64,000 nucleotides of DNA. Origin: Candidatus Nitrospira kreftii (lineage in GTDB: Bacteria; Nitrospirota; Nitrospiria; Nitrospirales; Nitrospiraceae). Positions 1 through 64,000 of this stretch are shown here, piece by piece. The notes beneath the pieces were generated by a model that had not been told where the DNA came from, ran no database searches, and saw only the letters and a list, made by a program, of their open reading frames with translations. The first letter of the stretch is position 1; every line of letters starts with the position of its first letter. A program made the position numbers and the translations under genes. The stretch is taken from NCBI GenBank assembly GCA_014058405.1, contig CP047423.1:372001-436000 (forward strand), written 5' to 3'.

Positions 1-114
1 CACTATACATCGGATTAGCCGATAACTCCAATCCGTTTTATCTATTTTGAAAAATAAGCAGGAGATTGCTACTGTGGGCGCCGTCCGCCACCCATGTGAA
101 AGGAGCATCCCTCA

Positions 115-1710
115 ATGATCGCTCTGGTATTGGCCCTTGTAACTCTCCTGCCAATGACCGCACTGGCGGAACCGGTGATTGACTCGCGTGCCGTGCAGGC
201 GCAGTCGACCCGCACCGCTCCACTGACCATCGATGAAGTGCTAGCTCGCATCGAGTTGACGCATCCACTGCTGCAGGCGACCGGAGCCGAGCGAACGAAG
301 GCTCGGGCGAAGATCCTGAAGGCGCTCGCGGCCTGGGAACCGACGTTCCATAACATTTTAGAGGCCGAACGGTATGAAACGTGGAATCTCACGACAGCTC
401 CCGCCCCCGGCTTGTCCTGCGATCCAGCCAACCCCTTATGCGAGCCGCTCCAGCCGCAAAGGTTGATGGCGGGATTTAACGACAGCAAGATCGAGGTCGG
501 GCATCCCTATGGCTTTAAGGTCCATGGCGGGATCCGCCAAGGCTTCGGGGATCGCGGCACGTTAATACTTTCTGCTATCCCGGACATGCAGGGGTTCGAT
601 AGGATGCAGCAGTTCATCTTCGGCGGGTCGATCCAACTGCTGCGCGGCCTCATGATCAACGAAGAGTATGCCGAGTTTCAGCAGGCCGAGCTCGCGGGGC
701 CGCAGGCCGAAGTCAAGGTGGCGCAGAAACGGCAGGATCTCTATCTCGCCGGGGCCGTGCAGTACTGGGATTGGCAGGTCGCCGTCAAGCAGGCCGAGAT
801 TGTGAAGCGAGCCTTGGCCGTGGCCGAAGAACGCGCAGTCCAGGTCGAGGGGCTGGCCAAGGGCGGGAAGGTCGCGCCGCTCGATGTCATTGAGGTCAAC
901 CAAGAGGTGCAGAAGCGGCGCGAGGCCGCGATCGCCGCGCAACGGAAGGTGGAGTACGAGCAGTACAAACTGTCCCTCTTTCTCTGGGAGCAGAACGAGC
1001 CGGTGACGCCGCGGTCGGAATGGGCGCCGGAATTTCAGGGCGAAACGCCGCTCCCGACCAACGACGAAGTCGCGGCCTACAAAGTGGAGGCGAAGGAAGA
1101 TCGGCCGGAAGTGCGGGACCTCTATATCGAAGCCAAGATGAACAATATCGATATCAAACTCGCCAAGAACAAACTGCTTCCAAAGTTGAACCTTGATGGG
1201 GGGCCGGCGGATGCCGCCACAGACTGGATTGTGGGAGTCGGCTACACGATGGGGATTCACTTCGAGGTGCCGTTATTCCAGCGGGAAGGGCGTGGGAAGG
1301 TCATGGGCGCGGAAGTGTTCCAGCAGCAATTGGCGTTGAAACAGCAGTATGCCGAGCAACAAGTCAATCTTGACGTGGACAACTGGCTCTCGGCGATCGT
1401 GCGGGCCAGGGATCGGGTGAAGGTGTCGACGGAAGCGCTGCGCTTGGCCAAGACGTTGGAGGAAGGGGAACGTAAGCGATTCAATATGGGCGCGACCACT
1501 GTCCTCTTTGTGAACCTCCGGGAGCGCAACGTCGTGGAGTCAGCCTACCAGCTGTATCGAGCGCAGGCCGACTACGCGGTGGCGCGTGGAGGCATGTTGT
1601 GGGCGAGAGGCGTGCTGGCAAAGCCCTGGCCGACGGAGTCTTTGGCGAAGTATGGGAATCCGATGACGGCGGCTGGTGTGTACGGGCATCAAAAACCGGG
1701 CCGCGATTAA
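115..1710 (+). CDS. TolC-like outer membrane efflux/secretion channel, paralogue 1
   Basis: This 531-residue protein begins with a signal peptide (hydrophobic segment ending near ALAEP). It has the long amphipathic helices of the TolC/OEP family, with two related halves that each carry a glutamate- and alanine-rich coiled coil. TolC proteins trimerise into an outer-membrane barrel plus a periplasmic tunnel and work with an HlyD-type adaptor and an inner-membrane pump. The ATG at 115 follows an AAGGAG ribosome site and a leader motif (AGGAGCATCC) that recurs before all three paralogues. It is the first of three tandem copies followed by an ABC protein and an HlyD protein, so it probably belongs to a type I secretion-like complex. 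Differences from its paralogues cluster near residues 85-110, 145-165 and 360-380, the likely barrel loops. The family call is firm; the substrate is unknown. Confidence 0.9.
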   Translation: MIALVLALVTLLPMTALAEPVIDSRAVQAQSTRTAPLTIDEVLARIELTHPLLQATGAERTKARAKILKALAAWEPTFHNILEAERYETWNLTTAPAPGLSCDPANPLCEPLQPQRLMAGFNDSKIEVGHPYGFKVHGGIRQGFGDRGTLILSAIPDMQGFDRMQQFIFGGSIQLLRGLMINEEYAEFQQAELAGPQAEVKVAQKRQDLYLAGAVQYWDWQVAVKQAEIVKRALAVAEERAVQVEGLAKGGKVAPLDVIEVNQEVQKRREAAIAAQRKVEYEQYKLSLFLWEQNEPVTPRSEWAPEFQGETPLPTNDEVAAYKVEAKEDRPEVRDLYIEAKMNNIDIKLAKNKLLPKLNLDGGPADAATDWIVGVGYTMGIHFEVPLFQREGRGKVMGAEVFQQQLALKQQYAEQQVNLDVDNWLSAIVRARDRVKVSTEALRLAKTLEEGERKRFNMGATTVLFVNLRERNVVESAYQLYRAQADYAVARGGMLWARGVLAKPWPTESLAKYGNPMTAAGVYGHQKPGRD

Positions 1711-1733
1711 ACCGGCACAAGGAGCATCCTTTA

Positions 1734-3290
1734 ATGGCAGCTCTATTATTCGTCATTCTGATCTTGCTTCCCGTGATGACCATGGCGGGACCTAGTACGG
1801 CCCCTGTGATTGATCACAGCGCGGTCACGTCGCAGTCGACGCGCACCGAACCCCTGACCATCGATGAAGTCCTGGCCAGAATCGAGTTGACGCATCCATT
1901 GCTTCAGGCGACCGGGGTGGAGCGGATGCAGGCCCGGGCGAAAATTCTCAAGGCGCTCGGGGCCTGGGAGCCGAAGTTCAATAACTTTACCGAAGTCGAT
2001 CGGTATCAAAATTGGAATTTCCTGTCCGTCTTGCATGAGCACACGGTGGGCTATAACGACAGCAAGCTCAATGTCGGGCATCCCTGGGGCTTCGAGGTCC
2101 ATGGCGGGATCCGTAACGGCTTTGGGGATCGCCTCTTTCACAATTTTTCTGGCGTCATCCCTGATGTCAACCTCTTCTATGAACAGCAGCAAATGATCTT
2201 CGGCGGAAAGTTCAAGCTGCTGCGCGGCTTTATGATCAACGACGAGTACGCGGAGCTCCAGAAGGCCGAACTCGCAGGGCCGCAGGCGGAGATCGCGGTG
2301 GCGCAGAAACGGCAAGATCTCTATCTGGCCGGGGCGGTGCAGTACTGGGATTGGCAGGTTGCCGTCAAGCAGGCTGAAATTGTGAAGCGAGCCTTGGCCG
2401 TGGCCGAAGACCGGTTGGTTCAGGTCGAAGGGTTGGCGAAGGGCGGGAAGGTCGCGCCGCTCGATGTGATCGAGGTGAACCAAGAGGTGCAGAATCGGCG
2501 CGAGGCGGCGATCGCCGCGCAACGGAAGGTGGAGTATGAGCAGTACAATCTGGCCCTCTTTCTCTGGGAGCACGGTGAGCCGGTGACGCCGCGACCGGAA
2601 TGGGCGCCGGAATTCCAGGGCGAAACACCGCTCCCGACCAAAGAGGAGGTTGCGGGCTACAAGGTAGAGGCGAAGGAAGACCGGCCGGAAGTGCGCAACT
2701 ACTACATCGAAGCCAAGATGAACAACATTGATCTGAAACTGGCTAAGAACTACCTGCTCCCGAAGTTTAATTTTGAAGGGGGACGGATGACAACCCCTGG
2801 AGACTGGGCTGTGGGCGTGGGGTATCGGATGGCCACGCAGTTTGCGATGCCGCTGTTCCAGCGGGAAGGGCGGGGGAAGGTCCTGACGGCGGAGGCGGAG
2901 CAGCAACAATTGGTCTTGAGTCAGCTGTATGCCGAGCAACAGGTCAGTGTTGATGTGGACAACTGGCTCTCGGCGATCGTGCGGGCCCGGGACCGGGTGA
3001 AAGCCGCGTCGGAAGCGCTGCGATTGGCCAAGACACTGGAAGAGGGCGAACGGACCCGCTTCAATTTTGGCGCGACCACCGTGCTGTTTGTCAACCTTCG
3101 TGAGCGCAATGTGGTGGAGTCAGCGTACCAGCTGTATCGGGCGCAGGCCGACTACGCCGTGGCGCGTGGAGGGATGCTGTGGGCCAGGGGCGTGCTGTCG
3201 AAGCCCTGGCCGACGGAATCCTTGGCGAAGTACGGGGATCCGCTGACGGCGGCCGGTCGCTCGGGTCTACCCGTGGCTGGACGTGATTAA
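1734..3290 (+). CDS. TolC-like outer membrane channel, paralogue 2
   Basis: This is a second full-length TolC-family protein of 518 residues. A longer reading frame opens at 1599 inside paralogue 1. The ATG at 1734 is preferred because it is preceded by the same AAGGAGCATCC leader as the other copies and gives a clean signal peptide (MAALLFVILILL). Only 23 bp separate it from the stop of paralogue 1, so the two are probably co-transcribed. The central helices (for example AVQYWDWQVAVKQ and KGGKVAPLDVIEVNQE) are almost identical to paralogue 1, also at the DNA level, which indicates recent duplication or gene conversion. The predicted loop regions are quite different. Function is inferred as the outer-membrane conduit of the downstream ABC/HlyD pair. 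Confidence 0.9.
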   Translation: MAALLFVILILLPVMTMAGPSTAPVIDHSAVTSQSTRTEPLTIDEVLARIELTHPLLQATGVERMQARAKILKALGAWEPKFNNFTEVDRYQNWNFLSVLHEHTVGYNDSKLNVGHPWGFEVHGGIRNGFGDRLFHNFSGVIPDVNLFYEQQQMIFGGKFKLLRGFMINDEYAELQKAELAGPQAEIAVAQKRQDLYLAGAVQYWDWQVAVKQAEIVKRALAVAEDRLVQVEGLAKGGKVAPLDVIEVNQEVQNRREAAIAAQRKVEYEQYNLALFLWEHGEPVTPRPEWAPEFQGETPLPTKEEVAGYKVEAKEDRPEVRNYYIEAKMNNIDLKLAKNYLLPKFNFEGGRMTTPGDWAVGVGYRMATQFAMPLFQREGRGKVLTAEAEQQQLVLSQLYAEQQVSVDVDNWLSAIVRARDRVKAASEALRLAKTLEEGERTRFNFGATTVLFVNLRERNVVESAYQLYRAQADYAVARGGMLWARGVLSKPWPTESLAKYGDPLTAAGRSGLPVAGRD

Positions 3291-3315
3291 TTCAGCAACA
3301 AAGGAGCATCCTTCC

Positions 3316-4887
3316 TTGATCCTTCTATTGTTGATCTCGTTGATGATGGTGCCGGCGATCGTAGCGGCAGAACCCCAGGCCACGGCAAGTGCACCAAGCG
3401 CCGAATCTGTGCGGACCGCTCCCTTGACCATTGAAGAGGTGTTTGCCAGGATTGAATTGACCCATCCGCTGCTGCGGGCCACAGGATTAGAACGGGCGCA
3501 GGCTCGGGCGAAAGTCCTGAAAGCCTTGGGCGCGTGGGAGCCGAAGGTTCGGAACGAGGTCGAGGTCGACCGATATGTAACGTATAACCTGACGAACGTT
3601 TGCGGCATACCGAATGACTTTACGGCCGGCTATAGCGATACCATGCTCAAAGTGGCGCATCCCTGGGGCATCGAGATGTTCGGGGGTATTCGCAATGGTT
3701 TCGGTGATCGCCACACTATCAATTCAGGAACCCGCTGCAGTTTAGTAGCCTTTCCTCAAGACCTCCAGGCATTCTGGCCGCAGCAAATGTTGATCGTCGG
3801 CGGAGCGTTCAATCTCCTGCGGGGCTTCATGGTCAACGACGAGTATGCCGAGTTTCAACAGGCGGAGCTCGCCGGGCCGCAAGCCGAAGTGAAAGTGGCC
3901 CAGAAACGGCAAGATCTCTATCTCGCTGGGGCCATCCAGTATTGGGATTGGCAAGTCGCCGTCAAGCAAGCCGATGTGGTGAAGCGCGCGCTGGCCGTCG
4001 CGGAAGAACGTTATCGCATGGTGGAGGGGAGATCCAAAGCTGGTGCAGTTGCTCCGATCGATGTGGTCGAGGCCCAAGAAGAAGTTCAGCGCCGCCGGGA
4101 GGCAGCCATCGCCGCGCAACGGAAGGTGGAGTATGAGCAGTATAAGCTGGCCCTCTTTCTCTGGAAAGACGGCGAACCTGTGACACCTCGCCCTGAATGG
4201 GCTCCGGAATTTCAGGGGGAAACGCCGTTACCAAGCGAAGAGGACGTCGCGGTCTTTAAGGTGGAAGCCGCGGAGGATCGCCCGGAAGTGCGCGATCTCT
4301 ACATTGAAGCCCGACTGAACAATATCGAAGTGAAACTGGCGAAGAATGGTCTGCTTCCAAAGCTGACCTTTTCAGGTGGGCCGGCGGTGGGCTCTCTCTA
4401 TTGGATTGGCGGGTTCGGCTACAATATGCAACTTCGCTTCAGCATGCCGCTCTTCAATCGAGGCGCCCGCGGGAAGGTCCTTCACGCAGAGGCTGAGCAG
4501 ACGCGGTTGGCGTATAAACAGGCCTACACCGAACGTCAGGTCGAGATTGACGTTGATAACTGGCTCTCGGCGATTGTTCGGGCCCGAGACCGAGTGAAAG
4601 CCGCCACAGAAGGGCTGCGCTTGGCCAAGACGCTGGAAGAAGGTGAACGGGCTCGATTCAATATGGGAGCGACGAGTGTGCTCTTTGTCAACCTGCGCGA
4701 GCGCGCTGTCGTTGAAGCGGCCTATGAACTCTACCGTGCCCAGGCCGACTATGCAGTGGCCCGAGGAGGAATGTTGTGGGCCAGAGGAGCGTTATCGAAG
4801 CCACTCGCGGAGAACATACTCGCCAAGTATGGTGATCCGGTGGCTGCGGCCGGGATCTCCGGTCGTAAGCTCCAAGGGCGTGATTAG
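3316..4887 (+). CDS. TolC-like outer membrane channel, paralogue 3
   Basis: This is the third tandem TolC-family protein, 523 residues if translation starts at the TTG at 3316. That TTG follows AAAGGAGCATCC, the shared leader of this gene family, and yields a typical signal peptide. A GTG at 3283 in the same frame overlaps the previous gene and is less likely. This copy is the most divergent of the three. Its predicted exposed segments contain two cysteines (a VCGIP stretch and a TRCSL stretch) that are absent from paralogue 2. The helical tunnel segments remain close to the other copies. It lies 128 bp upstream of the ABC gene. Confidence 0.88.
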   Translation: MILLLLISLMMVPAIVAAEPQATASAPSAESVRTAPLTIEEVFARIELTHPLLRATGLERAQARAKVLKALGAWEPKVRNEVEVDRYVTYNLTNVCGIPNDFTAGYSDTMLKVAHPWGIEMFGGIRNGFGDRHTINSGTRCSLVAFPQDLQAFWPQQMLIVGGAFNLLRGFMVNDEYAEFQQAELAGPQAEVKVAQKRQDLYLAGAIQYWDWQVAVKQADVVKRALAVAEERYRMVEGRSKAGAVAPIDVVEAQEEVQRRREAAIAAQRKVEYEQYKLALFLWKDGEPVTPRPEWAPEFQGETPLPSEEDVAVFKVEAAEDRPEVRDLYIEARLNNIEVKLAKNGLLPKLTFSGGPAVGSLYWIGGFGYNMQLRFSMPLFNRGARGKVLHAEAEQTRLAYKQAYTERQVEIDVDNWLSAIVRARDRVKAATEGLRLAKTLEEGERARFNMGATSVLFVNLRERAVVEAAYELYRAQADYAVARGGMLWARGALSKPLAENILAKYGDPVAAAGISGRKLQGRD

Positions 4888-5015
4888 TATTCGCATGGGT
4901 TGATAGTTCATTCGGGGGGCTTGGCTGCAGAATCGTGAATGTGGTTAAGTGCCAGCGTCATTAAATTCAGTAAGGGACCAATGATTCACATCCTGATTTA
5001 TAACCGGGGGTACTC

Positions 5016-6692
5016 ATGAAAGAACCTCAGGGCAACCGTTATCCGGGCCTGTTTGAAGCGTTGATGAAGCAGCTATCCGTGGCTATGAAGGCTGAGAAAA
5101 GGATCATGTACTTGATCTTTTCCTATGCCTTGGCAGTCGCGTTCTTTTCCCTGATCATTCCCTTGACCGTACAGGAGTTGGTCAGCACCTTCTCCTATGC
5201 GGTTCAGCCGGTCATGATCTGGACATTGACTGCGGTCATGCTGACGGTGTTGTTGTTCGTCGGCCTGTTCAAGACGTTCCACTTTTACGCGATCGATGTC
5301 ATACAACGTCGCGTCTTCGCCAGAATCACAGTGGCGATGGTTGAGCAGCTTCCTCGGAATCGATTCAAGGCCTCGCAAACCCACATTGCGAACTACTTCA
5401 TGGAAACGGTCTTTATGCAACGGGCGTTGTCCACGCTGTTGTTCGATTTGATCAATGTGGTCGTGGGCGGGACTGTCGGTATGCTCTTGCTGATGGTGTA
5501 CCATCCGTATTTTCTCATGTTCAACTTGCTCCTCATGGCGGGGTTTGCAATCACGTTCTTCGTGCTCTCTCGCGGCGCGCTGAAGACGACGCTCGACATG
5601 TCACACGCAAAGTACGATACCTTCCGATGGGTTCAGGAGGTTGCCCAGAATTCCTTGCAATTTAAAGCCACCGACAGCCGTTCGTATATCCTGCAGAAGA
5701 CGAACGATCTCGTGAATCATTATGTGGACGCTCGAAAGGCACGGTTTCGTGTCCTCGTGCGTCAGTATGTCGGTTCTGTGGGTGGACAAGCGTTCGCACA
5801 GGCAGGCGCGCTTGGTATGGCAGCCTATCTCATGTCCATTGGTCAGTTGACCCTCGGTCAGTTAGTTGCTGTCCAAGCAGTGGTCGGTGCGCTGGTTATT
5901 AACTTTGACACGCTCATCAAGAACATGGGGTTCGTGTACTACTTCTTCACAGCCCTCACTCACCTTGATACGGTCTTTCAGCAAGAGCAGGATTATGTTT
6001 CGGTTGAATCACCGGTGGGAATGCCGAAGCACCTAACCCAGGGTGTTCGCGTTACCTGCAAAGGTGTCAGCCTAATTCACGGTGGAGCCTCCATCTTTGA
6101 TGGTTTCAACTTGGATGTGGCGCCCGGAGAGAAGCTTGGTATCTATGCTAAAACTACGGGGGCCAAAACCGCGCTGGCCAGGGTCTTGGGAGGTCTCGAG
6201 ACACCGACCAACGGAGTTGTCCAGTACAACGGCGTCGATCTACGGTACATGGATCCCAATGGTCTCAACCAAGTCCGTAGCGTCATGCTCGATTCTCAAT
6301 TGACGTTGGTCCAGGGAACGATCGAAGAAAACATCGTCATGGGACGTTCCTATGTGACCTATGACGACCTCAACTGGGCCCTCCGTTTCACTGAACTGGA
6401 AGAGGATATCGATGCCTTGCCACGCGGGGTAAAGTCAGATGTTTCCTCACTTGGAGAATCTCTTTCACCGACGCATATCGTGCAAATCTTGTTGGCCCGC
6501 GCTATTCTGGGCCATCCGCAAGTGCTGATATTCGATGGGCTAATTCACGCGCTCGAGCCATCGTTGAGAGAAAGGGTGTTGCGTCGCCTATGCTCTAAAG
6601 ACGAAGCATGGTCGGTGATTTTTGTCTCAACGGATCCAAACCTGACGGATCATGCAGATCGTCGTATTATGCTACACCATGCTCATGCATAA
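5016..6692 (+). CDS. ABC half-transporter with a degenerate, probably inactive ATPase domain
   Basis: This 558-residue protein has the layout of an ABC exporter half-molecule: about six membrane segments (residues roughly 30-315) and a C-terminal nucleotide-binding domain (about 340-558). The fold-level landmarks are visible but the catalytic motifs are not. The Walker A position reads AKTTGAKT (378-385), so all three P-loop glycines are displaced while Lys384 remains. The signature LSGGQ is LSPTH (483-487). The Walker B glutamate is Gly508 (LIFDG). The switch histidine is replaced in VSTDP (537-541), and the Q-loop glutamine is not in register. No second ABC gene lies in the cluster. It sits between three TolC genes and an HlyD gene, so it is probably the inner-membrane component of a secretion complex, driven by another ATPase or not ATP-driven. 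The start ATG has a GGGGG-type upstream site. Confidence 0.85.
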   Translation: MKEPQGNRYPGLFEALMKQLSVAMKAEKRIMYLIFSYALAVAFFSLIIPLTVQELVSTFSYAVQPVMIWTLTAVMLTVLLFVGLFKTFHFYAIDVIQRRVFARITVAMVEQLPRNRFKASQTHIANYFMETVFMQRALSTLLFDLINVVVGGTVGMLLLMVYHPYFLMFNLLLMAGFAITFFVLSRGALKTTLDMSHAKYDTFRWVQEVAQNSLQFKATDSRSYILQKTNDLVNHYVDARKARFRVLVRQYVGSVGGQAFAQAGALGMAAYLMSIGQLTLGQLVAVQAVVGALVINFDTLIKNMGFVYYFFTALTHLDTVFQQEQDYVSVESPVGMPKHLTQGVRVTCKGVSLIHGGASIFDGFNLDVAPGEKLGIYAKTTGAKTALARVLGGLETPTNGVVQYNGVDLRYMDPNGLNQVRSVMLDSQLTLVQGTIEENIVMGRSYVTYDDLNWALRFTELEEDIDALPRGVKSDVSSLGESLSPTHIVQILLARAILGHPQVLIFDGLIHALEPSLRERVLRRLCSKDEAWSVIFVSTDPNLTDHADRRIMLHHAHA

Positions 6693-6743
6693 TGAGCAAT
6701 GGTTAGATTGGCCCATTAACACAGGTAAATTTATGGAGGCTCC

Positions 6744-8189
6744 ATGGCTAGCCTAGGTGGTGGTCTCGAAAGAAGTGGAGAACGTGCGCTCGTCAGGAAG
6801 GGTGTTGGTTTGGAAGCGATCACGATGGAACAGGGATCAGCCTTGTCAACGTTGCCATGCTGGGAGGCCGTGAAACTTTCCGGCGGGATGTTCACAGCAT
6901 CGCGAGCCATCCTCACGATCCTTCTCGTGTTTTTGATCATTCTTGAGTTCGTGCCCTGGACACAGACGATCAGCGCACAGGGTCAAGTCTCGGCCTATAC
7001 TCCCTATGATCGTCCGCAACACATCGAATCTCGGATTACAGGCCGAGTCAAGGCATGGCATATCTTTGAAGGTGTCAAGGTTAAGAAGGGGGAGCTCGTC
7101 GGTGAGCTCGAGGACTATGACCCAACCTATATGGCACCTGAGATCCTTCCGTTGTTTGAACAACGCCGAGATGCGTTAGAAAAAACTCGCCAAGCAGCGT
7201 TAGGAAGAGCCGATCAGCTCACCAAACGGATAGGCGAGATGAAGAAACTGGTCCAGGCCGCGGTCCCCTCGGCGGAAGCCCGGGTGGTCGAGGCCGATAA
7301 CCGCGTGCGCGAGGCCCAGCAAAAGGTCGAAGCGGCCAAGATTGACGTCGATACAGCGCAACTCAACGTCGATCGACATCGGCAACTTGTGAGAGATGGA
7401 CTTGTCTCACAACGAGAACTCGAATTGACGATCCAAACTGAAATCGGGAGCAAAGCAGCTCTGCAAGCAGCTCAGGCCAACCTTCTGGCGGCAGAACAGA
7501 GCAGATCGGCCCTGAACTTCGGTCGCGATCAGATTACGGCCGATGTGAATCAGCAACTCATCGATGCCATGGCGTCACGTGACAATGCGGTGGCTGAAGC
7601 TGCCAAGGCTACCGAACAGCTTGCAGAGATGTCCTACAAGCAACAAGGTGTCCAACAGCGTATTGAAGCGGCCAAACTCTATGCGCCCATGGATGGTACC
7701 GTCGTTAAAATGGCAAGAGTTGGAATTAACGAAACGGTCAAGCAAGGGGATGATCTGGTTACCATTTCACCCTTAGCAAGCGATCCGGCTATCGAAATGG
7801 TGGCCGAAGGGTTGGATGCTCCCCTTTTGAGTCCTGGACGGAAAGTCAAGATCCTGTTCTTCGGAGTGCCGGCTATTCCATTACCGGCCTGGCCAGGGCT
7901 CATGGCTGGTACTCGGTCGGGTGTGATCAAGGTGGTCGATCAGATCGACGATGGAAAAGGGAATTACCGATTCTGGGTCGTGCCTGACCCGGACGATCCT
8001 CAACCCTGGCCGGAGCAAGCTCAGGTGAGGCAAGGAACCAGAGTATTAGGGTGGGTTATCCTCAATCGTGTCCCACTCTGGTATGAGTTGTGGCGGCGTT
8101 TTAACTTCTTCCCGCCGGACTATATGGAGCGTGAACCAAGCATCTTTGAGATGTTTGCTCCAAGGTCAGCTGGACAAGGCATCAAGTAG
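6744..8189 (+). CDS. HlyD-family membrane fusion (adaptor) protein
   Basis: This is a 481-residue periplasmic adaptor. A single membrane helix lies at about residues 55-72. It is followed by a biotinyl-lipoyl-like half (around ESRITGRVKAWHIFEGVKVKKG), a long alpha-helical hairpin (about 150-310, rich in Ala, Glu and Gln), and a second lipoyl half with the typical APMDGTV turn. The last ~60 residues (VLGWVILNRVPLWYELWRR) form a hydrophobic tail. Proteins of this family bridge an inner-membrane ABC protein and a TolC channel. The gene follows the ABC gene by 51 bp and has GGAGG just before its ATG. Genes 115-8189 therefore form one five-gene unit, closed by hairpins downstream. Confidence 0.9.
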   Translation: MASLGGGLERSGERALVRKGVGLEAITMEQGSALSTLPCWEAVKLSGGMFTASRAILTILLVFLIILEFVPWTQTISAQGQVSAYTPYDRPQHIESRITGRVKAWHIFEGVKVKKGELVGELEDYDPTYMAPEILPLFEQRRDALEKTRQAALGRADQLTKRIGEMKKLVQAAVPSAEARVVEADNRVREAQQKVEAAKIDVDTAQLNVDRHRQLVRDGLVSQRELELTIQTEIGSKAALQAAQANLLAAEQSRSALNFGRDQITADVNQQLIDAMASRDNAVAEAAKATEQLAEMSYKQQGVQQRIEAAKLYAPMDGTVVKMARVGINETVKQGDDLVTISPLASDPAIEMVAEGLDAPLLSPGRKVKILFFGVPAIPLPAWPGLMAGTRSGVIKVVDQIDDGKGNYRFWVVPDPDDPQPWPEQAQVRQGTRVLGWVILNRVPLWYELWRRFNFFPPDYMEREPSIFEMFAPRSAGQGIK

Positions 8190-8195
8190 TCGGAT

Positions 8196-8219
8196 TGCGC
8201 CGCACCAATGTGCGGCGCA
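8196..8219. terminator. Perfect hairpin after the HlyD gene
   Basis: The sequence TGCGCCGCAC is followed by a four-base loop and its exact complement, giving a 10-bp GC-rich stem 6 bp after the stop codon. No T-run follows. It is probably an RNA 3'-end stabiliser or part of a double terminator with the next hairpin. Confidence 0.5.
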
Positions 8220-8235
8220 TGAACGTACCGCTATG

Positions 8236-8270
8236 AAGATGGCTCAGGAGTTCCTCTCCTGGGCCATCTT
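8236..8270. terminator. Second long hairpin closing the secretion operon
   Basis: The arm AAGATGGCTCAGGAG (8236-8250) pairs with 8256-8270 across a 5-base loop. The stem is 15 bp with one G-U wobble. A weak CGCGTTT tract follows. Together with the hairpin at 8196 it separates the TolC/ABC/HlyD unit from purE. Confidence 0.6.
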
Positions 8271-8491
8271 CGCGTTTAGGGGCAGATCCCACATTTCTAA
8301 AGCCATACGCCATGCATACGATGAGGCCGCTTTACGGTACGAAGTGGGGCTCTGTCCGTTCGGGCACTAGAGAGTTTATTCGTTCCTGCGGTGAATGCTC
8401 TTCTTGACCACGACGACCAGACCGGCTAATGTTTGCAGCCCAGTCTTCAAGTAGGATCACGTTTCTCAGTCGGAGGGAGAGGAAGTCAAGA

Positions 8492-9061
8492 ATGGCGAGG
8501 ATCGGAAGGACACTGAGCGGATCACCGAGTAAGGTCAGGCGAAAAAATAAGATTCTTATGCCGGTTGTCGGTGTGCTTGGAGGGAGCAAATCAGATTTTC
8601 CCATTTTAGAGAAGGCCGGGGTCGTCCTCGCTCAGCTCGGTATTCCATACGAATTCCTAGTCGTCTCTGCCCATCGAACGCCGGACCGTCTTTTCGAATA
8701 CGCGACCAACGCTCCAGGTCGAGGGATCAAAGTCATCATTGCTGGGGCTGGAGGAGCGGCCCATCTCCCTGGCATGCTCGCAGCCAAGACGCACCTGCCG
8801 GTGATCGGAGTTCCCATTCCAACAGAAAACCTGCGTGGCCTCGATTCCTTACTCTCGATTGTGCAAATGCCAAAGGGTATTCCGGTAGCAACGGTCGCGA
8901 TCGGTGGTGCCGAGAATGCGGCCCTTCTTGCGGCACAGATTCTTGCCGTCAGCCATGCGGACATAGCCCAACGAATTACGAGCTATCGCATGGCTCAAAC
9001 AGACAGTGTCCTCAATTCACCTGAGGCAAAGGGGATCGCTGAGGCGAGCCGCCGACGGTGA
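8492..9061 (+). CDS. purE: N5-carboxyaminoimidazole ribonucleotide mutase PurE
   Basis: PurE converts N5-CAIR to CAIR in de novo purine synthesis. The core carries the class I PurE signatures: GSKSDFP near the start, a SAHRTPDR stretch (catalytic histidine), and the [11 protein letters not shown] loop. The ATG at 8492 is chosen because an AGAGGA site lies about 8 bp upstream. It adds a 22-residue basic extension before the usual family start at the ATG at 8558 (MPVVGVLGG), which has no obvious ribosome site. Its last four bases overlap the start of purK, as expected for a purEK operon. Confidence 0.93.
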
Positions 9062-10221
9062 TCACACCAATTCTTGAGCCCGGGTCAATTCTCGGCGTGC
9101 TGGGTGGTGGACAGTTGGGGGCAATGTTTGCCACGGCTGCACGCCGAATGGGCTATCGCGTGGCCGTCTGGGATCCAGATCCTGATGCTCCGGCTCATCA
9201 GCTAGCTACCCACTCGTACACAACGCCATTTTCCGATCCCATTAGTCGTGAACGGTTTGCGAGTCTTGTCCATGCTGTTACCCTGGAATGGGAGAACGTT
9301 CCGGCCGAGCTGTGCGGGTGGTTAGAAGAGCGTTGTAGGATGACGCCATCCAGCGCGGTTCTTCGCACGCTCCAAGATCGGATTGAACAGAAACAGTTTT
9401 TGTCGTCTCGACTACTCTCGGTCCCTTCATTTGCTGCCGTGGAATCTGTCGGCCAGCTGAATCTCGCAGTCGACCATCTTGGGCTACCCGTTGTGTGTAA
9501 AACGGCGAGGAGTGGTTACGACGGAAAAGGGCAGTGGATCCTTCGTCACCGCTCCGACGTGAAGTTGGTTGAAACGCTCCTTGAACGGGAAGAATCCGCC
9601 CAGCGGTGGATTGTTGAACAGTTCATTCCATTTGTCAGAGAACTTTCCGTTCTAGTAGTGCGCGATGAACGTGGGGAGTGCCGAGTCTATCCGGTTGTCG
9701 AAAATCAGCATGAGCAGGGGATCTTGCGTGACACACTGGTACCTGCATCTGTTCCTCCTACTGTAGCGAAACGGGCGGAAGCGCTTTCTACGCAAGCGGT
9801 AGCAGAATTACAGGGTGTCGGCGTGTTCTGTGTAGAGCTCTTCCAGACCGAAGACGGAAATCTTCTTATTAACGAGATCGCGCCACGTCCTCATAATTCG
9901 GGGCACTATACCTTGGATGTATGCACGGTCTCTCAATTCGAGCAGCAAGTACGAGTAACCTGTGGACTGCCTCTGGGAGAGGTCAGGTTCTTGAGCCCTG
10001 CGGTCATGGTGAATATTATCGGCGAGGAAGTCAGATCTGTAATATCTGCAGAGGCTTGCTCCGCGCTCTACTCGACATCAGGAGCGGTACTTCATCTGTA
10101 CGGCAAACCGATGATTCGTCCAGGCAGAAAAATGGGTCACGTGACTTTCACAGCTCCACAAAAGGAGATGGCAATAGCGACGGCTCAGCAGTTCATCGTG
10201 ACCCTGAGAAGGCCCGTCTAA
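9058..10221 (+). CDS. purK: 5-(carboxyamino)imidazole ribonucleotide synthase PurK
   Basis: PurK is the ATP-grasp enzyme that carboxylates AIR to N5-CAIR with bicarbonate and ATP, supplying PurE. The protein of 387 residues opens with the dinucleotide-like [11 protein letters not shown] motif and contains ATP-grasp elements ([31 protein letters not shown]). The GTG start at 9058 lies within the GTGA overlap with the purE stop, so the two are translationally coupled. Length and motifs are normal for the family. Confidence 0.95.
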
Positions 10222-10375
10222 CTGGTTCCCACCCAGCACGCATCACCCCAGATATCTGGTGAGCAGTCCACCCCCTAACTTACGCCGTTCGCTTTTGTCA
10301 CTAGTTACCTCACTAGAGGTCGAGGGATCTCAGAAACATGTGGGAAAATAATGGGTTAACAGCGAGTAGAAGGGT

Positions 10376-12271
10376 ATGCGATTTGCAAATCCTCACATGG
10401 GGTTCTTCTGGAGGATCCACAAGATGTCTCACGACTCAGTGCTAGCCAGCCATCGTCAGGAGTCTAACAGACTTTACCAGTTGCTCACGGATCCGGGATC
10501 TCGGTACCTCGTCCTTCAAGGCCTTGTCACGATTATCCTGTCATATGAACTGCTGTTCGGTATTCATTCAGTCATCAGTCGGGTCATGAGCCACACGTTG
10601 GTGATAGGATTCTGGCTAGGCATGGTCGCGATTGCGATATTGCCTAAGGCTGTACTGGTATCTGCTTGGTTCAGCGCTGGCCTGGTGACAATCGATACGA
10701 TTCTCGTAACCTCCGTTATTTATCTTTCGGGTAATGCACGATCCGACATCTATATTGCATACTTTGTTCTCGTGCTTGTGGCGGCATCCGTAAGGCGACT
10801 GAGCCACGTGCTGGGGCTCTCTCTCTTATTGAGCGTCGGATATGCGGTTGTCCTTTATGAAGGGATTCTCCAAACCGGCACGATGGCCACTGGACAACTC
10901 TTGGGGATTCCGGTTCTTCTCGTGATGGCGGTGTTCTACGGTGTTGCTCTGGAAAACACGGCCGTTGCCCAAGAAGAAAAAGCATCGTTGCTGAAAGACG
11001 TTGAGGGTTTGAAACGGACAGAGGACGAATTGTCGACCGCAAAAACTCAGCTCGAAGCTCGAATCAAAACTCTCAAAGAGGACCTCACGAGCGCAAACGC
11101 CGAGCTGCGCGAAGGGCAGATTGCCCGGCAAGGACTGGAACGAAGACTTCAGGAAGCACAGAAAATGGAAGCTTTCGGCCGAGTCGCGGCGAGGATAGCC
11201 GGAGAATTCGGAGCGTTGTTCGCGGGCATCGGAAAGCAGACCGGCATCATGTTGTCGCGTTGTCAGGCGAATGATCCTCTCAGATCATCCGCCGACGAGA
11301 TCTTCAAGATCGGCGAAAAGGCCGCGACCTTGACGGCACAGTTGATCGCACTCAATCTCGAAGACCGCCCGGTTTGTGCTATGGTCTCCGTTCATGCGGT
11401 ATTGGCCGACTTGCAAGGAATGATGAAAAGTCTACTACGCTCAGGTATTGAACTAACTATTCAAACACAGAAGCAGGTGGTCTTTGCCGAAGTGGATCGA
11501 GAAGGTTTAGAAACCGTCATTTTTCATCTTTTGGTGAATGCACGGGATGCCATGCCGAATGGAGGTCGCTTGTCGATCGAGGTCAAGACACTCGAGGACG
11601 CGTCACGATCGAATCCGCCTTTGCCGATGGGCATGAAGTACCCACAGGTTTTAATCGAGATCACGGATACTGGAACCGGGATGAATCTAAATACTCAAAC
11701 GTACATGTTCGAGCCGTTCTTTTCGACCAAGGAAACGAACATTGGTCTAGGCCTGACAGCAGTGTATAAAATTGTCAAACAGAATGGAGGTTCACTCGAT
11801 GTCAATAGCCGACCAGGGCAGGGAACAACCGTCCGCCTGTTCTTCCCTGTTGCCTCGCTCACGGGGGTACGTGAGGAGCTTATTTCAACTACCATGGTGG
11901 CCAAAGGAAATGAAACCATTCTGCTTGTAGAAGAGAATGAGATCGCCCGAAAGCTCGCGCTGTCAGCCCTGCAACGGTATCGATATCGGGTTCTGGAAGC
12001 AGCGTCATCAGTCGAAGCGTTGATGCTTACGCAACAGTATCACGGCATTCTTCATCTCACGGTGAGCCCATTGATCATGCCAGAGATCGGTGGGCGTGAA
12101 CTGGCGCGCCGCCTCATGAATCAACATCCGAAGATGAAGGCCCTATTTGTATCTGGTTACGACGACGAAACGATGCAACACCACCGGATCAATCAGCGGT
12201 TTGTACTGCAACATCCTTACCGCCAATCTGGTCTTATCGAAAAGGTAAGAGAGACGTTGGACGCGGCATAG
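10376..12271 (+). CDS. Hybrid sensor-kinase-like protein lacking both phospho-acceptor residues
   Basis: This 631-residue protein has about five to six membrane segments (residues ~46-195) and a coiled coil (200-262). A dimerisation/H-box-like region, a HATPase domain (about 375-492) and a C-terminal receiver-like domain (512-630) follow. The HATPase part keeps the N-box (NARDAM) and the DTGTGM box, but the second glycine-rich loop is shortened. The position of the phosphorylated histidine is Gly276 in IAGEFGALF. In the receiver domain the phospho-aspartate is Ser564 (TVSPLIMP), the acidic pair is EE, and the conserved lysine is His613. It therefore cannot run a normal His-Asp relay on itself and is better viewed as a pseudo-kinase or ATP-binding scaffold. 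It stands alone, 154 bp after purK. An alternative start is the ATG at 10424. Confidence 0.85.
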   Translation: MRFANPHMGFFWRIHKMSHDSVLASHRQESNRLYQLLTDPGSRYLVLQGLVTIILSYELLFGIHSVISRVMSHTLVIGFWLGMVAIAILPKAVLVSAWFSAGLVTIDTILVTSVIYLSGNARSDIYIAYFVLVLVAASVRRLSHVLGLSLLLSVGYAVVLYEGILQTGTMATGQLLGIPVLLVMAVFYGVALENTAVAQEEKASLLKDVEGLKRTEDELSTAKTQLEARIKTLKEDLTSANAELREGQIARQGLERRLQEAQKMEAFGRVAARIAGEFGALFAGIGKQTGIMLSRCQANDPLRSSADEIFKIGEKAATLTAQLIALNLEDRPVCAMVSVHAVLADLQGMMKSLLRSGIELTIQTQKQVVFAEVDREGLETVIFHLLVNARDAMPNGGRLSIEVKTLEDASRSNPPLPMGMKYPQVLIEITDTGTGMNLNTQTYMFEPFFSTKETNIGLGLTAVYKIVKQNGGSLDVNSRPGQGTTVRLFFPVASLTGVREELISTTMVAKGNETILLVEENEIARKLALSALQRYRYRVLEAASSVEALMLTQQYHGILHLTVSPLIMPEIGGRELARRLMNQHPKMKALFVSGYDDETMQHHRINQRFVLQHPYRQSGLIEKVRETLDAA

Positions 12272-12300
12272 ACGGTGTGGACGCAACGGAACATTCGGCG

Positions 12301-13005
12301 TTAGTCATGCCACGTTGATCGAGGTGGAGCAAAAAATCTCACGTCTCTCCGCTTGAAGAACCCAATCAAAACCATGCCCGCGATAAACCCTCCGATGTGA
12401 GCAAAGAAGGCCACGCCCCCTCCGGTAGCACCGACACTCATCCCTCCGCTGATCAGTTGAGTAATGAACCACATCCCAAGGACAATTCCAGCTGGGACTC
12501 TAGTCATTCCAAGTCCGGGTAGGAAGACCAGAACGTGAGCCCGTGGAAATAGCAACAGGTATGCCCCTAACACTGCGGAGATGGCCCCACTGGCTCCGAC
12601 CATGGGTATTTGAGAAGACGGGTCGGTGAGCGCATGACTGAGTGCGGCGAGGATGCCGGAGAGAACATAAAAGACGACGAATTTTGCATGACCCATCACA
12701 TCTTCAATGTTATTCCCAAAAATCCAGAGATAGAGCATGTTCCCTAACAGGTGCATCCACCCTCCATGAAGAAACATGCTCGTTATGAGCGTAAGGGTGG
12801 CGGGAAACGCGACTCTGGCTTCGTCCGGGAGTGAGGCCTGGCCGAAGATGACTGAAGGAATCGCACCGTATTGGAACGCGAAGAGTTCGCCCGGTCCCTG
12901 GGGAAGGGTGACTTGGTACAGAAACACCACGACGCAGGCGGCGATGAAGGTCATCGTGACGATTGGCGTCAGTCTTGTGGGGTTATCGTCGTGAAGCGGA
13001 ATCAC
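12301..13005 (-). CDS. Rhomboid-family intramembrane serine protease
   Basis: This is a 234-residue membrane protein with six to seven hydrophobic segments. It shows rhomboid hallmarks: HGGWMHLLGNM in the second helix, the catalytic serine in GASGAIS (Ser139) and the partner histidine in FAHIGGFIAG (His203). Rhomboids cleave single-span membrane proteins within the bilayer. The gene runs convergent with the kinase-like gene and lies just downstream of the DHH gene on the same strand. Confidence 0.92.
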   Translation of the reverse strand: MIPLHDDNPTRLTPIVTMTFIAACVVVFLYQVTLPQGPGELFAFQYGAIPSVIFGQASLPDEARVAFPATLTLITSMFLHGGWMHLLGNMLYLWIFGNNIEDVMGHAKFVVFYVLSGILAALSHALTDPSSQIPMVGASGAISAVLGAYLLLFPRAHVLVFLPGLGMTRVPAGIVLGMWFITQLISGGMSVGATGGGVAFFAHIGGFIAGMVLIGFFKRRDVRFFAPPRSTWHD

Positions 13006-13017
13006 GATGGTTCAAGG

Positions 13018-13917
13018 CTAGGGAATGAGGTGACCAGTATTGACCAAACGCGGCAGTCTGGGGTCAGCTGGTAAGGTTCCATCATTCTGTAGAGGAACAG
13101 AAAACCCCGCTGCGTGGGTATGGCCTCCCCCGCCGAACGAGGCGGCGATGGTACCGACATCTGTTCCATCGGCATGGGAGCGCATGCTGAAATAGCGACG
13201 ACCTTCGCGATCATGCCAAATCATGCAAAACGGGTGATGTGGTGAGAGCCGTTCGCCGATCTGGCTGGTCAGGATCGCGCTTTGCACAGAGGGCACGACG
13301 ACGCCTTGGAATTCCACCATTGTGGCCTGTGCCGAGAGCTTGCCGACCAGCTCGTGTTCGTAGCGTAAGATGGCCCGGCCCTCTTGTTCGAGCAAGCCTT
13401 GCGTAAAGCGGTCCCACACAGTGAAATCGAACGGATAGGAGGCTAGAGCTGCATTGATTTCCCGACTTCCTGGTAAGGTCCACGTCCAGAGATCCTTGTC
13501 TTGAATGTACTGAAGCAACCATGGCGCGGCAGTACCATGTGCCCACTCCCAGCCCAACACTGCACCGGACTTGGTTTGATCAAAGTAGGCGTTGGGAAAG
13601 CCCTCCAGCGTTCTCTCTGCCGTGATATGGTGGTCCAGAATCAAGAGTTCCTTAGTTTCGGAGGCCATGGTTTCCAGAATTGGTCGGCCATAGCTGAAGT
13701 CGACAATGACAACTCGTCGATCTTTGAGGTCAGGTGGAGGAGGGTGACCGTGTTTGACGGGCACGAAGCTGGCGCTTGGAAATTTCTTCCAAAGCGCCCA
13801 GGCAGCTCCAAACCCATCGGAACAGTCCGCATGGTAGAGGACAATGTCGGGAGAACCATGAAATGGCGGAGCAGACGAGACAGTATCCATAACGATGGGA
13901 GAGGATACCACGCCCAC
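13018..13917 (-). CDS. DHH-family phosphoesterase
   Basis: This 299-residue protein has the two-domain DHH/DHHA1 arrangement. The N-terminal metal-binding part includes HADCSDGFGAAW, VDFS and LDHH. The C-terminal substrate-binding part includes GGGGHTHAAGF. Such enzymes hydrolyse short oligonucleotides or related phosphodiesters (NrnA-like), and the exact substrate cannot be read from sequence. The GTG start at 13917 could be replaced by the ATG at 13890. It is 12 bp upstream of the rhomboid gene on the same strand. Confidence 0.85.
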   Translation of the reverse strand: MGVVSSPIVMDTVSSAPPFHGSPDIVLYHADCSDGFGAAWALWKKFPSASFVPVKHGHPPPPDLKDRRVVIVDFSYGRPILETMASETKELLILDHHITAERTLEGFPNAYFDQTKSGAVLGWEWAHGTAAPWLLQYIQDKDLWTWTLPGSREINAALASYPFDFTVWDRFTQGLLEQEGRAILRYEHELVGKLSAQATMVEFQGVVVPSVQSAILTSQIGERLSPHHPFCMIWHDREGRRYFSMRSHADGTDVGTIAASFGGGGHTHAAGFSVPLQNDGTLPADPRLPRLVNTGHLIP

Positions 13918-13965
13918 GTCGTGACGAAAAGGTATCTTTCTGGTCTATGCCAGGAAGTGGGTCGA

Positions 13966-15021
13966 TTACAGCCCGTTTAGGTGGCCAATCAATTGGCGAA
14001 GTCGCCCGGCACTGCGTCGGTTGAAGTTGAACACGAGTCTTGGCAGGTCGCGCAACGCCGGTTCATCGAGCTCTTCCTCGAGAGGGCCACGGAGCTCAAA
14101 TGTGCCATCAGAAAGAAGATCTGTGAATCGCTCTCGGATCTGCTCAAGTTGCTCGGAAGATATGGCTTGCCTGAGTCGCATGGCGAGCTGTCGCCCTACA
14201 AACCGAATAGAATGGTATCGGCGATAGAATCGGAGAATGTGGCCGACTGCCGCTTCTGCAGAATCAACGATGACAAAAAGACTCATGTCTTCTTCATTGA
14301 TCAATTTTCTCGTCAACAGTTGTCGTACCACGAACGCCGACCAGTCATTCCAATAGTCGCAACCAGGAGCCTGTAGGCAAATGATGGGCTGAGGGTCACT
14401 TTTTCCGGTCTGGGCCAAGGTGAGGATCTCAAAGCCTTCATCATGTGTGCCGAAGCCACCGGGAAAGAGCGCAATGGCGTTCGCTTCCTTTTGGAACATC
14501 AGCTTTCGCGTGAAAAAATATTTGAAGGTGATCAGTTTCTCGTCATCCGCGATCGTTGAGTTCGGCCCTTGCTCAAACGGCAGCATGATATTGACGCCGA
14601 AGCTATTCTCCCGCCCTGCACCTTCTTGAGCGGCGCGCATGATCCCATCCGCCCCTCCGGTGATGACCATGAATCCTTCTTTGACAATGGCGTGGGAGAA
14701 TTGGTGAGCCAATTGATAATTGGGATCGTCCGATGGCGTCCGTGCCGAGCCAAAGATGCTGACCTTCTGACGATCACGGTAGCCACGAAACACCCCAAAG
14801 GCATGACGAAGCTCTTTGACTGCCCGATTGACTATTTTTATATCCAGGAGGTCTAGGTGTGCATCGTTGAGCTTCAACAACCCCATCAGCAGTTCTCGCA
14901 TGAGTGCTGCGTGTAAGTCATCTTCCGGACTATTCAGAAGCGTGCTGATTTGATGAAGAATCTGCTCACGTGACAAGACGGGGCGAGAGCGGTTCTGTGA
15001 TGATTTTCCAGTTGTATACAT
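13966..15021 (-). CDS. LOG-family protein (nucleotide 5'-monophosphate nucleosidase type)
   Basis: This is a protein of 351 residues from the ATG at 15021, which has AAGGA upstream. A longer frame reaches 15075 but lacks a ribosome site. The Rossmann-like core shows GGADGIMRAAQEGA and the LOG signature PGGFGTHDEGFE. LOG-family enzymes release ribose 5-phosphate from nucleotide monophosphates, and plant homologues activate cytokinins. An N-terminal helical region (about 85 residues) and a C-terminal tail make it longer than minimal LOG proteins, similar to the larger bacterial group. It is not clearly part of an operon. Confidence 0.85.
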   Translation of the reverse strand: MYTTGKSSQNRSRPVLSREQILHQISTLLNSPEDDLHAALMRELLMGLLKLNDAHLDLLDIKIVNRAVKELRHAFGVFRGYRDRQKVSIFGSARTPSDDPNYQLAHQFSHAIVKEGFMVITGGADGIMRAAQEGAGRENSFGVNIMLPFEQGPNSTIADDEKLITFKYFFTRKLMFQKEANAIALFPGGFGTHDEGFEILTLAQTGKSDPQPIICLQAPGCDYWNDWSAFVVRQLLTRKLINEEDMSLFVIVDSAEAAVGHILRFYRRYHSIRFVGRQLAMRLRQAISSEQLEQIRERFTDLLSDGTFELRGPLEEELDEPALRDLPRLVFNFNRRSAGRLRQLIGHLNGL

Positions 15022-15098
15022 GGTTATCCTTACGTTGAGTGAGCAAATTGTACCAGCGGAACGGAGGTTGGTCAAAGATTGAGACGATCTAGACCAAT

Positions 15099-15875
15099 TT
15101 AAGAGGGGTCGAACGACTTAGGGAGATTGGCTAGCACCCACGCTTTGATCCTTGACTGATCGGCCGGAGAGAGATCCGTAAATTGGATCTCGATGCCGGG
15201 AGGCGCGGAGATGGCAGAGCGGGTTGCGCCTGAGACCTGCTCCACCAGGGCATTACTCAGGACCGTCCCTCGTATCGTCAACGGGCTCATTGCTTCTGAA
15301 AGAGAAAAACTCAGTATAACTTTTGTTCCGGAAAGGAGGAAGGCTGGAGACTTCACAGAAGCACCGGCATGACTGAGTTGGGTGATGGTAACCTGATGTT
15401 CAGTGCCCAGCGCCCCGCCCTCCATGATGCTGATAGTTCCTACCATGCTCGTCACGCACCGCTTCGGCGATAGTACGAGGTCTCGTGCAGTCAGGACTCC
15501 GACCGGCTGATCTTGTTTGGTGACGATCAGGATTGGCAGCCCGGTGGACATCATGAGGGTCGACGCGTCCTCCACAGCTCGATCGTATTCGATAAATTGG
15601 ACTGGCTGTGTCATGATCGTCCGGACCTCAATATCATCCGGTTCAAGCCCCTGGGCGACCACCTTTTTGACAATGTCAGTCGGTGTCATGAGTCCGAAAC
15701 GAGACTCCGAGTCCTTGATGAGAAGACAGGGCATCCGCTCGCGCTCTAAGAGAGATGCCGCTTCGGTGACGGATACATCTCCAGGAATCTGAACGACGCC
15801 GGGTGTCATCATGTGTGCAACCAGAGTAACCTGCTGTTTCGTCTCTTTTTGCTGCTGACCGTCCTTGTCCGACAT
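15099..15875 (-). CDS. CBS-pair plus PilZ-type domain protein
   Basis: The protein has 258 residues. Two CBS repeats occupy about residues 20-135 (MMTPGVVQIPGDVSVTEAA; IMTQPVQFIEYDRAVEDA, each followed by a GLMTPTDI/GVLTARDL strand) and normally bind adenine nucleotides. The C-terminal ~110 residues resemble a PilZ-like beta barrel, but the classical RxxxR c-di-GMP motif is not evident. It is probably a cytosolic regulatory protein that joins nucleotide sensing to an output. The PilZ assignment is less certain than the CBS pair. Confidence 0.75.
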   Translation of the reverse strand: MSDKDGQQQKETKQQVTLVAHMMTPGVVQIPGDVSVTEAASLLERERMPCLLIKDSESRFGLMTPTDIVKKVVAQGLEPDDIEVRTIMTQPVQFIEYDRAVEDASTLMMSTGLPILIVTKQDQPVGVLTARDLVLSPKRCVTSMVGTISIMEGGALGTEHQVTITQLSHAGASVKSPAFLLSGTKVILSFSLSEAMSPLTIRGTVLSNALVEQVSGATRSAISAPPGIEIQFTDLSPADQSRIKAWVLANLPKSFDPS

Positions 15876-16019
15876 TCTTCAGCCAGGTCCTTTTTCACCA
15901 GTAATTTGTTCCCCTGGCCGTCGCAGTGTATGCCAAGTATAGCAGAAGGACTGCTGAGCCCACGAAGGGGAGAAAGGCTTGTCATTCAATGGTTTTACGA
16001 CATACACTAGACGAAAATT

Positions 16020-17522
16020 GTGACCGACGGAATGGGTACAACGATGACAATTCGAGGGTGGTGCCATCATGATTTCCTTCGCCGACTCGAGGCGATTCCG
16101 AGGCACGGACTAGGCCTTTCCGTCGATATCCATACTCCTGCCCTCGAGAGCTTGCGGGGAGCTCTCCAGGAACGTCACCTTCCGCTCAGCTACCTGGAGG
16201 TCTTCCGTACGACCTCCAGAGCCTTGAAAAACATGAAGAAGGGTCTTGGCGACGAGTTAGTAGCCTATCACGGAGAAGGGTTGTGGGTCACCCAACCTGA
16301 TGTAACGGAAACGAAAGCGTTTCAGGCGGCTCTCCAAGAAACGGTCGAGCATCTTTCCATCCTGCAGAGTCCCTGGTTGAATCACGAGTGTGCGACGAAG
16401 GTTCTTGCCGGGCATTACTTCGGCACCTATCTCCCCCCTCTCTACACTCAGTCGAGCGCAGAGATCGTGAGCGAGAATATCAGGGGGATTCAACGTCTGC
16501 TCGATCAACACTGTGCACTGGAAAATGGCAGCACGCCGTTGCTTCTGCTGGAAATGCCGCCACTCACCTATTTCGTTGCCGGGACCCTATCACTGCCATC
16601 CTTTTTTAGAATCGTCTGCGAACAGTCGTCTTGTGGGCTGGTATTAGATGTCGGTCATCTCTGGACGGTCTTTCGCTACTCGAGGGCATCTCAAACTCAG
16701 TCGCTCGTGCAATTTGTGAGAGCGTTTCTCGACGAATTTCCCATGGAGCGTGTTGTAGAAATTCATGTTGCAGGTCTAGCCATTCATGGTTCAACCGAAC
16801 CCCACTTCTCAATCCGCGCAGGCCACACGAACGATGACGTCCTTCCTGCATGGATCGATGCACATGAAGCCCCCATCCCCTCCGTTTTGTTCGAAATGCT
16901 GGATCAGATCCTGAATCATCCACAGCTTATCAGCCTGAAAGGGCTCGCGTTGGAAGTCGACACGAAACCTATTGGACTGATCGTCGAAGAATTCGCCGAG
17001 TTCTCGCGATGCTATGCATCAGTGTTCAATTGTCTGCCGATGGCCGACAAGAGCTCGCTCACTACCGAAGCCGGCTTATTCCATGAGGACCAGACTTCAA
17101 TAAGGAACGGACAGGATTTGAGCGATGCCGACCATCAGTATGTACGTGTCCTAACAGGCAAGGCCGAACCGATAGGGCCAGAATGGAAACAACCTTGGGC
17201 GTACGGAGAAGAGTTGGGCCGCTATCGAGCCAGCTATCTCCCGCATGAGATTCTCCATTGGGGAGGTGAATTGGAGGATATGTTCGTGGAGTCCTGTCGT
17301 CGGCTCAAAGAGAAAGAAATGTCCCTCGATGGATTTGTCACCTTCTGGTTTCGTGAGCCACGGCCTCTCTCCGAAGCGTATGATTTCTTTTTGCTGAAAG
17401 TCGAACGGTTTGTGGAGTTTGTACGCGAGGTTGCGCCGGAACTGCAGAGCACGGTAAACCGAGAAGCTAGCGAGCTTCGGCTTGCCTATCGATTTGTCAA
17501 CGAATCACACGTTGTCGCGTAG
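16020..17522 (+). CDS. DUF692/MNIO-family protein with C-terminal extension
   Basis: This is a 500-residue protein whose first ~330 residues follow the DUF692 TIM-barrel pattern (multinuclear non-heme iron oxidases such as MbnB and TglH). The recognisable steps are GLGLSVDIH, YLEVF, AYHGEGLW, LNHECA, LLLEMPP, LVLDVGHLW, VVEIHVAGL, IDAHEAPIP and LALEVD. Several family positions are altered; for example the LEN motif reads LEM. The C-terminal ~150 residues are a separate, mostly helical, charged segment that I do not recognise. Family members modify cysteines in peptide natural-product precursors together with a partner protein. No partner or precursor gene was seen beside it, and the Dus gene follows after 10 bp. 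Function is unassigned. The GTG start has no clear ribosome site; ATGs at 16032 or 16044 are possible. Confidence 0.72.
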   Translation: MTDGMGTTMTIRGWCHHDFLRRLEAIPRHGLGLSVDIHTPALESLRGALQERHLPLSYLEVFRTTSRALKNMKKGLGDELVAYHGEGLWVTQPDVTETKAFQAALQETVEHLSILQSPWLNHECATKVLAGHYFGTYLPPLYTQSSAEIVSENIRGIQRLLDQHCALENGSTPLLLLEMPPLTYFVAGTLSLPSFFRIVCEQSSCGLVLDVGHLWTVFRYSRASQTQSLVQFVRAFLDEFPMERVVEIHVAGLAIHGSTEPHFSIRAGHTNDDVLPAWIDAHEAPIPSVLFEMLDQILNHPQLISLKGLALEVDTKPIGLIVEEFAEFSRCYASVFNCLPMADKSSLTTEAGLFHEDQTSIRNGQDLSDADHQYVRVLTGKAEPIGPEWKQPWAYGEELGRYRASYLPHEILHWGGELEDMFVESCRRLKEKEMSLDGFVTFWFREPRPLSEAYDFFLLKVERFVEFVREVAPELQSTVNREASELRLAYRFVNESHVVA

Positions 17523-17532
17523 GTACAATAAG

Positions 17533-18717
17533 ATGAATTTCTGGCTCAACCTTCCACGCCCAATCATTGGGCTGTCGCCTATGGATGGTGTCACCGACGC
17601 CTGCTTTCGATCTGTGATCGCCAGTCAAGGGAAGCCGGATGTCACCTTTACAGAATTTACTCATGTGCATGATGTCTGCCGTGGGCCTGAGACCCAGCTG
17701 GAGACTCTCCTCTACAGCGAAGTCGAACGTCCGATCGTCGCCCAACTCTATGGGAAGGACCCTGATCTCTTCTACCAGGCGGCACATGCCGTATGCGAAC
17801 TAGGATTTGATGGGCTGGATATTAACATGGGTTGCCCGTCAAAGAGCGTCGCTTCCTCCGGATCCGGTGCCGGGCTGATCCGCACCCCTAAACTGGCTCG
17901 CTCTCTCATACAGGCGGCCAGGCGCGGTATCGATGATTGGGCACAGGGACAGACTCTCGAACAAGCCGGATTTAAACAGGCTCGCATCGACGCGTTCCAT
18001 CGCCTGAATTGCCGGAGTGGCAGGGTCATTCCAACTTCACGACGTTCGTTGCCTCTTTCGGTGAAAACCAGAGTCGGTTATGACGAGGTTGCGGTCGAAG
18101 CGTGGCTTGACGAGCTGCTGAAAGAACAGCCGACCGTGATCTCCCTTCATGGACGGACGCTCACGCAGATGTATCGAGGGGCTGCGGACTGGTCGGCTAT
18201 CTCGCGAGCCGCCGTGGTGGCGAAGGGATCAGGAACGTTATTGCTGGGGAACGGCGATATTCAACGCCCAGGGGACATCGTGTCGCGCGTTCGTGAGACA
18301 GGCGTGGACGGTGTGTTAGTGGGACGCGCCGCTCTGGGCGCACCATGGTTTTTTCACGCGAAGGAACAGGTGCGGCAGCAAGCGTGTATATCGTGTGCGA
18401 TTGGAAGCCCCACGGATCTTGACCGTGCGGTGCCGCAGGGAGAGCGTTTCGCTGTGTTGATGAACCATGCGCAGCAGTTTCAGGCTCTCTTTGGTCAAAA
18501 GCAATTCTACCGGATGCGAAAGCATTTAGCCTGGTATTGCAAAGGCTTTCCGCATGCCGCCTCGCTTCGCGCGCAAATGGTGCGCATCTCTTCGGTTGAT
18601 GAGTTGAATCAGGTGCTGATGGACTTCACGGGGCGGGCACAGGATCGCGATAGGGAGGAATCGCCGCAATCTGAATCAACCGAGGACATGAGCCTCTTGG
18701 CATCGCGATGCAGCTAA
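17533..18717 (+). CDS. tRNA-dihydrouridine synthase (Dus family)
   Basis: This is a flavoprotein of 394 residues that reduces uridines in the tRNA D-loop. The features seen are PMDGVTDACFR at the start, DINMGCPSK with the catalytic cysteine, VKTRVGYD, SLHGRTLTQMY and GNGDI followed by VGRAALGAPW. The ATG at 17533 is taken as start; an upstream in-frame start at 17482 lies inside the DUF692 gene. It has an insertion of about 30 residues between the GCPSK and VKTR segments. The maf gene overlaps its end by 10 bp. Confidence 0.9.
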   Translation: MNFWLNLPRPIIGLSPMDGVTDACFRSVIASQGKPDVTFTEFTHVHDVCRGPETQLETLLYSEVERPIVAQLYGKDPDLFYQAAHAVCELGFDGLDINMGCPSKSVASSGSGAGLIRTPKLARSLIQAARRGIDDWAQGQTLEQAGFKQARIDAFHRLNCRSGRVIPTSRRSLPLSVKTRVGYDEVAVEAWLDELLKEQPTVISLHGRTLTQMYRGAADWSAISRAAVVAKGSGTLLLGNGDIQRPGDIVSRVRETGVDGVLVGRAALGAPWFFHAKEQVRQQACISCAIGSPTDLDRAVPQGERFAVLMNHAQQFQALFGQKQFYRMRKHLAWYCKGFPHAASLRAQMVRISSVDELNQVLMDFTGRAQDRDREESPQSESTEDMSLLASRCS

Positions 18718-19340
18718 TCCTGGCATCGAGTTCGCCGCGTCGCCAAGAGCTGCTGGCATTGCTAGGCTTGTCCTTTCACGTCATCCCGCCGAATGTTCAT
18801 GAATACCCGATGCCTGAGGTAACCCCTATTGAGCAGGTCAAACGATTCGCTCTCGAAAAGGCGAGAGCGGTGGCCGCTCAGCAGCTCGATGGGCTGGTAG
18901 TGGGAAGTGATACGGTCATTGAGCTTGACGGGCAGCTCATGGGAAAACCGGTTGATCTTCAGGATGCACGCAGCATGCTCGCACGCTTGGCCGGCCGCTC
19001 ACATTACGTTCATACCGCTGTGGCCTTATGCAACCGTGAGCGAGACATAGAGTTGATTGAGGTTGATACGGCGAAGGTCGAAATGAAACCTAATCACGAG
19101 AATCTCTATGACGGGTATCTCGCATCGCAAGAATCACTGGGCAAGGCCGGAGCCTATGCGATTCAGGGGCGTGGTGGAGATCTGGTGGATCGCGTCGACG
19201 GTGACTACACGACCGTGGTGGGACTCCCGCTGGCGCTCGTGGCACGCCTCCTCTGGACAGCCGGGTATCCTGTTCCCGTGCATGTCGAAGAACTTTACCA
19301 GCGCCGTCCTTACGCAAATTGGAATTGCTTCGCGGCGTGA
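18708..19340 (+). CDS. Maf-family nucleotide pyrophosphatase
   Basis: This is a protein of 210 residues with the Maf signature LASSSPRRQELL at the N-terminus and DTVIELDGQLMGKP in the middle. Maf proteins hydrolyse non-canonical or modified nucleoside triphosphates (dTTP/UTP-type) and act in house-cleaning. The start overlaps the Dus gene by 10 bp. The C-terminus is a little longer than typical. Confidence 0.92.
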   Translation: MQLILASSSPRRQELLALLGLSFHVIPPNVHEYPMPEVTPIEQVKRFALEKARAVAAQQLDGLVVGSDTVIELDGQLMGKPVDLQDARSMLARLAGRSHYVHTAVALCNRERDIELIEVDTAKVEMKPNHENLYDGYLASQESLGKAGAYAIQGRGGDLVDRVDGDYTTVVGLPLALVARLLWTAGYPVPVHVEELYQRRPYANWNCFAA

Positions 19341-19444
19341 TTGCAACGGCCTGTCTGTTCCCCTACAATAATCCGATGCCTCCAGCCGCCTCGTTTTTCG
19401 CGTTCGGGACAAGCTTGTCTGGCAGTGCATGAGAGAGGGAAGGT

Positions 19445-20092
19445 ATGACTCTTCGTAAACAAGTCACGTTAGCACTGGGACTGATCGGAACCCTGGCAAT
19501 CGGGCAGAGTGCCGCCTGGGGGATTGAGGTCAATCTGTCGTCGGAAGACGCGCATAAGGCGCTCGAGGCCGGGCGAGTGCCGATGGAAAAAGCCAATTCT
19601 CCGGAAGATGTGAGAAAAGTGCTGCAGCAAGCGTCCTTAGCGAGTCGTGTGGGTGCTGATCCGGAAAAAGAGCCCTGCGGTGCGAGCGCCATTCTGCGCA
19701 CCAAGCACTACCGGTTGGAAGCGTTTGGTCGGCAAGAAGCGGCGGAATCGAAGAAGCGAAAGATGGACGTGCGCATGCCCGAGGAGTTTATCCACAAGGT
19801 GATGGACATGCCCAACATGGAGATTGAGGTACAGTTGTGTGGCGATGACGAGTATTTCGCCGAAGGGGCCTTGATCGAGCTGCACCAAGAGTCAAAACGC
19901 ACCAAGGCGATCGACATCGGTAAAGCTGAGAGGGGACGAAAAAACGAAGGCAACGGCCCGGCCTTCCGATCCCGGTTTACCGCAGTCTTTGCCTATGAAC
20001 AGTTCGACCCCAACGCCACGTCGGTGTTCGTCGTCAATCTACAAGACGGACAAGAGATCAGAATTCCTGCCGAGTTGTCCAAAGTGAAGTAA
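19445..20092 (+). CDS. Secreted protein of unknown function
   Basis: This protein of 215 residues begins with a clear signal peptide (LALGLIGTLAIGQSAAWG). The mature part is highly charged, with two cysteines (KEPCGAS and VQLCGDD) that could form a disulfide. A strand-rich centre spans about residues 75-150. I do not recognise the family. AGGGAAGG precedes the ATG. The gene stands between maf and a convergent CYTH-CHAD gene and is probably transcribed alone or with maf (104-bp gap). Confidence 0.7.
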   Translation: MTLRKQVTLALGLIGTLAIGQSAAWGIEVNLSSEDAHKALEAGRVPMEKANSPEDVRKVLQQASLASRVGADPEKEPCGASAILRTKHYRLEAFGRQEAAESKKRKMDVRMPEEFIHKVMDMPNMEIEVQLCGDDEYFAEGALIELHQESKRTKAIDIGKAERGRKNEGNGPAFRSRFTAVFAYEQFDPNATSVFVVNLQDGQEIRIPAELSKVK

Positions 20093-20100
20093 GGCTTCGT

Positions 20101-21579
20101 TCATCCCCAGACTTTCTTTCCCCGTTTCAACAACGTCTTGAACAAGGAGGTCATGTCCTTGCGCACGTCTTTGCGCCGTTGGCGTTGGCGTTCGACCATG
20201 CGACCCGCGACAAATCCGGAGCGAACGTTGGTCGAGTATTTGAGGAACTGTCGGACATGACGTTCGGCTTGAAGCGCATCCTGGTGAATCCCTAACAGAT
20301 CTTGGATTGCTCGCGTCGCCTTAATGAAACGGGCGGCTGGTTTCCCTACCGAAGCGTGAGCCAATTCGGCGGCATAGCGGGCGCGTTTGGTCTTGATCCT
20401 GACTTTGTGAAGCGCGATATCAGAGGGAGAGGCTCTCAGACCCTTGATCGCTTTGCGCAATTTCTTGAATGGCCGTCTGGCGAGCTGGCGCACAGTCAAG
20501 GGAGATTCGATGACTGCAGGGTCGTGTGCGGCTTGTTGCAGTCGCCTGACGAGATCGAGGTATCGGGCGCTGGAGAGTTCACTTAGAACCATCTGTTGCA
20601 CGGCATCCCGTTGAGATCGAAGATGGGAGATGAAGGCAGCCAACAACTTGCGATCTCGTGCATCCAATCCAGCAGATTCCTCCATAAAATAAGCAATCTG
20701 GACATCCAGATCGCGGGCGGTTCCCAACACCTCGCTCAACCAATCGAGCTCCTGGTCTAATGAGGCGACCCATGCGGATAATAGGATGGGATGAGCCGTA
20801 CGAAGCACCGCCCGCAGGCGCCTTGTTGCCACGCGCATCTGATGCAGACTCTCGCTCTCCGTTCCGAGTCTCGTGCCGGGATCATGGGCGAGAAGCCACT
20901 TAAGGTACCATGTGAGTGCGCACGTCACATGCTCAACTACCGGCGCGTTTGGGTTAGGTTGCGGTGCCGGGGTGGGTGCTTGCAGCGAGAGGGCACGAAA
21001 GAACTTAGGCCGCCCGTCATGGTCGGACGCGCCGGCTTCGCGCATCTGCCGTTCAAGGGAACGAAGTGCAGTCTCATCGCCCTGTCGTTGTTCTATTTCG
21101 AGCTCGCGAAACTGCTGAATGGTCCGGCCGTTTTTGATGACCGACACCGTGTCGAGGGCGATCTCAGCGATTGCAACGTGGCCATGGCGAACCAGCAGGC
21201 CGGTCCGCCAGACTCGCAGTGTCACGACGGGTAAGAGTTTCCGATGCGCAAGAGGAACAACCAGTAATCTACGCAATGTGGAAGGTGGATCGGACTGGTC
21301 ACCGGCTACCTCAACTTCCTGCCGATCCTCCCCCAATGGAATCTTAAGCTGCCACGCGCGCTTTCCTCGCTCGATGCGATGACGCAAGGTAATTCGTGCA
21401 TGGGCCAAATCATAAGCGGCCGTGTCGTAATAGGTCGAGATCAGCAGCCGTCGAGGCAGTGAAATGCCGGGTAGCCGAGGCAGGTGGAAGTTGGATTCGA
21501 CGGTCAGTTTGAGCTCACGTTCGGTTTGAGCCGAGATTGAAGCAGGTTGCTGAGAAGAAGTTGCGAGGGGTCGAGCCAT
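20101..21579 (-). CDS. CYTH and CHAD domain protein
   Basis: This 492-residue protein has two halves. The N-terminal ~200 residues form a CYTH (triphosphate tunnel) domain: ERELKLTV, YYDTAAYDL, LRHRIERGKRAWQLKIP and an acidic ELEIEQ strand. The C-terminal ~270 residues are a CHAD domain with repeated conserved histidines and arginines (LHQMRVATRRLRAVLR; LHKVRIKTKRARYAAE). CHAD domains bind inorganic polyphosphate, and CYTH domains hydrolyse tri- or polyphosphates. The gene lies 3 kb from ppk1, so a role in polyphosphate handling is likely. The start ATG at 21579 fits the domain boundary. Confidence 0.9.
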   Translation of the reverse strand: MARPLATSSQQPASISAQTERELKLTVESNFHLPRLPGISLPRRLLISTYYDTAAYDLAHARITLRHRIERGKRAWQLKIPLGEDRQEVEVAGDQSDPPSTLRRLLVVPLAHRKLLPVVTLRVWRTGLLVRHGHVAIAEIALDTVSVIKNGRTIQQFRELEIEQRQGDETALRSLERQMREAGASDHDGRPKFFRALSLQAPTPAPQPNPNAPVVEHVTCALTWYLKWLLAHDPGTRLGTESESLHQMRVATRRLRAVLRTAHPILLSAWVASLDQELDWLSEVLGTARDLDVQIAYFMEESAGLDARDRKLLAAFISHLRSQRDAVQQMVLSELSSARYLDLVRRLQQAAHDPAVIESPLTVRQLARRPFKKLRKAIKGLRASPSDIALHKVRIKTKRARYAAELAHASVGKPAARFIKATRAIQDLLGIHQDALQAERHVRQFLKYSTNVRSGFVAGRMVERQRQRRKDVRKDMTSLFKTLLKRGKKVWG

Positions 21580-21750
21580 CGTAGGACCTGTATGGAGGAA
21601 GGAGAGACCCTACATCTAAGCGCCTGCAGACAGGAATTGCAACCCCTGCTGAGTTGAGAGGGATACGTCAGTTGGTTGCTCACCGGATGGGCGACTGGGA
21701 AGGAAGGTTGAGGAGTGACCTCATCGAGGAAGCACTATCTCAAAGCGAGC

Positions 21751-22134
21751 CTAGAATTCATCGATAGAGACCGGTCGGAGAAAATCACGGACCGACACCA
21801 GACCGACGAGCGCACCCCCTTTGGTCACACCGAGGTGGAGCGTACGATGCCTATCCATGAGGTCTGCAGCTTCCGTCAATGGCCGCCGCTCTTCGATGCC
21901 TGGGATCGGGCTGCTCATGATCTCTTCAATCGGCACGAAGTACGCGGCTTTCTCCGCTCCGACAAACTTCTTGACGATATCTGATTCGGTCACGATGCCG
22001 ATGATCTGGGCTTGACGCGTAACGAACACGCTCTCCACATTGCAGGCTCGCATCAACTTCGCCGCCTCGACGACCGAGGTGCCGACGTCCACCGTCACCA
22101 TTTCTTTCTGCATCAAATTGCCGACTGTTACCAT
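21751..22134 (-). CDS. Two-CBS-domain protein
   Basis: This is a small cytosolic protein of 127 residues made almost entirely of a CBS pair (VGNLMQKEMVTVDVGTSVVEAA with GIVTESDI; IEEIMSSPIPGI with GLVSVRDF). The ligand is expected to be an adenine nucleotide. An excellent AGGAGGA site lies 5 bp before the ATG. It sits upstream of the CYTH-CHAD gene on the same strand, with a gap of about 170 bp. Confidence 0.88.
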   Translation of the reverse strand: MVTVGNLMQKEMVTVDVGTSVVEAAKLMRACNVESVFVTRQAQIIGIVTESDIVKKFVGAEKAAYFVPIEEIMSSPIPGIEERRPLTEAADLMDRHRTLHLGVTKGGALVGLVSVRDFLRPVSIDEF

Positions 22135-22396
22135 GGGATCCTCCTTTTAATATTTGTATTGGGCGCAAGGTACCAAGCGTCCGTTGCACCGGCGTTAGCT
22201 GGCCATTACAAGTCGGTAAACTTTTCGCGTGAGGAGATGTCACACGGTATTTACGATTCGGCAATGCGGCGGTGACTTACACAAGGTACATCTCCATTCA
22301 ATGCAGCAAAACGTTCCCCTCATAATCGGTCAGGTAAGGACTTCATGATGATGAATATGGATTCATGTCAATTAGGAAGGTAAGGAGGTGCGCATT

Positions 22397-22510
22397 ATGG
22401 TTACCGAGCTACAGATGGGGTGTTCGCTCGCGAGATCCATCATGGTCCGCTTGGCCATCATCATGATAAGTGTCTGTGGCATGTTCGTCAGACTGAGACC
22501 AGCTCCCTGA
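22397..22510 (+). CDS. Putative 37-residue membrane peptide
   Basis: This is a very short frame of 37 codons, preceded at exactly the right distance (6 bp) by TAAGGAGGTG, an almost perfect complement to the 16S rRNA tail. The peptide has a hydrophobic stretch (SIMVRLAIIMISVCGMF) flanked by arginines, which suggests a single membrane helix. No similarity is recognised. The ribosome site is the main reason for calling it. It lies in an otherwise gene-free 1.4-kb region between the CBS gene and the polyphosphate cluster. Confidence 0.5.
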   Translation: MVTELQMGCSLARSIMVRLAIIMISVCGMFVRLRPAP

Positions 22511-22862
22511 AGTCCCCGAGTCTGGACTTTCAACATGAAGCATCACGCTGTATCCTACAGCGGGCAGGAAGCCAGTCTTTGATTACAAGTTGAACGAATT
22601 TGCTAGTGGAACTATCGGGATAGTGCGCTCGCGATGTGTTAAAGGGGAGTCACTCCCACCGTCGATACCAGCTCAAAACGTATTCTTTCGGCGAAAGCCA
22701 CGACTGCGCTAACCGAGATAAGTCCCTTCGAATCGCGGCCGACAGATTCGGTTTCCGAGCGAGAGCCGGTAGGGCAAGTTTGCCTCTAACCCAGCTCCCG
22801 CCTGTCTGTTGCCATGCACTGTGGAATCTCCCTCTTTTCTGAGATCAATATGAGCGCCTCAC
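22511..22862. other. Non-coding stretch between two small membrane ORFs
   Basis: No convincing gene was seen. Frames at 22636-22842 (+) and 22814-23014 (+) have no ribosome site and no recognisable composition. The region could hold promoters for the flanking small ORFs. Confidence 0.4.
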
Positions 22863-22949
22863 TCACTCTCGCCACGCAGCGACCATTGAATACATCACTG
22901 TCACAATGGCGCTTATCAGGATCACTTCGATCATCCATGTCGTCATCAT
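22863..22949 (-). CDS. Putative 28-residue membrane peptide
   Basis: On the minus strand, AAGGAGGTG (22962-22954) precedes an ATG at 22949 by 5-6 bp. The 28-codon frame encodes a hydrophobic peptide (core WMIEVILISAIVTVMY) ending in a charged WRE tail, consistent with one membrane helix. An overlapping frame starting at 22953 would be too close to the ribosome site and is hydrophilic. It is the second such mini-ORF in this gap, on the opposite strand to the first, and the two sequences are not similar. Confidence 0.5.
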   Translation of the reverse strand: MMTTWMIEVILISAIVTVMYSMVAAWRE

Positions 22950-23602
22950 TCATCACCTCCTTCCATGTTAGGCCAGCTCTATGGTGGTTAGTAAGTTGTT
23001 CTCCATTGACATGATAGGATTCTATCGAGGCGGTGTTTCTAGTTCGTTACAGCCGTGCCAATTTCGTGTGAAAACATAGCGTGGGTATTGGGAGGAGCGA
23101 GTCGGTGGAGCATTAGATAGGTGGCAGAACCGGAAACCTATTTGCAGATGTGCTGTGAGAGAGCCGGCAAGCTCTCCTAGTTTTATATGTCTCCGCGTGC
23201 TTGCAGTCGTTTCAACATTGCTATTGCCATTCGAGTGCCATTTCCTACACGCGCAGCCCGCCTATTTTTCTGAGATGGACGCCGGCCTTGGAACAACCGC
23301 CAGCTCGGCGATACGCGTGTCTCGACTAGAGCCCTTCCCACTGGGAACATGGATGAGCGGAAAGGACGAGCATTATTCGTGTCCGGAATCATGGGCTCTA
23401 CCTCCTCTATGAGTGTGAGGTTATTGGGAGAAGCAGAGGGTGACGCATTGACGTTAAATGGAAGTTACGAGGGCGTTAACATTTCGACACTTTTTCGCGT
23501 GTATGTTTTAGGCAAGTCTACGAGGACAGTTTGACCCAGGCTCGGAGGCCTAGTGCGATGATTCGCGAATTGGCAGGAGCCATGAGGATAATATGAGGCC
23601 GA
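22950..23602. other. Gap with only weak ORFs
   Basis: A GTG-started frame at 23155-23412 has a signal-peptide-like start (VLAVVSTLLLPFECHFLHAQ) but ends soon after. A second short frame follows at 23349-23534. They might be pieces of a decayed secreted-protein gene, but neither has a good ribosome site. Nothing else was recognised. Confidence 0.3.
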
Positions 23603-24253
23603 TCACTCAAATTCCTCCCACCCACTTAAGCGAGTGCCGAAGACCAAGGTGCGCTGATTGCTCGAAACCACGATAAGGCCGTTTTCGTTATCCACTCCCA
23701 GGATGTGCTCATGGACATCTAACGGCTTCGAGGCGAAACCGCCGAGAAGTGGTGTGAACCCCACCAATCGCTCATTCGTAATAAAGACGGCCCCATAGTC
23801 ATTGCTGTGAAAGCGAGTGACTTTTTCCCGCACCCCCAACGGTTCCTCAAGCCACAACCCATTGACGCCTCGAAATCCGTACAGATGGCGATCCGTTCTG
23901 ATGAGACTGAAGCTTGGGAAGATCTTCCGCTCGAGGACCTTTTCATTCACGTCCAGGTCTTTCTTGCTCCAGGTTAGAGCCCGGCTTGAAAACCCTAAGA
24001 GCCGACGAGACGTTACAACGATGCCATTAATCCCATTCGTGCCGGAACTGATGACCACCTCTTGAGCTCCCAAGGGCAGGTCCCTCCGGCCACTCAGTTG
24101 ACTGGTCGCAACGGCTTGACCAGACTCCAGCCATAGCGTCACTTCAGATTGGAGCTCTGCTCCTGTGACACCTTGCGAAAGGAGCCAGATCAAGGCTGAA
24201 TAGGCGATGAAGCATAGCCGAACTGGGGATAGAAGAGTTCCGAATGTATTCAT
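23603..24253 (-). CDS. Exported protein of unknown function with internal repeats
   Basis: This protein of 216 residues from the ATG at 24253 has a signal-peptide-like N-terminus (LCFIAYSALIWLLSQGVTG). The frame opens at 24331, but that start would bury the signal sequence. The mature part has about four repeats built around a strand of the type RRLLGF, RHLYGF, ERLVGF and QRTLVFG. Each repeat is followed by a second strand and a D/E-rich turn, resembling propeller-type blades. I do not recognise the family. It is divergent from ppk1, and the Pho-box-like repeats lie in the shared upstream region. Confidence 0.6.
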   Translation of the reverse strand: MNTFGTLLSPVRLCFIAYSALIWLLSQGVTGAELQSEVTLWLESGQAVATSQLSGRRDLPLGAQEVVISSGTNGINGIVVTSRRLLGFSSRALTWSKKDLDVNEKVLERKIFPSFSLIRTDRHLYGFRGVNGLWLEEPLGVREKVTRFHSNDYGAVFITNERLVGFTPLLGGFASKPLDVHEHILGVDNENGLIVVSSNQRTLVFGTRLSGWEEFE

Positions 24254-24482
24254 GAATCGACCCAATAAATGGACTGACGAGGACCCGTAGTTGGCCACTC
24301 TAACCAATCGGTGAACGATGAGTTTCAGCATAGCTTACCAAGCAACTGCATAGAAGAGTGAGGGGCACGACGTTCGTATTGAGATGGATGGACCGACCAA
24401 CCATGAACGTTCATCAGGACGATGCAATCTGTGAATCCAAAGGAGAGGAGTGGGTGGGATCTTGGTAGAATAGGAAGAGGGA

Positions 24483-24533
24483 TGTTACACATCTGTAACA
24501 GGCTCGCAACAGCATTGTGACCTAAGTGGCATA
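24483..24533 (+). promoter_or_regulatory. Array of Pho-box-like repeats upstream of ppk1
   Basis: Five 7-bp units, TGTTACA, TGTAACA, CGCAACA, TGTGACC and TGGCATA, start at 24483, 24494, 24505, 24516 and 24527. Each is separated by 4 bp, giving an exact 11-bp period. Two such units in tandem form the classical PhoB binding site (consensus TGTCATA-like). A possible -10 (TACAGT, 24532-24537) begins 9 bp after the fourth unit. The ppk1 start codon is at 24594. The fifth unit overlaps the -10 and is the weakest match. Confidence 0.7.
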
Positions 24534-24593
24534 CAGTCATCCGGTTCTTGTGGCTCAAGCAGTAACCTCAATCATAGCAAAGGAGTTTCCTTG

Positions 24594-26729
24594 ATGGATT
24601 ATTCTGCTGAGTCGCGTGATCCAGTTGCCGAGGGCTCAGAGGGGGGAGATAAATCCATCCATTTCTTGAATCGTGAGATCAGCTGGCTGCGGTTTAATCT
24701 ACGGGTCCTCGAAGAAGCTGAGGATAAACAGCATCCTCTCTTGGAGCGAGTAAAGTTTCTGACTATCTTCGCCACGAACCTGGATGAGTTCTTCATGATT
24801 CGACTGTCCGGTCTCCGTCGTCAAGTGGCGGCTGGGACAGGAGGAACGACGCCGGACGGCATGACACCATCTGAGCAAATATTGGCGATCAACCGAGAGC
24901 TGAGCGTCCAGTTTGGGCGATACGATAGCTGCTGGAAGCAGGACGTGTTACCAAGTTTGCGGGAAGCAGGTATCCGGATTCTCCATTATGTGGATTTGAA
25001 GGCGAGGGAGCGAGACGCGATTCAACAGTACTTTCAGCGCGACATCTTTCCAGTGCTGACTCCACTGGCATTTGATCCAACCCATCCCTTCCCGCATATC
25101 TCAAGCCTGAGTTTTAATCTTGCTGTGTTGGTAAAAGACCCTGAGCGTGGCGATTGTTTCGCACGGGTCAAAGTGCCGGATGTCTTTCCAAGACTGGTTC
25201 CCATTCCTACCGACAAAGATGTCGCTCTACAGCAGCTGGGACTGGGTGGGGTGGGAAAAATTCAACAATTTGTGTGGCTAGAGGAGGTCATCGCGCATAA
25301 CTTGGACGACCTCTTCCCAGGCCTGGAAGTGGTCGCCTCCTATCCATTCCGTGTGACCAGAGATGCGGATGTGGCCATTGAGGAAGACGAAGCGTCTGAT
25401 CTCATCGAGGCGATGGAGGAGCAGCTCGATCAACGAGATTTCACATCAGCCGTTCGATTGGAATTGGATGCCACGACACCGGAGCACATTCGGGAAATTC
25501 TGATGCGCAACCTTCAGTTACCACCGTACCTGGTCTACACGGGGGATAACCCAATCGGTATGGCAGGGATTCGCGAACTCTATGCGCTTGAACGTCCCGA
25601 CATGAAGGATCCGCCGTTTTTGCCGTCTGTGCCGTCCTGCTTGAGCAAGTCGAACAGCCTCTTAGCTACCATCCGAGAACAGGATGTCCTCTTATATCAT
25701 CCCTACGACAGTTTCATGCCGATCGTGGAATTTCTACGGGAGGCCGCAAACGATCCGGATGTACTCGCGATTAAGCAGACCCTCTATCGCGTCAACCCGA
25801 AATCACCTATTGTTGATGCGCTCATGGAGGCACGCGTCAACGGGAAGCAAGTTGCGGTCTTGGTTGAGCTCAAAGCGCGATTCGACGAGGAAAATAATAT
25901 TGAATGGGCCCGGAAGCTTGAAGATGAAGGTGTGCATGTTGTGTACGGTGTACGCGGCCTCAAGACGCATGCGAAGGTGTGTCTCATCGTCCGGCGGGAA
26001 CCCGATGGGATCCGCCGCTATGTTCATCTCGGCACCGGAAACTATAACGTGGTCACCAGTCGTATCTATACCGATTTGAGCTATTTCACGTGCGATCCCG
26101 CCATTAGCCATGATGTGTCCGATCTATTCAACTCCTTGACCGGGTACGCTCGCAAGAATTCCTATTCCAAGCTCCTCGTCGCACCGACGATGCTGAGGCA
26201 ACAACTGCTTGATCGGATTGAACGCGAGACGAGCCGGCATCGCCAGTACGGTGACGGATATATCGCATTCAAGATGAATGCGTTGGTCGATACACAGTGT
26301 ATTCAGGCGCTCTACCACGCATCGCAAGCAGGAGTCAGGATTGATCTTCAGGTGCGAGGCATTTGTTGTCTGCGACCAGGCCTCCCCGGGATCAGCGAAA
26401 CCATCTCTGTCACCTCGGTAGTCGGGCGTTTTCTCGAACACGCGCGGATCTACCATTTTCGTCACGGTGGAGAAAACGAGGTGTTGATCGGGAGCGCTGA
26501 TCTCATGCCCCGCAATCTGGATCACCGAGTGGAAATTCTTGTCCCCGTGCAACATCCTCGCTGGCGCGAGATCATCATCAATGACATTCTCACGGTCGGG
26601 CTACGCGACAATGTGCAGGCCAGACGATTGATTGCCGATGGGACGTATCAACGAATCCATGCCGCAGCTGATGAAGCCTCCGTGAATTCTCAGCAATGGC
26701 TTTTGGATCACTGGAAATCCAGATCGTAG
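24594..26729 (+). CDS. ppk1: Polyphosphate kinase 1
   Basis: Ppk1 reversibly transfers the gamma-phosphate of ATP to polyphosphate. The protein of 711 residues has the full four-domain layout: an N-terminal FLNREISWLRFNLRVLEEA stretch, and the two phospholipase-D-like C-terminal domains. These contain KTHAKVCLIVRRE (autophosphorylated histidine) and YVHLGTGNYN, and later ADLMPRNLDHRVEI. The ATG at 24594 has AAAGGAG 8 bp upstream; a TTG just before it is less likely. A Pho-box-like array lies about 60-110 bp upstream, suggesting induction by phosphate starvation through the PhoB-like regulator at 29307. The CorA-like gene follows after 48 bp. Confidence 0.96.
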   Translation: MDYSAESRDPVAEGSEGGDKSIHFLNREISWLRFNLRVLEEAEDKQHPLLERVKFLTIFATNLDEFFMIRLSGLRRQVAAGTGGTTPDGMTPSEQILAINRELSVQFGRYDSCWKQDVLPSLREAGIRILHYVDLKARERDAIQQYFQRDIFPVLTPLAFDPTHPFPHISSLSFNLAVLVKDPERGDCFARVKVPDVFPRLVPIPTDKDVALQQLGLGGVGKIQQFVWLEEVIAHNLDDLFPGLEVVASYPFRVTRDADVAIEEDEASDLIEAMEEQLDQRDFTSAVRLELDATTPEHIREILMRNLQLPPYLVYTGDNPIGMAGIRELYALERPDMKDPPFLPSVPSCLSKSNSLLATIREQDVLLYHPYDSFMPIVEFLREAANDPDVLAIKQTLYRVNPKSPIVDALMEARVNGKQVAVLVELKARFDEENNIEWARKLEDEGVHVVYGVRGLKTHAKVCLIVRREPDGIRRYVHLGTGNYNVVTSRIYTDLSYFTCDPAISHDVSDLFNSLTGYARKNSYSKLLVAPTMLRQQLLDRIERETSRHRQYGDGYIAFKMNALVDTQCIQALYHASQAGVRIDLQVRGICCLRPGLPGISETISVTSVVGRFLEHARIYHFRHGGENEVLIGSADLMPRNLDHRVEILVPVQHPRWREIIINDILTVGLRDNVQARRLIADGTYQRIHAAADEASVNSQQWLLDHWKSRS

Positions 26730-26777
26730 AGGCCCGCCGGCCCTCTCGCACAGTCTTCCCTAATTGCGAGGCAAAAC

Positions 26778-28472
26778 ATGGAACAATCCACATTATCCCA
26801 ATCGAGTGACGTACACGAGGCGGTTGCTCCCGACCGTGGCCTCACGGTAAGGCATTTCCGACAGATTGTGTTGTGGCCGCTCCAATTGATGCCGATTCAC
26901 GACGATATGCCGATTCAGAATCACTGTGACTTTATTCAGACGCAGCGCTTCGACAATCTCTGGCAGGAAGTGGAAGATGAGTTTACCGGAGACCCATCTC
27001 TGTTTCAGGAACGACATTACAGCGAATTCATCACCTTCCTCCCCTCCGTCCAGCGCTTTCTTTACGGCGAGGGCACCGGTCGAGGAGCCGGTGTCAACCA
27101 GGAATCGCCCATTCGCGTGTTCCGCCGCACCGATGTCGCACGGGTGCGGCTGACCTACCCCGATCCCAGGGGTGCACCGGTCGTCTTTGAGGTGGCGCAT
27201 ATCGATCTGTATTTTTTCTACGACATTGACATTGTGATTCTGGCCATGGAGATCTTTGCCGATGATCTCCCTCTGGCTCGCGCCGAGGAGACCATGCTTC
27301 GTTTTGCCCGAGGGTATCCCACGTACTGGGAATCCGATGGGCATGGTGGTCATTGTCTGAAAAAGGCGGAATGGCTCGCTAAGGACGGTACGGTGTTATC
27401 GTGTTCCGACTACGAACACAAGGAGAAATACTTGTCCTTTGTTTGCCAGTACCGGGCACCATGTATCGCCTCTCATTGGGAATTTTTGCTCACGCCGTTG
27501 GTACATCACCATTCGGGGAAGGCCGGTCTCGTCCGCTACCGGCAGATCGAATCGCATCTCTTGCCGTTGATGGCTTACCTGACGATGGATAATCCGGCTG
27601 TGCTGACCCGGGGAGACTTCATACGGCTCGGGTTGGCTGCCCCGTCTGATCCATCAGATTCTCTCCCCTACTCTGAAGGGCACCTGCGTGGCTTTGAAAA
27701 TCGCTACTTCTACGATCGCTACTGGACCGAAAAGGAACGGGAACGTCCCGGAACCCGCTTCATCTGCAGCGGGCGAGTGTTCACGGAAGTCAGCGACTGT
27801 CGTGACCGGTTCTTAACCACTAGAAAAACGGGTCTCGAGCAGTTCAGGCATGAGTATTTTGTCCTTTTCCTGATCGCACATTTTCATAAGGCCGCCATGC
27901 TCATGTTGTCGGATCGCCTCGTGGATGCCCTCAATCGGTTGGAACCAGGGAATCTGGAATCGGTCAGGCATTTCCGACACGTCATCAGGCAGATCCTCGG
28001 CGTGTTCCTGCGTTTCACCCATCGATATTGGTTCCAGGATGTCTCAGAGCATACTCAGGTGAAGGAGCTATTTCGCATGACGAATCGGCACCTTGGAACG
28101 GCCCAGCTCTACACAGAGGTTCGGGAGGCGATTGAAGATATGAGTCAGTATCTGGACAGCGATGTCTTGCGTCGGCAGGGAGAGACCATGGTGCGTTTGA
28201 CCGTCGTGACCACGGTTGGTTTGATTGGTATGGCCACGACCGGATTTCTAGGTATGAACCTGATCGCAGAGGCCGATGGTCCGTTCATCAGGAAGCTGCT
28301 CATTTTTCTGTCCGTTCTGATCACAACGACGGCTGTGACCATTTACACGGTTCTGAAGTCCAGGCGCCTGTCAGCATTTCTGGAGAAGGTATCCGACGAG
28401 CGTGCCTTGCTGAGAGCTAAATGTGCGGCTTTTATTGATGTGTGGAAAACCAAACATGCCCGCCTACGTTGA
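26778..28472 (+). CDS. CorA-like divalent-cation transporter family protein
   Basis: This is a 564-residue protein with a large soluble N-terminal part (about 460 residues). Two C-terminal membrane helices follow. The first ends in the CorA signature GMN (492-494, in TTGFLGMNL), and the second is around IRKLLIFLSVLITTTAVTIYTVL. CorA proteins are pentameric Mg2+/Co2+ channels of about 320 residues, so this one carries an extra N-terminal region. It lies 48 bp downstream of ppk1 and is probably co-transcribed. Since polyphosphate is stored as a Mg2+ salt, a role in counter-ion supply is plausible but inferred. Confidence 0.8.
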   Translation: MEQSTLSQSSDVHEAVAPDRGLTVRHFRQIVLWPLQLMPIHDDMPIQNHCDFIQTQRFDNLWQEVEDEFTGDPSLFQERHYSEFITFLPSVQRFLYGEGTGRGAGVNQESPIRVFRRTDVARVRLTYPDPRGAPVVFEVAHIDLYFFYDIDIVILAMEIFADDLPLARAEETMLRFARGYPTYWESDGHGGHCLKKAEWLAKDGTVLSCSDYEHKEKYLSFVCQYRAPCIASHWEFLLTPLVHHHSGKAGLVRYRQIESHLLPLMAYLTMDNPAVLTRGDFIRLGLAAPSDPSDSLPYSEGHLRGFENRYFYDRYWTEKERERPGTRFICSGRVFTEVSDCRDRFLTTRKTGLEQFRHEYFVLFLIAHFHKAAMLMLSDRLVDALNRLEPGNLESVRHFRHVIRQILGVFLRFTHRYWFQDVSEHTQVKELFRMTNRHLGTAQLYTEVREAIEDMSQYLDSDVLRRQGETMVRLTVVTTVGLIGMATTGFLGMNLIAEADGPFIRKLLIFLSVLITTTAVTIYTVLKSRRLSAFLEKVSDERALLRAKCAAFIDVWKTKHARLR

Positions 28473-28477
28473 AATGA

Positions 28478-28678
28478 TCAAGAGTTGAGCAGGGAAGCTG
28501 CTGAAAGCATAGAAAGTGCGATCAAAAGGATAATGCTGATCCACTCGAGAACTTCCATCCGTCTTGTTCCGGCCGGGCCCCACATCTTGCCGTAAATACC
28601 TCTCAGAGTCCTCAGTATATCGCCAACCTGCTTGTCTGTCGGAATTTCTGACAGGTCAGGTCCCTGGAGTGTTAACAA
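28478..28678 (-). pseudogene. Short ORF resembling the C-terminal end of an RMD1/DUF155-type protein
   Basis: A 66-codon frame ends in a membrane helix preceded by the pattern RRMEVLEWISIILL. This recalls the conserved LEW-hydrophobic end of RMD1/DUF155 proteins. The rest of such a protein is absent, since an in-frame stop lies just upstream at about 28706. The TTG start has no ribosome site. It could be a remnant, or a real 26-residue peptide starting at the internal ATG in that pattern. Weakly supported. Confidence 0.3.
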
Positions 28679-28710
28679 AATCGTTACGAGTCTTTCATCG
28701 ACCTGTCACG
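28671..28710. promoter_or_regulatory. Possible Pho-box-like repeats upstream of the gene at 28795
   Basis: CGTTACG (28682), TTTCATC (28693) and TGTCACG (28704) are spaced at exactly 11 bp. A poorer unit, GTTAACA, lies at 28671. No convincing -10 is placed at the spacing seen for the other two sites in the window, so this is weaker. Confidence 0.4.
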
Positions 28711-28794
28711 AGTGGATGAGAAGGTGTTGGCAACACTGGGTCCACCGTGATGTCAACGAGACATTCATCCGAGCTTTGACAGGAGGAGGACAAG

Positions 28795-29241
28795 ATGCAG
28801 TTTCAACCATTCCAACCAGCACAGCAGTGGCAGGAGTTCGGGCAGCCTGGCCTTCACGAAACTCAATCCCCTGCACAGCAATTGTTGGGTTCGCCGCTGC
28901 CCCATCCCCATCCTTCAATGGCCTTACACCGGCAGGTTCTCGTCGGCAACCTATTCAAGCATGCGAAAGAGATCCAACGCATCGACCATGGCTATTCCTT
29001 GCGGTTTTACCGGTCGAACGATCTGGAGGAACTAATCGGAACAATTGCGGAGTATGTCATCTTCGAATGTCTGAATGCTCCGCATCTTTCGTTTTCGATC
29101 GCTGAAGAACCTCAGGCGAAGGCCTTTTGGCTGCAGGTGCGGGGCCTGGAACGGGAAGAGCGCGATGCGACATCAGTTGTATCGCGACCGACCATTCAGG
29201 ATATGGAATTGTCTGATGCCTGGACGCTAGCACAACCCTGA
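28795..29241 (+). CDS. Hypothetical protein, possibly in the phosphate regulon
   Basis: This soluble protein of 148 residues has a strong GGAGGAGG site before the ATG. The first 45 residues are rich in Gln, Pro and His and probably disordered. The remainder (VLVGNLFKHAKEIQRIDHGYSLRFYR onward) looks like a compact alpha/beta domain. I do not recognise the family. Pho-box-like repeats lie about 90-120 bp upstream, and the PhoB-like regulator gene is convergent and close. Confidence 0.65.
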   Translation: MQFQPFQPAQQWQEFGQPGLHETQSPAQQLLGSPLPHPHPSMALHRQVLVGNLFKHAKEIQRIDHGYSLRFYRSNDLEELIGTIAEYVIFECLNAPHLSFSIAEEPQAKAFWLQVRGLEREERDATSVVSRPTIQDMELSDAWTLAQP

Positions 29242-29306
29242 GTCAGCTCTTCTTGATCGGTTCGAGAGTATTGGAGATGGTCGATGACTAGGTCTGCGTA
29301 GGAAGG

Positions 29307-30017
29307 CTACTGCACTGGTGGCTGGTCAACCAGTTTGTACCCGAGAGATTTGATGGACGCGATGGTCTCGTTGAGGAATGGAATCTTCACTTTCAAGCGT
29401 CGGACATGGACATCGACGGTTCGCGTCGTCCCGTAGTAGTCGTATCCCCATACTTCATTGAGGAGCACTTCTCGTGTCAGCACCCGCCCAGGATGGCGCA
29501 ACAAATGCTTCAGTAGTCCGAACTCTTTGGCTGTGAGAAGCACTTCTTGCCCAGTGGCCGTGACTTCGTGTTTGGTCAGATCCATCTGAAGCGGACCATA
29601 GGCCAAGGATGTGGGTTGATAATCGGTTACTCGATCGACACGACGCAGGAGAGCTTTTATCCGGGCCACTAACGTCCTGGGGCTGAAAGGCTTCGTCATA
29701 TAATCATCAGCGCCGAGTTCAAGCCCGACGACGGTATCGGACTCGTCATTTTTTGCTGTCAGCATGATGATGGGGAGCAGCGCGGTCTCTGGCTTGCGCC
29801 GCAAGGTCTTACACACTTCCAACCCATCCAACTGCGGCAACATGAGATCCAGAATCACGAGATCGGGATGTTCCGACGACACGATGTTTTGTGCCTCAAT
29901 GCCGGTGTCTGCGATGCACGAATGATATCCTTCCTTCTCGAGGTAGTGCTTGATCAACTGCGCAATCTCTCGTTCGTCTTCCACGATGAGGATTTTCTTG
30001 GGCCGTTGTGAAGTCAT
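29307..30017 (-). CDS. PhoB/OmpR-type response regulator
   Basis: This protein of 236 residues has a receiver domain (acidic VEDE near the start, phospho-aspartate in VILDLMLP, lysine in YMTKPF) and a winged-helix DNA-binding domain (LTAKEFGLLKHLL; TRTVDVHVRRLKVKI). That is the OmpR/PhoB architecture. The ATG at 30017 has GGAGGAGA upstream; the frame extends to 30059 without support. A Pho-box-like pair and a TATGAT -10 lie upstream, suggesting autoregulation as for phoB. No PhoR-type kinase gene is adjacent, so its partner must be elsewhere. PhoB identity is inferred from these sites, not proven. Confidence 0.85.
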   Translation of the reverse strand: MTSQRPKKILIVEDEREIAQLIKHYLEKEGYHSCIADTGIEAQNIVSSEHPDLVILDLMLPQLDGLEVCKTLRRKPETALLPIIMLTAKNDESDTVVGLELGADDYMTKPFSPRTLVARIKALLRRVDRVTDYQPTSLAYGPLQMDLTKHEVTATGQEVLLTAKEFGLLKHLLRHPGRVLTREVLLNEVWGYDYYGTTRTVDVHVRRLKVKIPFLNETIASIKSLGYKLVDQPPVQ

Positions 30018-30054
30018 GAGACTCTCCTCCGCGTTGAGTTCTACCTGTATGGGC

Positions 30055-30087
30055 ATCATAGGCCCTCTGTGTTACAGACTCGTTACG
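30055..30087 (-). promoter_or_regulatory. Pho-box-like promoter of the response regulator gene
   Basis: Read on the minus strand, CGTAACG (30087-30081), a 4-bp spacer and TGTAACA (30076-30070) form a two-unit Pho box. A TATGAT -10 (30060-30055) follows exactly 9 bp later. There is no -35 consensus, as is usual where a Pho box replaces it. The regulator start codon lies about 38 bp beyond the -10. Confidence 0.65.
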
Positions 30088-30174
30088 GAGATTATCTGAT
30101 TGAATCGTGCGCGTTACATCGGATAGGTGAAGTTGGGCAGCGAACGGGACGAAGGCTAGAAATCCGCAATACGT

Positions 30175-31905
30175 TCAGGCAGTCGGTTCGTTTAGACGGA
30201 TGGTATAAAGGTAATGGTACAGACCCTGCCGCTCCAGCAATTGCACGTGGGTGCCTTCCTCAACAAGTTGTCCTTTGTCGAGAACCAAAATGCGGTCGGC
30301 ACGCTGAATCGTCGACAGTCGGTGGGCGACAACGAAGGTGGTCCGTCCTTCCATGAGACGTTGGAGTGCTTCTTGGACCAGGCGCTCTGAATCGGTATCG
30401 AGCGATGATGTCGCTTCGTCGAGTAATAGAATGCGAGGATCTTTCAGGATCGCTCGAGCGATCGCGATTCGTTGACGCTGTCCACCGGACAAGTTGACTC
30501 CTTTTTCACCGACCACGGTCTGGTACCCGTCTGGTAAGGTTGTGATGAAGTCGTGCGCATGAGCGGCTTTACTGGCTTCCCATACAGTCGCTTCGTCCGC
30601 GTCCATCTTTCCGTAACGAATATTATCGAGGATTGTGCCTCCGAACAGGATAGTTTCCTGCGGGACCAGCGCGATCTGTCGGTACCAACTCTCAAGCTTC
30701 ACGTCTCGGAAGTCTCTTTCGTCAATGGTGAGGCGACCCGCTATTGGATCATAGAACCGGTGCAGAAGATTGATCACCGTAGTTTTGCCGGCGCCCGTTG
30801 GTCCGACCAACGCAACGAGTTCGCCGGGCTTGGCTTCAAAGGAGAGGTTGGACAATACCGGGCGGCGAGGATCATAGCCAAACGTGACGTTCTCCATCCG
30901 CACATGACCCTCGACTGTAACTAGTGCCTGTGTATCTGGTCGATCGTGAATGTCCGGCTGCGCATCAAGTATCTCGAAGACACGTTGCGTAGCTCCTTGG
31001 GCCTCCTTGATCTGCGTAAAGACGCGCGCGGCTGCGCTGAAGGGGCCGATCAAAATGCCCGCGAACAAGACGAACGCGAATAGATCGCCCGGCGTCACGG
31101 TGCCGTCGATCACCTGCCGGCCTCCGTACCACAGTACGGCGGTCGCCGACGAAAATGTCATGAGGCTGATCACTGGGATAAAGACGGCCATGATACCTGC
31201 TCGGCTGAGTGTGAGACCGAGAGTCTGATCGACCTGAGCGGCGAATCGTTCTGTTTCACGTGGTGCCTGGACGAACGATTTGACGATGCGAATACCAGAA
31301 ATCACCTCTTCTGCCAGCGTACTGAGCGTGGCGGTATGGTCTTGAATCGACGTTGAAAGCGATTTCAACCTACGTCCAAACAGCTTTGAGACCACAACCA
31401 GTAATGGAAGCAGAATCAGGATAAGGAGACAGAGTTGCCAATTCATAAGGAGCAGGAACGTAATGCCTCCCACGAATGTCACCAGTTGCTTCACTGTGTC
31501 AATGGGGGTTTCTGTGACGAGAGATTGAATGACCGTCACATCGGACATCAATCGGGACAGCAATTCGCCCGTGCGTCGGCGAGAAAAAAAACTGATCGTC
31601 AACGTTTGCAGGTGGGCGAAGAGATGTTTGCGGAAATCGGCGATGACGTTCTGAGAAACCCAGGCTGTCAGATAACTGTGACCCATGGAGCATAGTCCTT
31701 GGAGAACGACGAGCCCCAAGAACATACCGATCAACCGGGTCATGTGTTCGGCATCATGCTGGACCGTCACAATATCCCAGAGGGTGCCGGCCAGTCTGAC
31801 TAACGCAAGATTGATGGCTGCCACTCCTGACACCAGGAGGCCCGCAAGCATCAGGCGCCACAGGTACGGTCGTACATATGGAAGGAATCGCTTGAAGATC
31901 AACAT
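30175..31905 (-). CDS. MsbA-like ABC exporter
   Basis: This is a half-transporter of 576 residues with six N-terminal membrane helices and a complete ATPase domain: GPTGAGKTT (Walker A), LSGGQRQR (signature), LLLDEATSSLD (Walker B with catalytic Glu) and VAHR (switch His). It is of the lipid/multidrug exporter class that works as a homodimer. It provides a useful contrast with the degenerate ABC protein at 5016. It is separated by about 157 bp from the response regulator and is probably transcribed alone. The substrate is unknown; lipid A or drug are the usual guesses. Confidence 0.9.
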   Translation of the reverse strand: MLIFKRFLPYVRPYLWRLMLAGLLVSGVAAINLALVRLAGTLWDIVTVQHDAEHMTRLIGMFLGLVVLQGLCSMGHSYLTAWVSQNVIADFRKHLFAHLQTLTISFFSRRRTGELLSRLMSDVTVIQSLVTETPIDTVKQLVTFVGGITFLLLMNWQLCLLILILLPLLVVVSKLFGRRLKSLSTSIQDHTATLSTLAEEVISGIRIVKSFVQAPRETERFAAQVDQTLGLTLSRAGIMAVFIPVISLMTFSSATAVLWYGGRQVIDGTVTPGDLFAFVLFAGILIGPFSAAARVFTQIKEAQGATQRVFEILDAQPDIHDRPDTQALVTVEGHVRMENVTFGYDPRRPVLSNLSFEAKPGELVALVGPTGAGKTTVINLLHRFYDPIAGRLTIDERDFRDVKLESWYRQIALVPQETILFGGTILDNIRYGKMDADEATVWEASKAAHAHDFITTLPDGYQTVVGEKGVNLSGGQRQRIAIARAILKDPRILLLDEATSSLDTDSERLVQEALQRLMEGRTTFVVAHRLSTIQRADRILVLDKGQLVEEGTHVQLLERQGLYHYLYTIRLNEPTA

Positions 31906-31996
31906 GAGTGCTCAAACGGTCATATCGACCATGAAATGGTGCTGACCCATGATTCTATTTGGAGATACTAGATTGACGGGAGGCGAGAAGAAGGGG

Positions 31997-32215
31997 TTAG
32001 AGTTGAGCAATCGACTCAATCAAGTTCTTATTAATTGCGACGAAATCCGACCGATCTTTGTCGTCGATGAGGACGTCGGTCAGACTGATAAAGAGGCGTG
32101 CTTCTTCGTTGATGGCGTCGGAGACACGATTCCGCATCGGAGGGACCAGGAAGTCTCCGACATAGGTGCAATTGACCGTCCGTACACGGATGCGGACTTT
32201 CTTGCCCTCGGCCAC
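31997..32215 (-). CDS. Small conserved-looking protein of unknown function
   Basis: This soluble 72-residue protein starts at a GTG at 32215 with a strong GGAGGAGGG site. The sequence alternates strands (KKVRIRVRTVNCTYVGDFLVP; ARLFISLTDVLIDD; SDFVAINKNLIESI) and would make a small beta-rich fold. It lies 30 bp downstream of the bS22-like gene and is surely co-transcribed with it. Function is unknown. Confidence 0.75.
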   Translation of the reverse strand: MAEGKKVRIRVRTVNCTYVGDFLVPPMRNRVSDAINEEARLFISLTDVLIDDKDRSDFVAINKNLIESIAQL

Positions 32216-32245
32216 GGTACCCTCCTCCCGCCACGCAGGCTGAGT

Positions 32246-32341
32246 TTAGCTTTTTCGGCGAAGAAACTTCTGTCGCTGGCGCAGCTTCTTGTATTTATGC
32301 TTGCGCATTTTCTTTCGGCGCTTCTTCAGAACGCTTGACAT
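32246..32341 (-). CDS. bS22/AURKAIP1(mS38)-like small ribosomal protein
   Basis: This is a 31-codon gene. The peptide starts MSSVLKKRRKKMRKHKYKK and is almost entirely basic. That matches the AURKAIP1/COX24 domain pattern of mitochondrial mS38 and mycobacterial bS22 (SVxKKRRKRMxKxKxRKL). Those proteins bind 16S rRNA in the small subunit near the intersubunit face. GGAGA lies upstream of the ATG, a plausible promoter is at 32366-32394, and a second small gene follows 30 bp downstream. The family call rests on a short motif but is distinctive. Confidence 0.8.
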   Translation of the reverse strand: MSSVLKKRRKKMRKHKYKKLRQRQKFLRRKS

Positions 32342-32365
32342 GCTTGGTATCTCCTAAGGGGGCAG

Positions 32366-32394
32366 AGTCTAAAAGCTTTCCGTCGAAAATGCAA
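32366..32394 (-). promoter_or_regulatory. Possible sigma-70 promoter of the bS22-like gene
   Basis: On the minus strand TTGCAT (32394-32389) and TAGACT (32371-32366) are separated by 17 bp. The start codon of the bS22-like gene is 25 bp beyond. Each hexamer keeps four or five consensus bases. Confidence 0.45.
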
Positions 32395-32433
32395 GATCAC
32401 AGCGCTTTTTTCCGTATGGTATACTGATGCCCC

Positions 32434-32949
32434 ATGGATATTCACAAATACTGCCTTTCGCCGGCGTCCTGCATAGGGTGGCTTCTGTTGTGTACTCTTG
32501 TGATGGCCGGGTGTCCTTCCAAGACCATCCAGTATCCTGAGGAGCACGATCGTCTTCTTCGCCTTGATCAGGCGTTGGAATCCTTACGGAGCGCGTATCA
32601 ACGAAAAGATCGATCCGCATTCCATTCTCTGCTGTTACCGCAGGATCAGATGGAGGAACTTCAACGACAGGCTGAGATGGATTTTGAAACGTTTCATGCC
32701 ATCACTCTTGAGTTCAAGATCGAGCGAGTCGTGATCGAAAAGGATGACATCGATGTGTTTGTCAATTGGCAAGGGAACTGGAAGAAGGATGCCAATGATG
32801 CTGGTATGCGGCAGCGTGGCCACGCGCGGTTGCAATGGGCAGGGGCAGCTTCGATCCTTCTGCGAGGAGTCGAGGGTGACTTGCCGTTTGGAATGAAGAC
32901 GAAGCAGCTGTTATCCGAGACTCCTCCACCGCAAACGCCGCTACAATAG
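32434..32949 (+). CDS. Putative lipoprotein
   Basis: This protein of 171 residues has a lipoprotein signal peptide ending in the lipobox LVMAGC. The mature part is charged and helical at first (residues 35-80) and then strand-rich (FHAITLEFKIERVVIEKDDIDVFVNWQGNW), similar to NTF2/SnoaL-like layouts. I do not recognise a family. A TATACT -10 lies at 32420. The stop codon is 2 bp before nadB, so the two are probably one transcript. Confidence 0.75.
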   Translation: MDIHKYCLSPASCIGWLLLCTLVMAGCPSKTIQYPEEHDRLLRLDQALESLRSAYQRKDRSAFHSLLLPQDQMEELQRQAEMDFETFHAITLEFKIERVVIEKDDIDVFVNWQGNWKKDANDAGMRQRGHARLQWAGAASILLRGVEGDLPFGMKTKQLLSETPPPQTPLQ

Positions 32950-32951
32950 CG

Positions 32952-34586
32952 ATGCCCCGAACTGTTCCGGATGCAGATTTTCTTGTGATCGGGAGTGGAG
33001 TCGCAGGGCTCCGCGCCGCATTAGAACTTTGCCGCATCGGTCGAGTGATCGTCCTCACGAAAGGCCATCCCCTACAGAGCAACTCCATTTTTGCACAAGG
33101 TGGGGTTGCCGTGGCGATGAGCGAAGAAGACGATGTTGCAATCCATCTGACGGATACGGTGAAAGCTGGACACGGACTGTGTCGTCGTGACGCGGTGCGT
33201 GTTTTGGTTGAAGAAGGGCCGAATCGGATTCAAGAACTGATCCGCTGGGGAGCTAAGTTCGACAAGACCGGAGGCAAGTTTGCCTTTGCGCGGGAAGCCG
33301 CACACAGTCGGAGCCGAATACTCCGCGCTCGAGGTGATGCCACGGGAAACGAAATGGTGCGTGCCTTACTGACGCAGGTCGTTCGACAGAAGCAGATTGT
33401 CCGCTTGGATTACCATTTCACGGTCGATCTTGTAGTGGAAGCAGGTCGCTGCTGCGGAGCGGTGGTACTGGATGAATATTCAGGAGAACTGTTCATCATT
33501 CCCGCGAAGGCCGTTCTCCTTTCAACTGGTGGAGCCGGTCAGATTTTTGCTCGCACCACGAATCCGCCTAATGCGACCGGCGACGGAATGGCCATGGCGT
33601 TTCGCGCGGGAGCAGAGCTCCAGGATATGGAATTCGTCCAGTTTCACCCAACGGCATTGTATCTGCCGTCCAGTCCCCCATTCTTGTTGTCCGAGGCGAT
33701 GCGAGGAGAAGGAGGGCAATTACGCAACAATAAGGGCGAAGCGTTCATGCAACGCTATCATCCCCTCGGTGTCCTGGCCCCGAGAGATATTGTGGCGCGT
33801 GCCATTTGGACGGAGATGGCGGCGACGCGGGCACGGCACGTCTATCTTGATGTGACGCATCTAGGGTCGAATTTCGTGAAGCGACGGTTTCCCACTATCT
33901 ATGCGACCTGCTTACGTCACGATATCGATATCACTGAGGAATGGATTCCAGTCTCTCCAAGTGCGCACTACATGATGGGTGGAGTGGCGACCGACATCAA
34001 TGGCGCCACGACTCTGCCGGGTCTTTTTGCGGCTGGAGAGGTTGCGTGCAGCGGTGTACATGGCGCTAATCGCTTGGCCAGCAACTCTCTGTTGGAGGGG
34101 TTGGTGTTTGGGATGCGGGCCGGTGCCGCTGCAATAGCCTGGGCAGCACGCTGTTCGATGCCGGATGTGACTCTTCACGGTGAGCGGCTGAGGGCCACTG
34201 TAGCTGGTCGATTGGAGGACGCTGAAAAGCTACGAAGCTCGTTGCGTCGAACGATGTGGGGCCAAGTAGGGCTTGTCCGGTCTCGCGAGTCATTGATTCG
34301 GGCGACCGCTCAACTTGCCCGATGGGAACAGTTGGTCTCTCAATCCTTCTCGACGCGGACTGATCTAGAAGTCAAGAACATGGTTCAAGTGGCCCGCTGT
34401 GTGGCGGACGCTGCGCTCTGGCGGGAGAACAGTGTCGGTGCCCATTATCGCTCTGACTCTCCAAAATCTCCTCGCCCAGGATGGAAACTGCACAGCCGAC
34501 TCCGTTTGGGCGAACGCGTTACCGATCAGATGAGATCGAGGAAACCGAGGAAGGTTGCCGTGGTGCGCTCTCCAAAGACGGGATGA
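32952..34586 (+). CDS. nadB: L-aspartate oxidase
   Basis: NadB oxidises L-aspartate to iminoaspartate, the first step of de novo NAD synthesis. The 544-residue flavoprotein has the FAD motif GSGVAGLRAAL at residue 14, GGVAVAM, the AHYMMGGVATD substrate loop, the HGANRLASNSLLEGLVFG segment and a C-terminal helical domain. Length is normal. Its last 68 bp overlap the end of the convergent transglycosylase gene. No nadA or nadC lies nearby. Confidence 0.95.
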   Translation: MPRTVPDADFLVIGSGVAGLRAALELCRIGRVIVLTKGHPLQSNSIFAQGGVAVAMSEEDDVAIHLTDTVKAGHGLCRRDAVRVLVEEGPNRIQELIRWGAKFDKTGGKFAFAREAAHSRSRILRARGDATGNEMVRALLTQVVRQKQIVRLDYHFTVDLVVEAGRCCGAVVLDEYSGELFIIPAKAVLLSTGGAGQIFARTTNPPNATGDGMAMAFRAGAELQDMEFVQFHPTALYLPSSPPFLLSEAMRGEGGQLRNNKGEAFMQRYHPLGVLAPRDIVARAIWTEMAATRARHVYLDVTHLGSNFVKRRFPTIYATCLRHDIDITEEWIPVSPSAHYMMGGVATDINGATTLPGLFAAGEVACSGVHGANRLASNSLLEGLVFGMRAGAAAIAWAARCSMPDVTLHGERLRATVAGRLEDAEKLRSSLRRTMWGQVGLVRSRESLIRATAQLARWEQLVSQSFSTRTDLEVKNMVQVARCVADAALWRENSVGAHYRSDSPKSPRPGWKLHSRLRLGERVTDQMRSRKPRKVAVVRSPKTG

Positions 34587-35223
34587 TGTGACCAGTCGAG
34601 GCGAGGTCGTTCGCAAGAAAGGTTCGATAGTATCGTAAGACCTTGCGAACATATTGGCGAGTTTCCTTGATCGGCGGAAGGGTTCGATAGCGATCGACCA
34701 CGTGCTCTCCGGCATTGTAGGCGGCGAGAGCAAGCGGCAGATTTCCTCGAAACCGATCGAGGAGTTGTCGCAAATACTTGGTTCCCCCTCCGATATTATC
34801 TTCGGGGTTGTAGAGGTCTCGTACATCCAGCCGGACTGCTGTCTGCGGCATTAGTTGCATCAATCCAATAGCTCCAGCCCGAGAGACGGCGCGTGGGTCA
34901 AAGTCAGACTCGGCCTTGATGACGGCACGGATCAGCGCGGGGTGAAGCTGATGTTCTCTGGAAAATCGGCTGATCATCGGTTCCAATTCTTCCTCGGAGA
35001 TGATCGGGTGGAGACGATTCGGGTGTAGGTCAACTCGGCGGTAGCGAACATCAGATGGAACATTCGTTAGGGAAATCGTCCCTTTTGAATCAATATATTG
35101 ATAGATTTCTGCGTGAAGACCTGGAGCCGTGGTTGTCAGGCTACTGCCGAGTATGATTGAGGCTACCAGCGCGGTCCATCTGTGAGAAGAAGCGAGTGCA
35201 GATCTATCCTTCAGCATGGTCAA
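34519..35223 (-). CDS. Lytic transglycosylase (SLT domain) protein
   Basis: This 234-residue exported protein has a signal peptide ending near GLHAE. A short DUF4124-like strand segment follows (IYQYIDSKGTISLTNVP). The SLT goose-lysozyme domain is at about residues 90-200: AVIKAESDFDPRAVSRAGAIGLMQLMP with the catalytic Glu, then GGGTKYL and ALAAYNAGE. Such enzymes cleave peptidoglycan to 1,6-anhydro-muropeptides. The 3' end overlaps nadB by 68 bp on the opposite strand. It is smaller than the multi-repeat transglycosylase at 44561. Confidence 0.92.
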   Translation of the reverse strand: MTMLKDRSALASSHRWTALVASIILGSSLTTTAPGLHAEIYQYIDSKGTISLTNVPSDVRYRRVDLHPNRLHPIISEEELEPMISRFSREHQLHPALIRAVIKAESDFDPRAVSRAGAIGLMQLMPQTAVRLDVRDLYNPEDNIGGGTKYLRQLLDRFRGNLPLALAAYNAGEHVVDRYRTLPPIKETRQYVRKVLRYYRTFLANDLASTGHIIPSLESAPRQPSSVSSISSDR

Positions 35224-35313
35224 ACGATAGCAGTCTGTAACAGACTGTCAAGGAAATGCAGATCTTATGCCGTTAAAACTGCTGGAGGTGGAGAAAACAG
35301 GAAGATTGGCGGT

Positions 35314-36201
35314 TCACGGCGAACCGATAGGTTCCAAAAATCGCTCACGTGTCTCAAGGAATCGAACTCGTAGCTTCGAAGTCACTGAGCCTGGGTTTCC
35401 ATTCGAAATCCTCCTGGTGTCGACCACGGAGACTGGCATGATTTCCATACTGGTGTTCGTGAGAAAACATTCGTCCGCCTGATACAACTGGGCGACGGTA
35501 AAGTGTCCCTCTTCGACGCGGATGTGGAGTTCTTCCGCCAGCCGAATCACGATCCCCCTGGTGATGCCGTCGAGCAAGCCACACTCCAGGGCGGGAGTTC
35601 GTAATCTACCGTCGACCACAAAGAATAGGTTGCTGATCGTGCATTCGGTCAGGTGTTGCTCCCAATTGAGCAGGATACTCTCAAATGCACCTGCGGCAAG
35701 AGCCTCGCGTTTTGCCAGGATATTGTTCAGAAAGTTCAGCGTCTTCATCTGCGGCGGCAATGCACTTGGCAGGTTCCGCTTGGTCGACGCAACGATGATG
35801 GCAACGCCATTCTCATACAGTTCGGATGCTGGAGGCACAAGCGGTTTGGTCATCACGACAACGGTAGGCGAGGGACACAGCGCCGGATTCAACCCAATGT
35901 CTCCAGCTCCTCGCGACACCGTGATGCGCAAGTAGGCATCTTGTTGATCGGCCCCGACGTTGTTGCGTGCCATGGCTTCATGGAGAATGTCGGCCCATTC
36001 TTTTAGGGGAATGGGAATCGTCAACCCGATGGCTTCCGCGGAACGAAAAAGCCGTGACAGATGCTGATCCCGCATGAAGAGGCGAGGGCCGTAGGAGCGA
36101 ATTGTTTCATAGACTCCATCTCCGTACAGAAATCCATGATCGAACACTGAGATTACGGCATCGTGTTCTTGCACGAACGTATCATTCAAATAGATCCACA
36201 T
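35314..36201 (-). CDS. Class-IV aminotransferase family protein (PabC/branched-chain type)
   Basis: This is a PLP enzyme of 295 residues from the ATG at 36201 (MWIYLNDTF), which fits the family start; the frame reaches 36261 but overlaps pabB. Fold-type IV hallmarks are FDHGFLYGDGVYETIR, Lys153 in MKTLNFLNNILAK, ECTISNLFF and GITRGIV. The family includes aminodeoxychorismate lyase (PabC), D-amino-acid and branched-chain transaminases. Being 4 bp downstream of pabB favours PabC, which makes p-aminobenzoate for folate. Sequence alone does not exclude a branched-chain enzyme. Confidence 0.85.
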   Translation of the reverse strand: MWIYLNDTFVQEHDAVISVFDHGFLYGDGVYETIRSYGPRLFMRDQHLSRLFRSAEAIGLTIPIPLKEWADILHEAMARNNVGADQQDAYLRITVSRGAGDIGLNPALCPSPTVVVMTKPLVPPASELYENGVAIIVASTKRNLPSALPPQMKTLNFLNNILAKREALAAGAFESILLNWEQHLTECTISNLFFVVDGRLRTPALECGLLDGITRGIVIRLAEELHIRVEEGHFTVAQLYQADECFLTNTSMEIMPVSVVDTRRISNGNPGSVTSKLRVRFLETRERFLEPIGSP

Positions 36202-36205
36202 TTCG

Positions 36206-37678
36206 TTATGAAAACGCGCTGAAAAAGGCCTGAGCTTTATGGATAGTTTCTTCGTATTCACGCGCCGGATCGGAGTCGGCCACGATCCCTGCTCCGACCT
36301 GAAGAGAGGCCATGCCGTTTATCAGCACGAGCGTGCGGATCACAATATTGAAATCGAGGTCCCCGCTCCAGCTGAGGTAGCCCATTGATCCGGTGTACGG
36401 ACCGCGTCGAACTGGTTCGAGTTCCTCGATGATTTCCATGCAGCGAATCTTTGGGACGCCGGTGATCGTTCCCCCTGGAAACATGGCCTTTAACAGGTCG
36501 AAACCGTTGACGTGGTTCCGTAAAGTGCCTGACACCTGTGAGACTAAGTGGTTGACGTGAGAATATTGCTCCAACGTCATGAGTTCTTCTACTCGAACGC
36601 TGCCATATCGACACACACGCCCGAGGTCATTCCGCTCTAGGTCGACCAACATAATGTGTTCGGCACGCTCTTTTTCATTTCCATGCAGTTCCGTGACAAG
36701 CTGCTGATCGGCCGTCACCGTTTCCCCACGTGGCCTGGTTCCGGCGATCGGCCTGGTGTCTGCGCGCCGACCATCAAGGCGTACAAGCCGTTCAGGTGAA
36801 GAACTGATGAGACGAACTGTATCGAGCCGGAGTATCCCTGAGAAGGGGGAAGGGTTCAGCGTCCGCAGGCGGCGATAGGCGGATAAGTCGGCTTGAAGTT
36901 CTCCCTGAGTCAGCGCCTCGCAGCTCACTTTGAAACGGTGTGATAGGTTGGCTTGGTAAATGTCGCCGGACGCGATGTACTCCTGGCAACGCCGAGCGCT
37001 CTGGATATAGGTCGATCGAGATTGTTCCGGTGTGAAGGTGAGACGTTCCAGCTTTTCAGATCGTGATTCAGCTGCGACAGACCTGCTCAACTGAGCTTGA
37101 AAAGCGGCAAGGCGATCCGTTCCCTCGCGAAACAGTTTGTCGCGAGGCTCACCCAAGAATCGTTCGAGTGGAGGGCAGAACATCAGGATTAAAGTACCCC
37201 GCTCATGATCGACGGCTCCCACGACATCAAAAAATGCGAACCCCAGATCCGGGCATACCAGGCTATTCTGGGCCCGCGATGGGAGCTGTTCGAATTGTCG
37301 GGCGAGATCATAGCTGAAATACCCGATAGCCCCGCCAAAAAACGGTGGACCTCCGGGAAGACGCTCGATACGCTGACTCTTCACAAGATGCATCAAATGT
37401 CGATACGGACCTAACCCCGATTCGGTGCGGCCTAGAGTCGAGCGTTGAATGAACTGATCGGCTGTGCCGGTTAAGGTCTGATAGGGGTCGGTGCCGAAGT
37501 AGGAATATCGTCCCATGGCCCCGCCACCGTTGCCGCTTTCAAAGAGAAAAGATGGGTGTCGAGCTGAGGCGATTCTCGAGTACAGCTCGAAGGGACTCGC
37601 CGAAGGACCGGGATGCGTGACAATGAGGGGCGAAGGAGGCCCATGCAAGAATGACAACGACGAAGCGGTTAACCGCAT
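36206..37678 (-). CDS. pabB: Chorismate-binding synthase component I (PabB-like)
   Basis: This is a protein of 490 residues with the anthranilate/aminodeoxychorismate synthase component I fold: an N-terminal domain and a C-terminal chorismate-binding domain. The latter contains SGDIYQANLS, SSPERLVRL, PIAGTRPRG, ERAEHIMLVDLERNDLGRV, FPGGTITGVPK and GPYTGSMGYLSWSGDLDFNI. The PIAGT motif (not PIKGT) is also found in TrpE, so the motif does not settle PabB versus TrpE. The isolated position next to a class-IV aminotransferase, without trp genes, favours PabB. The ATG at 37678 is the first in frame. Confidence 0.85.
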   Translation of the reverse strand: MRLTASSLSFLHGPPSPLIVTHPGPSASPFELYSRIASARHPSFLFESGNGGGAMGRYSYFGTDPYQTLTGTADQFIQRSTLGRTESGLGPYRHLMHLVKSQRIERLPGGPPFFGGAIGYFSYDLARQFEQLPSRAQNSLVCPDLGFAFFDVVGAVDHERGTLILMFCPPLERFLGEPRDKLFREGTDRLAAFQAQLSRSVAAESRSEKLERLTFTPEQSRSTYIQSARRCQEYIASGDIYQANLSHRFKVSCEALTQGELQADLSAYRRLRTLNPSPFSGILRLDTVRLISSSPERLVRLDGRRADTRPIAGTRPRGETVTADQQLVTELHGNEKERAEHIMLVDLERNDLGRVCRYGSVRVEELMTLEQYSHVNHLVSQVSGTLRNHVNGFDLLKAMFPGGTITGVPKIRCMEIIEELEPVRRGPYTGSMGYLSWSGDLDFNIVIRTLVLINGMASLQVGAGIVADSDPAREYEETIHKAQAFFSAFS

Positions 37679-37845
37679 GGACGGTCAGGTCCTTTGTGAA
37701 AAGTGCGAACTCACTATATTACCGCAGAGATTTCCTCAGAGGTAGGCCTCTAACGGCTTGACATTGCAAGCAGAGTTTTGCTTAAATTGCGAGCCCATCA
37801 ACGGCAGAGTTGTGTGTATATGCTCTCGCCTCCCATGGGTCTCAA

Positions 37846-38067
37846 ATGGCCCCCTCACAAGATCCCTTATATGCGGGGCTCGGTCAAGCGGTTCGGATGG
37901 CAACCGATCTGCTGGCTGCGCTGATTGTCGGGGGAGGATTGGGGTGGGCCTGTGATGCATATCTGTTCGATTCTACCCCGTGGGGAATGATCGGAGGCTT
38001 GGTATTAGGCCTCGTCGCAGGTATGAGGAATGCGTATCGGTCGGCCCAACGGTGGCCGAAAACATAA
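37846..38067 (+). CDS. AtpZ/AtpI-family ATP synthase assembly protein
   Basis: This is a membrane protein of 73 residues with two helices (MATDLLAALIVGGGLGWACDAYLF; PWGMIGGLVLGLVAGMRNAYR). Proteins of this type precede F0 genes and help c-ring assembly or Mg2+ supply. The ATG at 37846 is preferred to an upstream start at 37810. It is 31 bp before atpB. Confidence 0.85.
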   Translation: MAPSQDPLYAGLGQAVRMATDLLAALIVGGGLGWACDAYLFDSTPWGMIGGLVLGLVAGMRNAYRSAQRWPKT

Positions 38068-38098
38068 CGACTGCTGATAGAGATAACACAGGAGTATC

Positions 38099-38848
38099 GT
38101 GGAAGAGAGCCCGCTTCATCAATTTGAGCTAGAAAATTGGATTCCGATTTCCCTTGCTGGAATAGATATTTCCATCAATAAGGCCGTCGTCTTCATGTGG
38201 ATTGTCATCGCTGTGGCAGCGGTGCTCATGGTGATGGCGGGATCTGCGCGGAAGCTGGTGCCTGGGAAAATGCAGAGCCTGGCTGAAATGATGGTGGACT
38301 TCATCCGGAGCATGATCCTGGATACCATGGGGAAGGAAGGGATGCGCTTCTTCCCCCTCATTGCCACTCTGTTCTTGTTTATTCTGTTCAGTAACCTCAT
38401 CGGGCTAATCCCGGGAAGTTATACGGTAACGAGCCAAATCATCGTGACGGCTGTGTTTTCCTTTATCGTTTACGGGATCAGTTTGGTCCTAGGGTTTATG
38501 TTACATGGGGCGAAGTTCCTGGGCATTCTTGTCCCACCCGGTACACCAGGATGGCTCGTGCCCTTGATGATTCCAATCGAGATCATCAGCCAAGTGGCGC
38601 GGCCTGTTTCACTGGCTGTTCGGTTATTTGCCAATATGACGGCTGGCCATGTGATGCTCGCCGTCCTGTTCAGCTTGACGATCGGCGGTGGGCTCTTGAT
38701 CGGATGGTTGCCTTTTGCATTCACGGTGGCGATTTATGGGCTGGAATTCGGTATCGCATTCATTCAAGCCTACATTTTCAGCATTTTGACGTGCGTCTAC
38801 TTAGGGGACGCATTTCATTTGCACGGTCATGAAGAGCACGCGCATTAG
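38099..38848 (+). CDS. atpB: F0F1 ATP synthase subunit a
   Basis: Subunit a forms the stator half-channels for proton transfer. The protein of 249 residues has five to six membrane helices and the essential arginine in PVSLAVRLFANMTAGH. The GTG start at 38099 follows a GGAGT site (38091-38095), 3-4 bp before it. The C-terminus ends in a histidine-rich tail (HLHGHEEHAH). It begins the run atpB-atpE-atpF; F1 genes do not follow. Confidence 0.95.
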   Translation: MEESPLHQFELENWIPISLAGIDISINKAVVFMWIVIAVAAVLMVMAGSARKLVPGKMQSLAEMMVDFIRSMILDTMGKEGMRFFPLIATLFLFILFSNLIGLIPGSYTVTSQIIVTAVFSFIVYGISLVLGFMLHGAKFLGILVPPGTPGWLVPLMIPIEIISQVARPVSLAVRLFANMTAGHVMLAVLFSLTIGGGLLIGWLPFAFTVAIYGLEFGIAFIQAYIFSILTCVYLGDAFHLHGHEEHAH

Positions 38849-38884
38849 CGCATGCAAGTTTAGACAAGAGAGGAGTAAGCCATA

Positions 38885-39118
38885 ATGGATTCAGCAGCAG
38901 CAGGGTTGATCGGTATGGGATGTGCTGCGGCAGGGTTTGCCGGAGCCGGTGTTGGGATCGGGTTCATCTTCGGAAAGATGATTGAAGTGGTGGCACGTCA
39001 GCCTGAAGCTGAGGCTCGCGTCACGAAGTACATGTGGATCGGATTTGCGCTGGTGGAAGCCATCGCGCTCTATGGTCTGGTCATTGCCTTCATCATCATG
39101 GGTTTTCGGAAGGGGTAA
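38885..39118 (+). CDS. atpE: F0F1 ATP synthase subunit c
   Basis: This is a proteolipid of 77 residues with two membrane helices and a polar RQPEAEAR loop. The ion-binding carboxylate is Glu58 in FALVEAIALYG, followed by Ala-Ile. The Ser/Thr and Gln partners typical of sodium rings are absent, so proton coupling is expected. GAGAGGAG precedes the ATG. It lies 36 bp after atpB. Confidence 0.96.
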   Translation: MDSAAAGLIGMGCAAAGFAGAGVGIGFIFGKMIEVVARQPEAEARVTKYMWIGFALVEAIALYGLVIAFIIMGFRKG

Positions 39119-39182
39119 GAGGCACAACAGGGGGAACAGGCGTCTCTGTTATGTCGGTTCTTTTCTATCGTAGGGAGTTCAC

Positions 39183-39689
39183 ATGCCGCAGTTTGAATCG
39201 CATTTTTTTTCTTCTCTCATCTTCTGGGAGATCGTGTCCTTTGGGATTCTGCTGTTTATCCTCTATAAGTATGCGTTCCCCGGTATCTTGAGCGTCCTCG
39301 AAGAACGAGAAAAGAAAATCAAAGATAGCCTCGAGCAGGCCGAGCATCATCGATCAGAGGCTGAACGCCGGCTGAAGGAGTATGAAGCCAAGCTCAGCGC
39401 GGCGGGCAAAGAAGCGGAAGCCATCCTTGCAGCTGCAAAAGAGCGCGCGCAACGGCTTCTTGATGAAAACGAACAGCGATTGACCGCAGACGCTGAACGA
39501 ATCAAAGGCGATGCGACGCGTGAGATCGAACAAGAACGCCGTAAGGCCGTGCAGGACATCCGGACTCAGACGACGGAGTTGGCGCTGATGGTAGCGGAGA
39601 AGGTCGTACAGCGGAGCTTGACGGAAGCCGATCAGCGAAAGTTCGCAGATGAAGCGCTGGAAGCGCTTTCAAAATCCTATCAACGATAG
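39183..39689 (+). CDS. atpF: F0F1 ATP synthase subunit b
   Basis: This is a protein of 168 residues with one N-terminal membrane helix (SSLIFWEIVSFGILLFILYKYAF) and a long charged coiled coil to the end, the usual peripheral stalk subunit. A strong hairpin terminator follows and the next gene is convergent. The F0 cluster therefore ends here, and atpH-A-G-D-C must lie elsewhere in the genome. Confidence 0.94.
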   Translation: MPQFESHFFSSLIFWEIVSFGILLFILYKYAFPGILSVLEEREKKIKDSLEQAEHHRSEAERRLKEYEAKLSAAGKEAEAILAAAKERAQRLLDENEQRLTADAERIKGDATREIEQERRKAVQDIRTQTTELALMVAEKVVQRSLTEADQRKFADEALEALSKSYQR

Positions 39690-39705
39690 CGTGCCTTGGT
39701 TTAAA

Positions 39706-39733
39706 GGTGGAGTCAGCCTAAGCTGACTCCACC
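39706..39733. terminator. Terminator hairpin between atpF and larE
   Basis: GGTGGAGTCAGC (39706-39717), loop CTAA and the exact complement (39722-39733) make a perfect 12-bp stem. The right arm overlaps the last codons of larE. TTTAAA lies on the larE side, so it can serve both convergent genes. Confidence 0.8.
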
Positions 39734-40537
39734 CGGTCGATACCCTTCTAAATCCACGGTCACAAATTTAAACCCCAATTCCTTCAGTTCCGCGCTGATT
39801 CTGGCACATCGATCTGATTCGATGAGCCTCGGTAATTCTTCCTTGGCGACTTCAATTCTCGCAACATCACTGTGATTTCGGACCCTAAAATGACGAAATC
39901 CTTCTCGATGCAACACCGCTTCCGCGTCTTCGACGCGATGCAAATTTTCCACTGTGATCATATTTCCACGTGGGATTCGTGATGAAAGACAGGCCGCAGC
40001 GGGCTTGTCCCAGTTCGAAAGCCCAAGTTCTTTGGCAAGGGCGCGGATATCAACCTTCGAAAGCTCAGCCTCGACGAGGGGACTACGAACCCCCCATTCT
40101 CGGGCAGCTTTGATCCCAGGACGGTCGTCACCGAGATCGTCAAGATTCGTTCCGTCCACGACATATGCAGCAGCATGCGATTCCCGTAGGCCTCTGAGCA
40201 GCTGATATAAATCGGTTTTACAGTGGAAGCAACGGTTTGCGTCGTTTTTCACAAAGTCGTCAATGGCGAGCTGATCCGTCTGCGCAATTTCATGACGGGC
40301 ACCGATCTCTCTGGCCACTCGTTCAGCAGCTTCCAGCTCAATCGATGGGAACGTCGGTGAGACGGCCGTGATTCCAACCGCCTTCTCCTGGAGTTGATCG
40401 TGGGCAACTTTGAGGACAAAGGCGCTGTCGATTCCCCCTGAATAAGCTACGATCACCGAGCCCATTTTACTCAACAGGTTTTGAAGTCGAGTGAGCTTCT
40501 GCTGAAGAATGGACATTGGCATACTGCACTGCCCCAT
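39713..40537 (-). CDS. larE: LarE-type ATP-dependent sacrificial sulfur transferase
   Basis: LarE adenylates and sulfurates pyridinium-3,5-biscarboxylate mononucleotide to build the nickel-pincer nucleotide (NPN) cofactor. The 274-residue protein has the PP-loop SGGIDS (33-38), the NRCFHCKTDLY segment, DGTNLDDLGDDRPG and Cys183 in AACLSSRI. Cys183 occupies the sacrificial cysteine position. No larB, larC or larA lies beside it. The start is uncertain (40537, 40522 or 40516). It follows the M16 pair on the same strand by 9 bp. Confidence 0.9.
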   Translation of the reverse strand: MGQCSMPMSILQQKLTRLQNLLSKMGSVIVAYSGGIDSAFVLKVAHDQLQEKAVGITAVSPTFPSIELEAAERVAREIGARHEIAQTDQLAIDDFVKNDANRCFHCKTDLYQLLRGLRESHAAAYVVDGTNLDDLGDDRPGIKAAREWGVRSPLVEAELSKVDIRALAKELGLSNWDKPAAACLSSRIPRGNMITVENLHRVEDAEAVLHREGFRHFRVRNHSDVARIEVAKEELPRLIESDRCARISAELKELGFKFVTVDLEGYRPGGVSLG

Positions 40538-40546
40538 TGGCCTTGC

Positions 40547-41944
40547 CTAATGGCGAACTTTCGCCTTCGCAATATTGCCGACTATAACCAGCGCGTAATG
40601 CTGAGGATCGAGATACTGTTTTGCGACGCGCAGCACATCTTCTTTGGTCACCCGTTCGATCCACTTTGTATACTGACTGAAGTAGTCGAATCCCAACCCA
40701 TAGAACTCCACTTGGGCTAAGACTTGGGCCAATTTGGCCGTGGAATCCAGTCGTAACGGGAAGCTGCCCATCAGGAAAGATTTCGCTTCGGCCAATTCCT
40801 GGTCGGTGACCGGAGCTTCACGAATGGCTTTCATCTCAGACAGCACGCTGCTGATGGCCTGATTGGTCGTTTCGGTTCGGGTCTGGAGATTGATCCAAAA
40901 GGAACCGGGCATCATCCGAGCGTCATAATGGCTTGTGATGCCGTAGGCTAGCCCCTGCTTGTCTCGAATCGAATCCATCAGACGCGATGAAAATCCCCCG
41001 GCACCCAAGATATGGTTCATGACGGTCACGGCGTAAAAATCAGGGTTCGTTCGACTAATTCCAGGATGGCCGATCATAATGGTTGATTGCGTGAGATCCT
41101 TCTCGATGAGCTGTACCACCTTTTTATCGATAGCAGTCGGTTTCTTAGCGGGCCTAGGTTGTCCAGAACCTTTCTTCCAGGATCCGAAATGCTCTTGAAC
41201 CAGTACCGTCGCCTGTTCCACTGTTACGTCGCCGACGATCGTAAGAATGATTTGATTGGGGAGATACTCCTTGGCGTAGAAGTTCTGCACATCGGCGAGG
41301 GTAATCTTTTTGAGCGACTCCTCGGTTCCATTCACCGGCCAACGATAGGGATGATGCTGAAAGACCAGCTGGTTGAACGCCTTCATGGCGACGTGGCCAG
41401 GATCGTCGTTGTCGCTGGAGATTTCTCCGAGTATTTGTGAACGGACTCGTTCAAATTCCTGCTTGGGGAACAGTGGATGCTGCAGAATATCGGAAAGAAG
41501 AGTAAACCCGAGATCCATATCTTTCTGAAGGACACGCACGGTGGCAGTGCTGAAATCTTCGCCTGCATGGGCCCCTAACGACCCACCTACAAAGTCGATC
41601 TGTTCAGCCAACTGCTTAGACGTTCTCGTCGTTGTGCCTTCGTCCAAAAGACTGGCGACTAAGTTTGCAAGGCCGGCCTTTTCCGCGGAGTCTTGTGCCG
41701 AACCGGCCTTCACGAGAGCATGGATTTCAACGATGGGAAGGAAGTGTTGTTCCAGTACTAGGACAGTTATGCCATTGGGAGTCGTCAGTCTTGCCGGGGA
41801 AATTTCTGCTGCTTGTCCCGTCGTTGTCACTGCCAACAGCACACCTGCCCACAGGAGTCTCCTACACGTGCCAATCCCACGTCGGTGTTGAACAGATGGT
41901 GAATTGAAACAGCGGTGCCTCGCGCTATGTAGCTCATACCTCAT
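40547..41944 (-). CDS. M16-family peptidase homologue, inactive partner
   Basis: This is an exported protein of 465 residues (signal sequence around RRLLWAGVLLAVTTTGQAAE) with the M16 double-domain fold. The zinc-binding HxxEH motif position reads GLANLVASLLDEG, so both histidines and the glutamate are missing. The downstream halves keep family features (NQIILTIVGDV; GGFSSRLMDSIRDKQGLAYG). It lies directly after the active M16 gene. In such pairs the inactive subunit helps bind substrate. A GTG at 41950, adjacent to the previous stop, is an alternative start. Confidence 0.9.
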   Translation of the reverse strand: MRYELHSARHRCFNSPSVQHRRGIGTCRRLLWAGVLLAVTTTGQAAEISPARLTTPNGITVLVLEQHFLPIVEIHALVKAGSAQDSAEKAGLANLVASLLDEGTTTRTSKQLAEQIDFVGGSLGAHAGEDFSTATVRVLQKDMDLGFTLLSDILQHPLFPKQEFERVRSQILGEISSDNDDPGHVAMKAFNQLVFQHHPYRWPVNGTEESLKKITLADVQNFYAKEYLPNQIILTIVGDVTVEQATVLVQEHFGSWKKGSGQPRPAKKPTAIDKKVVQLIEKDLTQSTIMIGHPGISRTNPDFYAVTVMNHILGAGGFSSRLMDSIRDKQGLAYGITSHYDARMMPGSFWINLQTRTETTNQAISSVLSEMKAIREAPVTDQELAEAKSFLMGSFPLRLDSTAKLAQVLAQVEFYGLGFDYFSQYTKWIERVTKEDVLRVAKQYLDPQHYALVIVGNIAKAKVRH

Positions 41945-41950
41945 GGTCAC

Positions 41951-43351
41951 CTAAGATCTTCCTTCTCGTATCGTCGTGGGACTCGAGTCTTCGGAAGGTT
42001 TGGGCGGCAAAGGAACCAGAATGCCAAGGGTACGATTGTCTTCGGTCAGATATTGTCTGGCGACGCGTTGAATATCTTTTGCGGTGACGGCCCGAATACG
42101 CTCAACGAATTGATCGACCCGCCGCCATCCGGCGCCCACCATTTCTGCCTGGCCCAGCAACATGGCACGGCGAAAGTTTGAATCCTGTTCGAAGGTTCGA
42201 GCGGCCTCGATCTGGTTCTTGGCCCGCTGGAGTTCCAGCTCGGAGGGCGGCTCGTTTTGAAGCCGCGCAATCTCACGCTGCAAGGCAGCTTCCACGGTTT
42301 CGACCTTCGCGCTGGGATTTACCAAGGAGTAGAAATAGAACAGGCCGGGATCGGTCTGGATCAGGCTGTACTCGGCCCCGACGGACAACGAATTTTTCTG
42401 CTCGTACACCAGGCTCTGGTACAGTCTGGAGCTTTTCCCGCGAGAAAGGATCGACTCGAGGACGTCGAGCGCGTACGAATCGTCACTCGAATAGTTGGGC
42501 ACGCGAAACCCCATCATGACAAACGGGACCTGTGCTTCGCGCTTCAGCAGAAATCGGCGCTCGCCTCGTTGTTCTGGTTCTACTGGCAGAGACTGTTTGG
42601 GTGATGGTCCTCTCGGTATCGGCTCAAACAGACGTTTGATCGTGGGAAGTAACGCGTCGGCTTTGATATCGCCCACGACGACCAGCGTCGCATTATTGGG
42701 CGAGTAAAATGTATCGTAGTGTCGCTGCAAGTCCTCGAGAGTCATCGCATCCAGATCGGCGAACCAACCGATAACCGGCCAATGGTAGGGATGACTCATG
42801 TAGGCTTGTGCAAATAACGCTTCAACCAATGCACCTTGAGGATCATCTTCGGATCGTAGCCGGCGTTCCTCCTTCACGACCTCGCGTTCGGTCTGGAACT
42901 CGGTATTGTCCAGAGTCAAACCCTGCATACGGTCGGCTTCCAGCTCCAACGCCAGTGGGACACGATCCGCTGCTACATTCTCAAAATAAGCCGTGAAGTC
43001 CTGCCCAGTAAAGGCGTTATCGATCCCGCCATTCTTCCGAACGATTCGGGAAAACGAACCTTTGGGATATTTCGTCGTGCCTTTGAACATCATATGCTCA
43101 AGCATATGCGAGAGTCCGGCGCGACCCATCACTTCGTTTCGAGACCCGACTTTGTACCACACCTGCACCGTAGCCACCGGGGCTTTGGGGACCTCAACGA
43201 GTAACACCTTCATACCGTTAGAGAGGATATATTCGCTTGGTTCCGCACCAAAGGAGAACGTGGAAAGGCTTGAAAAGACAAGCGCGCCTACAAGACAGGT
43301 ATACCAAGGCACGTGAGAAGTTGAGTTGATCATAATGGGAGAATTTGTCAT
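41951..43351 (-). CDS. M16-family zinc peptidase, active partner
   Basis: This 466-residue exported peptidase has an N-terminal hydrophobic segment ending near FSFGAEP. The inverted zinc motif HMLEH is in RAGLSHMLEHMMFKGT, and further zinc-ligand residues lie in TEREVVKEERRLR. It has the usual two homologous M16 domains. M16 enzymes of this processing-peptidase type cleave peptides in the periplasm. It is immediately upstream of the inactive homologue, giving the common alpha/beta arrangement. An alternative start is the ATG at 43333. Confidence 0.92.
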   Translation of the reverse strand: MTNSPIMINSTSHVPWYTCLVGALVFSSLSTFSFGAEPSEYILSNGMKVLLVEVPKAPVATVQVWYKVGSRNEVMGRAGLSHMLEHMMFKGTTKYPKGSFSRIVRKNGGIDNAFTGQDFTAYFENVAADRVPLALELEADRMQGLTLDNTEFQTEREVVKEERRLRSEDDPQGALVEALFAQAYMSHPYHWPVIGWFADLDAMTLEDLQRHYDTFYSPNNATLVVVGDIKADALLPTIKRLFEPIPRGPSPKQSLPVEPEQRGERRFLLKREAQVPFVMMGFRVPNYSSDDSYALDVLESILSRGKSSRLYQSLVYEQKNSLSVGAEYSLIQTDPGLFYFYSLVNPSAKVETVEAALQREIARLQNEPPSELELQRAKNQIEAARTFEQDSNFRRAMLLGQAEMVGAGWRRVDQFVERIRAVTAKDIQRVARQYLTEDNRTLGILVPLPPKPSEDSSPTTIREGRS

Positions 43352-43375
43352 GCTAGCAACGAGTTTGAATGGGTG

Positions 43376-44437
43376 TCAAGGTTGGAGAAGTGGGCCATCT
43401 GTGAGATGTCCCAGTTGGCCGCAGGCGCCCAGCACGTCCCGCCCACGGCTCTTTCTCACGAACGCATCCAGACCGGCGTCGCGCAGGATGGATTGGAACT
43501 GAAGGACGCTCTGTTCGGATGGGCGACGAAAACGACTGCCTGGAAATTCGTTGAACGGAATCAAATTGGTCTTGCATCGTATGCCTTTCAGTAACTGCAC
43601 CAGCCGACGGGCATCACTCGACTGATCATTCACGCCGGCCAGCAGGACATACTCGAACGTCAATCGTTGATGAGCAGCGAGCGGATACCGGCGACAGGCG
43701 GCAAGGAGCGCTTTCAAGGTTGCCAGTTCGCTTGCGGCAGGCATCAACTCGCGCCGTTGTTCTTCAGTCGTGGCATTGAGGGAGACGGCGAGATTCACGC
43801 CAAGGCCGGCGACTTCGCCTAGGCGGGATGCCAGTCCTGCTGTCGAAACCGTAATGCGTCGACGCGACCATCCCAGACCCCACGGTTTATTGGTTAAGCC
43901 GATCACCGCGGCCTTCAACATGTCCAGATTGGCCAGAGGTTCTCCCATCCCCATAAATACGAGGTTGGTCATGCGTTCGTCGGCATTCAGCAAATCCTGC
44001 GCGGTCAGGACTTGATCGATGATTTCATGGAGCTTGAGGTTTCGTTTGAGCCCCATTCTTCCAGTGAGGCAAAAGCCGCAATCCAACTGACAGCCGACCT
44101 GTGTCGACACACAGAGCGTCAGTCGTTCGTCGCCCGGGATCAGCACGGACTCGATCGTCATTCCGTCATCGAAGTTGAGCAACAATTTGCGCGTTCCATC
44201 CTGAGACGATATGACGGTTGGATTGTGTGAACGACCAACGCTGGTGGACTGAGCTAACAGGGAACGAGCGTGTAAGGGCAGATCCGTCATGTCGGTGATG
44301 GTCCGCACCCGCCGCTGGTACATCCAGCGCATGATTTGTGTTGCGCGATAATCCGGCCACCGCTGGGCGCGGACAAACTTCACCATCTGAGCTTCGGTAA
44401 AGGCCAGAAGGGGTGTCTGTGTAGTCGGAGGTAACAT
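43376..44437 (-). CDS. rlmN: Dual-specificity RNA methyltransferase RlmN
   Basis: RlmN is a radical-SAM enzyme that methylates C2 of A2503 in 23S rRNA and of A37 in some tRNAs. The 353-residue form from the ATG at 44437 matches the family length; the frame extends to 44584. Key features are the CxxxCxxC cluster in VGCQLDCGFCLTG, FMGMGEPLANLD, and the C-terminal methyl-carrying cysteine in GRDVLGACGQL. It lies just upstream of the M16 genes on the same strand. Confidence 0.93.
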   Translation of the reverse strand: MLPPTTQTPLLAFTEAQMVKFVRAQRWPDYRATQIMRWMYQRRVRTITDMTDLPLHARSLLAQSTSVGRSHNPTVISSQDGTRKLLLNFDDGMTIESVLIPGDERLTLCVSTQVGCQLDCGFCLTGRMGLKRNLKLHEIIDQVLTAQDLLNADERMTNLVFMGMGEPLANLDMLKAAVIGLTNKPWGLGWSRRRITVSTAGLASRLGEVAGLGVNLAVSLNATTEEQRRELMPAASELATLKALLAACRRYPLAAHQRLTFEYVLLAGVNDQSSDARRLVQLLKGIRCKTNLIPFNEFPGSRFRRPSEQSVLQFQSILRDAGLDAFVRKSRGRDVLGACGQLGHLTDGPLLQP

Positions 44438-44560
44438 TGGTACAATTGGAGTATGGCCTTCGAGAAGCGTGAGCCTATCACAGCGGAATCTTCTCCGCAT
44501 ATGGAGATATCTTGATCGCGAGGTCTGAAACTTCTTCCATTGCAGACGACCGCGTATATA

Positions 44561-46894
44561 ATGAAGGTGAATGAAGGCCAGCACGCTCTCGTGAAACTCT
44601 TTACCAAGTATCGACTCATCATCGGTTGCGCTCTGGCGTTCGCGTCGGGCACGACCTCCGTGTTTGGAGGCATGTTCTCTCGTGATGTCTATACGGGGCA
44701 GACGGCAACGCCTGAACAGTCAACCACTGATGGTTGTGCCTCAGGGGAAGAGTGTTTTGCCGCTGCGGCCTTCTCAAAAGAACGACTGAGTAACAGTCTG
44801 ACGAGAGACCACGTTGCTGCGCTGAAGCTTGAGCGTCTCCGAAAGGTAATGGAAAAGTTTCCGGATTCATTGTGGGCGAAACGAGCGGGTTTGCTGTCCG
44901 GTGTGACTTTGATCGATCAGAATCCGGCGGAAGCAATTTTTTACCTTCGAGCTGCTCAACGAGACTTTCCTGCGCTCGACGACTATATCCGATTCTGGAT
45001 CGGAGAGGCCTTGCTGCATTTGGGTGATCCCAAGGAAGCGGCGGCCATGTTTGAAGGCATGCTTCAGTCCATTCCTGATTCCAACTTGCTCAATCAAGCA
45101 ACGCTTCGTGCGGGGGAAGCTTGGTATCAGGCTTCTAGATGCCCTGAAGCCATTTCTTGGCTGGTCAAGAGCGTCAACCTCAATGAGCGGGAGCGGCAAG
45201 TTGCGCAAGCTCGGTTCCGGTTGGCTTCTTGCCAACTTCGGGAAAGTCAATTGAACGAAGCCAGAGAAACGCTCAAGCAGCTCTGGGCCAAGTTTCCGCA
45301 TACAAAGGAGGCGAAGGAAGCTGAGGCGCTGCTCGCGAACAATATCGGAGGTGAGCCCTGGGCGCCGTCACCGGATGAGCATTATGCTAGGGCCCAGGCT
45401 TTTCTCGGTCAATCGCTTCACGTCGAGGCGATTGAAGAGTTGAAGAAGTTCTTGACGGGAGATCCCTCTTCTCCGCATCGCAGAGATGCCAAACTGAAAC
45501 TGGGTGTGGCACAAGTTCGTCTCAAACTTTACGACCAAGCACGCGACACGTTCCATGAGCTTGCGGTCGGACAAGGACCTCGGGCTGACGAAGCCACTGT
45601 TTGGCTGGCAAGGGTCTATCTCAGGCAAGGGCTCGGAGACAAACTTTTAGAGCTCTGTCGGACGCTCTCCAAACGACGGTTAAGTCCAGAACAAAAAGGG
45701 CAAATCAATATATTTGGTGGGATTTGGCTTGAGGATCAATCCCGGTTCGACGAAGCGATCACGAAGTATCGACGCGCTGCGAAATCGGGAGAGCCGGCAT
45801 CCCAACGTGCAGAGGGGCGGTGGCGGGAAGGGTGGGTATTCTACCGCACGGCTCGCTATCGAGAGGCGATTCGCGCGTGGCAGCAGATCGTCGATCAGAA
45901 GGAGAGCGAGCTTGAGCCGCAAGCGCTCTACTGGATTGCCCGTTCCTACAGTCACGTAGAAGCTGCGAAGTCCAGCGAGGCGTTTGTGCGGCTTTGCCAA
46001 CAGTTTCCCTATACCTATTATTGCCAACTGGCAGGGAGCCTGGGCGACGCGCCGAGCGAGCATCGGACTCAGCAGGAGAATCCCACCGTTTCCACCAGCG
46101 TGGCTCAGCCGCTTGCAGAGTCGACCGGAGCTTCGACACAGGACAATCATGCAAAGAATCGGGCGCATATCGAGCAGCAGTCAGCCTATCGGCGTGCGAT
46201 CGAGCTACGAGTGCTCGGCCTCGAGCCGGATGCCGTCAGAGAACTTGCGGCCTTGACAGATCAGTATGGTCGCGACCCGGAGGCGTTGGCGGCGCTGTCG
46301 ATCATGTTGAACGACGTCGGTGCGTATCATCACGCCTTGCGTCTCGTGCGATCTCGATTTCGGGAGAAGCTGGAGCGAACCGGTGGAGAGATTGCCGATG
46401 GTCTCTGGCAAGTCGCCTATCCAACCGGATTGATTCCCACCATTAAAATGTCGGCGGTCAACGGCGTGGACCCATTTCTCGTGGCGGCCATTATTCGAGA
46501 GGAAAGTCAGTACGATTGGAAAGCCGTTTCTCGGGTTGGAGCGATTGGACTCATGCAGGTGATGCCCGCTACCGCCAATGCCGTGGCTCAACAGCATCGG
46601 CTTCCCCCCCTCTCCCGGGAAGATCTATTTGATCAGGAGATGAACATTCGCATCGGCGTCCGGTACGTGGAACAACTTCTCGCCCAGTTTTCCGGCAATC
46701 TGGTGCAGACGATAGCGGCCTACAACGCAGGGCCAATCGTGGTCAAGAATTGGGCAGCCATTTATCGTGGGCGGAGTGAAGACGAGTTTGTTGAGCTTAT
46801 CCACTATCAAGAGACGAGACATTACGTTAAGCGGGTGTTGCGAAGCTACAGGGAATATCGTCGTCTGGCAGGAGTCCAAAAGTCCGTTTCTTGA
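44561..46894 (+). CDS. Soluble lytic murein transglycosylase with TPR-like repeats
   Basis: This is an exported protein of about 777 residues. Helical tetratricopeptide-like repeats fill the first ~620 residues (for example AIEELKKFLTGDPSSPHRRDAKLKLGVAQVRLKLYDQAR). A C-terminal SLT domain follows: IIREESQYDWKAVSRVGAIGLMQVMPATA with the catalytic Glu, then NIRIGVRYVEQLL and TIAAYNAGP. The order resembles Slt70. The start is uncertain: ATG 44561, an upstream TTG at 44540, or a later GTG. The stop codon overlaps the sigma-70 promoter of zapB. Confidence 0.9.
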   Translation: MKVNEGQHALVKLFTKYRLIIGCALAFASGTTSVFGGMFSRDVYTGQTATPEQSTTDGCASGEECFAAAAFSKERLSNSLTRDHVAALKLERLRKVMEKFPDSLWAKRAGLLSGVTLIDQNPAEAIFYLRAAQRDFPALDDYIRFWIGEALLHLGDPKEAAAMFEGMLQSIPDSNLLNQATLRAGEAWYQASRCPEAISWLVKSVNLNERERQVAQARFRLASCQLRESQLNEARETLKQLWAKFPHTKEAKEAEALLANNIGGEPWAPSPDEHYARAQAFLGQSLHVEAIEELKKFLTGDPSSPHRRDAKLKLGVAQVRLKLYDQARDTFHELAVGQGPRADEATVWLARVYLRQGLGDKLLELCRTLSKRRLSPEQKGQINIFGGIWLEDQSRFDEAITKYRRAAKSGEPASQRAEGRWREGWVFYRTARYREAIRAWQQIVDQKESELEPQALYWIARSYSHVEAAKSSEAFVRLCQQFPYTYYCQLAGSLGDAPSEHRTQQENPTVSTSVAQPLAESTGASTQDNHAKNRAHIEQQSAYRRAIELRVLGLEPDAVRELAALTDQYGRDPEALAALSIMLNDVGAYHHALRLVRSRFREKLERTGGEIADGLWQVAYPTGLIPTIKMSAVNGVDPFLVAAIIREESQYDWKAVSRVGAIGLMQVMPATANAVAQQHRLPPLSREDLFDQEMNIRIGVRYVEQLLAQFSGNLVQTIAAYNAGPIVVKNWAAIYRGRSEDEFVELIHYQETRHYVKRVLRSYREYRRLAGVQKSVS

Positions 46895-46919
46895 CAAGAT
46901 GTTGTGAAGTTTTTATAGT
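46891..46919 (+). promoter_or_regulatory. Strong sigma-70 promoter for zapB-zapA
   Basis: TTGACA (46891-46896), a 17-bp spacer and TATAGT (46914-46919) are near consensus. The -35 overlaps the last codons of the transglycosylase gene. The zapB start codon lies 39 bp after the -10. Confidence 0.75.
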
Positions 46920-46958
46920 GCACCCCTATTCCTAGAGGCCCAACAAAGAGGAGCTGTC

Positions 46959-47213
46959 ATGGCGTTGGATCGACTTGATGCGCTTGAAACTCGAATCCGT
47001 GATCTGGTGCAGCTGGTTCAAGAGCTTAAGCGTAAAAATGCGGTATTGGAAGAAGAGGTCAAGACGGCCCGCCAGCGATTGGCCGCACAGGATGATACGA
47101 ATCGCCAGTGGGAGAAGGAGCGGGTCGATATCAGGGCACGAATAGAAAAAGTCATGAGCGAGATCGAACTGCTCGAATGCATCGAGGATCCCAAGGAGGT
47201 GGCCATTGACTAA
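46959..47213 (+). CDS. ZapB-like coiled-coil protein
   Basis: This is a protein of 84 residues that is almost wholly coiled coil (LDALETRIRDLVQLVQELKRK onward). It is encoded directly upstream of zapA, with an 8-bp overlap. The size and position match ZapB-like division factors that join ZapA-FtsZ. AGAGGAG precedes the ATG. The name rests on context and coiled-coil character more than on residue identity. Confidence 0.75.
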   Translation: MALDRLDALETRIRDLVQLVQELKRKNAVLEEEVKTARQRLAAQDDTNRQWEKERVDIRARIEKVMSEIELLECIEDPKEVAID

Positions 47214-47502
47214 GACCATTGATGTCGAAATTTATGGTCAACGGTATGCAGTCACGGGAGACGGAGATGACGTCTATATTCGGCGGCTGGCCCATTTTGT
47301 CGATGATCGCATGAAACATCTGGCCGAAGGAATGAAAACGACGACCCCGGCAAAGTTGGCAGTGCTCACTGCCATCAACCTTGCCCATCAACTATTTGAA
47401 TCTGAGAAGAAACGAACACAAGGAGAGGCCGATGTCGAACGACGAATGGCTACCTTGATGGAGTCCATCGATGAACAGATGCCAACATCGCTCTTTCGCT
47501 AG
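47206..47502 (+). CDS. zapA: Cell division protein ZapA
   Basis: ZapA bundles FtsZ filaments at midcell. The 98-residue protein shows the family core: an N-terminal strand pair (TIDVEIYGQRYAVTGDGDDVYIRRLAHFVDDRM) and a long C-terminal helix (AVLTAINLAHQLFESEKKR). The TTG start at 47206 is supported by AAGGAGG at 47193-47199 and makes an 8-bp overlap with the zapB-like gene. A structured RNA candidate follows. Confidence 0.88.
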   Translation: MTKTIDVEIYGQRYAVTGDGDDVYIRRLAHFVDDRMKHLAEGMKTTTPAKLAVLTAINLAHQLFESEKKRTQGEADVERRMATLMESIDEQMPTSLFR

Positions 47503-47686
47503 AAGGATTCGTCTTGCTTTCAAAGAGTCCCTTTGTTATCGTGAAGATAGGTGAGTGTGTTGATGGCCAGAGGGAAGGATAATATCGCATAATCGTTCTT
47601 ATACCGGAAACGTGTGTAGTCAAAAGAAGAGAGCAGGTACCTTGAGGGGATACGAAGAACTGGTTCGGTGGATACTCATGGTAAGA
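47503..47686. other. Gene-free spacer after zapA
   Basis: No supportable ORF was seen. It separates zapA from the RNA candidate. No clear terminator or promoter was recognised. Confidence 0.4.
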
Positions 47687-47859
47687 ACCCTGGTTGGTCA
47701 ACCGGTTAGGTGTGCTGCGAAACGGCCTGTTGTCCGACACAACGATATCAGGAAGATGCCGGCCCGAGCCGGTGAGTATCTATCACCCACATCTGTTTCG
47801 ACAACCGACTCTCGCCGGCGACTGATCAGAAGCGATCAGCAACAACGGAGAGCCAGGGT
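47687..47859 (+). ncRNA. 6S-RNA-like structured RNA candidate
   Basis: The ~173-nt segment is closed by ACCCTGG (47687-47693) pairing with CCAGGGT (47853-47859). Inside it, 47702-47717 can pair with 47837-47848. CGAAAC (47718-47723 area) can pair with GTTTCG (about 47795-47800). An apical hairpin is formed by GCCGGC and GCCGGT, closed by GATA/TATC. A small CTGATC/GATCAG hairpin (47822-47839) can form on the 3' side in competition with an outer stem. Size, a rod with a central opening, and the position directly after zapA match 6S RNA in many bacteria. It is hand-folded, with no covariance support. Confidence 0.35.
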
Positions 47860-48026
47860 AAGAAATATGTTCACTGTGGAAACGTACCCCCACGCTCTTT
47901 TGTGTTTCCAGGTCGAACGACTCACGATCTCCTAAATCCTCCCCCTGTCTTCATCTTACATAGCACGTATGCCCATTATGCATGGTCCGTGAGTGGGCGC
48001 TCCGTCAGGTTGTGCATAGCCACCTG

Positions 48027-49625
48027 ATGGTTTTCAAGAAGGGGGTGACTTCCATTTCAACCTCAATTGTCGTGTACATCATGCTTTCCGGTATTGTCGG
48101 CGCCGTAGTCGGAGCTGGGATATTCGAGCTTCTGCGTCGCCGGATGACAGGTGCCAAACAGGCTGAGGCGGAGGGGTTGGCTAAACAGGTTGTGCAGAAC
48201 GCACAACGCGAGGCGGAGAACGTTCTCAAGGAAGCACGGCTAGAGGCGAAGGATCTGGCTTTCAAGGCAAAATCCGAGTTCGAGCAAGAACAGAAGGCCA
48301 AATTGGGCGAACTCTTGACGCTTGAAAAACGCCTCATCCAGAGAGAAGAAGGGTTCGACCAAAAGGTCGCCGCGCTAGAAAAAAGGGAGAATGAGGCTCG
48401 CAAACGCGAGGTCGATTTTACGAAACGAGAAGAGGGGCTTTTGGCCAAGGAATCTGCCTGCGCGAAAGCCGAGCGTGAGCACCGTGATGCGTTGGAGCGT
48501 GTGGCTGGGATGACGGCGGACGAGGCCAAGAAGCAGCTGATCGTGGAGATGGAATCGCAGGCTCGACTGGACGCCGTTGGAATTGCAAAACGGACGATCG
48601 AAGAGGCCCGTGAGAACGCGGAGCGGGAGGCGCGAGAGATCATTACGTCTTCGATTCAACGCGTCGTTCGAGACTACGTCTCGGAGTCCACGATTTCAGT
48701 GGTTCCGATCCCCACCGATGCCATGAAAGGCCGCATCATCGGTCGGGAAGGGCGAAATATCCGCGCGCTTGAGGCGGCGACGGGTATCGATCTCATCATT
48801 GATGAAACCCCGGAGGCCGTGATCATTTCAGGATTTGATCCATTACGACGAGAGATCGCAAAGGTGTCGTTGGAACGACTGATGCACGATGGCCGCATCC
48901 ACCCCACTCGCATTGAAGAGATCGTCGAAAAAGTGAAGGTGGACATCGACAAGCTGATGTATGAAGAGGCTGAGAAGATTATCTTTGAGCTGGGGCTTTC
49001 CGACTTTCATCCGGAATTGATCAAAGTGTTGGGACGTCTGAAGTATCGAACGAGCTACGGACAGAATAACCTCTACCATGCCCGCGAAGCCTCCTACATT
49101 TGCGGCATCATGGCATCGGAGCTGGGATTGGATGTCAGGTTGGCTCGTCGCGGAGCCCTGCTCCACGATATCGGCAAGGCAGTCAGCCATGAAGAAGAAG
49201 GACCACACGCCATGCTGGGGGCTGAGATTGCCAAGAAATACGGGGAATCGGCCAAAATCGTCAATGCGATCGCCGCGCATCACGAGCAGGTGGAGCCAAT
49301 TTGTCCGGAGAGCGTGTTGGTCGCGGCGGCCGAAGCGTTGTCGGCCGCACGCCCCGGTGCACGACGAGAGGCGCTGGAATCTTACGTCAAGCGGCTCGAA
49401 AAGCTTGAGTCGCTGGCGACCGGACACAAGGGTGTGCAGAAGGCATACGCCATCCAGGCCGGGCGTGAAATTCGCGTTATTGTCAGGCAAGAAGACATCA
49501 CCGATGCTGAGTCTTTTCAGCTGTCTCGTGAACTGGCAAAAAAGATTGAACAGGAGTTGACCTATCCGGGACAGATTAAGGTGACCGTCATCAGAGAAAG
49601 TCGATACGTGGAATACGCCAAATGA
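48027..49625 (+). CDS. rny: Ribonuclease Y
   Basis: RNase Y is a membrane-anchored endoribonuclease that starts mRNA decay. The protein has an N-terminal membrane helix (IMLSGIVGAVVGAGIFELL) and a long coiled coil to about residue 200. A KH domain follows (GRIIGREGRNIRALEAATGIDLIIDETPEAV), then an HD domain with LLHDIGKAVSHEEEG. About 532 residues result from the ATG at 48027. The strongest ribosome site, AAGGGGGTGA (48039-48048), lies inside this frame and is followed 5 bp later by an in-frame ATT (48054), so an ATT start is possible. Its stop overlaps the next gene by 4 bp. Confidence 0.9.
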   Translation: MVFKKGVTSISTSIVVYIMLSGIVGAVVGAGIFELLRRRMTGAKQAEAEGLAKQVVQNAQREAENVLKEARLEAKDLAFKAKSEFEQEQKAKLGELLTLEKRLIQREEGFDQKVAALEKRENEARKREVDFTKREEGLLAKESACAKAEREHRDALERVAGMTADEAKKQLIVEMESQARLDAVGIAKRTIEEARENAEREAREIITSSIQRVVRDYVSESTISVVPIPTDAMKGRIIGREGRNIRALEAATGIDLIIDETPEAVIISGFDPLRREIAKVSLERLMHDGRIHPTRIEEIVEKVKVDIDKLMYEEAEKIIFELGLSDFHPELIKVLGRLKYRTSYGQNNLYHAREASYICGIMASELGLDVRLARRGALLHDIGKAVSHEEEGPHAMLGAEIAKKYGESAKIVNAIAAHHEQVEPICPESVLVAAAEALSAARPGARREALESYVKRLEKLESLATGHKGVQKAYAIQAGREIRVIVRQEDITDAESFQLSRELAKKIEQELTYPGQIKVTVIRESRYVEYAK

Positions 49626-50401
49626 AGGTGCTCTGTATCGGCGACATTATGGGAGAGCCCGGCCGTCGAGTTGTGGCTCGGGCAGTGCCTCGCCTGGTCG
49701 CGCAGCGTCAGATTGATGCGGTGATTGCGAATGGCGAAAATGTCGCGGGAGGGTTCGGTATCACACCGGAACTGGCAGAGGAGCTCTTTGAGACGGGCGT
49801 CTCGGTGATCACCACAGGCAATCATGCCTGGGACAAGAAGGAAGCAGTCGAGTATTTTTCTCGTGAGCCTCGTTTGCTCCGTCCAGCGAACTATCCAGCG
49901 GGAGTTCCGGGGAACGGGAGTGTCGTCATTGAGACGGCAGGCGGTGAGCGGCTGGCGGTTCTGCAGGTAATGGGTCGAGTGTACATGCCGACGATTGATT
50001 GCCCGTTTCAGACGGCGAAGCGAGAAGTGTCACGGTTGAAGCGGGACACTTCCGCCATCATCGTCGATATGCATGCGGAGGCCACCTCTGAAAAAATGGC
50101 CATGGGGCATTTTTTGGATGGGGAAGTGGGGGCTGTCGTCGGCACACACACCCATGTGCAGACTGCTGATGAGCAGATCCTTCCAAAAGGGACCGCGTAC
50201 ATCACGGATATCGGCATGACGGGGCCGCTTCATTCGGTCATCGGAGTCAAAAAGGAATTAGCGATAGAAAAGTTTTTGACCGGAATGCCTCGGCGGTTTG
50301 AGGTTGCTTCCGGACCGTCGGTGTTCTGTGCGGTCTTGCTTGAACTTGATCCCCGCTTGGGGAAGGTCATTGCATTTGAACGACTCCGCCTTGTTGATTA
50401 G
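49622..50401 (+). CDS. YmdB-type metallophosphoesterase
   Basis: This is a protein of 259 residues of the TIGR00282/YmdB family: LCIGDIMGEPGR, IANGENVAGGFG, TTGNHAWDKKE and VGTHTHVQTADE form the two-metal site. YmdB hydrolyses 2',3'-cyclic nucleotides and is commonly encoded next to rny. The ATG sits in an ATGA overlap with the rny stop, indicating coupled translation. Confidence 0.92.
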   Translation: MKVLCIGDIMGEPGRRVVARAVPRLVAQRQIDAVIANGENVAGGFGITPELAEELFETGVSVITTGNHAWDKKEAVEYFSREPRLLRPANYPAGVPGNGSVVIETAGGERLAVLQVMGRVYMPTIDCPFQTAKREVSRLKRDTSAIIVDMHAEATSEKMAMGHFLDGEVGAVVGTHTHVQTADEQILPKGTAYITDIGMTGPLHSVIGVKKELAIEKFLTGMPRRFEVASGPSVFCAVLLELDPRLGKVIAFERLRLVD

Positions 50402-50424
50402 CCAGGCATGCCGAGGTCGGCACC

Positions 50425-51876
50425 GTGTGGCGTGCCTCTCGGGGATTGCACAGTAATCCTCACACGCGACTCGGAAGGAGCGAGCTCACGAATACCTACT
50501 CTCCCTCCTCACTTTTCCCTCCTGCGTTTGATGAGCCTCCAAGGCCAATTCTCACGGTGTCTGAATTTACCGCCATGGTTCGAGCTTCCCTTGAAGCCGA
50601 TTTTGCCGAAGTCTGGCTTGAAGGGGAAATTTCAAATCTGCGCGCGCCGGGATCTGGGCACCTCTATTGTACGTTGAAGGATCAGTCGAGTCAGATTCGA
50701 ACGGTCATCTTTCGTTCAGCGGCGCTTCGTTTGCGATTCGGGTTGGAGGATGGGCTACAGGTCATCGTGCGCGGACGGCTCTCAGTCTATGAGCCACGCG
50801 GAGAGTATCAGCTTATCCTTGATCATCTTGAGCCCAAAGGGCGAGGCGCTCTTCAGTTAGCGTTTGAACAGCTCAAACGCCGTCTTGAAGCAGAAGGGCT
50901 CTTCAACGCACAGCGTAAACGACCATTGCCGGTGTTCCCTCGAAAAGTTGGAATCGTCACCTCACCGACCGGAGCGGCGGTTCGTGACTTGCTCACCGTC
51001 TTACACCGTCGGTGTCCTGTCTTGAGCATCGTTCTCGCGCCTGTTCAGGTCCAAGGAGCCGAAGCAGCCGAACAGATTGCCTCGGCTATTCACGCACTCA
51101 ACAAGCTCGGCTCGATCGATGTGATAGTTGTCGGGCGAGGTGGCGGTTCGATGGAGGATCTGTGGAGTTTCAACGAAGAAACCGTCGTGCGGGCGATTGC
51201 CGCATCCCGGATTCCGATCATTTCAGCCGTTGGGCATGAGACGGACGTCACCCTGGCCGACTTTGCGGCCGACGTACGGGCACCCACACCATCGGCTGCG
51301 GCGGAAATGGTTGCTCCGGTATTGGCGGAGATCGTGGAACGTCTCGAGAGGCTCTCGACTCGTTGTCGGCAAGCGATCATTTCGCAATGCTGTGAGCGCA
51401 CTCAACGACTTGATCTCATGTTGCTCCATCTGGGGGATATCCGATTTCGAATTCTGAGAGAAGCGCAACATGTGGACAGTGTTATGGCGGATATGCGAGA
51501 AGCCATACGTGCCAAGTTGAAACAGGGGACGGCAACGGCACAGGCATGGAGCCAAGCCTTGGCGTCCGCGAGCCCTGAGGGTCGAGTGCGTCACGGTATG
51601 GCCGTTGTCCCGCAATTGTGGTCACGGTTGATGGGAGCGATGAGTCATGGCCTCAAGCAAAACGAGCAGCGTACGCATGCGTATCTCGACAGATTGAATA
51701 GTCTGAGCCCACTTGCCATACTAGACCGAGGCTATGGGATTCTCGAAACGGTGCCGCACCGCCAAACCATTCGAGATATCAACCAAGTCTCTGTGGGTGA
51801 ACAAATCCGGGCGCGGCTTGCGAACGGCCGACTACGCTGTAGGGTGGAAGAAGTGACTCCCGGTTCGTCCGTATAA
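50425..51876 (+). CDS. xseA: Exodeoxyribonuclease VII large subunit
   Basis: XseA with XseB degrades single-stranded DNA. The frame has the OB-fold (LTVSEFTAMVRASLEADFAEVWLEGEISN), the catalytic core (VGIVTSPTGAAVRDLLTVL; VIVVGRGGGSMEDLWSFNEE; ISAVGHETDVTLADFAADVRAPTPSAAAE) and a C-terminal coiled coil. The start is unclear: GTG at 50425 and TTG at 50446 lack good sites. A GGAAGGAG near 50475-50482 is not followed by a normal in-frame start. Size from 50425 is 483 residues. Confidence 0.92.
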   Translation: MWRASRGLHSNPHTRLGRSELTNTYSPSSLFPPAFDEPPRPILTVSEFTAMVRASLEADFAEVWLEGEISNLRAPGSGHLYCTLKDQSSQIRTVIFRSAALRLRFGLEDGLQVIVRGRLSVYEPRGEYQLILDHLEPKGRGALQLAFEQLKRRLEAEGLFNAQRKRPLPVFPRKVGIVTSPTGAAVRDLLTVLHRRCPVLSIVLAPVQVQGAEAAEQIASAIHALNKLGSIDVIVVGRGGGSMEDLWSFNEETVVRAIAASRIPIISAVGHETDVTLADFAADVRAPTPSAAAEMVAPVLAEIVERLERLSTRCRQAIISQCCERTQRLDLMLLHLGDIRFRILREAQHVDSVMADMREAIRAKLKQGTATAQAWSQALASASPEGRVRHGMAVVPQLWSRLMGAMSHGLKQNEQRTHAYLDRLNSLSPLAILDRGYGILETVPHRQTIRDINQVSVGEQIRARLANGRLRCRVEEVTPGSSV

Positions 51877-51931
51877 ATGCCGGCTCCGACTTCGATATAA
51901 TGCGCCGCGGTCTCACTCAAAGGAGAATGTT

Positions 51932-52189
51932 GTGGCTGGAGTGAAATTTGAACAAGCGATGGCCAGGCTGGAAGTCATCGTGGGTGAATTGGAGAAGGGA
52001 GATCTGCCGCTCGATGAATCATTAAAGATTTTCGAGGAAGGCATCAGGCTATCGAGGAATTGTTTGAGGGTGCTGGAAGAAGCGGAGCGGAAAGTGGAAG
52101 TTCTTGTCCAGGACAAGAACGGGAAGAAGCAGCTGCGCGCGTTCACATCCGAAGACATCGACCTGAAGGGCTCCACCGCGGAGTCTTAA
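51932..52189 (+). CDS. xseB: Exodeoxyribonuclease VII small subunit
   Basis: This is an 85-residue helical protein with the XseB pattern FEQAMARLEVIVGELEKGDLPLDESLKIFEEG. It binds the XseA coiled coil. The GTG start follows AAAGGAGAA. It is 55 bp downstream of xseA. Confidence 0.92.
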   Translation: MAGVKFEQAMARLEVIVGELEKGDLPLDESLKIFEEGIRLSRNCLRVLEEAERKVEVLVQDKNGKKQLRAFTSEDIDLKGSTAES

Positions 52190-52242
52190 CGAAGCCCCAT
52201 CTGATTCAGGGGGCGTTTCATGTGCTCCTGTCTTTACCACCC

Positions 52243-53016
52243 ATGGGTACGAGAGTACGACTCGAGAAGGATCGCTGCGATCACGTGCTGGTGGTTCAGG
52301 GCTTGGTGCCGAGCCGAGATACGGCGGCCCGGATGATTCTGGCCGGGAAAGTCAAAAGCAACGGGCTCATTCTCGACAAACCATCCAGAATGATTCCCGT
52401 GGATGCGGTCATTGAGATGACCGGGGAACGTCAGCCCTTTGTGAGTCGAGGAGGTGAAAAGCTCGCGGCAGCTCTTGATGTTTCTTCACTGACTCCTCAG
52501 GGACGAGTTTGTCTCGATGTCGGATGTTCGACGGGAGGATTCACCGACTGCTTGTTGCAAAGAGGGGCAGCGAGAGTCTATGCGGTTGATGTTGGTTACG
52601 GCCAATTCGACTGGCGACTTCGACAAGACCCGCGCGTCGTGTTGATTGAGCGGACCAACATACGGTACATGGTACGTTCCGCCATCCCAGAACCGATCGA
52701 TCTGGTCGTCATCGATGTGTCCTTTATCTCTCTGACGAAAGTGCTGCAGCCCATCATTCAGTTTCTACGACCTCGCGCCGATATCATCGTTTTGATTAAA
52801 CCGCAGTTTGAAGTAGGAAAGGGGCAAGTGGGTCGAGGAGGCGTCGTACGGGATGAGGGGCAACGAGAGGAGGTAGTCAGGAGAGTCTTACGGTTTGCGA
52901 CCGACATAGGAATACGGACGAATCGGGTCGTCGCATCTCCCATCAAAGGCAAAAAAAAAGGCAATGAAGAAGTATTGGCAATTCTTGAATACCATGCCTC
53001 GTTTCATGGTATGTAA
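52243..53016 (+). CDS. TlyA-family rRNA 2'-O-methyltransferase
   Basis: This protein of 257 residues from the ATG at 52243 has an N-terminal S4 RNA-binding domain (RLEKDRCDHVLVVQGLVPSRDTAARMI...). It also has an FtsJ-like methyltransferase fold (CLDVGCSTGGFTDCLLQRGA; VVIDVSFISLTKV; IKPQFEVGKGQ). TlyA modifies 16S and 23S rRNA in mycobacteria; the exact target here is not known. An open frame back to 52060 overlaps xseB and is not used. Confidence 0.92.
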   Translation: MGTRVRLEKDRCDHVLVVQGLVPSRDTAARMILAGKVKSNGLILDKPSRMIPVDAVIEMTGERQPFVSRGGEKLAAALDVSSLTPQGRVCLDVGCSTGGFTDCLLQRGAARVYAVDVGYGQFDWRLRQDPRVVLIERTNIRYMVRSAIPEPIDLVVIDVSFISLTKVLQPIIQFLRPRADIIVLIKPQFEVGKGQVGRGGVVRDEGQREEVVRRVLRFATDIGIRTNRVVASPIKGKKKGNEEVLAILEYHASFHGM

Positions 53017-53052
53017 GAAAGGTTGCAGTAGACAGCTCACTGAGGAGGGCCA

Positions 53053-53979
53053 ATGAAAGTACTGGTGACGGGTGGTGCAGGATTTATTGGGTCTCATGTT
53101 GTGGACCGACTCGTGGAAGAAGGGCATCAAGTTATCGTCGTCGACAATCTGGCAACCGGGAAGCGAAAAAACGTCAATCGCGCAGCGAGCCTCTACAAGA
53201 CCGACATTACCAGCGGGCGATTAGAGCGGGTGTTCCGCAATGAGCGACCCAACGTGGTCCTTCATCTCGCGGCTCAGATCAGCGTACGCAATTCCGTGGA
53301 AGATCCGGTGTTCGATGCGCAAGTCAACGTCTTGGGCACCATGAACGTACTGCAACAGGCGGTTCGGTATGGATGTCGAAAGGTTGTCTTTTCCTCATCC
53401 GGGGGGGCGATCTACGGTGAACAAGAGACGTTCCCTGCCCCGGAATCTCACGGCAATAACCCGCTGTCACCCTATGGCATCAGCAAGCTATGCGGTGAGC
53501 ATTACTTGTCCTATTTCCAACAAATGGGCGGCATCCCAGTGGTCAGCCTACGATATGCCAACGTCTATGGACCACGGCAGGATCCTGAGGGTGAAGCCGG
53601 GGTGGTCGCCATCTTTATCCAGAAGATGTTGAATAATGAGCAACCCATTATCAATGGAAACGGCCGACAAACACGGGACTTTGTGTTTGTGGATGATGTG
53701 GCGGAAGCCAATCTTGCAGCCATGAGCCAGGATGCGCACGGGGTCTACAACGTCGGAACTGGGACCGAGACATCTGTGAACGAGCTATTCCGAATGCTCG
53801 CTGGTCTGACCGGTTCTCCAGCTAAGGAAGTCCATGGCCCGGCTAAGCTCGGTGAACAGCTTAGGAGTGTAATCGACCCCTCCAAGATCAAACAGGAATT
53901 GGGGTGGGAGGTAAAAGTTGATCTCGCCGAAGGACTGAAGCAGACCGTCGAATTTTTTCAGGGGAAGAACGGTCGTTGA
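53053..53979 (+). CDS. NAD-dependent sugar-nucleotide epimerase (UDP-glucose 4-epimerase type)
   Basis: This is an extended short-chain dehydrogenase of 308 residues: GGAGFIGSHVVDRLVEEGH (NAD-binding GxxGxxG), FSSSGGAIYGE, SPYGISKLCGEHYL (YxxxK) and RYANVYGPRQDPEGEAGVVAIF. This profile fits UDP-glucose/UDP-N-acetylglucosamine 4-epimerases of the archaeal/short type. GAGGAG precedes the ATG. A terminator hairpin follows. Confidence 0.9.
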   Translation: MKVLVTGGAGFIGSHVVDRLVEEGHQVIVVDNLATGKRKNVNRAASLYKTDITSGRLERVFRNERPNVVLHLAAQISVRNSVEDPVFDAQVNVLGTMNVLQQAVRYGCRKVVFSSSGGAIYGEQETFPAPESHGNNPLSPYGISKLCGEHYLSYFQQMGGIPVVSLRYANVYGPRQDPEGEAGVVAIFIQKMLNNEQPIINGNGRQTRDFVFVDDVAEANLAAMSQDAHGVYNVGTGTETSVNELFRMLAGLTGSPAKEVHGPAKLGEQLRSVIDPSKIKQELGWEVKVDLAEGLKQTVEFFQGKNGR

Positions 53980-54035
53980 GACGCTCGAAAGCCGAGCGGT
54001 GATGCTGAGTCACCGATTGGCTGCTATGATGTCAG

Positions 54036-54064
54036 CCGTAGCAGTCGACGAGAGACTGCTACGG
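54036..54064. terminator. Hairpin between convergent genes
   Basis: CCGTAGCAGTC, a 7-base loop and the exact complement give an 11-bp perfect stem between the epimerase and rhodanese genes. It can terminate from both sides. There is no long T-run. Confidence 0.65.
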
Positions 54065-54074
54065 TGTCAGTCCG

Positions 54075-54395
54075 TCAGTATCGAGGCACACTTCCATCGA
54101 TTTGGATAGACCAGGCATCGATCCCACCGATCAAATTTTTCACATTCGAGAACCCTTGCTGAAGGAGAAAGCCCGTGGCGTCTCCGCTTCGCATGCCATG
54201 GTGGCAATAGGCAATAATCTCGGTGTTCGGGTCCAACTTTGACAGGGATTGGGGGAGGGTCCCGAGCGGGATCAAGACCGACCCTTCCAGCTTGGCGAGT
54301 TGGTTCTCCCAAGGTTCACGCACATCCAAAATGACCAACTTATCCCCTTTATCGATCCTGGCCTTTAATTCTTTCGGTGTAATGATAAAGCTCAT
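54075..54395 (-). CDS. Single-domain rhodanese
   Basis: This is a 106-residue cytosolic rhodanese-fold protein. The catalytic cysteine is Cys64 in AYCHHGMRS, and the conserved VILDVREPWE strand is present. Such proteins carry persulfide sulfur to acceptors. AGGAGGAGA precedes the ATG. Confidence 0.92.
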   Translation of the reverse strand: MSFIITPKELKARIDKGDKLVILDVREPWENQLAKLEGSVLIPLGTLPQSLSKLDPNTEIIAYCHHGMRSGDATGFLLQQGFSNVKNLIGGIDAWSIQIDGSVPRY

Positions 54396-54479
54396 GTGAT
54401 GTCTCCTCCTAGCTGAAGTAAATCATAAGCGACCGGAGAAAAGCCTGTCAAATGCCGTCGCCGGATTGACCTGGTTTCC

Positions 54480-55172
54480 CTAATCTTCCCGGTTGAACTC
54501 CCACCGGCCACGTCGGTCAGGAAGCGCTACGGCACCTGTGAGATGTGCCATGAAGTCTGAGCGTGGAATCTCTTCCGCCCCAAACCGTCTGACATGGGGT
54601 GAGGACTGTTGGCAGTCGATGAGACGAAAGTCCCAGGCCTGAAGCTGTCTGACCAGCCTGACGAGAGCCACTTTGGAAGCATCGTCGACTCGTGTAAACA
54701 TGGACTCCGCAAAGAACGCCCCACTGATGGCCACACCATAGAGTCCACCGACAAGGCGACCATCTTGCCACGTCTCAACGGAATGGGCGTAGCCGAGGTC
54801 ATGGAGTCGTGTGTAGGCGTCCAGCATATCTCCCGTGATCCAGGTGCCTCCCTCTGGATACTGTGGGCGCGGTCCCGCGCACTGTTCCATCACATCGCGA
54901 AAGCTCGTATCGAGTGTGACGGTGAACACATTCGGACGGAGGCTTCGTTTAAGACTGCGCGGCACATGAAGCTTGTTAGGAAACAGTACGGCCCTGGGAT
55001 CCGGTGACCACCAGAGAATGGGTTGATCGTCGTTGTACCAGGGGAAAATGCCGTGCCGGTATGCTTCGAGGAGACGCTCCGGACGGAGATCCCCGCCAAT
55101 GGCCAGCAGGCCTTCGGGGGAGGCCCGATCGACCGGCGGGAAACGGAAATCGTGTGGATTCAGGCGAACCAT
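54480..55172 (-). CDS. aat: Leucyl/phenylalanyl-tRNA-protein transferase
   Basis: Aat adds Leu or Phe from tRNA to N-terminal Arg/Lys of proteins, marking them for ClpAP (N-degron pathway). The 230-residue protein from the ATG at 55172 has RFPPVDRASPEGLLAIGGDL, AYRHGIFPWY and WWSPDPRAVLFP, then GGLYGVAISGAFFAESMF. The frame extends to 55286 without support. It is the last clearly core gene before the accessory region. Confidence 0.93.
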   Translation of the reverse strand: MVRLNPHDFRFPPVDRASPEGLLAIGGDLRPERLLEAYRHGIFPWYNDDQPILWWSPDPRAVLFPNKLHVPRSLKRSLRPNVFTVTLDTSFRDVMEQCAGPRPQYPEGGTWITGDMLDAYTRLHDLGYAHSVETWQDGRLVGGLYGVAISGAFFAESMFTRVDDASKVALVRLVRQLQAWDFRLIDCQQSSPHVRRFGAEEIPRSDFMAHLTGAVALPDRRGRWEFNRED

Positions 55173-55265
55173 CGTCAGGTACGATACTGGAAGCGGAGCA
55201 AAAAGACTATGCCGTGGAAAGAGGTGCAGTAGTTTGGGCTCAACCCGGTAATTAGTGTCTGCTAT

Positions 55266-55331
55266 CGACCCAAAGCAGAAGCACACGACCGACCGCTATC
55301 AGAAGGCGGGCTTACGCCGATCCGCATAAAA
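55266..55331 (+). repeat. Copy A of an imperfect long repeat
   Basis: This segment matches 56655-56720 at roughly three quarters of positions, including shared blocks GACCGACCGCTA and GATCCGCATAA. It lies between aat and the DUF2806 gene and marks the left edge of the accessory region. No gene was seen in 55173-55487. Confidence 0.6.
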
Positions 55332-55487
55332 CGACGATCTCATCGCGGTAGTGGAGCGGAAATAGTCCTGCTGCAATGGGTTAGGGCTGGCGATCGGTTC
55401 TTGCCAGCTGGTTTAGGCAGAAGTGGACAATCTGCCGTAACGGGATTATACAGTCTGGCTAAACGTTGTTAAGCCTCAGGGGACCAC

Positions 55488-56534
55488 ATGGATTTACCTG
55501 GCGAAAAACTAGTCATAAAGCTGTGGGAGACACTGGTTGAGAAGGGCGTCGGCTCGCTACTCTCCCCGTGGCAAGCGGGTAGAGAAGGACGCGCACGGAA
55601 TGAAGTTCGAAGGCAAGAACTTCTTATGCTTGCACAAGCGGAGAAAGATGCTGCTGATATCCGAGCTGGGAAAAAGCAACTTAGAGCCGACGGCACCTTG
55701 TTGCTCACCAACGCCCAGCAAACGATTACTCCTGATGGTATTGAACGCATTGAGCCAACACTATCCGTCTCTGATGCCGTCGAATACGGAAACCGAGCCG
55801 CTGCTGACGCTGCGGCCCGCGCCGAAATTAATGTATCAAGAGCCATTTTGTTTGCAGAGGACCAACTCGCCTACGACACACAGACCCCACCGACACGGGA
55901 TATTGATGAGGATTGGTTTTTCGTGTGGCGAGAATATGCCGGCAAAGTTTCAGCTCAGGACCTGCAAAGGTTGTGGGGCAGTGTCTTAGCGGGAGAGGTC
56001 AAAGCACCCGGCAAGTATTCCATTCGAACCCTGGAGTTCCTGAAGACTCTTTCCAAACCAGAAGCAGAAATGATTAGCAGGTTGGCGAGCTATGTGATCG
56101 CTGGATGCGTTGCTCGCAACCAGAGTGCATATCTTGACACAAAGGGCTTGAACTTCGGGACGTTTTTAGTGATGCAAGAACTCGGAGTAGTTTCAGGGGT
56201 TGAGGCCATCAATCTAACTAATGAGTACAAGTCAGTCGTTAAGGAAAAGTTTCTTAAGGTCTTGGCATCGCACAATAAAGCACTTATCGTCGAGCACGAC
56301 GACCCGACAAGAACACTGGAATTTGAAGTTTATGTGCTCACAGCGGTAGGGAGGCAAATTCTTGGTCTAGGTTCGTTCGAGCCTGACGTCAAGTATATGC
56401 GCCTCATCGGGAAAGAGTTCGTGGAGAAGGGGTTCATCGTGAAGCTCGCTGATTGGAGCGACGTCTCGGACACACAAGGACGGTATTTCAACAGTCAGGA
56501 AATCGTCGCTGATTTGCCTCCCACTGAGGCCTAA
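55488..56534 (+). CDS. DUF2806 domain protein
   Basis: This protein of 348 residues has the N-terminal signature of DUF2806 proteins (DLPGEKLVIKLWETLVEKG, then SPWQAGREGRAR). A charged helical region follows, then an alpha/beta C-terminal half (DEDWFFVWREYAGKVSAQDLQRLWGSVLAGEVKAPG). No catalytic motif or signal peptide is visible. The function of DUF2806 is not known to me; it occurs in scattered, mobile contexts. A GTTAAGC (55468) is 13 bp before the ATG. The flanking non-coding repeats suggest it arrived as a unit. Confidence 0.75.
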   Translation: MDLPGEKLVIKLWETLVEKGVGSLLSPWQAGREGRARNEVRRQELLMLAQAEKDAADIRAGKKQLRADGTLLLTNAQQTITPDGIERIEPTLSVSDAVEYGNRAAADAAARAEINVSRAILFAEDQLAYDTQTPPTRDIDEDWFFVWREYAGKVSAQDLQRLWGSVLAGEVKAPGKYSIRTLEFLKTLSKPEAEMISRLASYVIAGCVARNQSAYLDTKGLNFGTFLVMQELGVVSGVEAINLTNEYKSVVKEKFLKVLASHNKALIVEHDDPTRTLEFEVYVLTAVGRQILGLGSFEPDVKYMRLIGKEFVEKGFIVKLADWSDVSDTQGRYFNSQEIVADLPPTEA

Positions 56535-56572
56535 GCCGCGCCCCGAGCTTCCACGTTATTGCTACAGGGCTG

Positions 56573-56720
56573 AGGACCGCTTTATGGCGGTGCGATCTCG
56601 GCGCCGGACTTCCCCTCGTGGCCGACACTTGCCCGATGCCTGACAGGCAAATCCCGACCCAAACCCGAAGTCTGTGACCGACCGCTACCCGAAGGGAGCT
56701 TATGCTGATCCGCATAAGAA
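56573..56720 (+). repeat. Copy B of the imperfect long repeat (both halves)
   Basis: The first half (56573-56630) matches 57958-58012, and the second half (56655-56720) matches 55266-55331. The second half contains the inverted pair CTTATGC (56699-56705) and GCATAAG (56712-56718). GTTAGGC lies downstream at 56801. The ~340 bp between the two genes hold no ORF that I can support. Confidence 0.6.
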
Positions 56721-56876
56721 CCCGTAATACAGGGCCGACGGGCCGCAATGCATTGCACCACTCTCGGTGATGGAATATTATTCGCGTTCAACAAAGGTGT
56801 GTTAGGCGGATAGAACAGGCGGGTCCGGCTCTTATTGCTAGGTGGCTGTCGTGGACATCGGGAGCGTGAAGGGCCT

Positions 56877-57908
56877 ATGAGCAACGCAGATTCAGAGATT
56901 CCAAAATTCGCACTTCACGGGGAGGACACACCAGCGTTTGATGACTCGATACAACCAACCCTAGATCTGCGTAGTTGGAGTGATGTCCCAAAGGAAGAGC
57001 GGTCTACAGCTCTGCGACAGATTGTTAACAGCGGATGGATGAATAAACAGGGAGAAATTCTAGGCGCAATAGCCCACCTCAACGCCACCTACCTTCGACT
57101 GTGCCCGGGAAAGAACCTTCACAACACTAATCCGCAGAAAGATATCCGCTTCGGCCGCAATTTCAGTCACCTTGTTGACTACAGCTTAAGGGAGGCGGCG
57201 GCAAATGATTTCGCTCGAATCTTCTTAGAAGAGGCAGAGCCGCTTGTTTTGAGAATGCTGAGCAAGTATGCACAACTACTTATCGTCCCTCATGCCTTGG
57301 CGAAGGCTAAGAGGACAGTTGATTCAAATGAACGCGCAAAGCACGTTCGTGATGCGTTTGAGAGCTTTGATCGCTTCGCTGACTGCGTTAACCACGTATT
57401 CGAACAGTTCGCCGTTAACCAGTTGATGACTCGCACTGGATTCATGCCTCGACAAGACAAGACCATTGAGCAGGAATTGTACAAGCCAACACTTAAAGCG
57501 CTATCAGATCCGAAGTGGGGGCCTGTGAACAAGATTCTTGCCCCAATGTTCGAGGATTTTCGGGAAAGTAGGTATTCTGAAACGATAACGAAGGCTCACA
57601 GCGCTGTTCATTGCTTTCTGCAAATTCTTGTCGGGAAACTTGGAACCAACGCAAAAGGTGAACTTGGAAGGCTAATGAAGGAGGGCAAGGAGGCTGGTTT
57701 GATCCCGACAAATCGCTTCACTGAACCATTCTTGGGAAATATCCAGAGCTTCATAAGCTCAGAGAGGGCTACTAACAGTACGGCGAAGCCATCACTAATG
57801 CCGACCTCGAGTTCCGACGCCTTGCTAATGATGAATTTGACGCTCGTATTCTTGCAATATTGTCTCCAGGGCAGGCATGAAACGAAAGTACCACATAACT
57901 TTACTTGA
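56877..57908 (+). CDS. Unrecognised protein, possibly Abi/HEPN-like C-terminus
   Basis: This is a soluble protein of 343 residues from the ATG at 56877; the frame extends to 56835. The N-terminal 220 residues are mostly helical and not recognised. The C-terminal ~130 residues follow the pattern of the C-terminal region of abortive-infection-type proteins. They show YSETITKAHSAVHCFLQILVGK, then KGELGRLMKEGKEAGLIP, then a helix ending SSSDALLMMNLTLVFLQYCL. This is by general pattern only; the usual charged HEPN motif (Rx4-6H) is not evident. Its place in a mobile cassette-like context fits a defence role, but this is inference. Confidence 0.55.
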   Translation: MSNADSEIPKFALHGEDTPAFDDSIQPTLDLRSWSDVPKEERSTALRQIVNSGWMNKQGEILGAIAHLNATYLRLCPGKNLHNTNPQKDIRFGRNFSHLVDYSLREAAANDFARIFLEEAEPLVLRMLSKYAQLLIVPHALAKAKRTVDSNERAKHVRDAFESFDRFADCVNHVFEQFAVNQLMTRTGFMPRQDKTIEQELYKPTLKALSDPKWGPVNKILAPMFEDFRESRYSETITKAHSAVHCFLQILVGKLGTNAKGELGRLMKEGKEAGLIPTNRFTEPFLGNIQSFISSERATNSTAKPSLMPTSSSDALLMMNLTLVFLQYCLQGRHETKVPHNFT

Positions 57909-57957
57909 ACTGGACTAAACAGGGCTATTTAACTCCACCGTCAATGCGACGGGGCCA

Positions 57958-58012
57958 AGGACCGCTTTATGACGGCGTGATCTCGGTGCCGAAGTTCCGC
58001 ACTTGGCCGATA
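57958..58012 (+). repeat. Copy C of the imperfect long repeat (first half)
   Basis: This segment matches 56573-56630 (shared block AGGACCGCTTTATG, then GATCTCGG). It lies between the Abi-like gene and the recombinase gene. With copies A and B it brackets both genes. Confidence 0.6.
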
Positions 58013-58149
58013 GCGGCATTTGAATCTGACAAACACATGGTGGACACTCCTTTCTCAATGGATTTCGCCAAAGTTAGTGCATCGCACTGACGGGCCGCGA
58101 ACGTAGTGGCGCTAGTCTCGCCACCTTCTTTCAATGAAAGGAGTCCATC

Positions 58150-58773
58150 ATGGAAAGTATCAACACGTCTCAACACCGCGAACCGTGGAATAAAGGGAAG
58201 CTCGTCGGCCAAAAAGCGCCGTTCAAGCTGAAGGAGATTTGGGCGATTCGGACCCGGTTGCAAATGGCCGGTCGTTCCCGCGACCTCGCGCTCTTTGATT
58301 TGGGGATCGACAGCAAGTTGCGGGGGTGCGACTTGGTCAAGCTACGTGTGCGCGATGTTAGCCTCGGCGATCAGATTGCCCAGCGGGCGATCATCATGCA
58401 ACAAAAAACCCAACGACCGGTGCAGTTTGAGATCACATCGTCCACTCGGGAAGCTGTAGGAACATGGATCAAGCAGGCCACGCTGAAGTCAGAGGACTAT
58501 CTGTTTCCCAGCCGCATCCACGACTCCCCTCACATGGGCACCCGGCAGTACGCACGAGTGCTGGAGGGATGGGTGAAAGCCATCGGCCTCGATGCCTCAG
58601 CCTACGGGACACATTCCATGCGGCGCACCAAGGCCTCCCTGATTTATCGGCGGACGAAGAACCTGAGAGCGGTGCAGCTATTGCTGGGGCACACCAAGCT
58701 CGAAAGCACCGTGCGCTACCTCGGCATCGAAGTTGATGATGCTTTGGAGTTGGCCGAACAGACGGAGGTGTGA
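58150..58773 (+). CDS. Short tyrosine recombinase (integrase catalytic domain)
   Basis: This is a 207-residue protein with a full tyrosine-recombinase catalytic set: Arg58 (LRGCDLVKLRVRDV), Lys86, His155-x-x-Arg158 (GTHSMRR), His181 (LLGHTKLEST) and Tyr190 (VRYLGI). The usual N-terminal core-binding domain is missing, as in a known group of ~200-residue integrases. AAAGGAG precedes the ATG. It probably belongs to the mobile element that carries the neighbouring genes. It lacks the extra helix expected of an IntI, although I cannot align it here. Confidence 0.88.
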   Translation: MESINTSQHREPWNKGKLVGQKAPFKLKEIWAIRTRLQMAGRSRDLALFDLGIDSKLRGCDLVKLRVRDVSLGDQIAQRAIIMQQKTQRPVQFEITSSTREAVGTWIKQATLKSEDYLFPSRIHDSPHMGTRQYARVLEGWVKAIGLDASAYGTHSMRRTKASLIYRRTKNLRAVQLLLGHTKLESTVRYLGIEVDDALELAEQTEV

Positions 58774-58792
58774 CTGTCCAACATTGGTTAGG

Positions 58793-58834
58793 GAGTCTGG
58801 CAGCGCCCCAAAGCCAATGGGTGCTGTCCGACTC
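58793..58834. terminator. Hairpin downstream of the recombinase gene
   Basis: Bases 58793-58808 can pair with 58819-58834 at about 13 of 16 positions, ending in GAGTC/GACTC. It could be a terminator, or part of a recombination site given its place after the recombinase gene. Confidence 0.35.
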
Positions 58835-58889
58835 CAAGCCGCCAGGTCACAACCCATAGATTGGAACCCAACAATAAGGAGTAATCTGA

Positions 58890-59276
58890 ATGAGTGACAA
58901 CTCTGAGCTAAACAAGAGTAATGCGCAAGCGTTCTATGACCTGATGTTCAATCAGTGTAAACCTCGTGAAGCCATCGAAAAGTATGTGGGTGGCGAGTAC
59001 ATCCAGCACAACCCCGAAGTCGCGGATGGTAAGGATGCATTTATCGAGTACTTCGAGCGGATGGGTGCAGAGTACCCAGGAAAGAAAACTCGCTTTAAAC
59101 GAGTAATCGCGGAAGGGGATTATGTTGTTCTCCATTGTCATCAGGAGTGGCCAGGGGATAATGATTATGCAGGGATTGATATCTTTCGCTTCGATGAGAA
59201 CGGCAAGATTGTGGAACATTGGGATGTTCTTCAAGTTATCCCGAACAAGTCGGCAAATGACAATACGATGTTTTAG
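58890..59276 (+). CDS. NTF2/SnoaL-like protein
   Basis: This is a 128-residue alpha+beta-barrel protein with the SnoaL pattern: an [23 protein letters not shown] helix, then [11 protein letters not shown], then [37 protein letters not shown]. Such proteins bind small ligands or act as isomerases/hydrolases, and no substrate can be inferred. AAGGAG precedes the ATG. Small soluble genes of this kind are frequent cargo of mobile cassettes. Confidence 0.85.
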
Positions 59277-59483
59277 TGACGAACACGCCGGGTATCCGCT
59301 TGTGGCCGGAAGTAGCTGTTCTGAACAGCGAGAAAACCTCAATCCAGCGCCCAGTCTTACCCGAGGCGGGGAGTCAATCAAGACTCGAATGACACCGTTC
59401 GCCTTGGACAGTTCGGTTGGCTGGTTTCAGCATGGTGAGTGGCCGCGTTGGAGCAGAATCGATGGCCGGTTTGAGTAGAATAC

Positions 59484-59520
59484 GCAGGGGTCGAACCTAC
59501 GGCCCTCTGATTCAAAGCAG
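59484..59520 (-). other. tRNA-like 3' fragment
   Basis: On the minus strand a T-arm-like hairpin (59500-59484: stem GTAGG, loop TTCGACC, stem CCTGC) follows a stretch resembling the 3' half of an anticodon arm with TTTGAA. Acceptor and D arms are missing, so it is not a functional tRNA. It may be a leftover of integration into a tRNA gene. Nothing else was seen in 59277-59565. Confidence 0.3.
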
Positions 59521-59565
59521 TGGGCAGGGTTCGAACCAGGGCTTAGTTCGAAGAGCGCGGTTCAG

Positions 59566-60720
59566 CTAATTGTCTTTCCCCTTGAACTCGATCGTTTCCA
59601 TGATGGGTTTTGCTAGATATAGTTTTCCCCACGTGCGCTCGATAATTTCTTCTAACATTCCTCTTCGCTGAAGGAGCATCACGGCCTGTCTCGCGGTAGG
59701 ATTTGAGACCTTGAGAAGATGCTCAGCCCGTGAGACGGACATATACGGGTTCAGAAAGAGTTCGTCCAACAATGCCAACGCTTTTGCTTTGTCGCGGAGA
59801 CGAGCGCGAAACTGTTCACGAAGATCCATCAGGCGGCCAGCCTGTCCCACGGCTTCGAGCGCAATTTCTGTGACGCCGGTAATGAAGAATCGCAACCAGC
59901 TCATCCAGTCTCCGAGAGTTCTGACTCGTTGCAGAAGATCGTAGTAGTCTTGGCGATGGGCCTCAATGTATGAGGATAAGTAGAGCAGGGGTTGCGGCAA
60001 CCGACCCCGCTCGATGAGAAAGAGGGTGATCAAGAGCCTTCCCAGTCGACCATTTCCATCCAGAAACGGGTGAATCGCTTCAAACTGCTCATGCATGATG
60101 GCGCATTGGATGAGGTCGGGAAGTGTCTTCCGCTCGTGGAGAAATCGTTCCCAATCCCCCAGTAAATCGTCCGAATAGTCCGGTGGCGGAGGGACATACG
60201 GAGCCGTTTCGATGGTGCTCCCTGATGGGCCAATCCAGTTTTAGCTGCGGCGAAACTCTCCCGGCGTGGCGTGGGCGCCCCGTACCCCTTTCATCAGTCG
60301 CCCGTGGATCTCTCGAACAAGCCTGAGCGAAAGAGGAAACTTCTGTAATCGTTCGAGACCATGTTCCATCGCAGCAACATAATTTCGTACTTCTTGGACG
60401 TCATGATCTTCAGTACGCTGTTTTGGATCTTCCATCTCATCGATTAACAGATCGGATAGGCTGGCTCTCGTCCCCTCGATACGGGAGGACAAGACCGCTT
60501 CGCGTCGGACGTAGGGGGCGATCAAGAAGTGTGGGTTGGGGAGATACCGGCTTAGTCCTGAAAGTTCACTGAGGGCGGCATCGGCCCGAGACAGCGACAA
60601 CACAAACTGGGCATCGTATGTGAGTGTGGGCGGCAGCTTGGCTGGAATGAACGCTGTATAGCCCGTGGGCGTCCGGATGACTTTGCCAGCGCTCGGGGCG
60701 TGGAAGTCTTTTGGATCCAT
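59566..60720 (-). pseudogene. Fic-family AMP-transferase gene interrupted by one in-frame stop
   Basis: The two halves, 60720-60241 (159 codons and TAA) and 60240-59566, are in the same frame. The first half has the N-terminal domain with the inhibitory-helix pattern SSRIEG and ends at PGEFRRS, where most Fic proteins continue QNWIG. Here the Gln codon (CAA) is TAA and NWIGPSG follows directly. The second half has the intact Fic motif HPFLDGNGRLGR and a C-terminal winged-helix-like region (VSRAEHLLKVSNPTARQAVMLLQRRG). Full length would be about 384 residues. It could be a recent nonsense mutation, a sequencing error or recoding. A repeated operator lies upstream. Confidence 0.85.
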
Positions 60721-60747
60721 AGAGCGGGAACCTTGAATGTAAGGCGA

Positions 60748-60796
60748 CTTTCAAAGCGCAGTTAGCTTTGAAAGAAATATCTATTATTCTTTCAAA
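60748..60796 (-). promoter_or_regulatory. Repeated CTTTCAAA operator upstream of fic
   Basis: CTTTCAAAGC (60748-60757) and GCTTTGAAAG (60765-60774) form a perfect 10-bp inverted repeat with a 7-bp spacer. TTTGAAAGAA (60767-60776) and TTCTTTCAAA (60787-60796) form a second perfect one with a 10-bp spacer that shares the middle element. They lie 28-76 bp upstream of the Fic start codon. The Fic C-terminal winged helix may be the binding protein. Confidence 0.6.
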
Positions 60797-60910
60797 TAAA
60801 GAGAGGCTTTGCATGGGCTCTTTCAGACACAGGGGGAACTAGCACATCATCGGTCCAGTTTTTGTAGCACGTGAAGTGTCCGGTTTAGGGTGAGTCCTCA
60901 AAGGAGGGCC

Positions 60911-61009
60911 ATGGTGACGCGGGCAACCGTCCTACAGGAGGTGAGACAGATGCGGTTTGAGGAGCGCTATGAGCGGCGACAACGACGGCGGATGTTGTCG
61001 AAGATCTGA
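60911..61009 (+). pseudogene. N-terminal remnant of an ISNCY/IS1202-type transposase
   Basis: A 32-codon frame starts with AAGGAGG and ATG and reads MVTRATVLQEVRQMRFEE, which matches the typical start of this transposase group. It then departs into an arginine-rich stretch and stops. The remainder of the transposase is missing, so this is an insertion-sequence scar. Confidence 0.55.
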
Positions 61010-61370
61010 GGATGGAGCAGGTGAAGCGACATCACATGAGCGATCTTCAAAAGTTTACGCGTATGGGGGTGTACGTATCTAAATCGATATACTCATAAGA
61101 ACAGAGAGATACAGAACCGACTCACCGAAGTACTCACTAAGACGAGATCGAATGAAAATCCAAAGTTTGCACGAAAGAATGTATAGGTCCGAGAGTTGCG
61201 TATAAAGAGAACGAAGGTGAGGTGCCAGTTAAGAGTGTTGATGTCTGGGAAAAAACCGTCGACGATCGATCTCAGAATGTGCAGGCTCACCTTTGCCGTA
61301 TGTCGGCCAATCACAAAGGCATCAGAAAGTTCTGAAACTGTCATCCACTACGTAGCGAGGAGGTTATCTC
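61010..61370. other. AT-richer spacer without a gene
   Basis: No supportable ORF was found. The base composition is more A/T-rich than in the rest of the window. GAGGAGG at about 61358-61364 is the ribosome site of the next gene. Confidence 0.4.
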
Positions 61371-62534
61371 ATGCTGAAAATTACATGCGCTGTTTTAACT
61401 ATGGCCATGTTTTTGTCAACGATAACTGTGCAAACAGTCAGTGCGCAGTCAGTCGCGACCATCGAGTTGACGGGTGAGCCCTCTTCCACTGGAATCTCTG
61501 GATTTCCAGGATCAAAATTCACGCTGGGAGATGCCGACAGCGGCAGCCGTGCGCTCGTGGGCGTGTTATCGCGCGAGCGTTCGGACAAACCGTGTGAGGT
61601 GAGTGTCGGTTGGGAAGATGTGAATAAGTCCAGCACCAACGATGCGATCACGAAGGATCTATGCGGAAAGAATGGCGCGACCTCAAGTACCATGGGAGGC
61701 ACGTACGCCAATACCGGTGGCACCGCAAACCGCGTGTTCGTCAGCGGCGTGCAAGTGTGCATGAACAAGGACGACGATCGCGTCAAGGGAATCCATCTGC
61801 GTGGCAAGCGTATCACTGATACTGGCACGCTGACTGACTTTGGGCCGGATCAACAAGACTCGCGCAACAATTGTCATCAAGATCACTGGAAGCGTTGGGT
61901 CAATTGTCCCGAGGGCCAAATCGCCACCGCTGCGATTATTCACTATGATGCGGGGAACACGCCTCGAAGCTGGACCGGGATCGGGTTACAGTGTCGCGCT
62001 ATCAGAGTCACAGGTACCAGCGCACCCTATACTACCGCGCCAGCCACACTGAACTCCGACAGTAAAGGCCTTGCCGAAACCATCGACTGCACCGACACCG
62101 AATCTTCAGACATGCGCGCCGTTGCGTGGAACATCGCGGACGATTGGAACAACTTCTCGAATACACTCGAGAACTCAACCGGACAAAATGTCGGATCCTG
62201 TTTGCAAAAGCGTTTCGCTGAGGACGGTAAAGTGCAATGCGTGCACACGTCGAAGTGCAATCAAGACGGCAAGTGTCAATTGGGCTTCGGCGGAGGGTTG
62301 GGTTCGAAGATTAAGATCTTTCAGACGTTCTTCGACAACATCAAATCGATGCCACAGCCTGACCGGCGCGCCTGTTATGCCGCATTGATGGCGCATGAGT
62401 TTTCACACACGTGCGAGCACTACGCGGAAGCGGGTCCGGAGGCGCGTGGGGCCGCGGCATTTAATTACTGGAAAGGGCGCTTTGGGGTCACGAGCGACCT
62501 GAAGGTGGACGACGATTGTGGCATGAACGATTGA
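61371..62534 (+). CDS. Secreted cysteine-rich protein with an HExxH zinc-protease motif
   Basis: This 387-residue exported protein has a signal peptide ending near VSAQS. The mature chain has 14 cysteines, suggesting up to seven disulfides. A C-terminal segment has His342-Glu-Phe-Ser-His346 followed by His350 and Glu353, typical of zinc metallopeptidases; the preceding helix is RRACYAALMAHEF. The N-terminal ~220 residues look like a beta-rich domain with GVQVCMN and IGLQCRAIRV strands. I do not recognise the family. GAGGAGG precedes the ATG. The DsbA-like gene follows and may help to form the disulfides. Confidence 0.75.
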   Translation: MLKITCAVLTMAMFLSTITVQTVSAQSVATIELTGEPSSTGISGFPGSKFTLGDADSGSRALVGVLSRERSDKPCEVSVGWEDVNKSSTNDAITKDLCGKNGATSSTMGGTYANTGGTANRVFVSGVQVCMNKDDDRVKGIHLRGKRITDTGTLTDFGPDQQDSRNNCHQDHWKRWVNCPEGQIATAAIIHYDAGNTPRSWTGIGLQCRAIRVTGTSAPYTTAPATLNSDSKGLAETIDCTDTESSDMRAVAWNIADDWNNFSNTLENSTGQNVGSCLQKRFAEDGKVQCVHTSKCNQDGKCQLGFGGGLGSKIKIFQTFFDNIKSMPQPDRRACYAALMAHEFSHTCEHYAEAGPEARGAAAFNYWKGRFGVTSDLKVDDDCGMND

Positions 62535-62712
62535 GGAGAGCCCGCCAGGTACAACGATTCGGCTGGGTCGGTGACGGCCGGACCTGCGGGTAGAGTACTC
62601 CGTTCTCACGGAATACTGCATGCGCGCTAGTCGTTTGTCGCAAGTGTTAGAGACAAGGTTTTCCGCGGTAAGACATGGACCGATCAACCCAAGCGTACCA
62701 ATGATGAGGCCT

Positions 62713-63495
62713 ATGATGCATAGACGGACTGCGTCTTCGACGCGAACAATGCTGAAACTAGTCTTGATGATTTTGGTCTCGGGTGCAGGAATGTTCTCCT
62801 CGCCGGCCTTCGGGGAATCCATGACCTCAACGACCGATCCATCATGGCGGCAATCGGTCGAACAGCTGATCGAGTCGTATATTCGGTCACATCCTGAGGT
62901 AGTCGAGCAGGCACTGCAGGCGCTGGAAGTGAAACGGCACGAGGAAGAGAAAGTGCGTATCAAACAGACCATAATCTCGCACCAGAGCGAGTTACTGCAC
63001 GATCCTGCGTCGCCAGCCAGCGGCGACCCTGCCGGTGAAGTGACGGTGGTCGAGTTCTTCGACTATCGCTGTGGGTTCTGTAAACGTGTCGCGAGCGCGG
63101 TTACGCAATTGCAGAAGGAGGATGCGCGCGTGCGGGTCGTGTACAAGGACTTCCCGATCTTGGGTGCAGGCTCGGTGGAAGCGGCCAAGGCGGCATTGGC
63201 GTCCCACGCGCAAGGTCGACATCAAGCGTTTCATGAAGCACTTCTCGCCACAAAGGGCGAACTGAATAAAGAACAGATATTAGAGATCGCGAGTGCCGTG
63301 GGCTTGGATACCAAGAAACTCGTGGCTGACATGGACAACCCGGAGTGGCTTGCTATCATCGAGCGCAACCGAAAAATCGCAAAGGACTTGAATATCACTG
63401 GCACTCCGGCGTTCGTAGTGGGTAACGTGTTGGTACCTGGCGCCATGGGGCTGGCAGCACTCAAGGAGCTTGTCGCACGCGCACGTACGCGCTGA
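62713..63495 (+). CDS. DsbA-family thiol-disulfide oxidoreductase
   Basis: This is an exported thioredoxin-fold protein of about 260 residues. It has a signal anchor (MLKLVLMILVSGAGMFSSPAFG) and a helical N-terminal segment. The DsbA domain has the CGFC active site in FFDYRCGFCKRVASAV and a cis-proline loop GTPAFVVG. It resembles Com1/DsbA-DsbG type periplasmic proteins. The start is uncertain: the frame opens at 62620, and ATGs at 62701, 62713, 62716 and 62749 are possible. It probably works on disulfide formation or isomerisation in the periplasm, perhaps for the neighbouring 14-cysteine protein. Confidence 0.85.
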   Translation: MMHRRTASSTRTMLKLVLMILVSGAGMFSSPAFGESMTSTTDPSWRQSVEQLIESYIRSHPEVVEQALQALEVKRHEEEKVRIKQTIISHQSELLHDPASPASGDPAGEVTVVEFFDYRCGFCKRVASAVTQLQKEDARVRVVYKDFPILGAGSVEAAKAALASHAQGRHQAFHEALLATKGELNKEQILEIASAVGLDTKKLVADMDNPEWLAIIERNRKIAKDLNITGTPAFVVGNVLVPGAMGLAALKELVARARTR

Positions 63496-63510
63496 TCAAG
63501 GGGTGGACAG

Positions 63511-63645
63511 ATGACTATCGCCGATGCACTGGGGCTTCTTCAAATTGTAGAGAAGCAGGTCCATCTGCAGGATTGGGTCAAGTCGCAGAACCATTTCGCG
63601 GCACGCAGCGGCCCGCTTTGCGGAAAGTTTCTGAAGGACATGTGA
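63511..63645 (+). CDS. Possible 44-residue ORF
   Basis: This is a short frame with AAGGGG before its ATG, starting 15 bp after the DsbA-like stop. The peptide is soluble and mixed (TIADALGLLQIVEKQVHLQDW) with one cysteine. It has no recognised family and may be a fragment. Confidence 0.3.
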   Translation: MTIADALGLLQIVEKQVHLQDWVKSQNHFAARSGPLCGKFLKDM

Positions 63646-63738
63646 AGACTCGAATTGGTGGGTAGCGGACTTTAACGAGGCCCGAATTCATCCGACATTG
63701 TTTGTCCGATAAAGTGGCGAGTAATGCAAATGAAGCAA

Positions 63739-64000
63739 CTACCCACTCGGTTTCTCAGTCGCGGCTAGGATGGGCTGGAACATCGGATCGGCGTCGAGGA
63801 CGGCCTTCAGTCCATCGCTCGCGAGGAAATACCGCCAGACCTGGTCGTCTTTTCCGGGTATCTCATCAAACCAGCGTTTAGCCTCAGTGAGGTGTTGGAG
63901 CATTTGGCTTTTGTCACCGTAGTCCGGCATGAACACCATGCTGTAGGCCATGGTGTAGTGCGCGAGAAACTTGTCGATCGGCAGCTCGGCGAGGGCTGCC
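63739..64000 (-). CDS. C-terminal part of an unrecognised gene cut by the window edge
   Basis: The frame stays open to the right edge of the window, so only the last 86 codons are seen. The sequence (HYTMAYSMVFMPDYGDKSQMLQHLTEAKRWFDEIPGKD) is soluble and helical. The family is not recognised. It is convergent with the DsbA-like gene. Confidence 0.5.
   Translation of the reverse strand, partial: AALAELPIDKFLAHYTMAYSMVFMPDYGDKSQMLQHLTEAKRWFDEIPGKDDQVWRYFLASDGLKAVLDADPMFQPILAATEKPSG

Follow-up and report, generated by a model that had tools for sequence, protein, structure and literature searches.

An ABC-exporter family of Nitrospirota and Bacteroidota, associated with HlyD and TolC, that may have repeatedly given up ATP

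ATP hydrolysis is what defines an ABC exporter. In type I secretion an exporter of the LssB/HlyB kind is accompanied by HlyD and TolC (HlyB-HlyD-TolC). Heterodimeric exporters (TmrAB, TM287/288, TAP, CFTR) have degenerate Walker B and signature motifs and retain one intact composite site per dimer. Tripartite pumps powered by RND or MFS proteins join an adaptor and TolC to an inner-membrane pump that is not an ATPase (PMC8277102). SbmA has an ABC-exporter membrane domain without a nucleotide-binding domain (NBD) and is proton-coupled; with BacA it forms the SLiPT family, derived from full ABC transporters through NBD loss, and transporters of the SbmA type have lost the coupling helices (PMC13316013). 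SbmA/BacA is a peptide importer with extra TM0 helices and a glutamate ladder, and has no HlyD or TolC.

Here we analyse an operon of Candidatus Nitrospira kreftii at the start of a window of 64,000 nucleotides (the whole stretch of DNA analysed). ABC, HlyD and TolC genes stand together in it, the same trio as in type I secretion, but the residues of the 558-aa ABC protein do not appear to allow ATP-energised transport. A search of the open-access literature yielded no published description of a TolC/HlyD system that is ATPase-dead or NBD-less. We considered the SecA_DEAD/HlyD loci of Nitrospirae (PMC4452313) as the same system and set them aside, there being no ABC homologue there.

A degenerate half-transporter in a secretion operon

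Three tandem TolC-family genes lie upstream of the ABC gene and an HlyD-family gene lies downstream. The features are as follows, with positions in the window.

115..1710, + strand: TolC-family outer-membrane channel, copy 1 (profile matches, conserved neighbourhood)
1734..3290, + strand: TolC-family outer-membrane channel, copy 2 (conserved neighbourhood; the ORF as listed begins at 1599, but a signal-like sequence points to 1734 as the probable start)
3283..4887, + strand: TolC-family outer-membrane channel, copy 3 (profile matches, conserved neighbourhood)
5016..6692, + strand: ABC-exporter half-transporter with predicted dead ATPase (P0001, 558 aa; ORF, alignment, Pfam, AlphaFold2)
5097..5981, + strand: transmembrane domain, residues 28-322, with family-specific residues P49, Q53, N126, F128, D144, Y162-H163, S196, Y200, Y236, R240 and G281-Q282
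6048..6677, + strand: predicted dead NBD, residues 345-554, under purifying selection (dN/dS)
6147..6170, + strand: degenerate Walker A, AKTTGAKT, residues 378-385 (alignment)
6291..6299, + strand: shifted Q-loop, D426-S427-Q428 (alignment)
6462..6476, + strand: degenerate signature, LSPTH, residues 483-487 (alignment)
6522..6539, + strand: Walker B, VLIFDG, with Gly508 replacing the catalytic Glu (alignment)
6630..6632, + strand: H-loop position, with Thr539 instead of His (alignment)
6744..8189, + strand: HlyD-family periplasmic adaptor, 481 aa (Pfam HlyD_3, NCBIfam type_I_hlyD), which accompanies the ABC gene in Nitrospira

The tandem TolC triplet (115-4887) is kept in the Nitrospira clade of the window, and other clades have a single TolC gene.

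The initial annotation, made from the sequence alone, described a half-transporter whose ATPase motifs were nearly all lost, and its motif calls hold in our alignment against six ordinary ABC exporters encoded in this genome; such motif columns are alignment-dependent, the Q-loop being the least reliable. All three Walker A glycines are substituted (A378, T381, A383), with K384 and T385 kept. LSGGQ has become LSPTH, Walker B reads D507-G508, T539 takes the place of the switch His, and the Q-loop is indeed out of register, with Q428 off by one residue and S427/D426 in the canonical place. The A-loop, absent from that annotation, has no aromatic residue (VSLIHGG). Of the canonical sites, only Lys and Thr of Walker A and Asp of Walker B (D507) are unaltered. 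The gene is also, as had been noted, the sole ABC gene of its cluster, an ordinary, intact half-exporter lying ~23 kb away near 30178-31911 (- strand). A homodimer had been expected to be inactive as an ATPase, and the loss of motifs supports this well: judged from its sequence, it would not possess even one complete ATP hydrolysis site per dimer, whereas heterodimeric exporters keep one intact composite site. We consider it likely that the 558-aa protein hydrolyses no ATP.

The fold itself is preserved. The AlphaFold2 monomer (pLDDT 78.9) is a complete ABC exporter of type IV, with a six-helix membrane domain and an NBD, and its nearest solved structures by Foldseek are TmrAB, a heterodimeric exporter and the closest fold, HlyB-HlyD (TM-score 0.85 to HlyB, 8dck), PCAT1 and also PrtD. 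Pfam gives an ABC_tran match of 35.5 bits, with ABC_membrane below threshold. The best NCBIfam relatives are bacteriocin and type I secretion exporters, although the protein falls far under every curated cut-off (113 vs 853 bits for the best). It differs from type I secretion exporters further in lacking the catalytic Glu, the switch His and the signature motif, as well as any N-terminal peptidase-like domain, and no substrate gene is recognised in the window operon. Across the Nitrospira loci no further gene that might encode a secreted substrate recurs consistently within or next to the trio; substrates can be unlinked.

Selection on the degenerate domain and stages of its loss

The same substitutions, which the initial annotation had proposed to seek in other genomes, recur across Nitrospira, where the gene is near-ubiquitous and its frame open throughout. 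Among the 88 aligned Nitrospirota members with an NBD, all dead by motif, none keeps the catalytic Glu and none the switch His. The Glu is replaced by Gly in 87 of them, and the one left over (L190) is a copy with a broken frame, its NBD encoded in another reading frame. The Walker A Lys has become Arg in about one fifth of Nitrospirota members. The initial annotation had named as refuting evidence any close homologue that sits in this operon and has its motifs intact; such homologues were looked for, and none occurs in Nitrospirota; only distant Bacteroidota members are intact. Tandem second copies (L082, L083, L100, L258, L260, L263) are also dead, as is the second, and only other, family member of this 4.13 Mb genome (C1:560511-562175; L008, L273), which is 55% identical to the window protein. 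At that second copy HlyD is on the opposite strand, TolC is nearby, and the Walker A Lys is among those changed to Arg.

By the Nei-Gojobori method, 263 pairs of moderate dS give median dN/dS values of 0.053 (NBD) and 0.091 (membrane domain), which indicates strong purifying selection on the NBD. Segments of the former ATP site vary slightly less than the remainder of the NBD (mean entropy 0.61 vs 0.81, p = 0.036). The dead motifs together with this purifying selection suggest that the NBD is dead as an ATPase yet selected for something. A pseudogene or a sequencing error was also considered for the 558-aa gene, and both were rejected on the recurrence of the same residues across Nitrospira and the low dN/dS.

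In evenly drawn genome samples, a family profile search with a threshold of E <= 1e-60 found the family in 77 of 296 Nitrospirota genomes and 97 of 395 Bacteroidota genomes. The score gap that separates it from ordinary exporters is wide (~710 bits vs <=136 bits in four genomes), and a membrane-domain signature common to its dead, NBD-less and intact members is mostly absent from ordinary exporters. HlyD and TolC adjoin the family gene in nearly all loci with enough flank in both phyla; conversely, in five of six genomes tested that lack the ABC gene, the HlyD of the family is absent too. The sampled Bacteroidota members include 21 that retain the Walker A Lys, the Walker B D-E and the His, and 78 in which the Walker A Lys is kept and at least one of the Walker B D-E and the His is gone; most Bacteroidota members retain the full Walker A despite the loss of other motifs. 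The family is a series, from an intact NBD in some Bacteroidota through Walker A only to the fully dead NBD of Nitrospirota and no NBD at all. Many Bacteroidota members (L105-L107, L129, L191 and others) carry an extra N-terminal ~150-250 aa, with no Pfam match in the two tested (L105, L107).

Forms that consist of the membrane domain only, 334-365 aa long, were found in 21 genomes, 18 of Bacteroidota and three of Nitrospirota. Fifteen of these belong to one Bacteroidota family (targeted search; 61-100% identity, 334-365 aa); three other Bacteroidota came from the profile search and the three Nitrospirota from a targeted search. Eight such genes, of 334-360 aa, occur among the sampled loci in HlyD/TolC operons, and HlyD and/or TolC stands beside the NBD-less gene at every locus read. 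Twelve loci of the Bacteroidota family were read across the junction, and in each of them the frame of the membrane domain touches or overlaps that of HlyD and leaves no space for an NBD. A split NBD gene was considered and was found neither at the loci nor in the nine NBD-less genomes searched. These nine genomes yielded no family-type NBD elsewhere: the best NBD matches, 124-138 bits, were in ordinary full-length exporters, vs 210-311 bits for fused family NBDs. A model of an NBD-less member retains the ABC-exporter membrane fold (monomer, pLDDT 83.1), and NBD-less members keep intracellular loops of normal length. The membrane-domain tree, a quick search with one support measure, has at least two independent NBD losses. 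An ABC ATPase gene past the 3' end of one operon (L180) looks unrelated.

Candidate energy sources

The existence of relatives without an NBD, together with the dead but selected NBD of the window protein, makes ATP hydrolysis by this protein unlikely as the drive, and ATP-independent operation is by inference well supported. We propose that the 558-aa protein would be the inner-membrane subunit of a tripartite exporter with HlyD and TolC. Its ancestor would be an ABC exporter like those of type I secretion, driven by ATP, and the use of ATP would since have been given up. In Nitrospira the dead NBD may have kept a structural role, probably as a platform for dimerisation or a clamp of the cytoplasmic gate, and it would then have been dropped altogether in some relatives. 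As a whole, a tripartite-exporter subunit that no longer uses ATP, with its dead NBD structural, is our best explanation, with a probability of roughly 0.5. At comparable, near-even odds, the family in its two phyla has repeatedly given up ATP to become a secondary transporter or a gated pore, the NBD being silenced and then lost.

The initial annotation had offered an unlinked partner or a channel or scaffold; a secondary transporter driven by an ion gradient, for which SbmA/BacA may serve as precedent, was missing from it. Of the mechanisms, secondary transport appeals most, since in SbmA this fold is seen to couple to protons after NBD loss (PMC13316013), and by this analogy an ion gradient may be the drive here; we give ion coupling slightly under an even chance. 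The likeness is to an ABC-exporter membrane domain without an NBD, matched by the distant relatives, whereas the window protein keeps its dead NBD. The family also differs from SbmA/BacA in that its intracellular coupling loops are of normal length even without the NBD, and the 50 best structural matches to the NBD-less model contain no SbmA entry. From RND- and MFS-driven pumps the window system differs in that its inner-membrane part has the ABC-exporter fold. Comparison of membrane-domain conservation found no glutamate ladder specific to dead or NBD-less members. The membrane charges D144, H163 and Glu/Gln287 are family-wide and found also in members with intact NBDs, as are the conserved acidic positions 94, 144 and 298 (with Glu or Gln at 287); part of Nitrospirota, the window protein included, has Gln for Glu at 287. 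E54 and K/R86 alone look specific to the Nitrospirota clade.

If instead the dimer merely joined HlyD to TolC, as a passive gated channel or scaffold, it would open a path without pumping, and direction would come from the substrate gradient or from folding outside. Loss of the ATPase while the operon was retained fits such a part, as does conservation of the dead NBD, which would be expected of a structural clamp; yet long purifying selection on polar residues of the membrane helices suggests more than a scaffold, and an ungated path would be expected to leak. We regard this as rather unlikely, if the strongest of the alternatives. Somewhat less likely again is ATP supplied from elsewhere, by an unlinked intact half-transporter in a heterodimer or by a shared NBD acting in trans. 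Exporter heterodimers in which a single site is degenerate occur commonly (PMC7756269), coupling-loop length is retained in NBD-less members, and every genome searched has ordinary exporters. Nonetheless, neither the window operon nor this genome's family members include an intact partner, the tandem pairs of other Nitrospirota are dead in both copies, the nine NBD-less genomes have no family-type NBD, and ordinary exporters lack the membrane-domain signature of the family; the suggestion of an unlinked partner is thus disfavoured.

ATP or another ligand might also be bound without hydrolysis and gate the pore, as at the degenerate sites of heterodimeric exporters, and here the retention of K384, T385 and D507 and the full Walker A of most Bacteroidota members that lost other motifs can be cited. 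The idea is improbable given that the window protein has lost the A-loop aromatic as well as every glycine of Walker A, that the Walker A Lys of about a fifth of Nitrospirota members has become Arg, and that some members have no NBD. A decaying, functionless relic has only the motif loss in its favour and is contradicted by dN/dS of 0.05-0.09, the genus-wide open frame, the conserved operon and the near-ubiquity in Nitrospira; we give it hardly any weight.

Across this widespread operon family the ATP engine ranges from intact through partly broken and fully dead to absent, yet the other components persist. Should the family have given up ATP as proposed, the ABC fold would have passed from primary to secondary transport by a second, independent route, most of whose stages survive today, and the natural intermediates make the conversion directly testable. 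Nearly every Nitrospira examined carries the system, and these bacteria are key nitrifiers of soil and water treatment. Caution is advisable against annotating such genes as ATP-driven type I secretion.

Neighbouring genes and isolated members

A gene for a LysR-type regulator lies just ahead of the window and diverges from TolC copy 1 (genome C1 371073-371972; L304 6074-6973, - strand). It scores 228.5 bits against the NCBIfam NhaR cut-off of 219, and the proximity of an NhaR-like gene hints weakly at ions. The genes that come next are purE/purK-like, probably unrelated. In a 2.0 Mb Nitrospira genome (G557) an N-terminally short HlyD of this family stands beside purE without adjoining ABC or TolC genes (L303 7253-8602).

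Seven Nitrospirota loci (L261, L262, L265, L267, L268, L271, L272) have orphan dead members with no HlyD or TolC within 7 kb. In one Nitrospira clade a gene with a 4HB_MCP-type sensory domain follows the ABC gene (L077 9583-10449, with relatives in L078-L083, L100, L102 and L103). TetR-family regulators adjoin Bacteroidota operons (L193 7159-7905, L108 1523-2197, L180 6930-7607). NBD-less operons of Nitrospirota (L178 1000-7210, L179 5504-11728) lie directly upstream of DabB-like and DabA genes, which belong to an inorganic carbon transporter; the DabA identity was confirmed by Pfam in L178.
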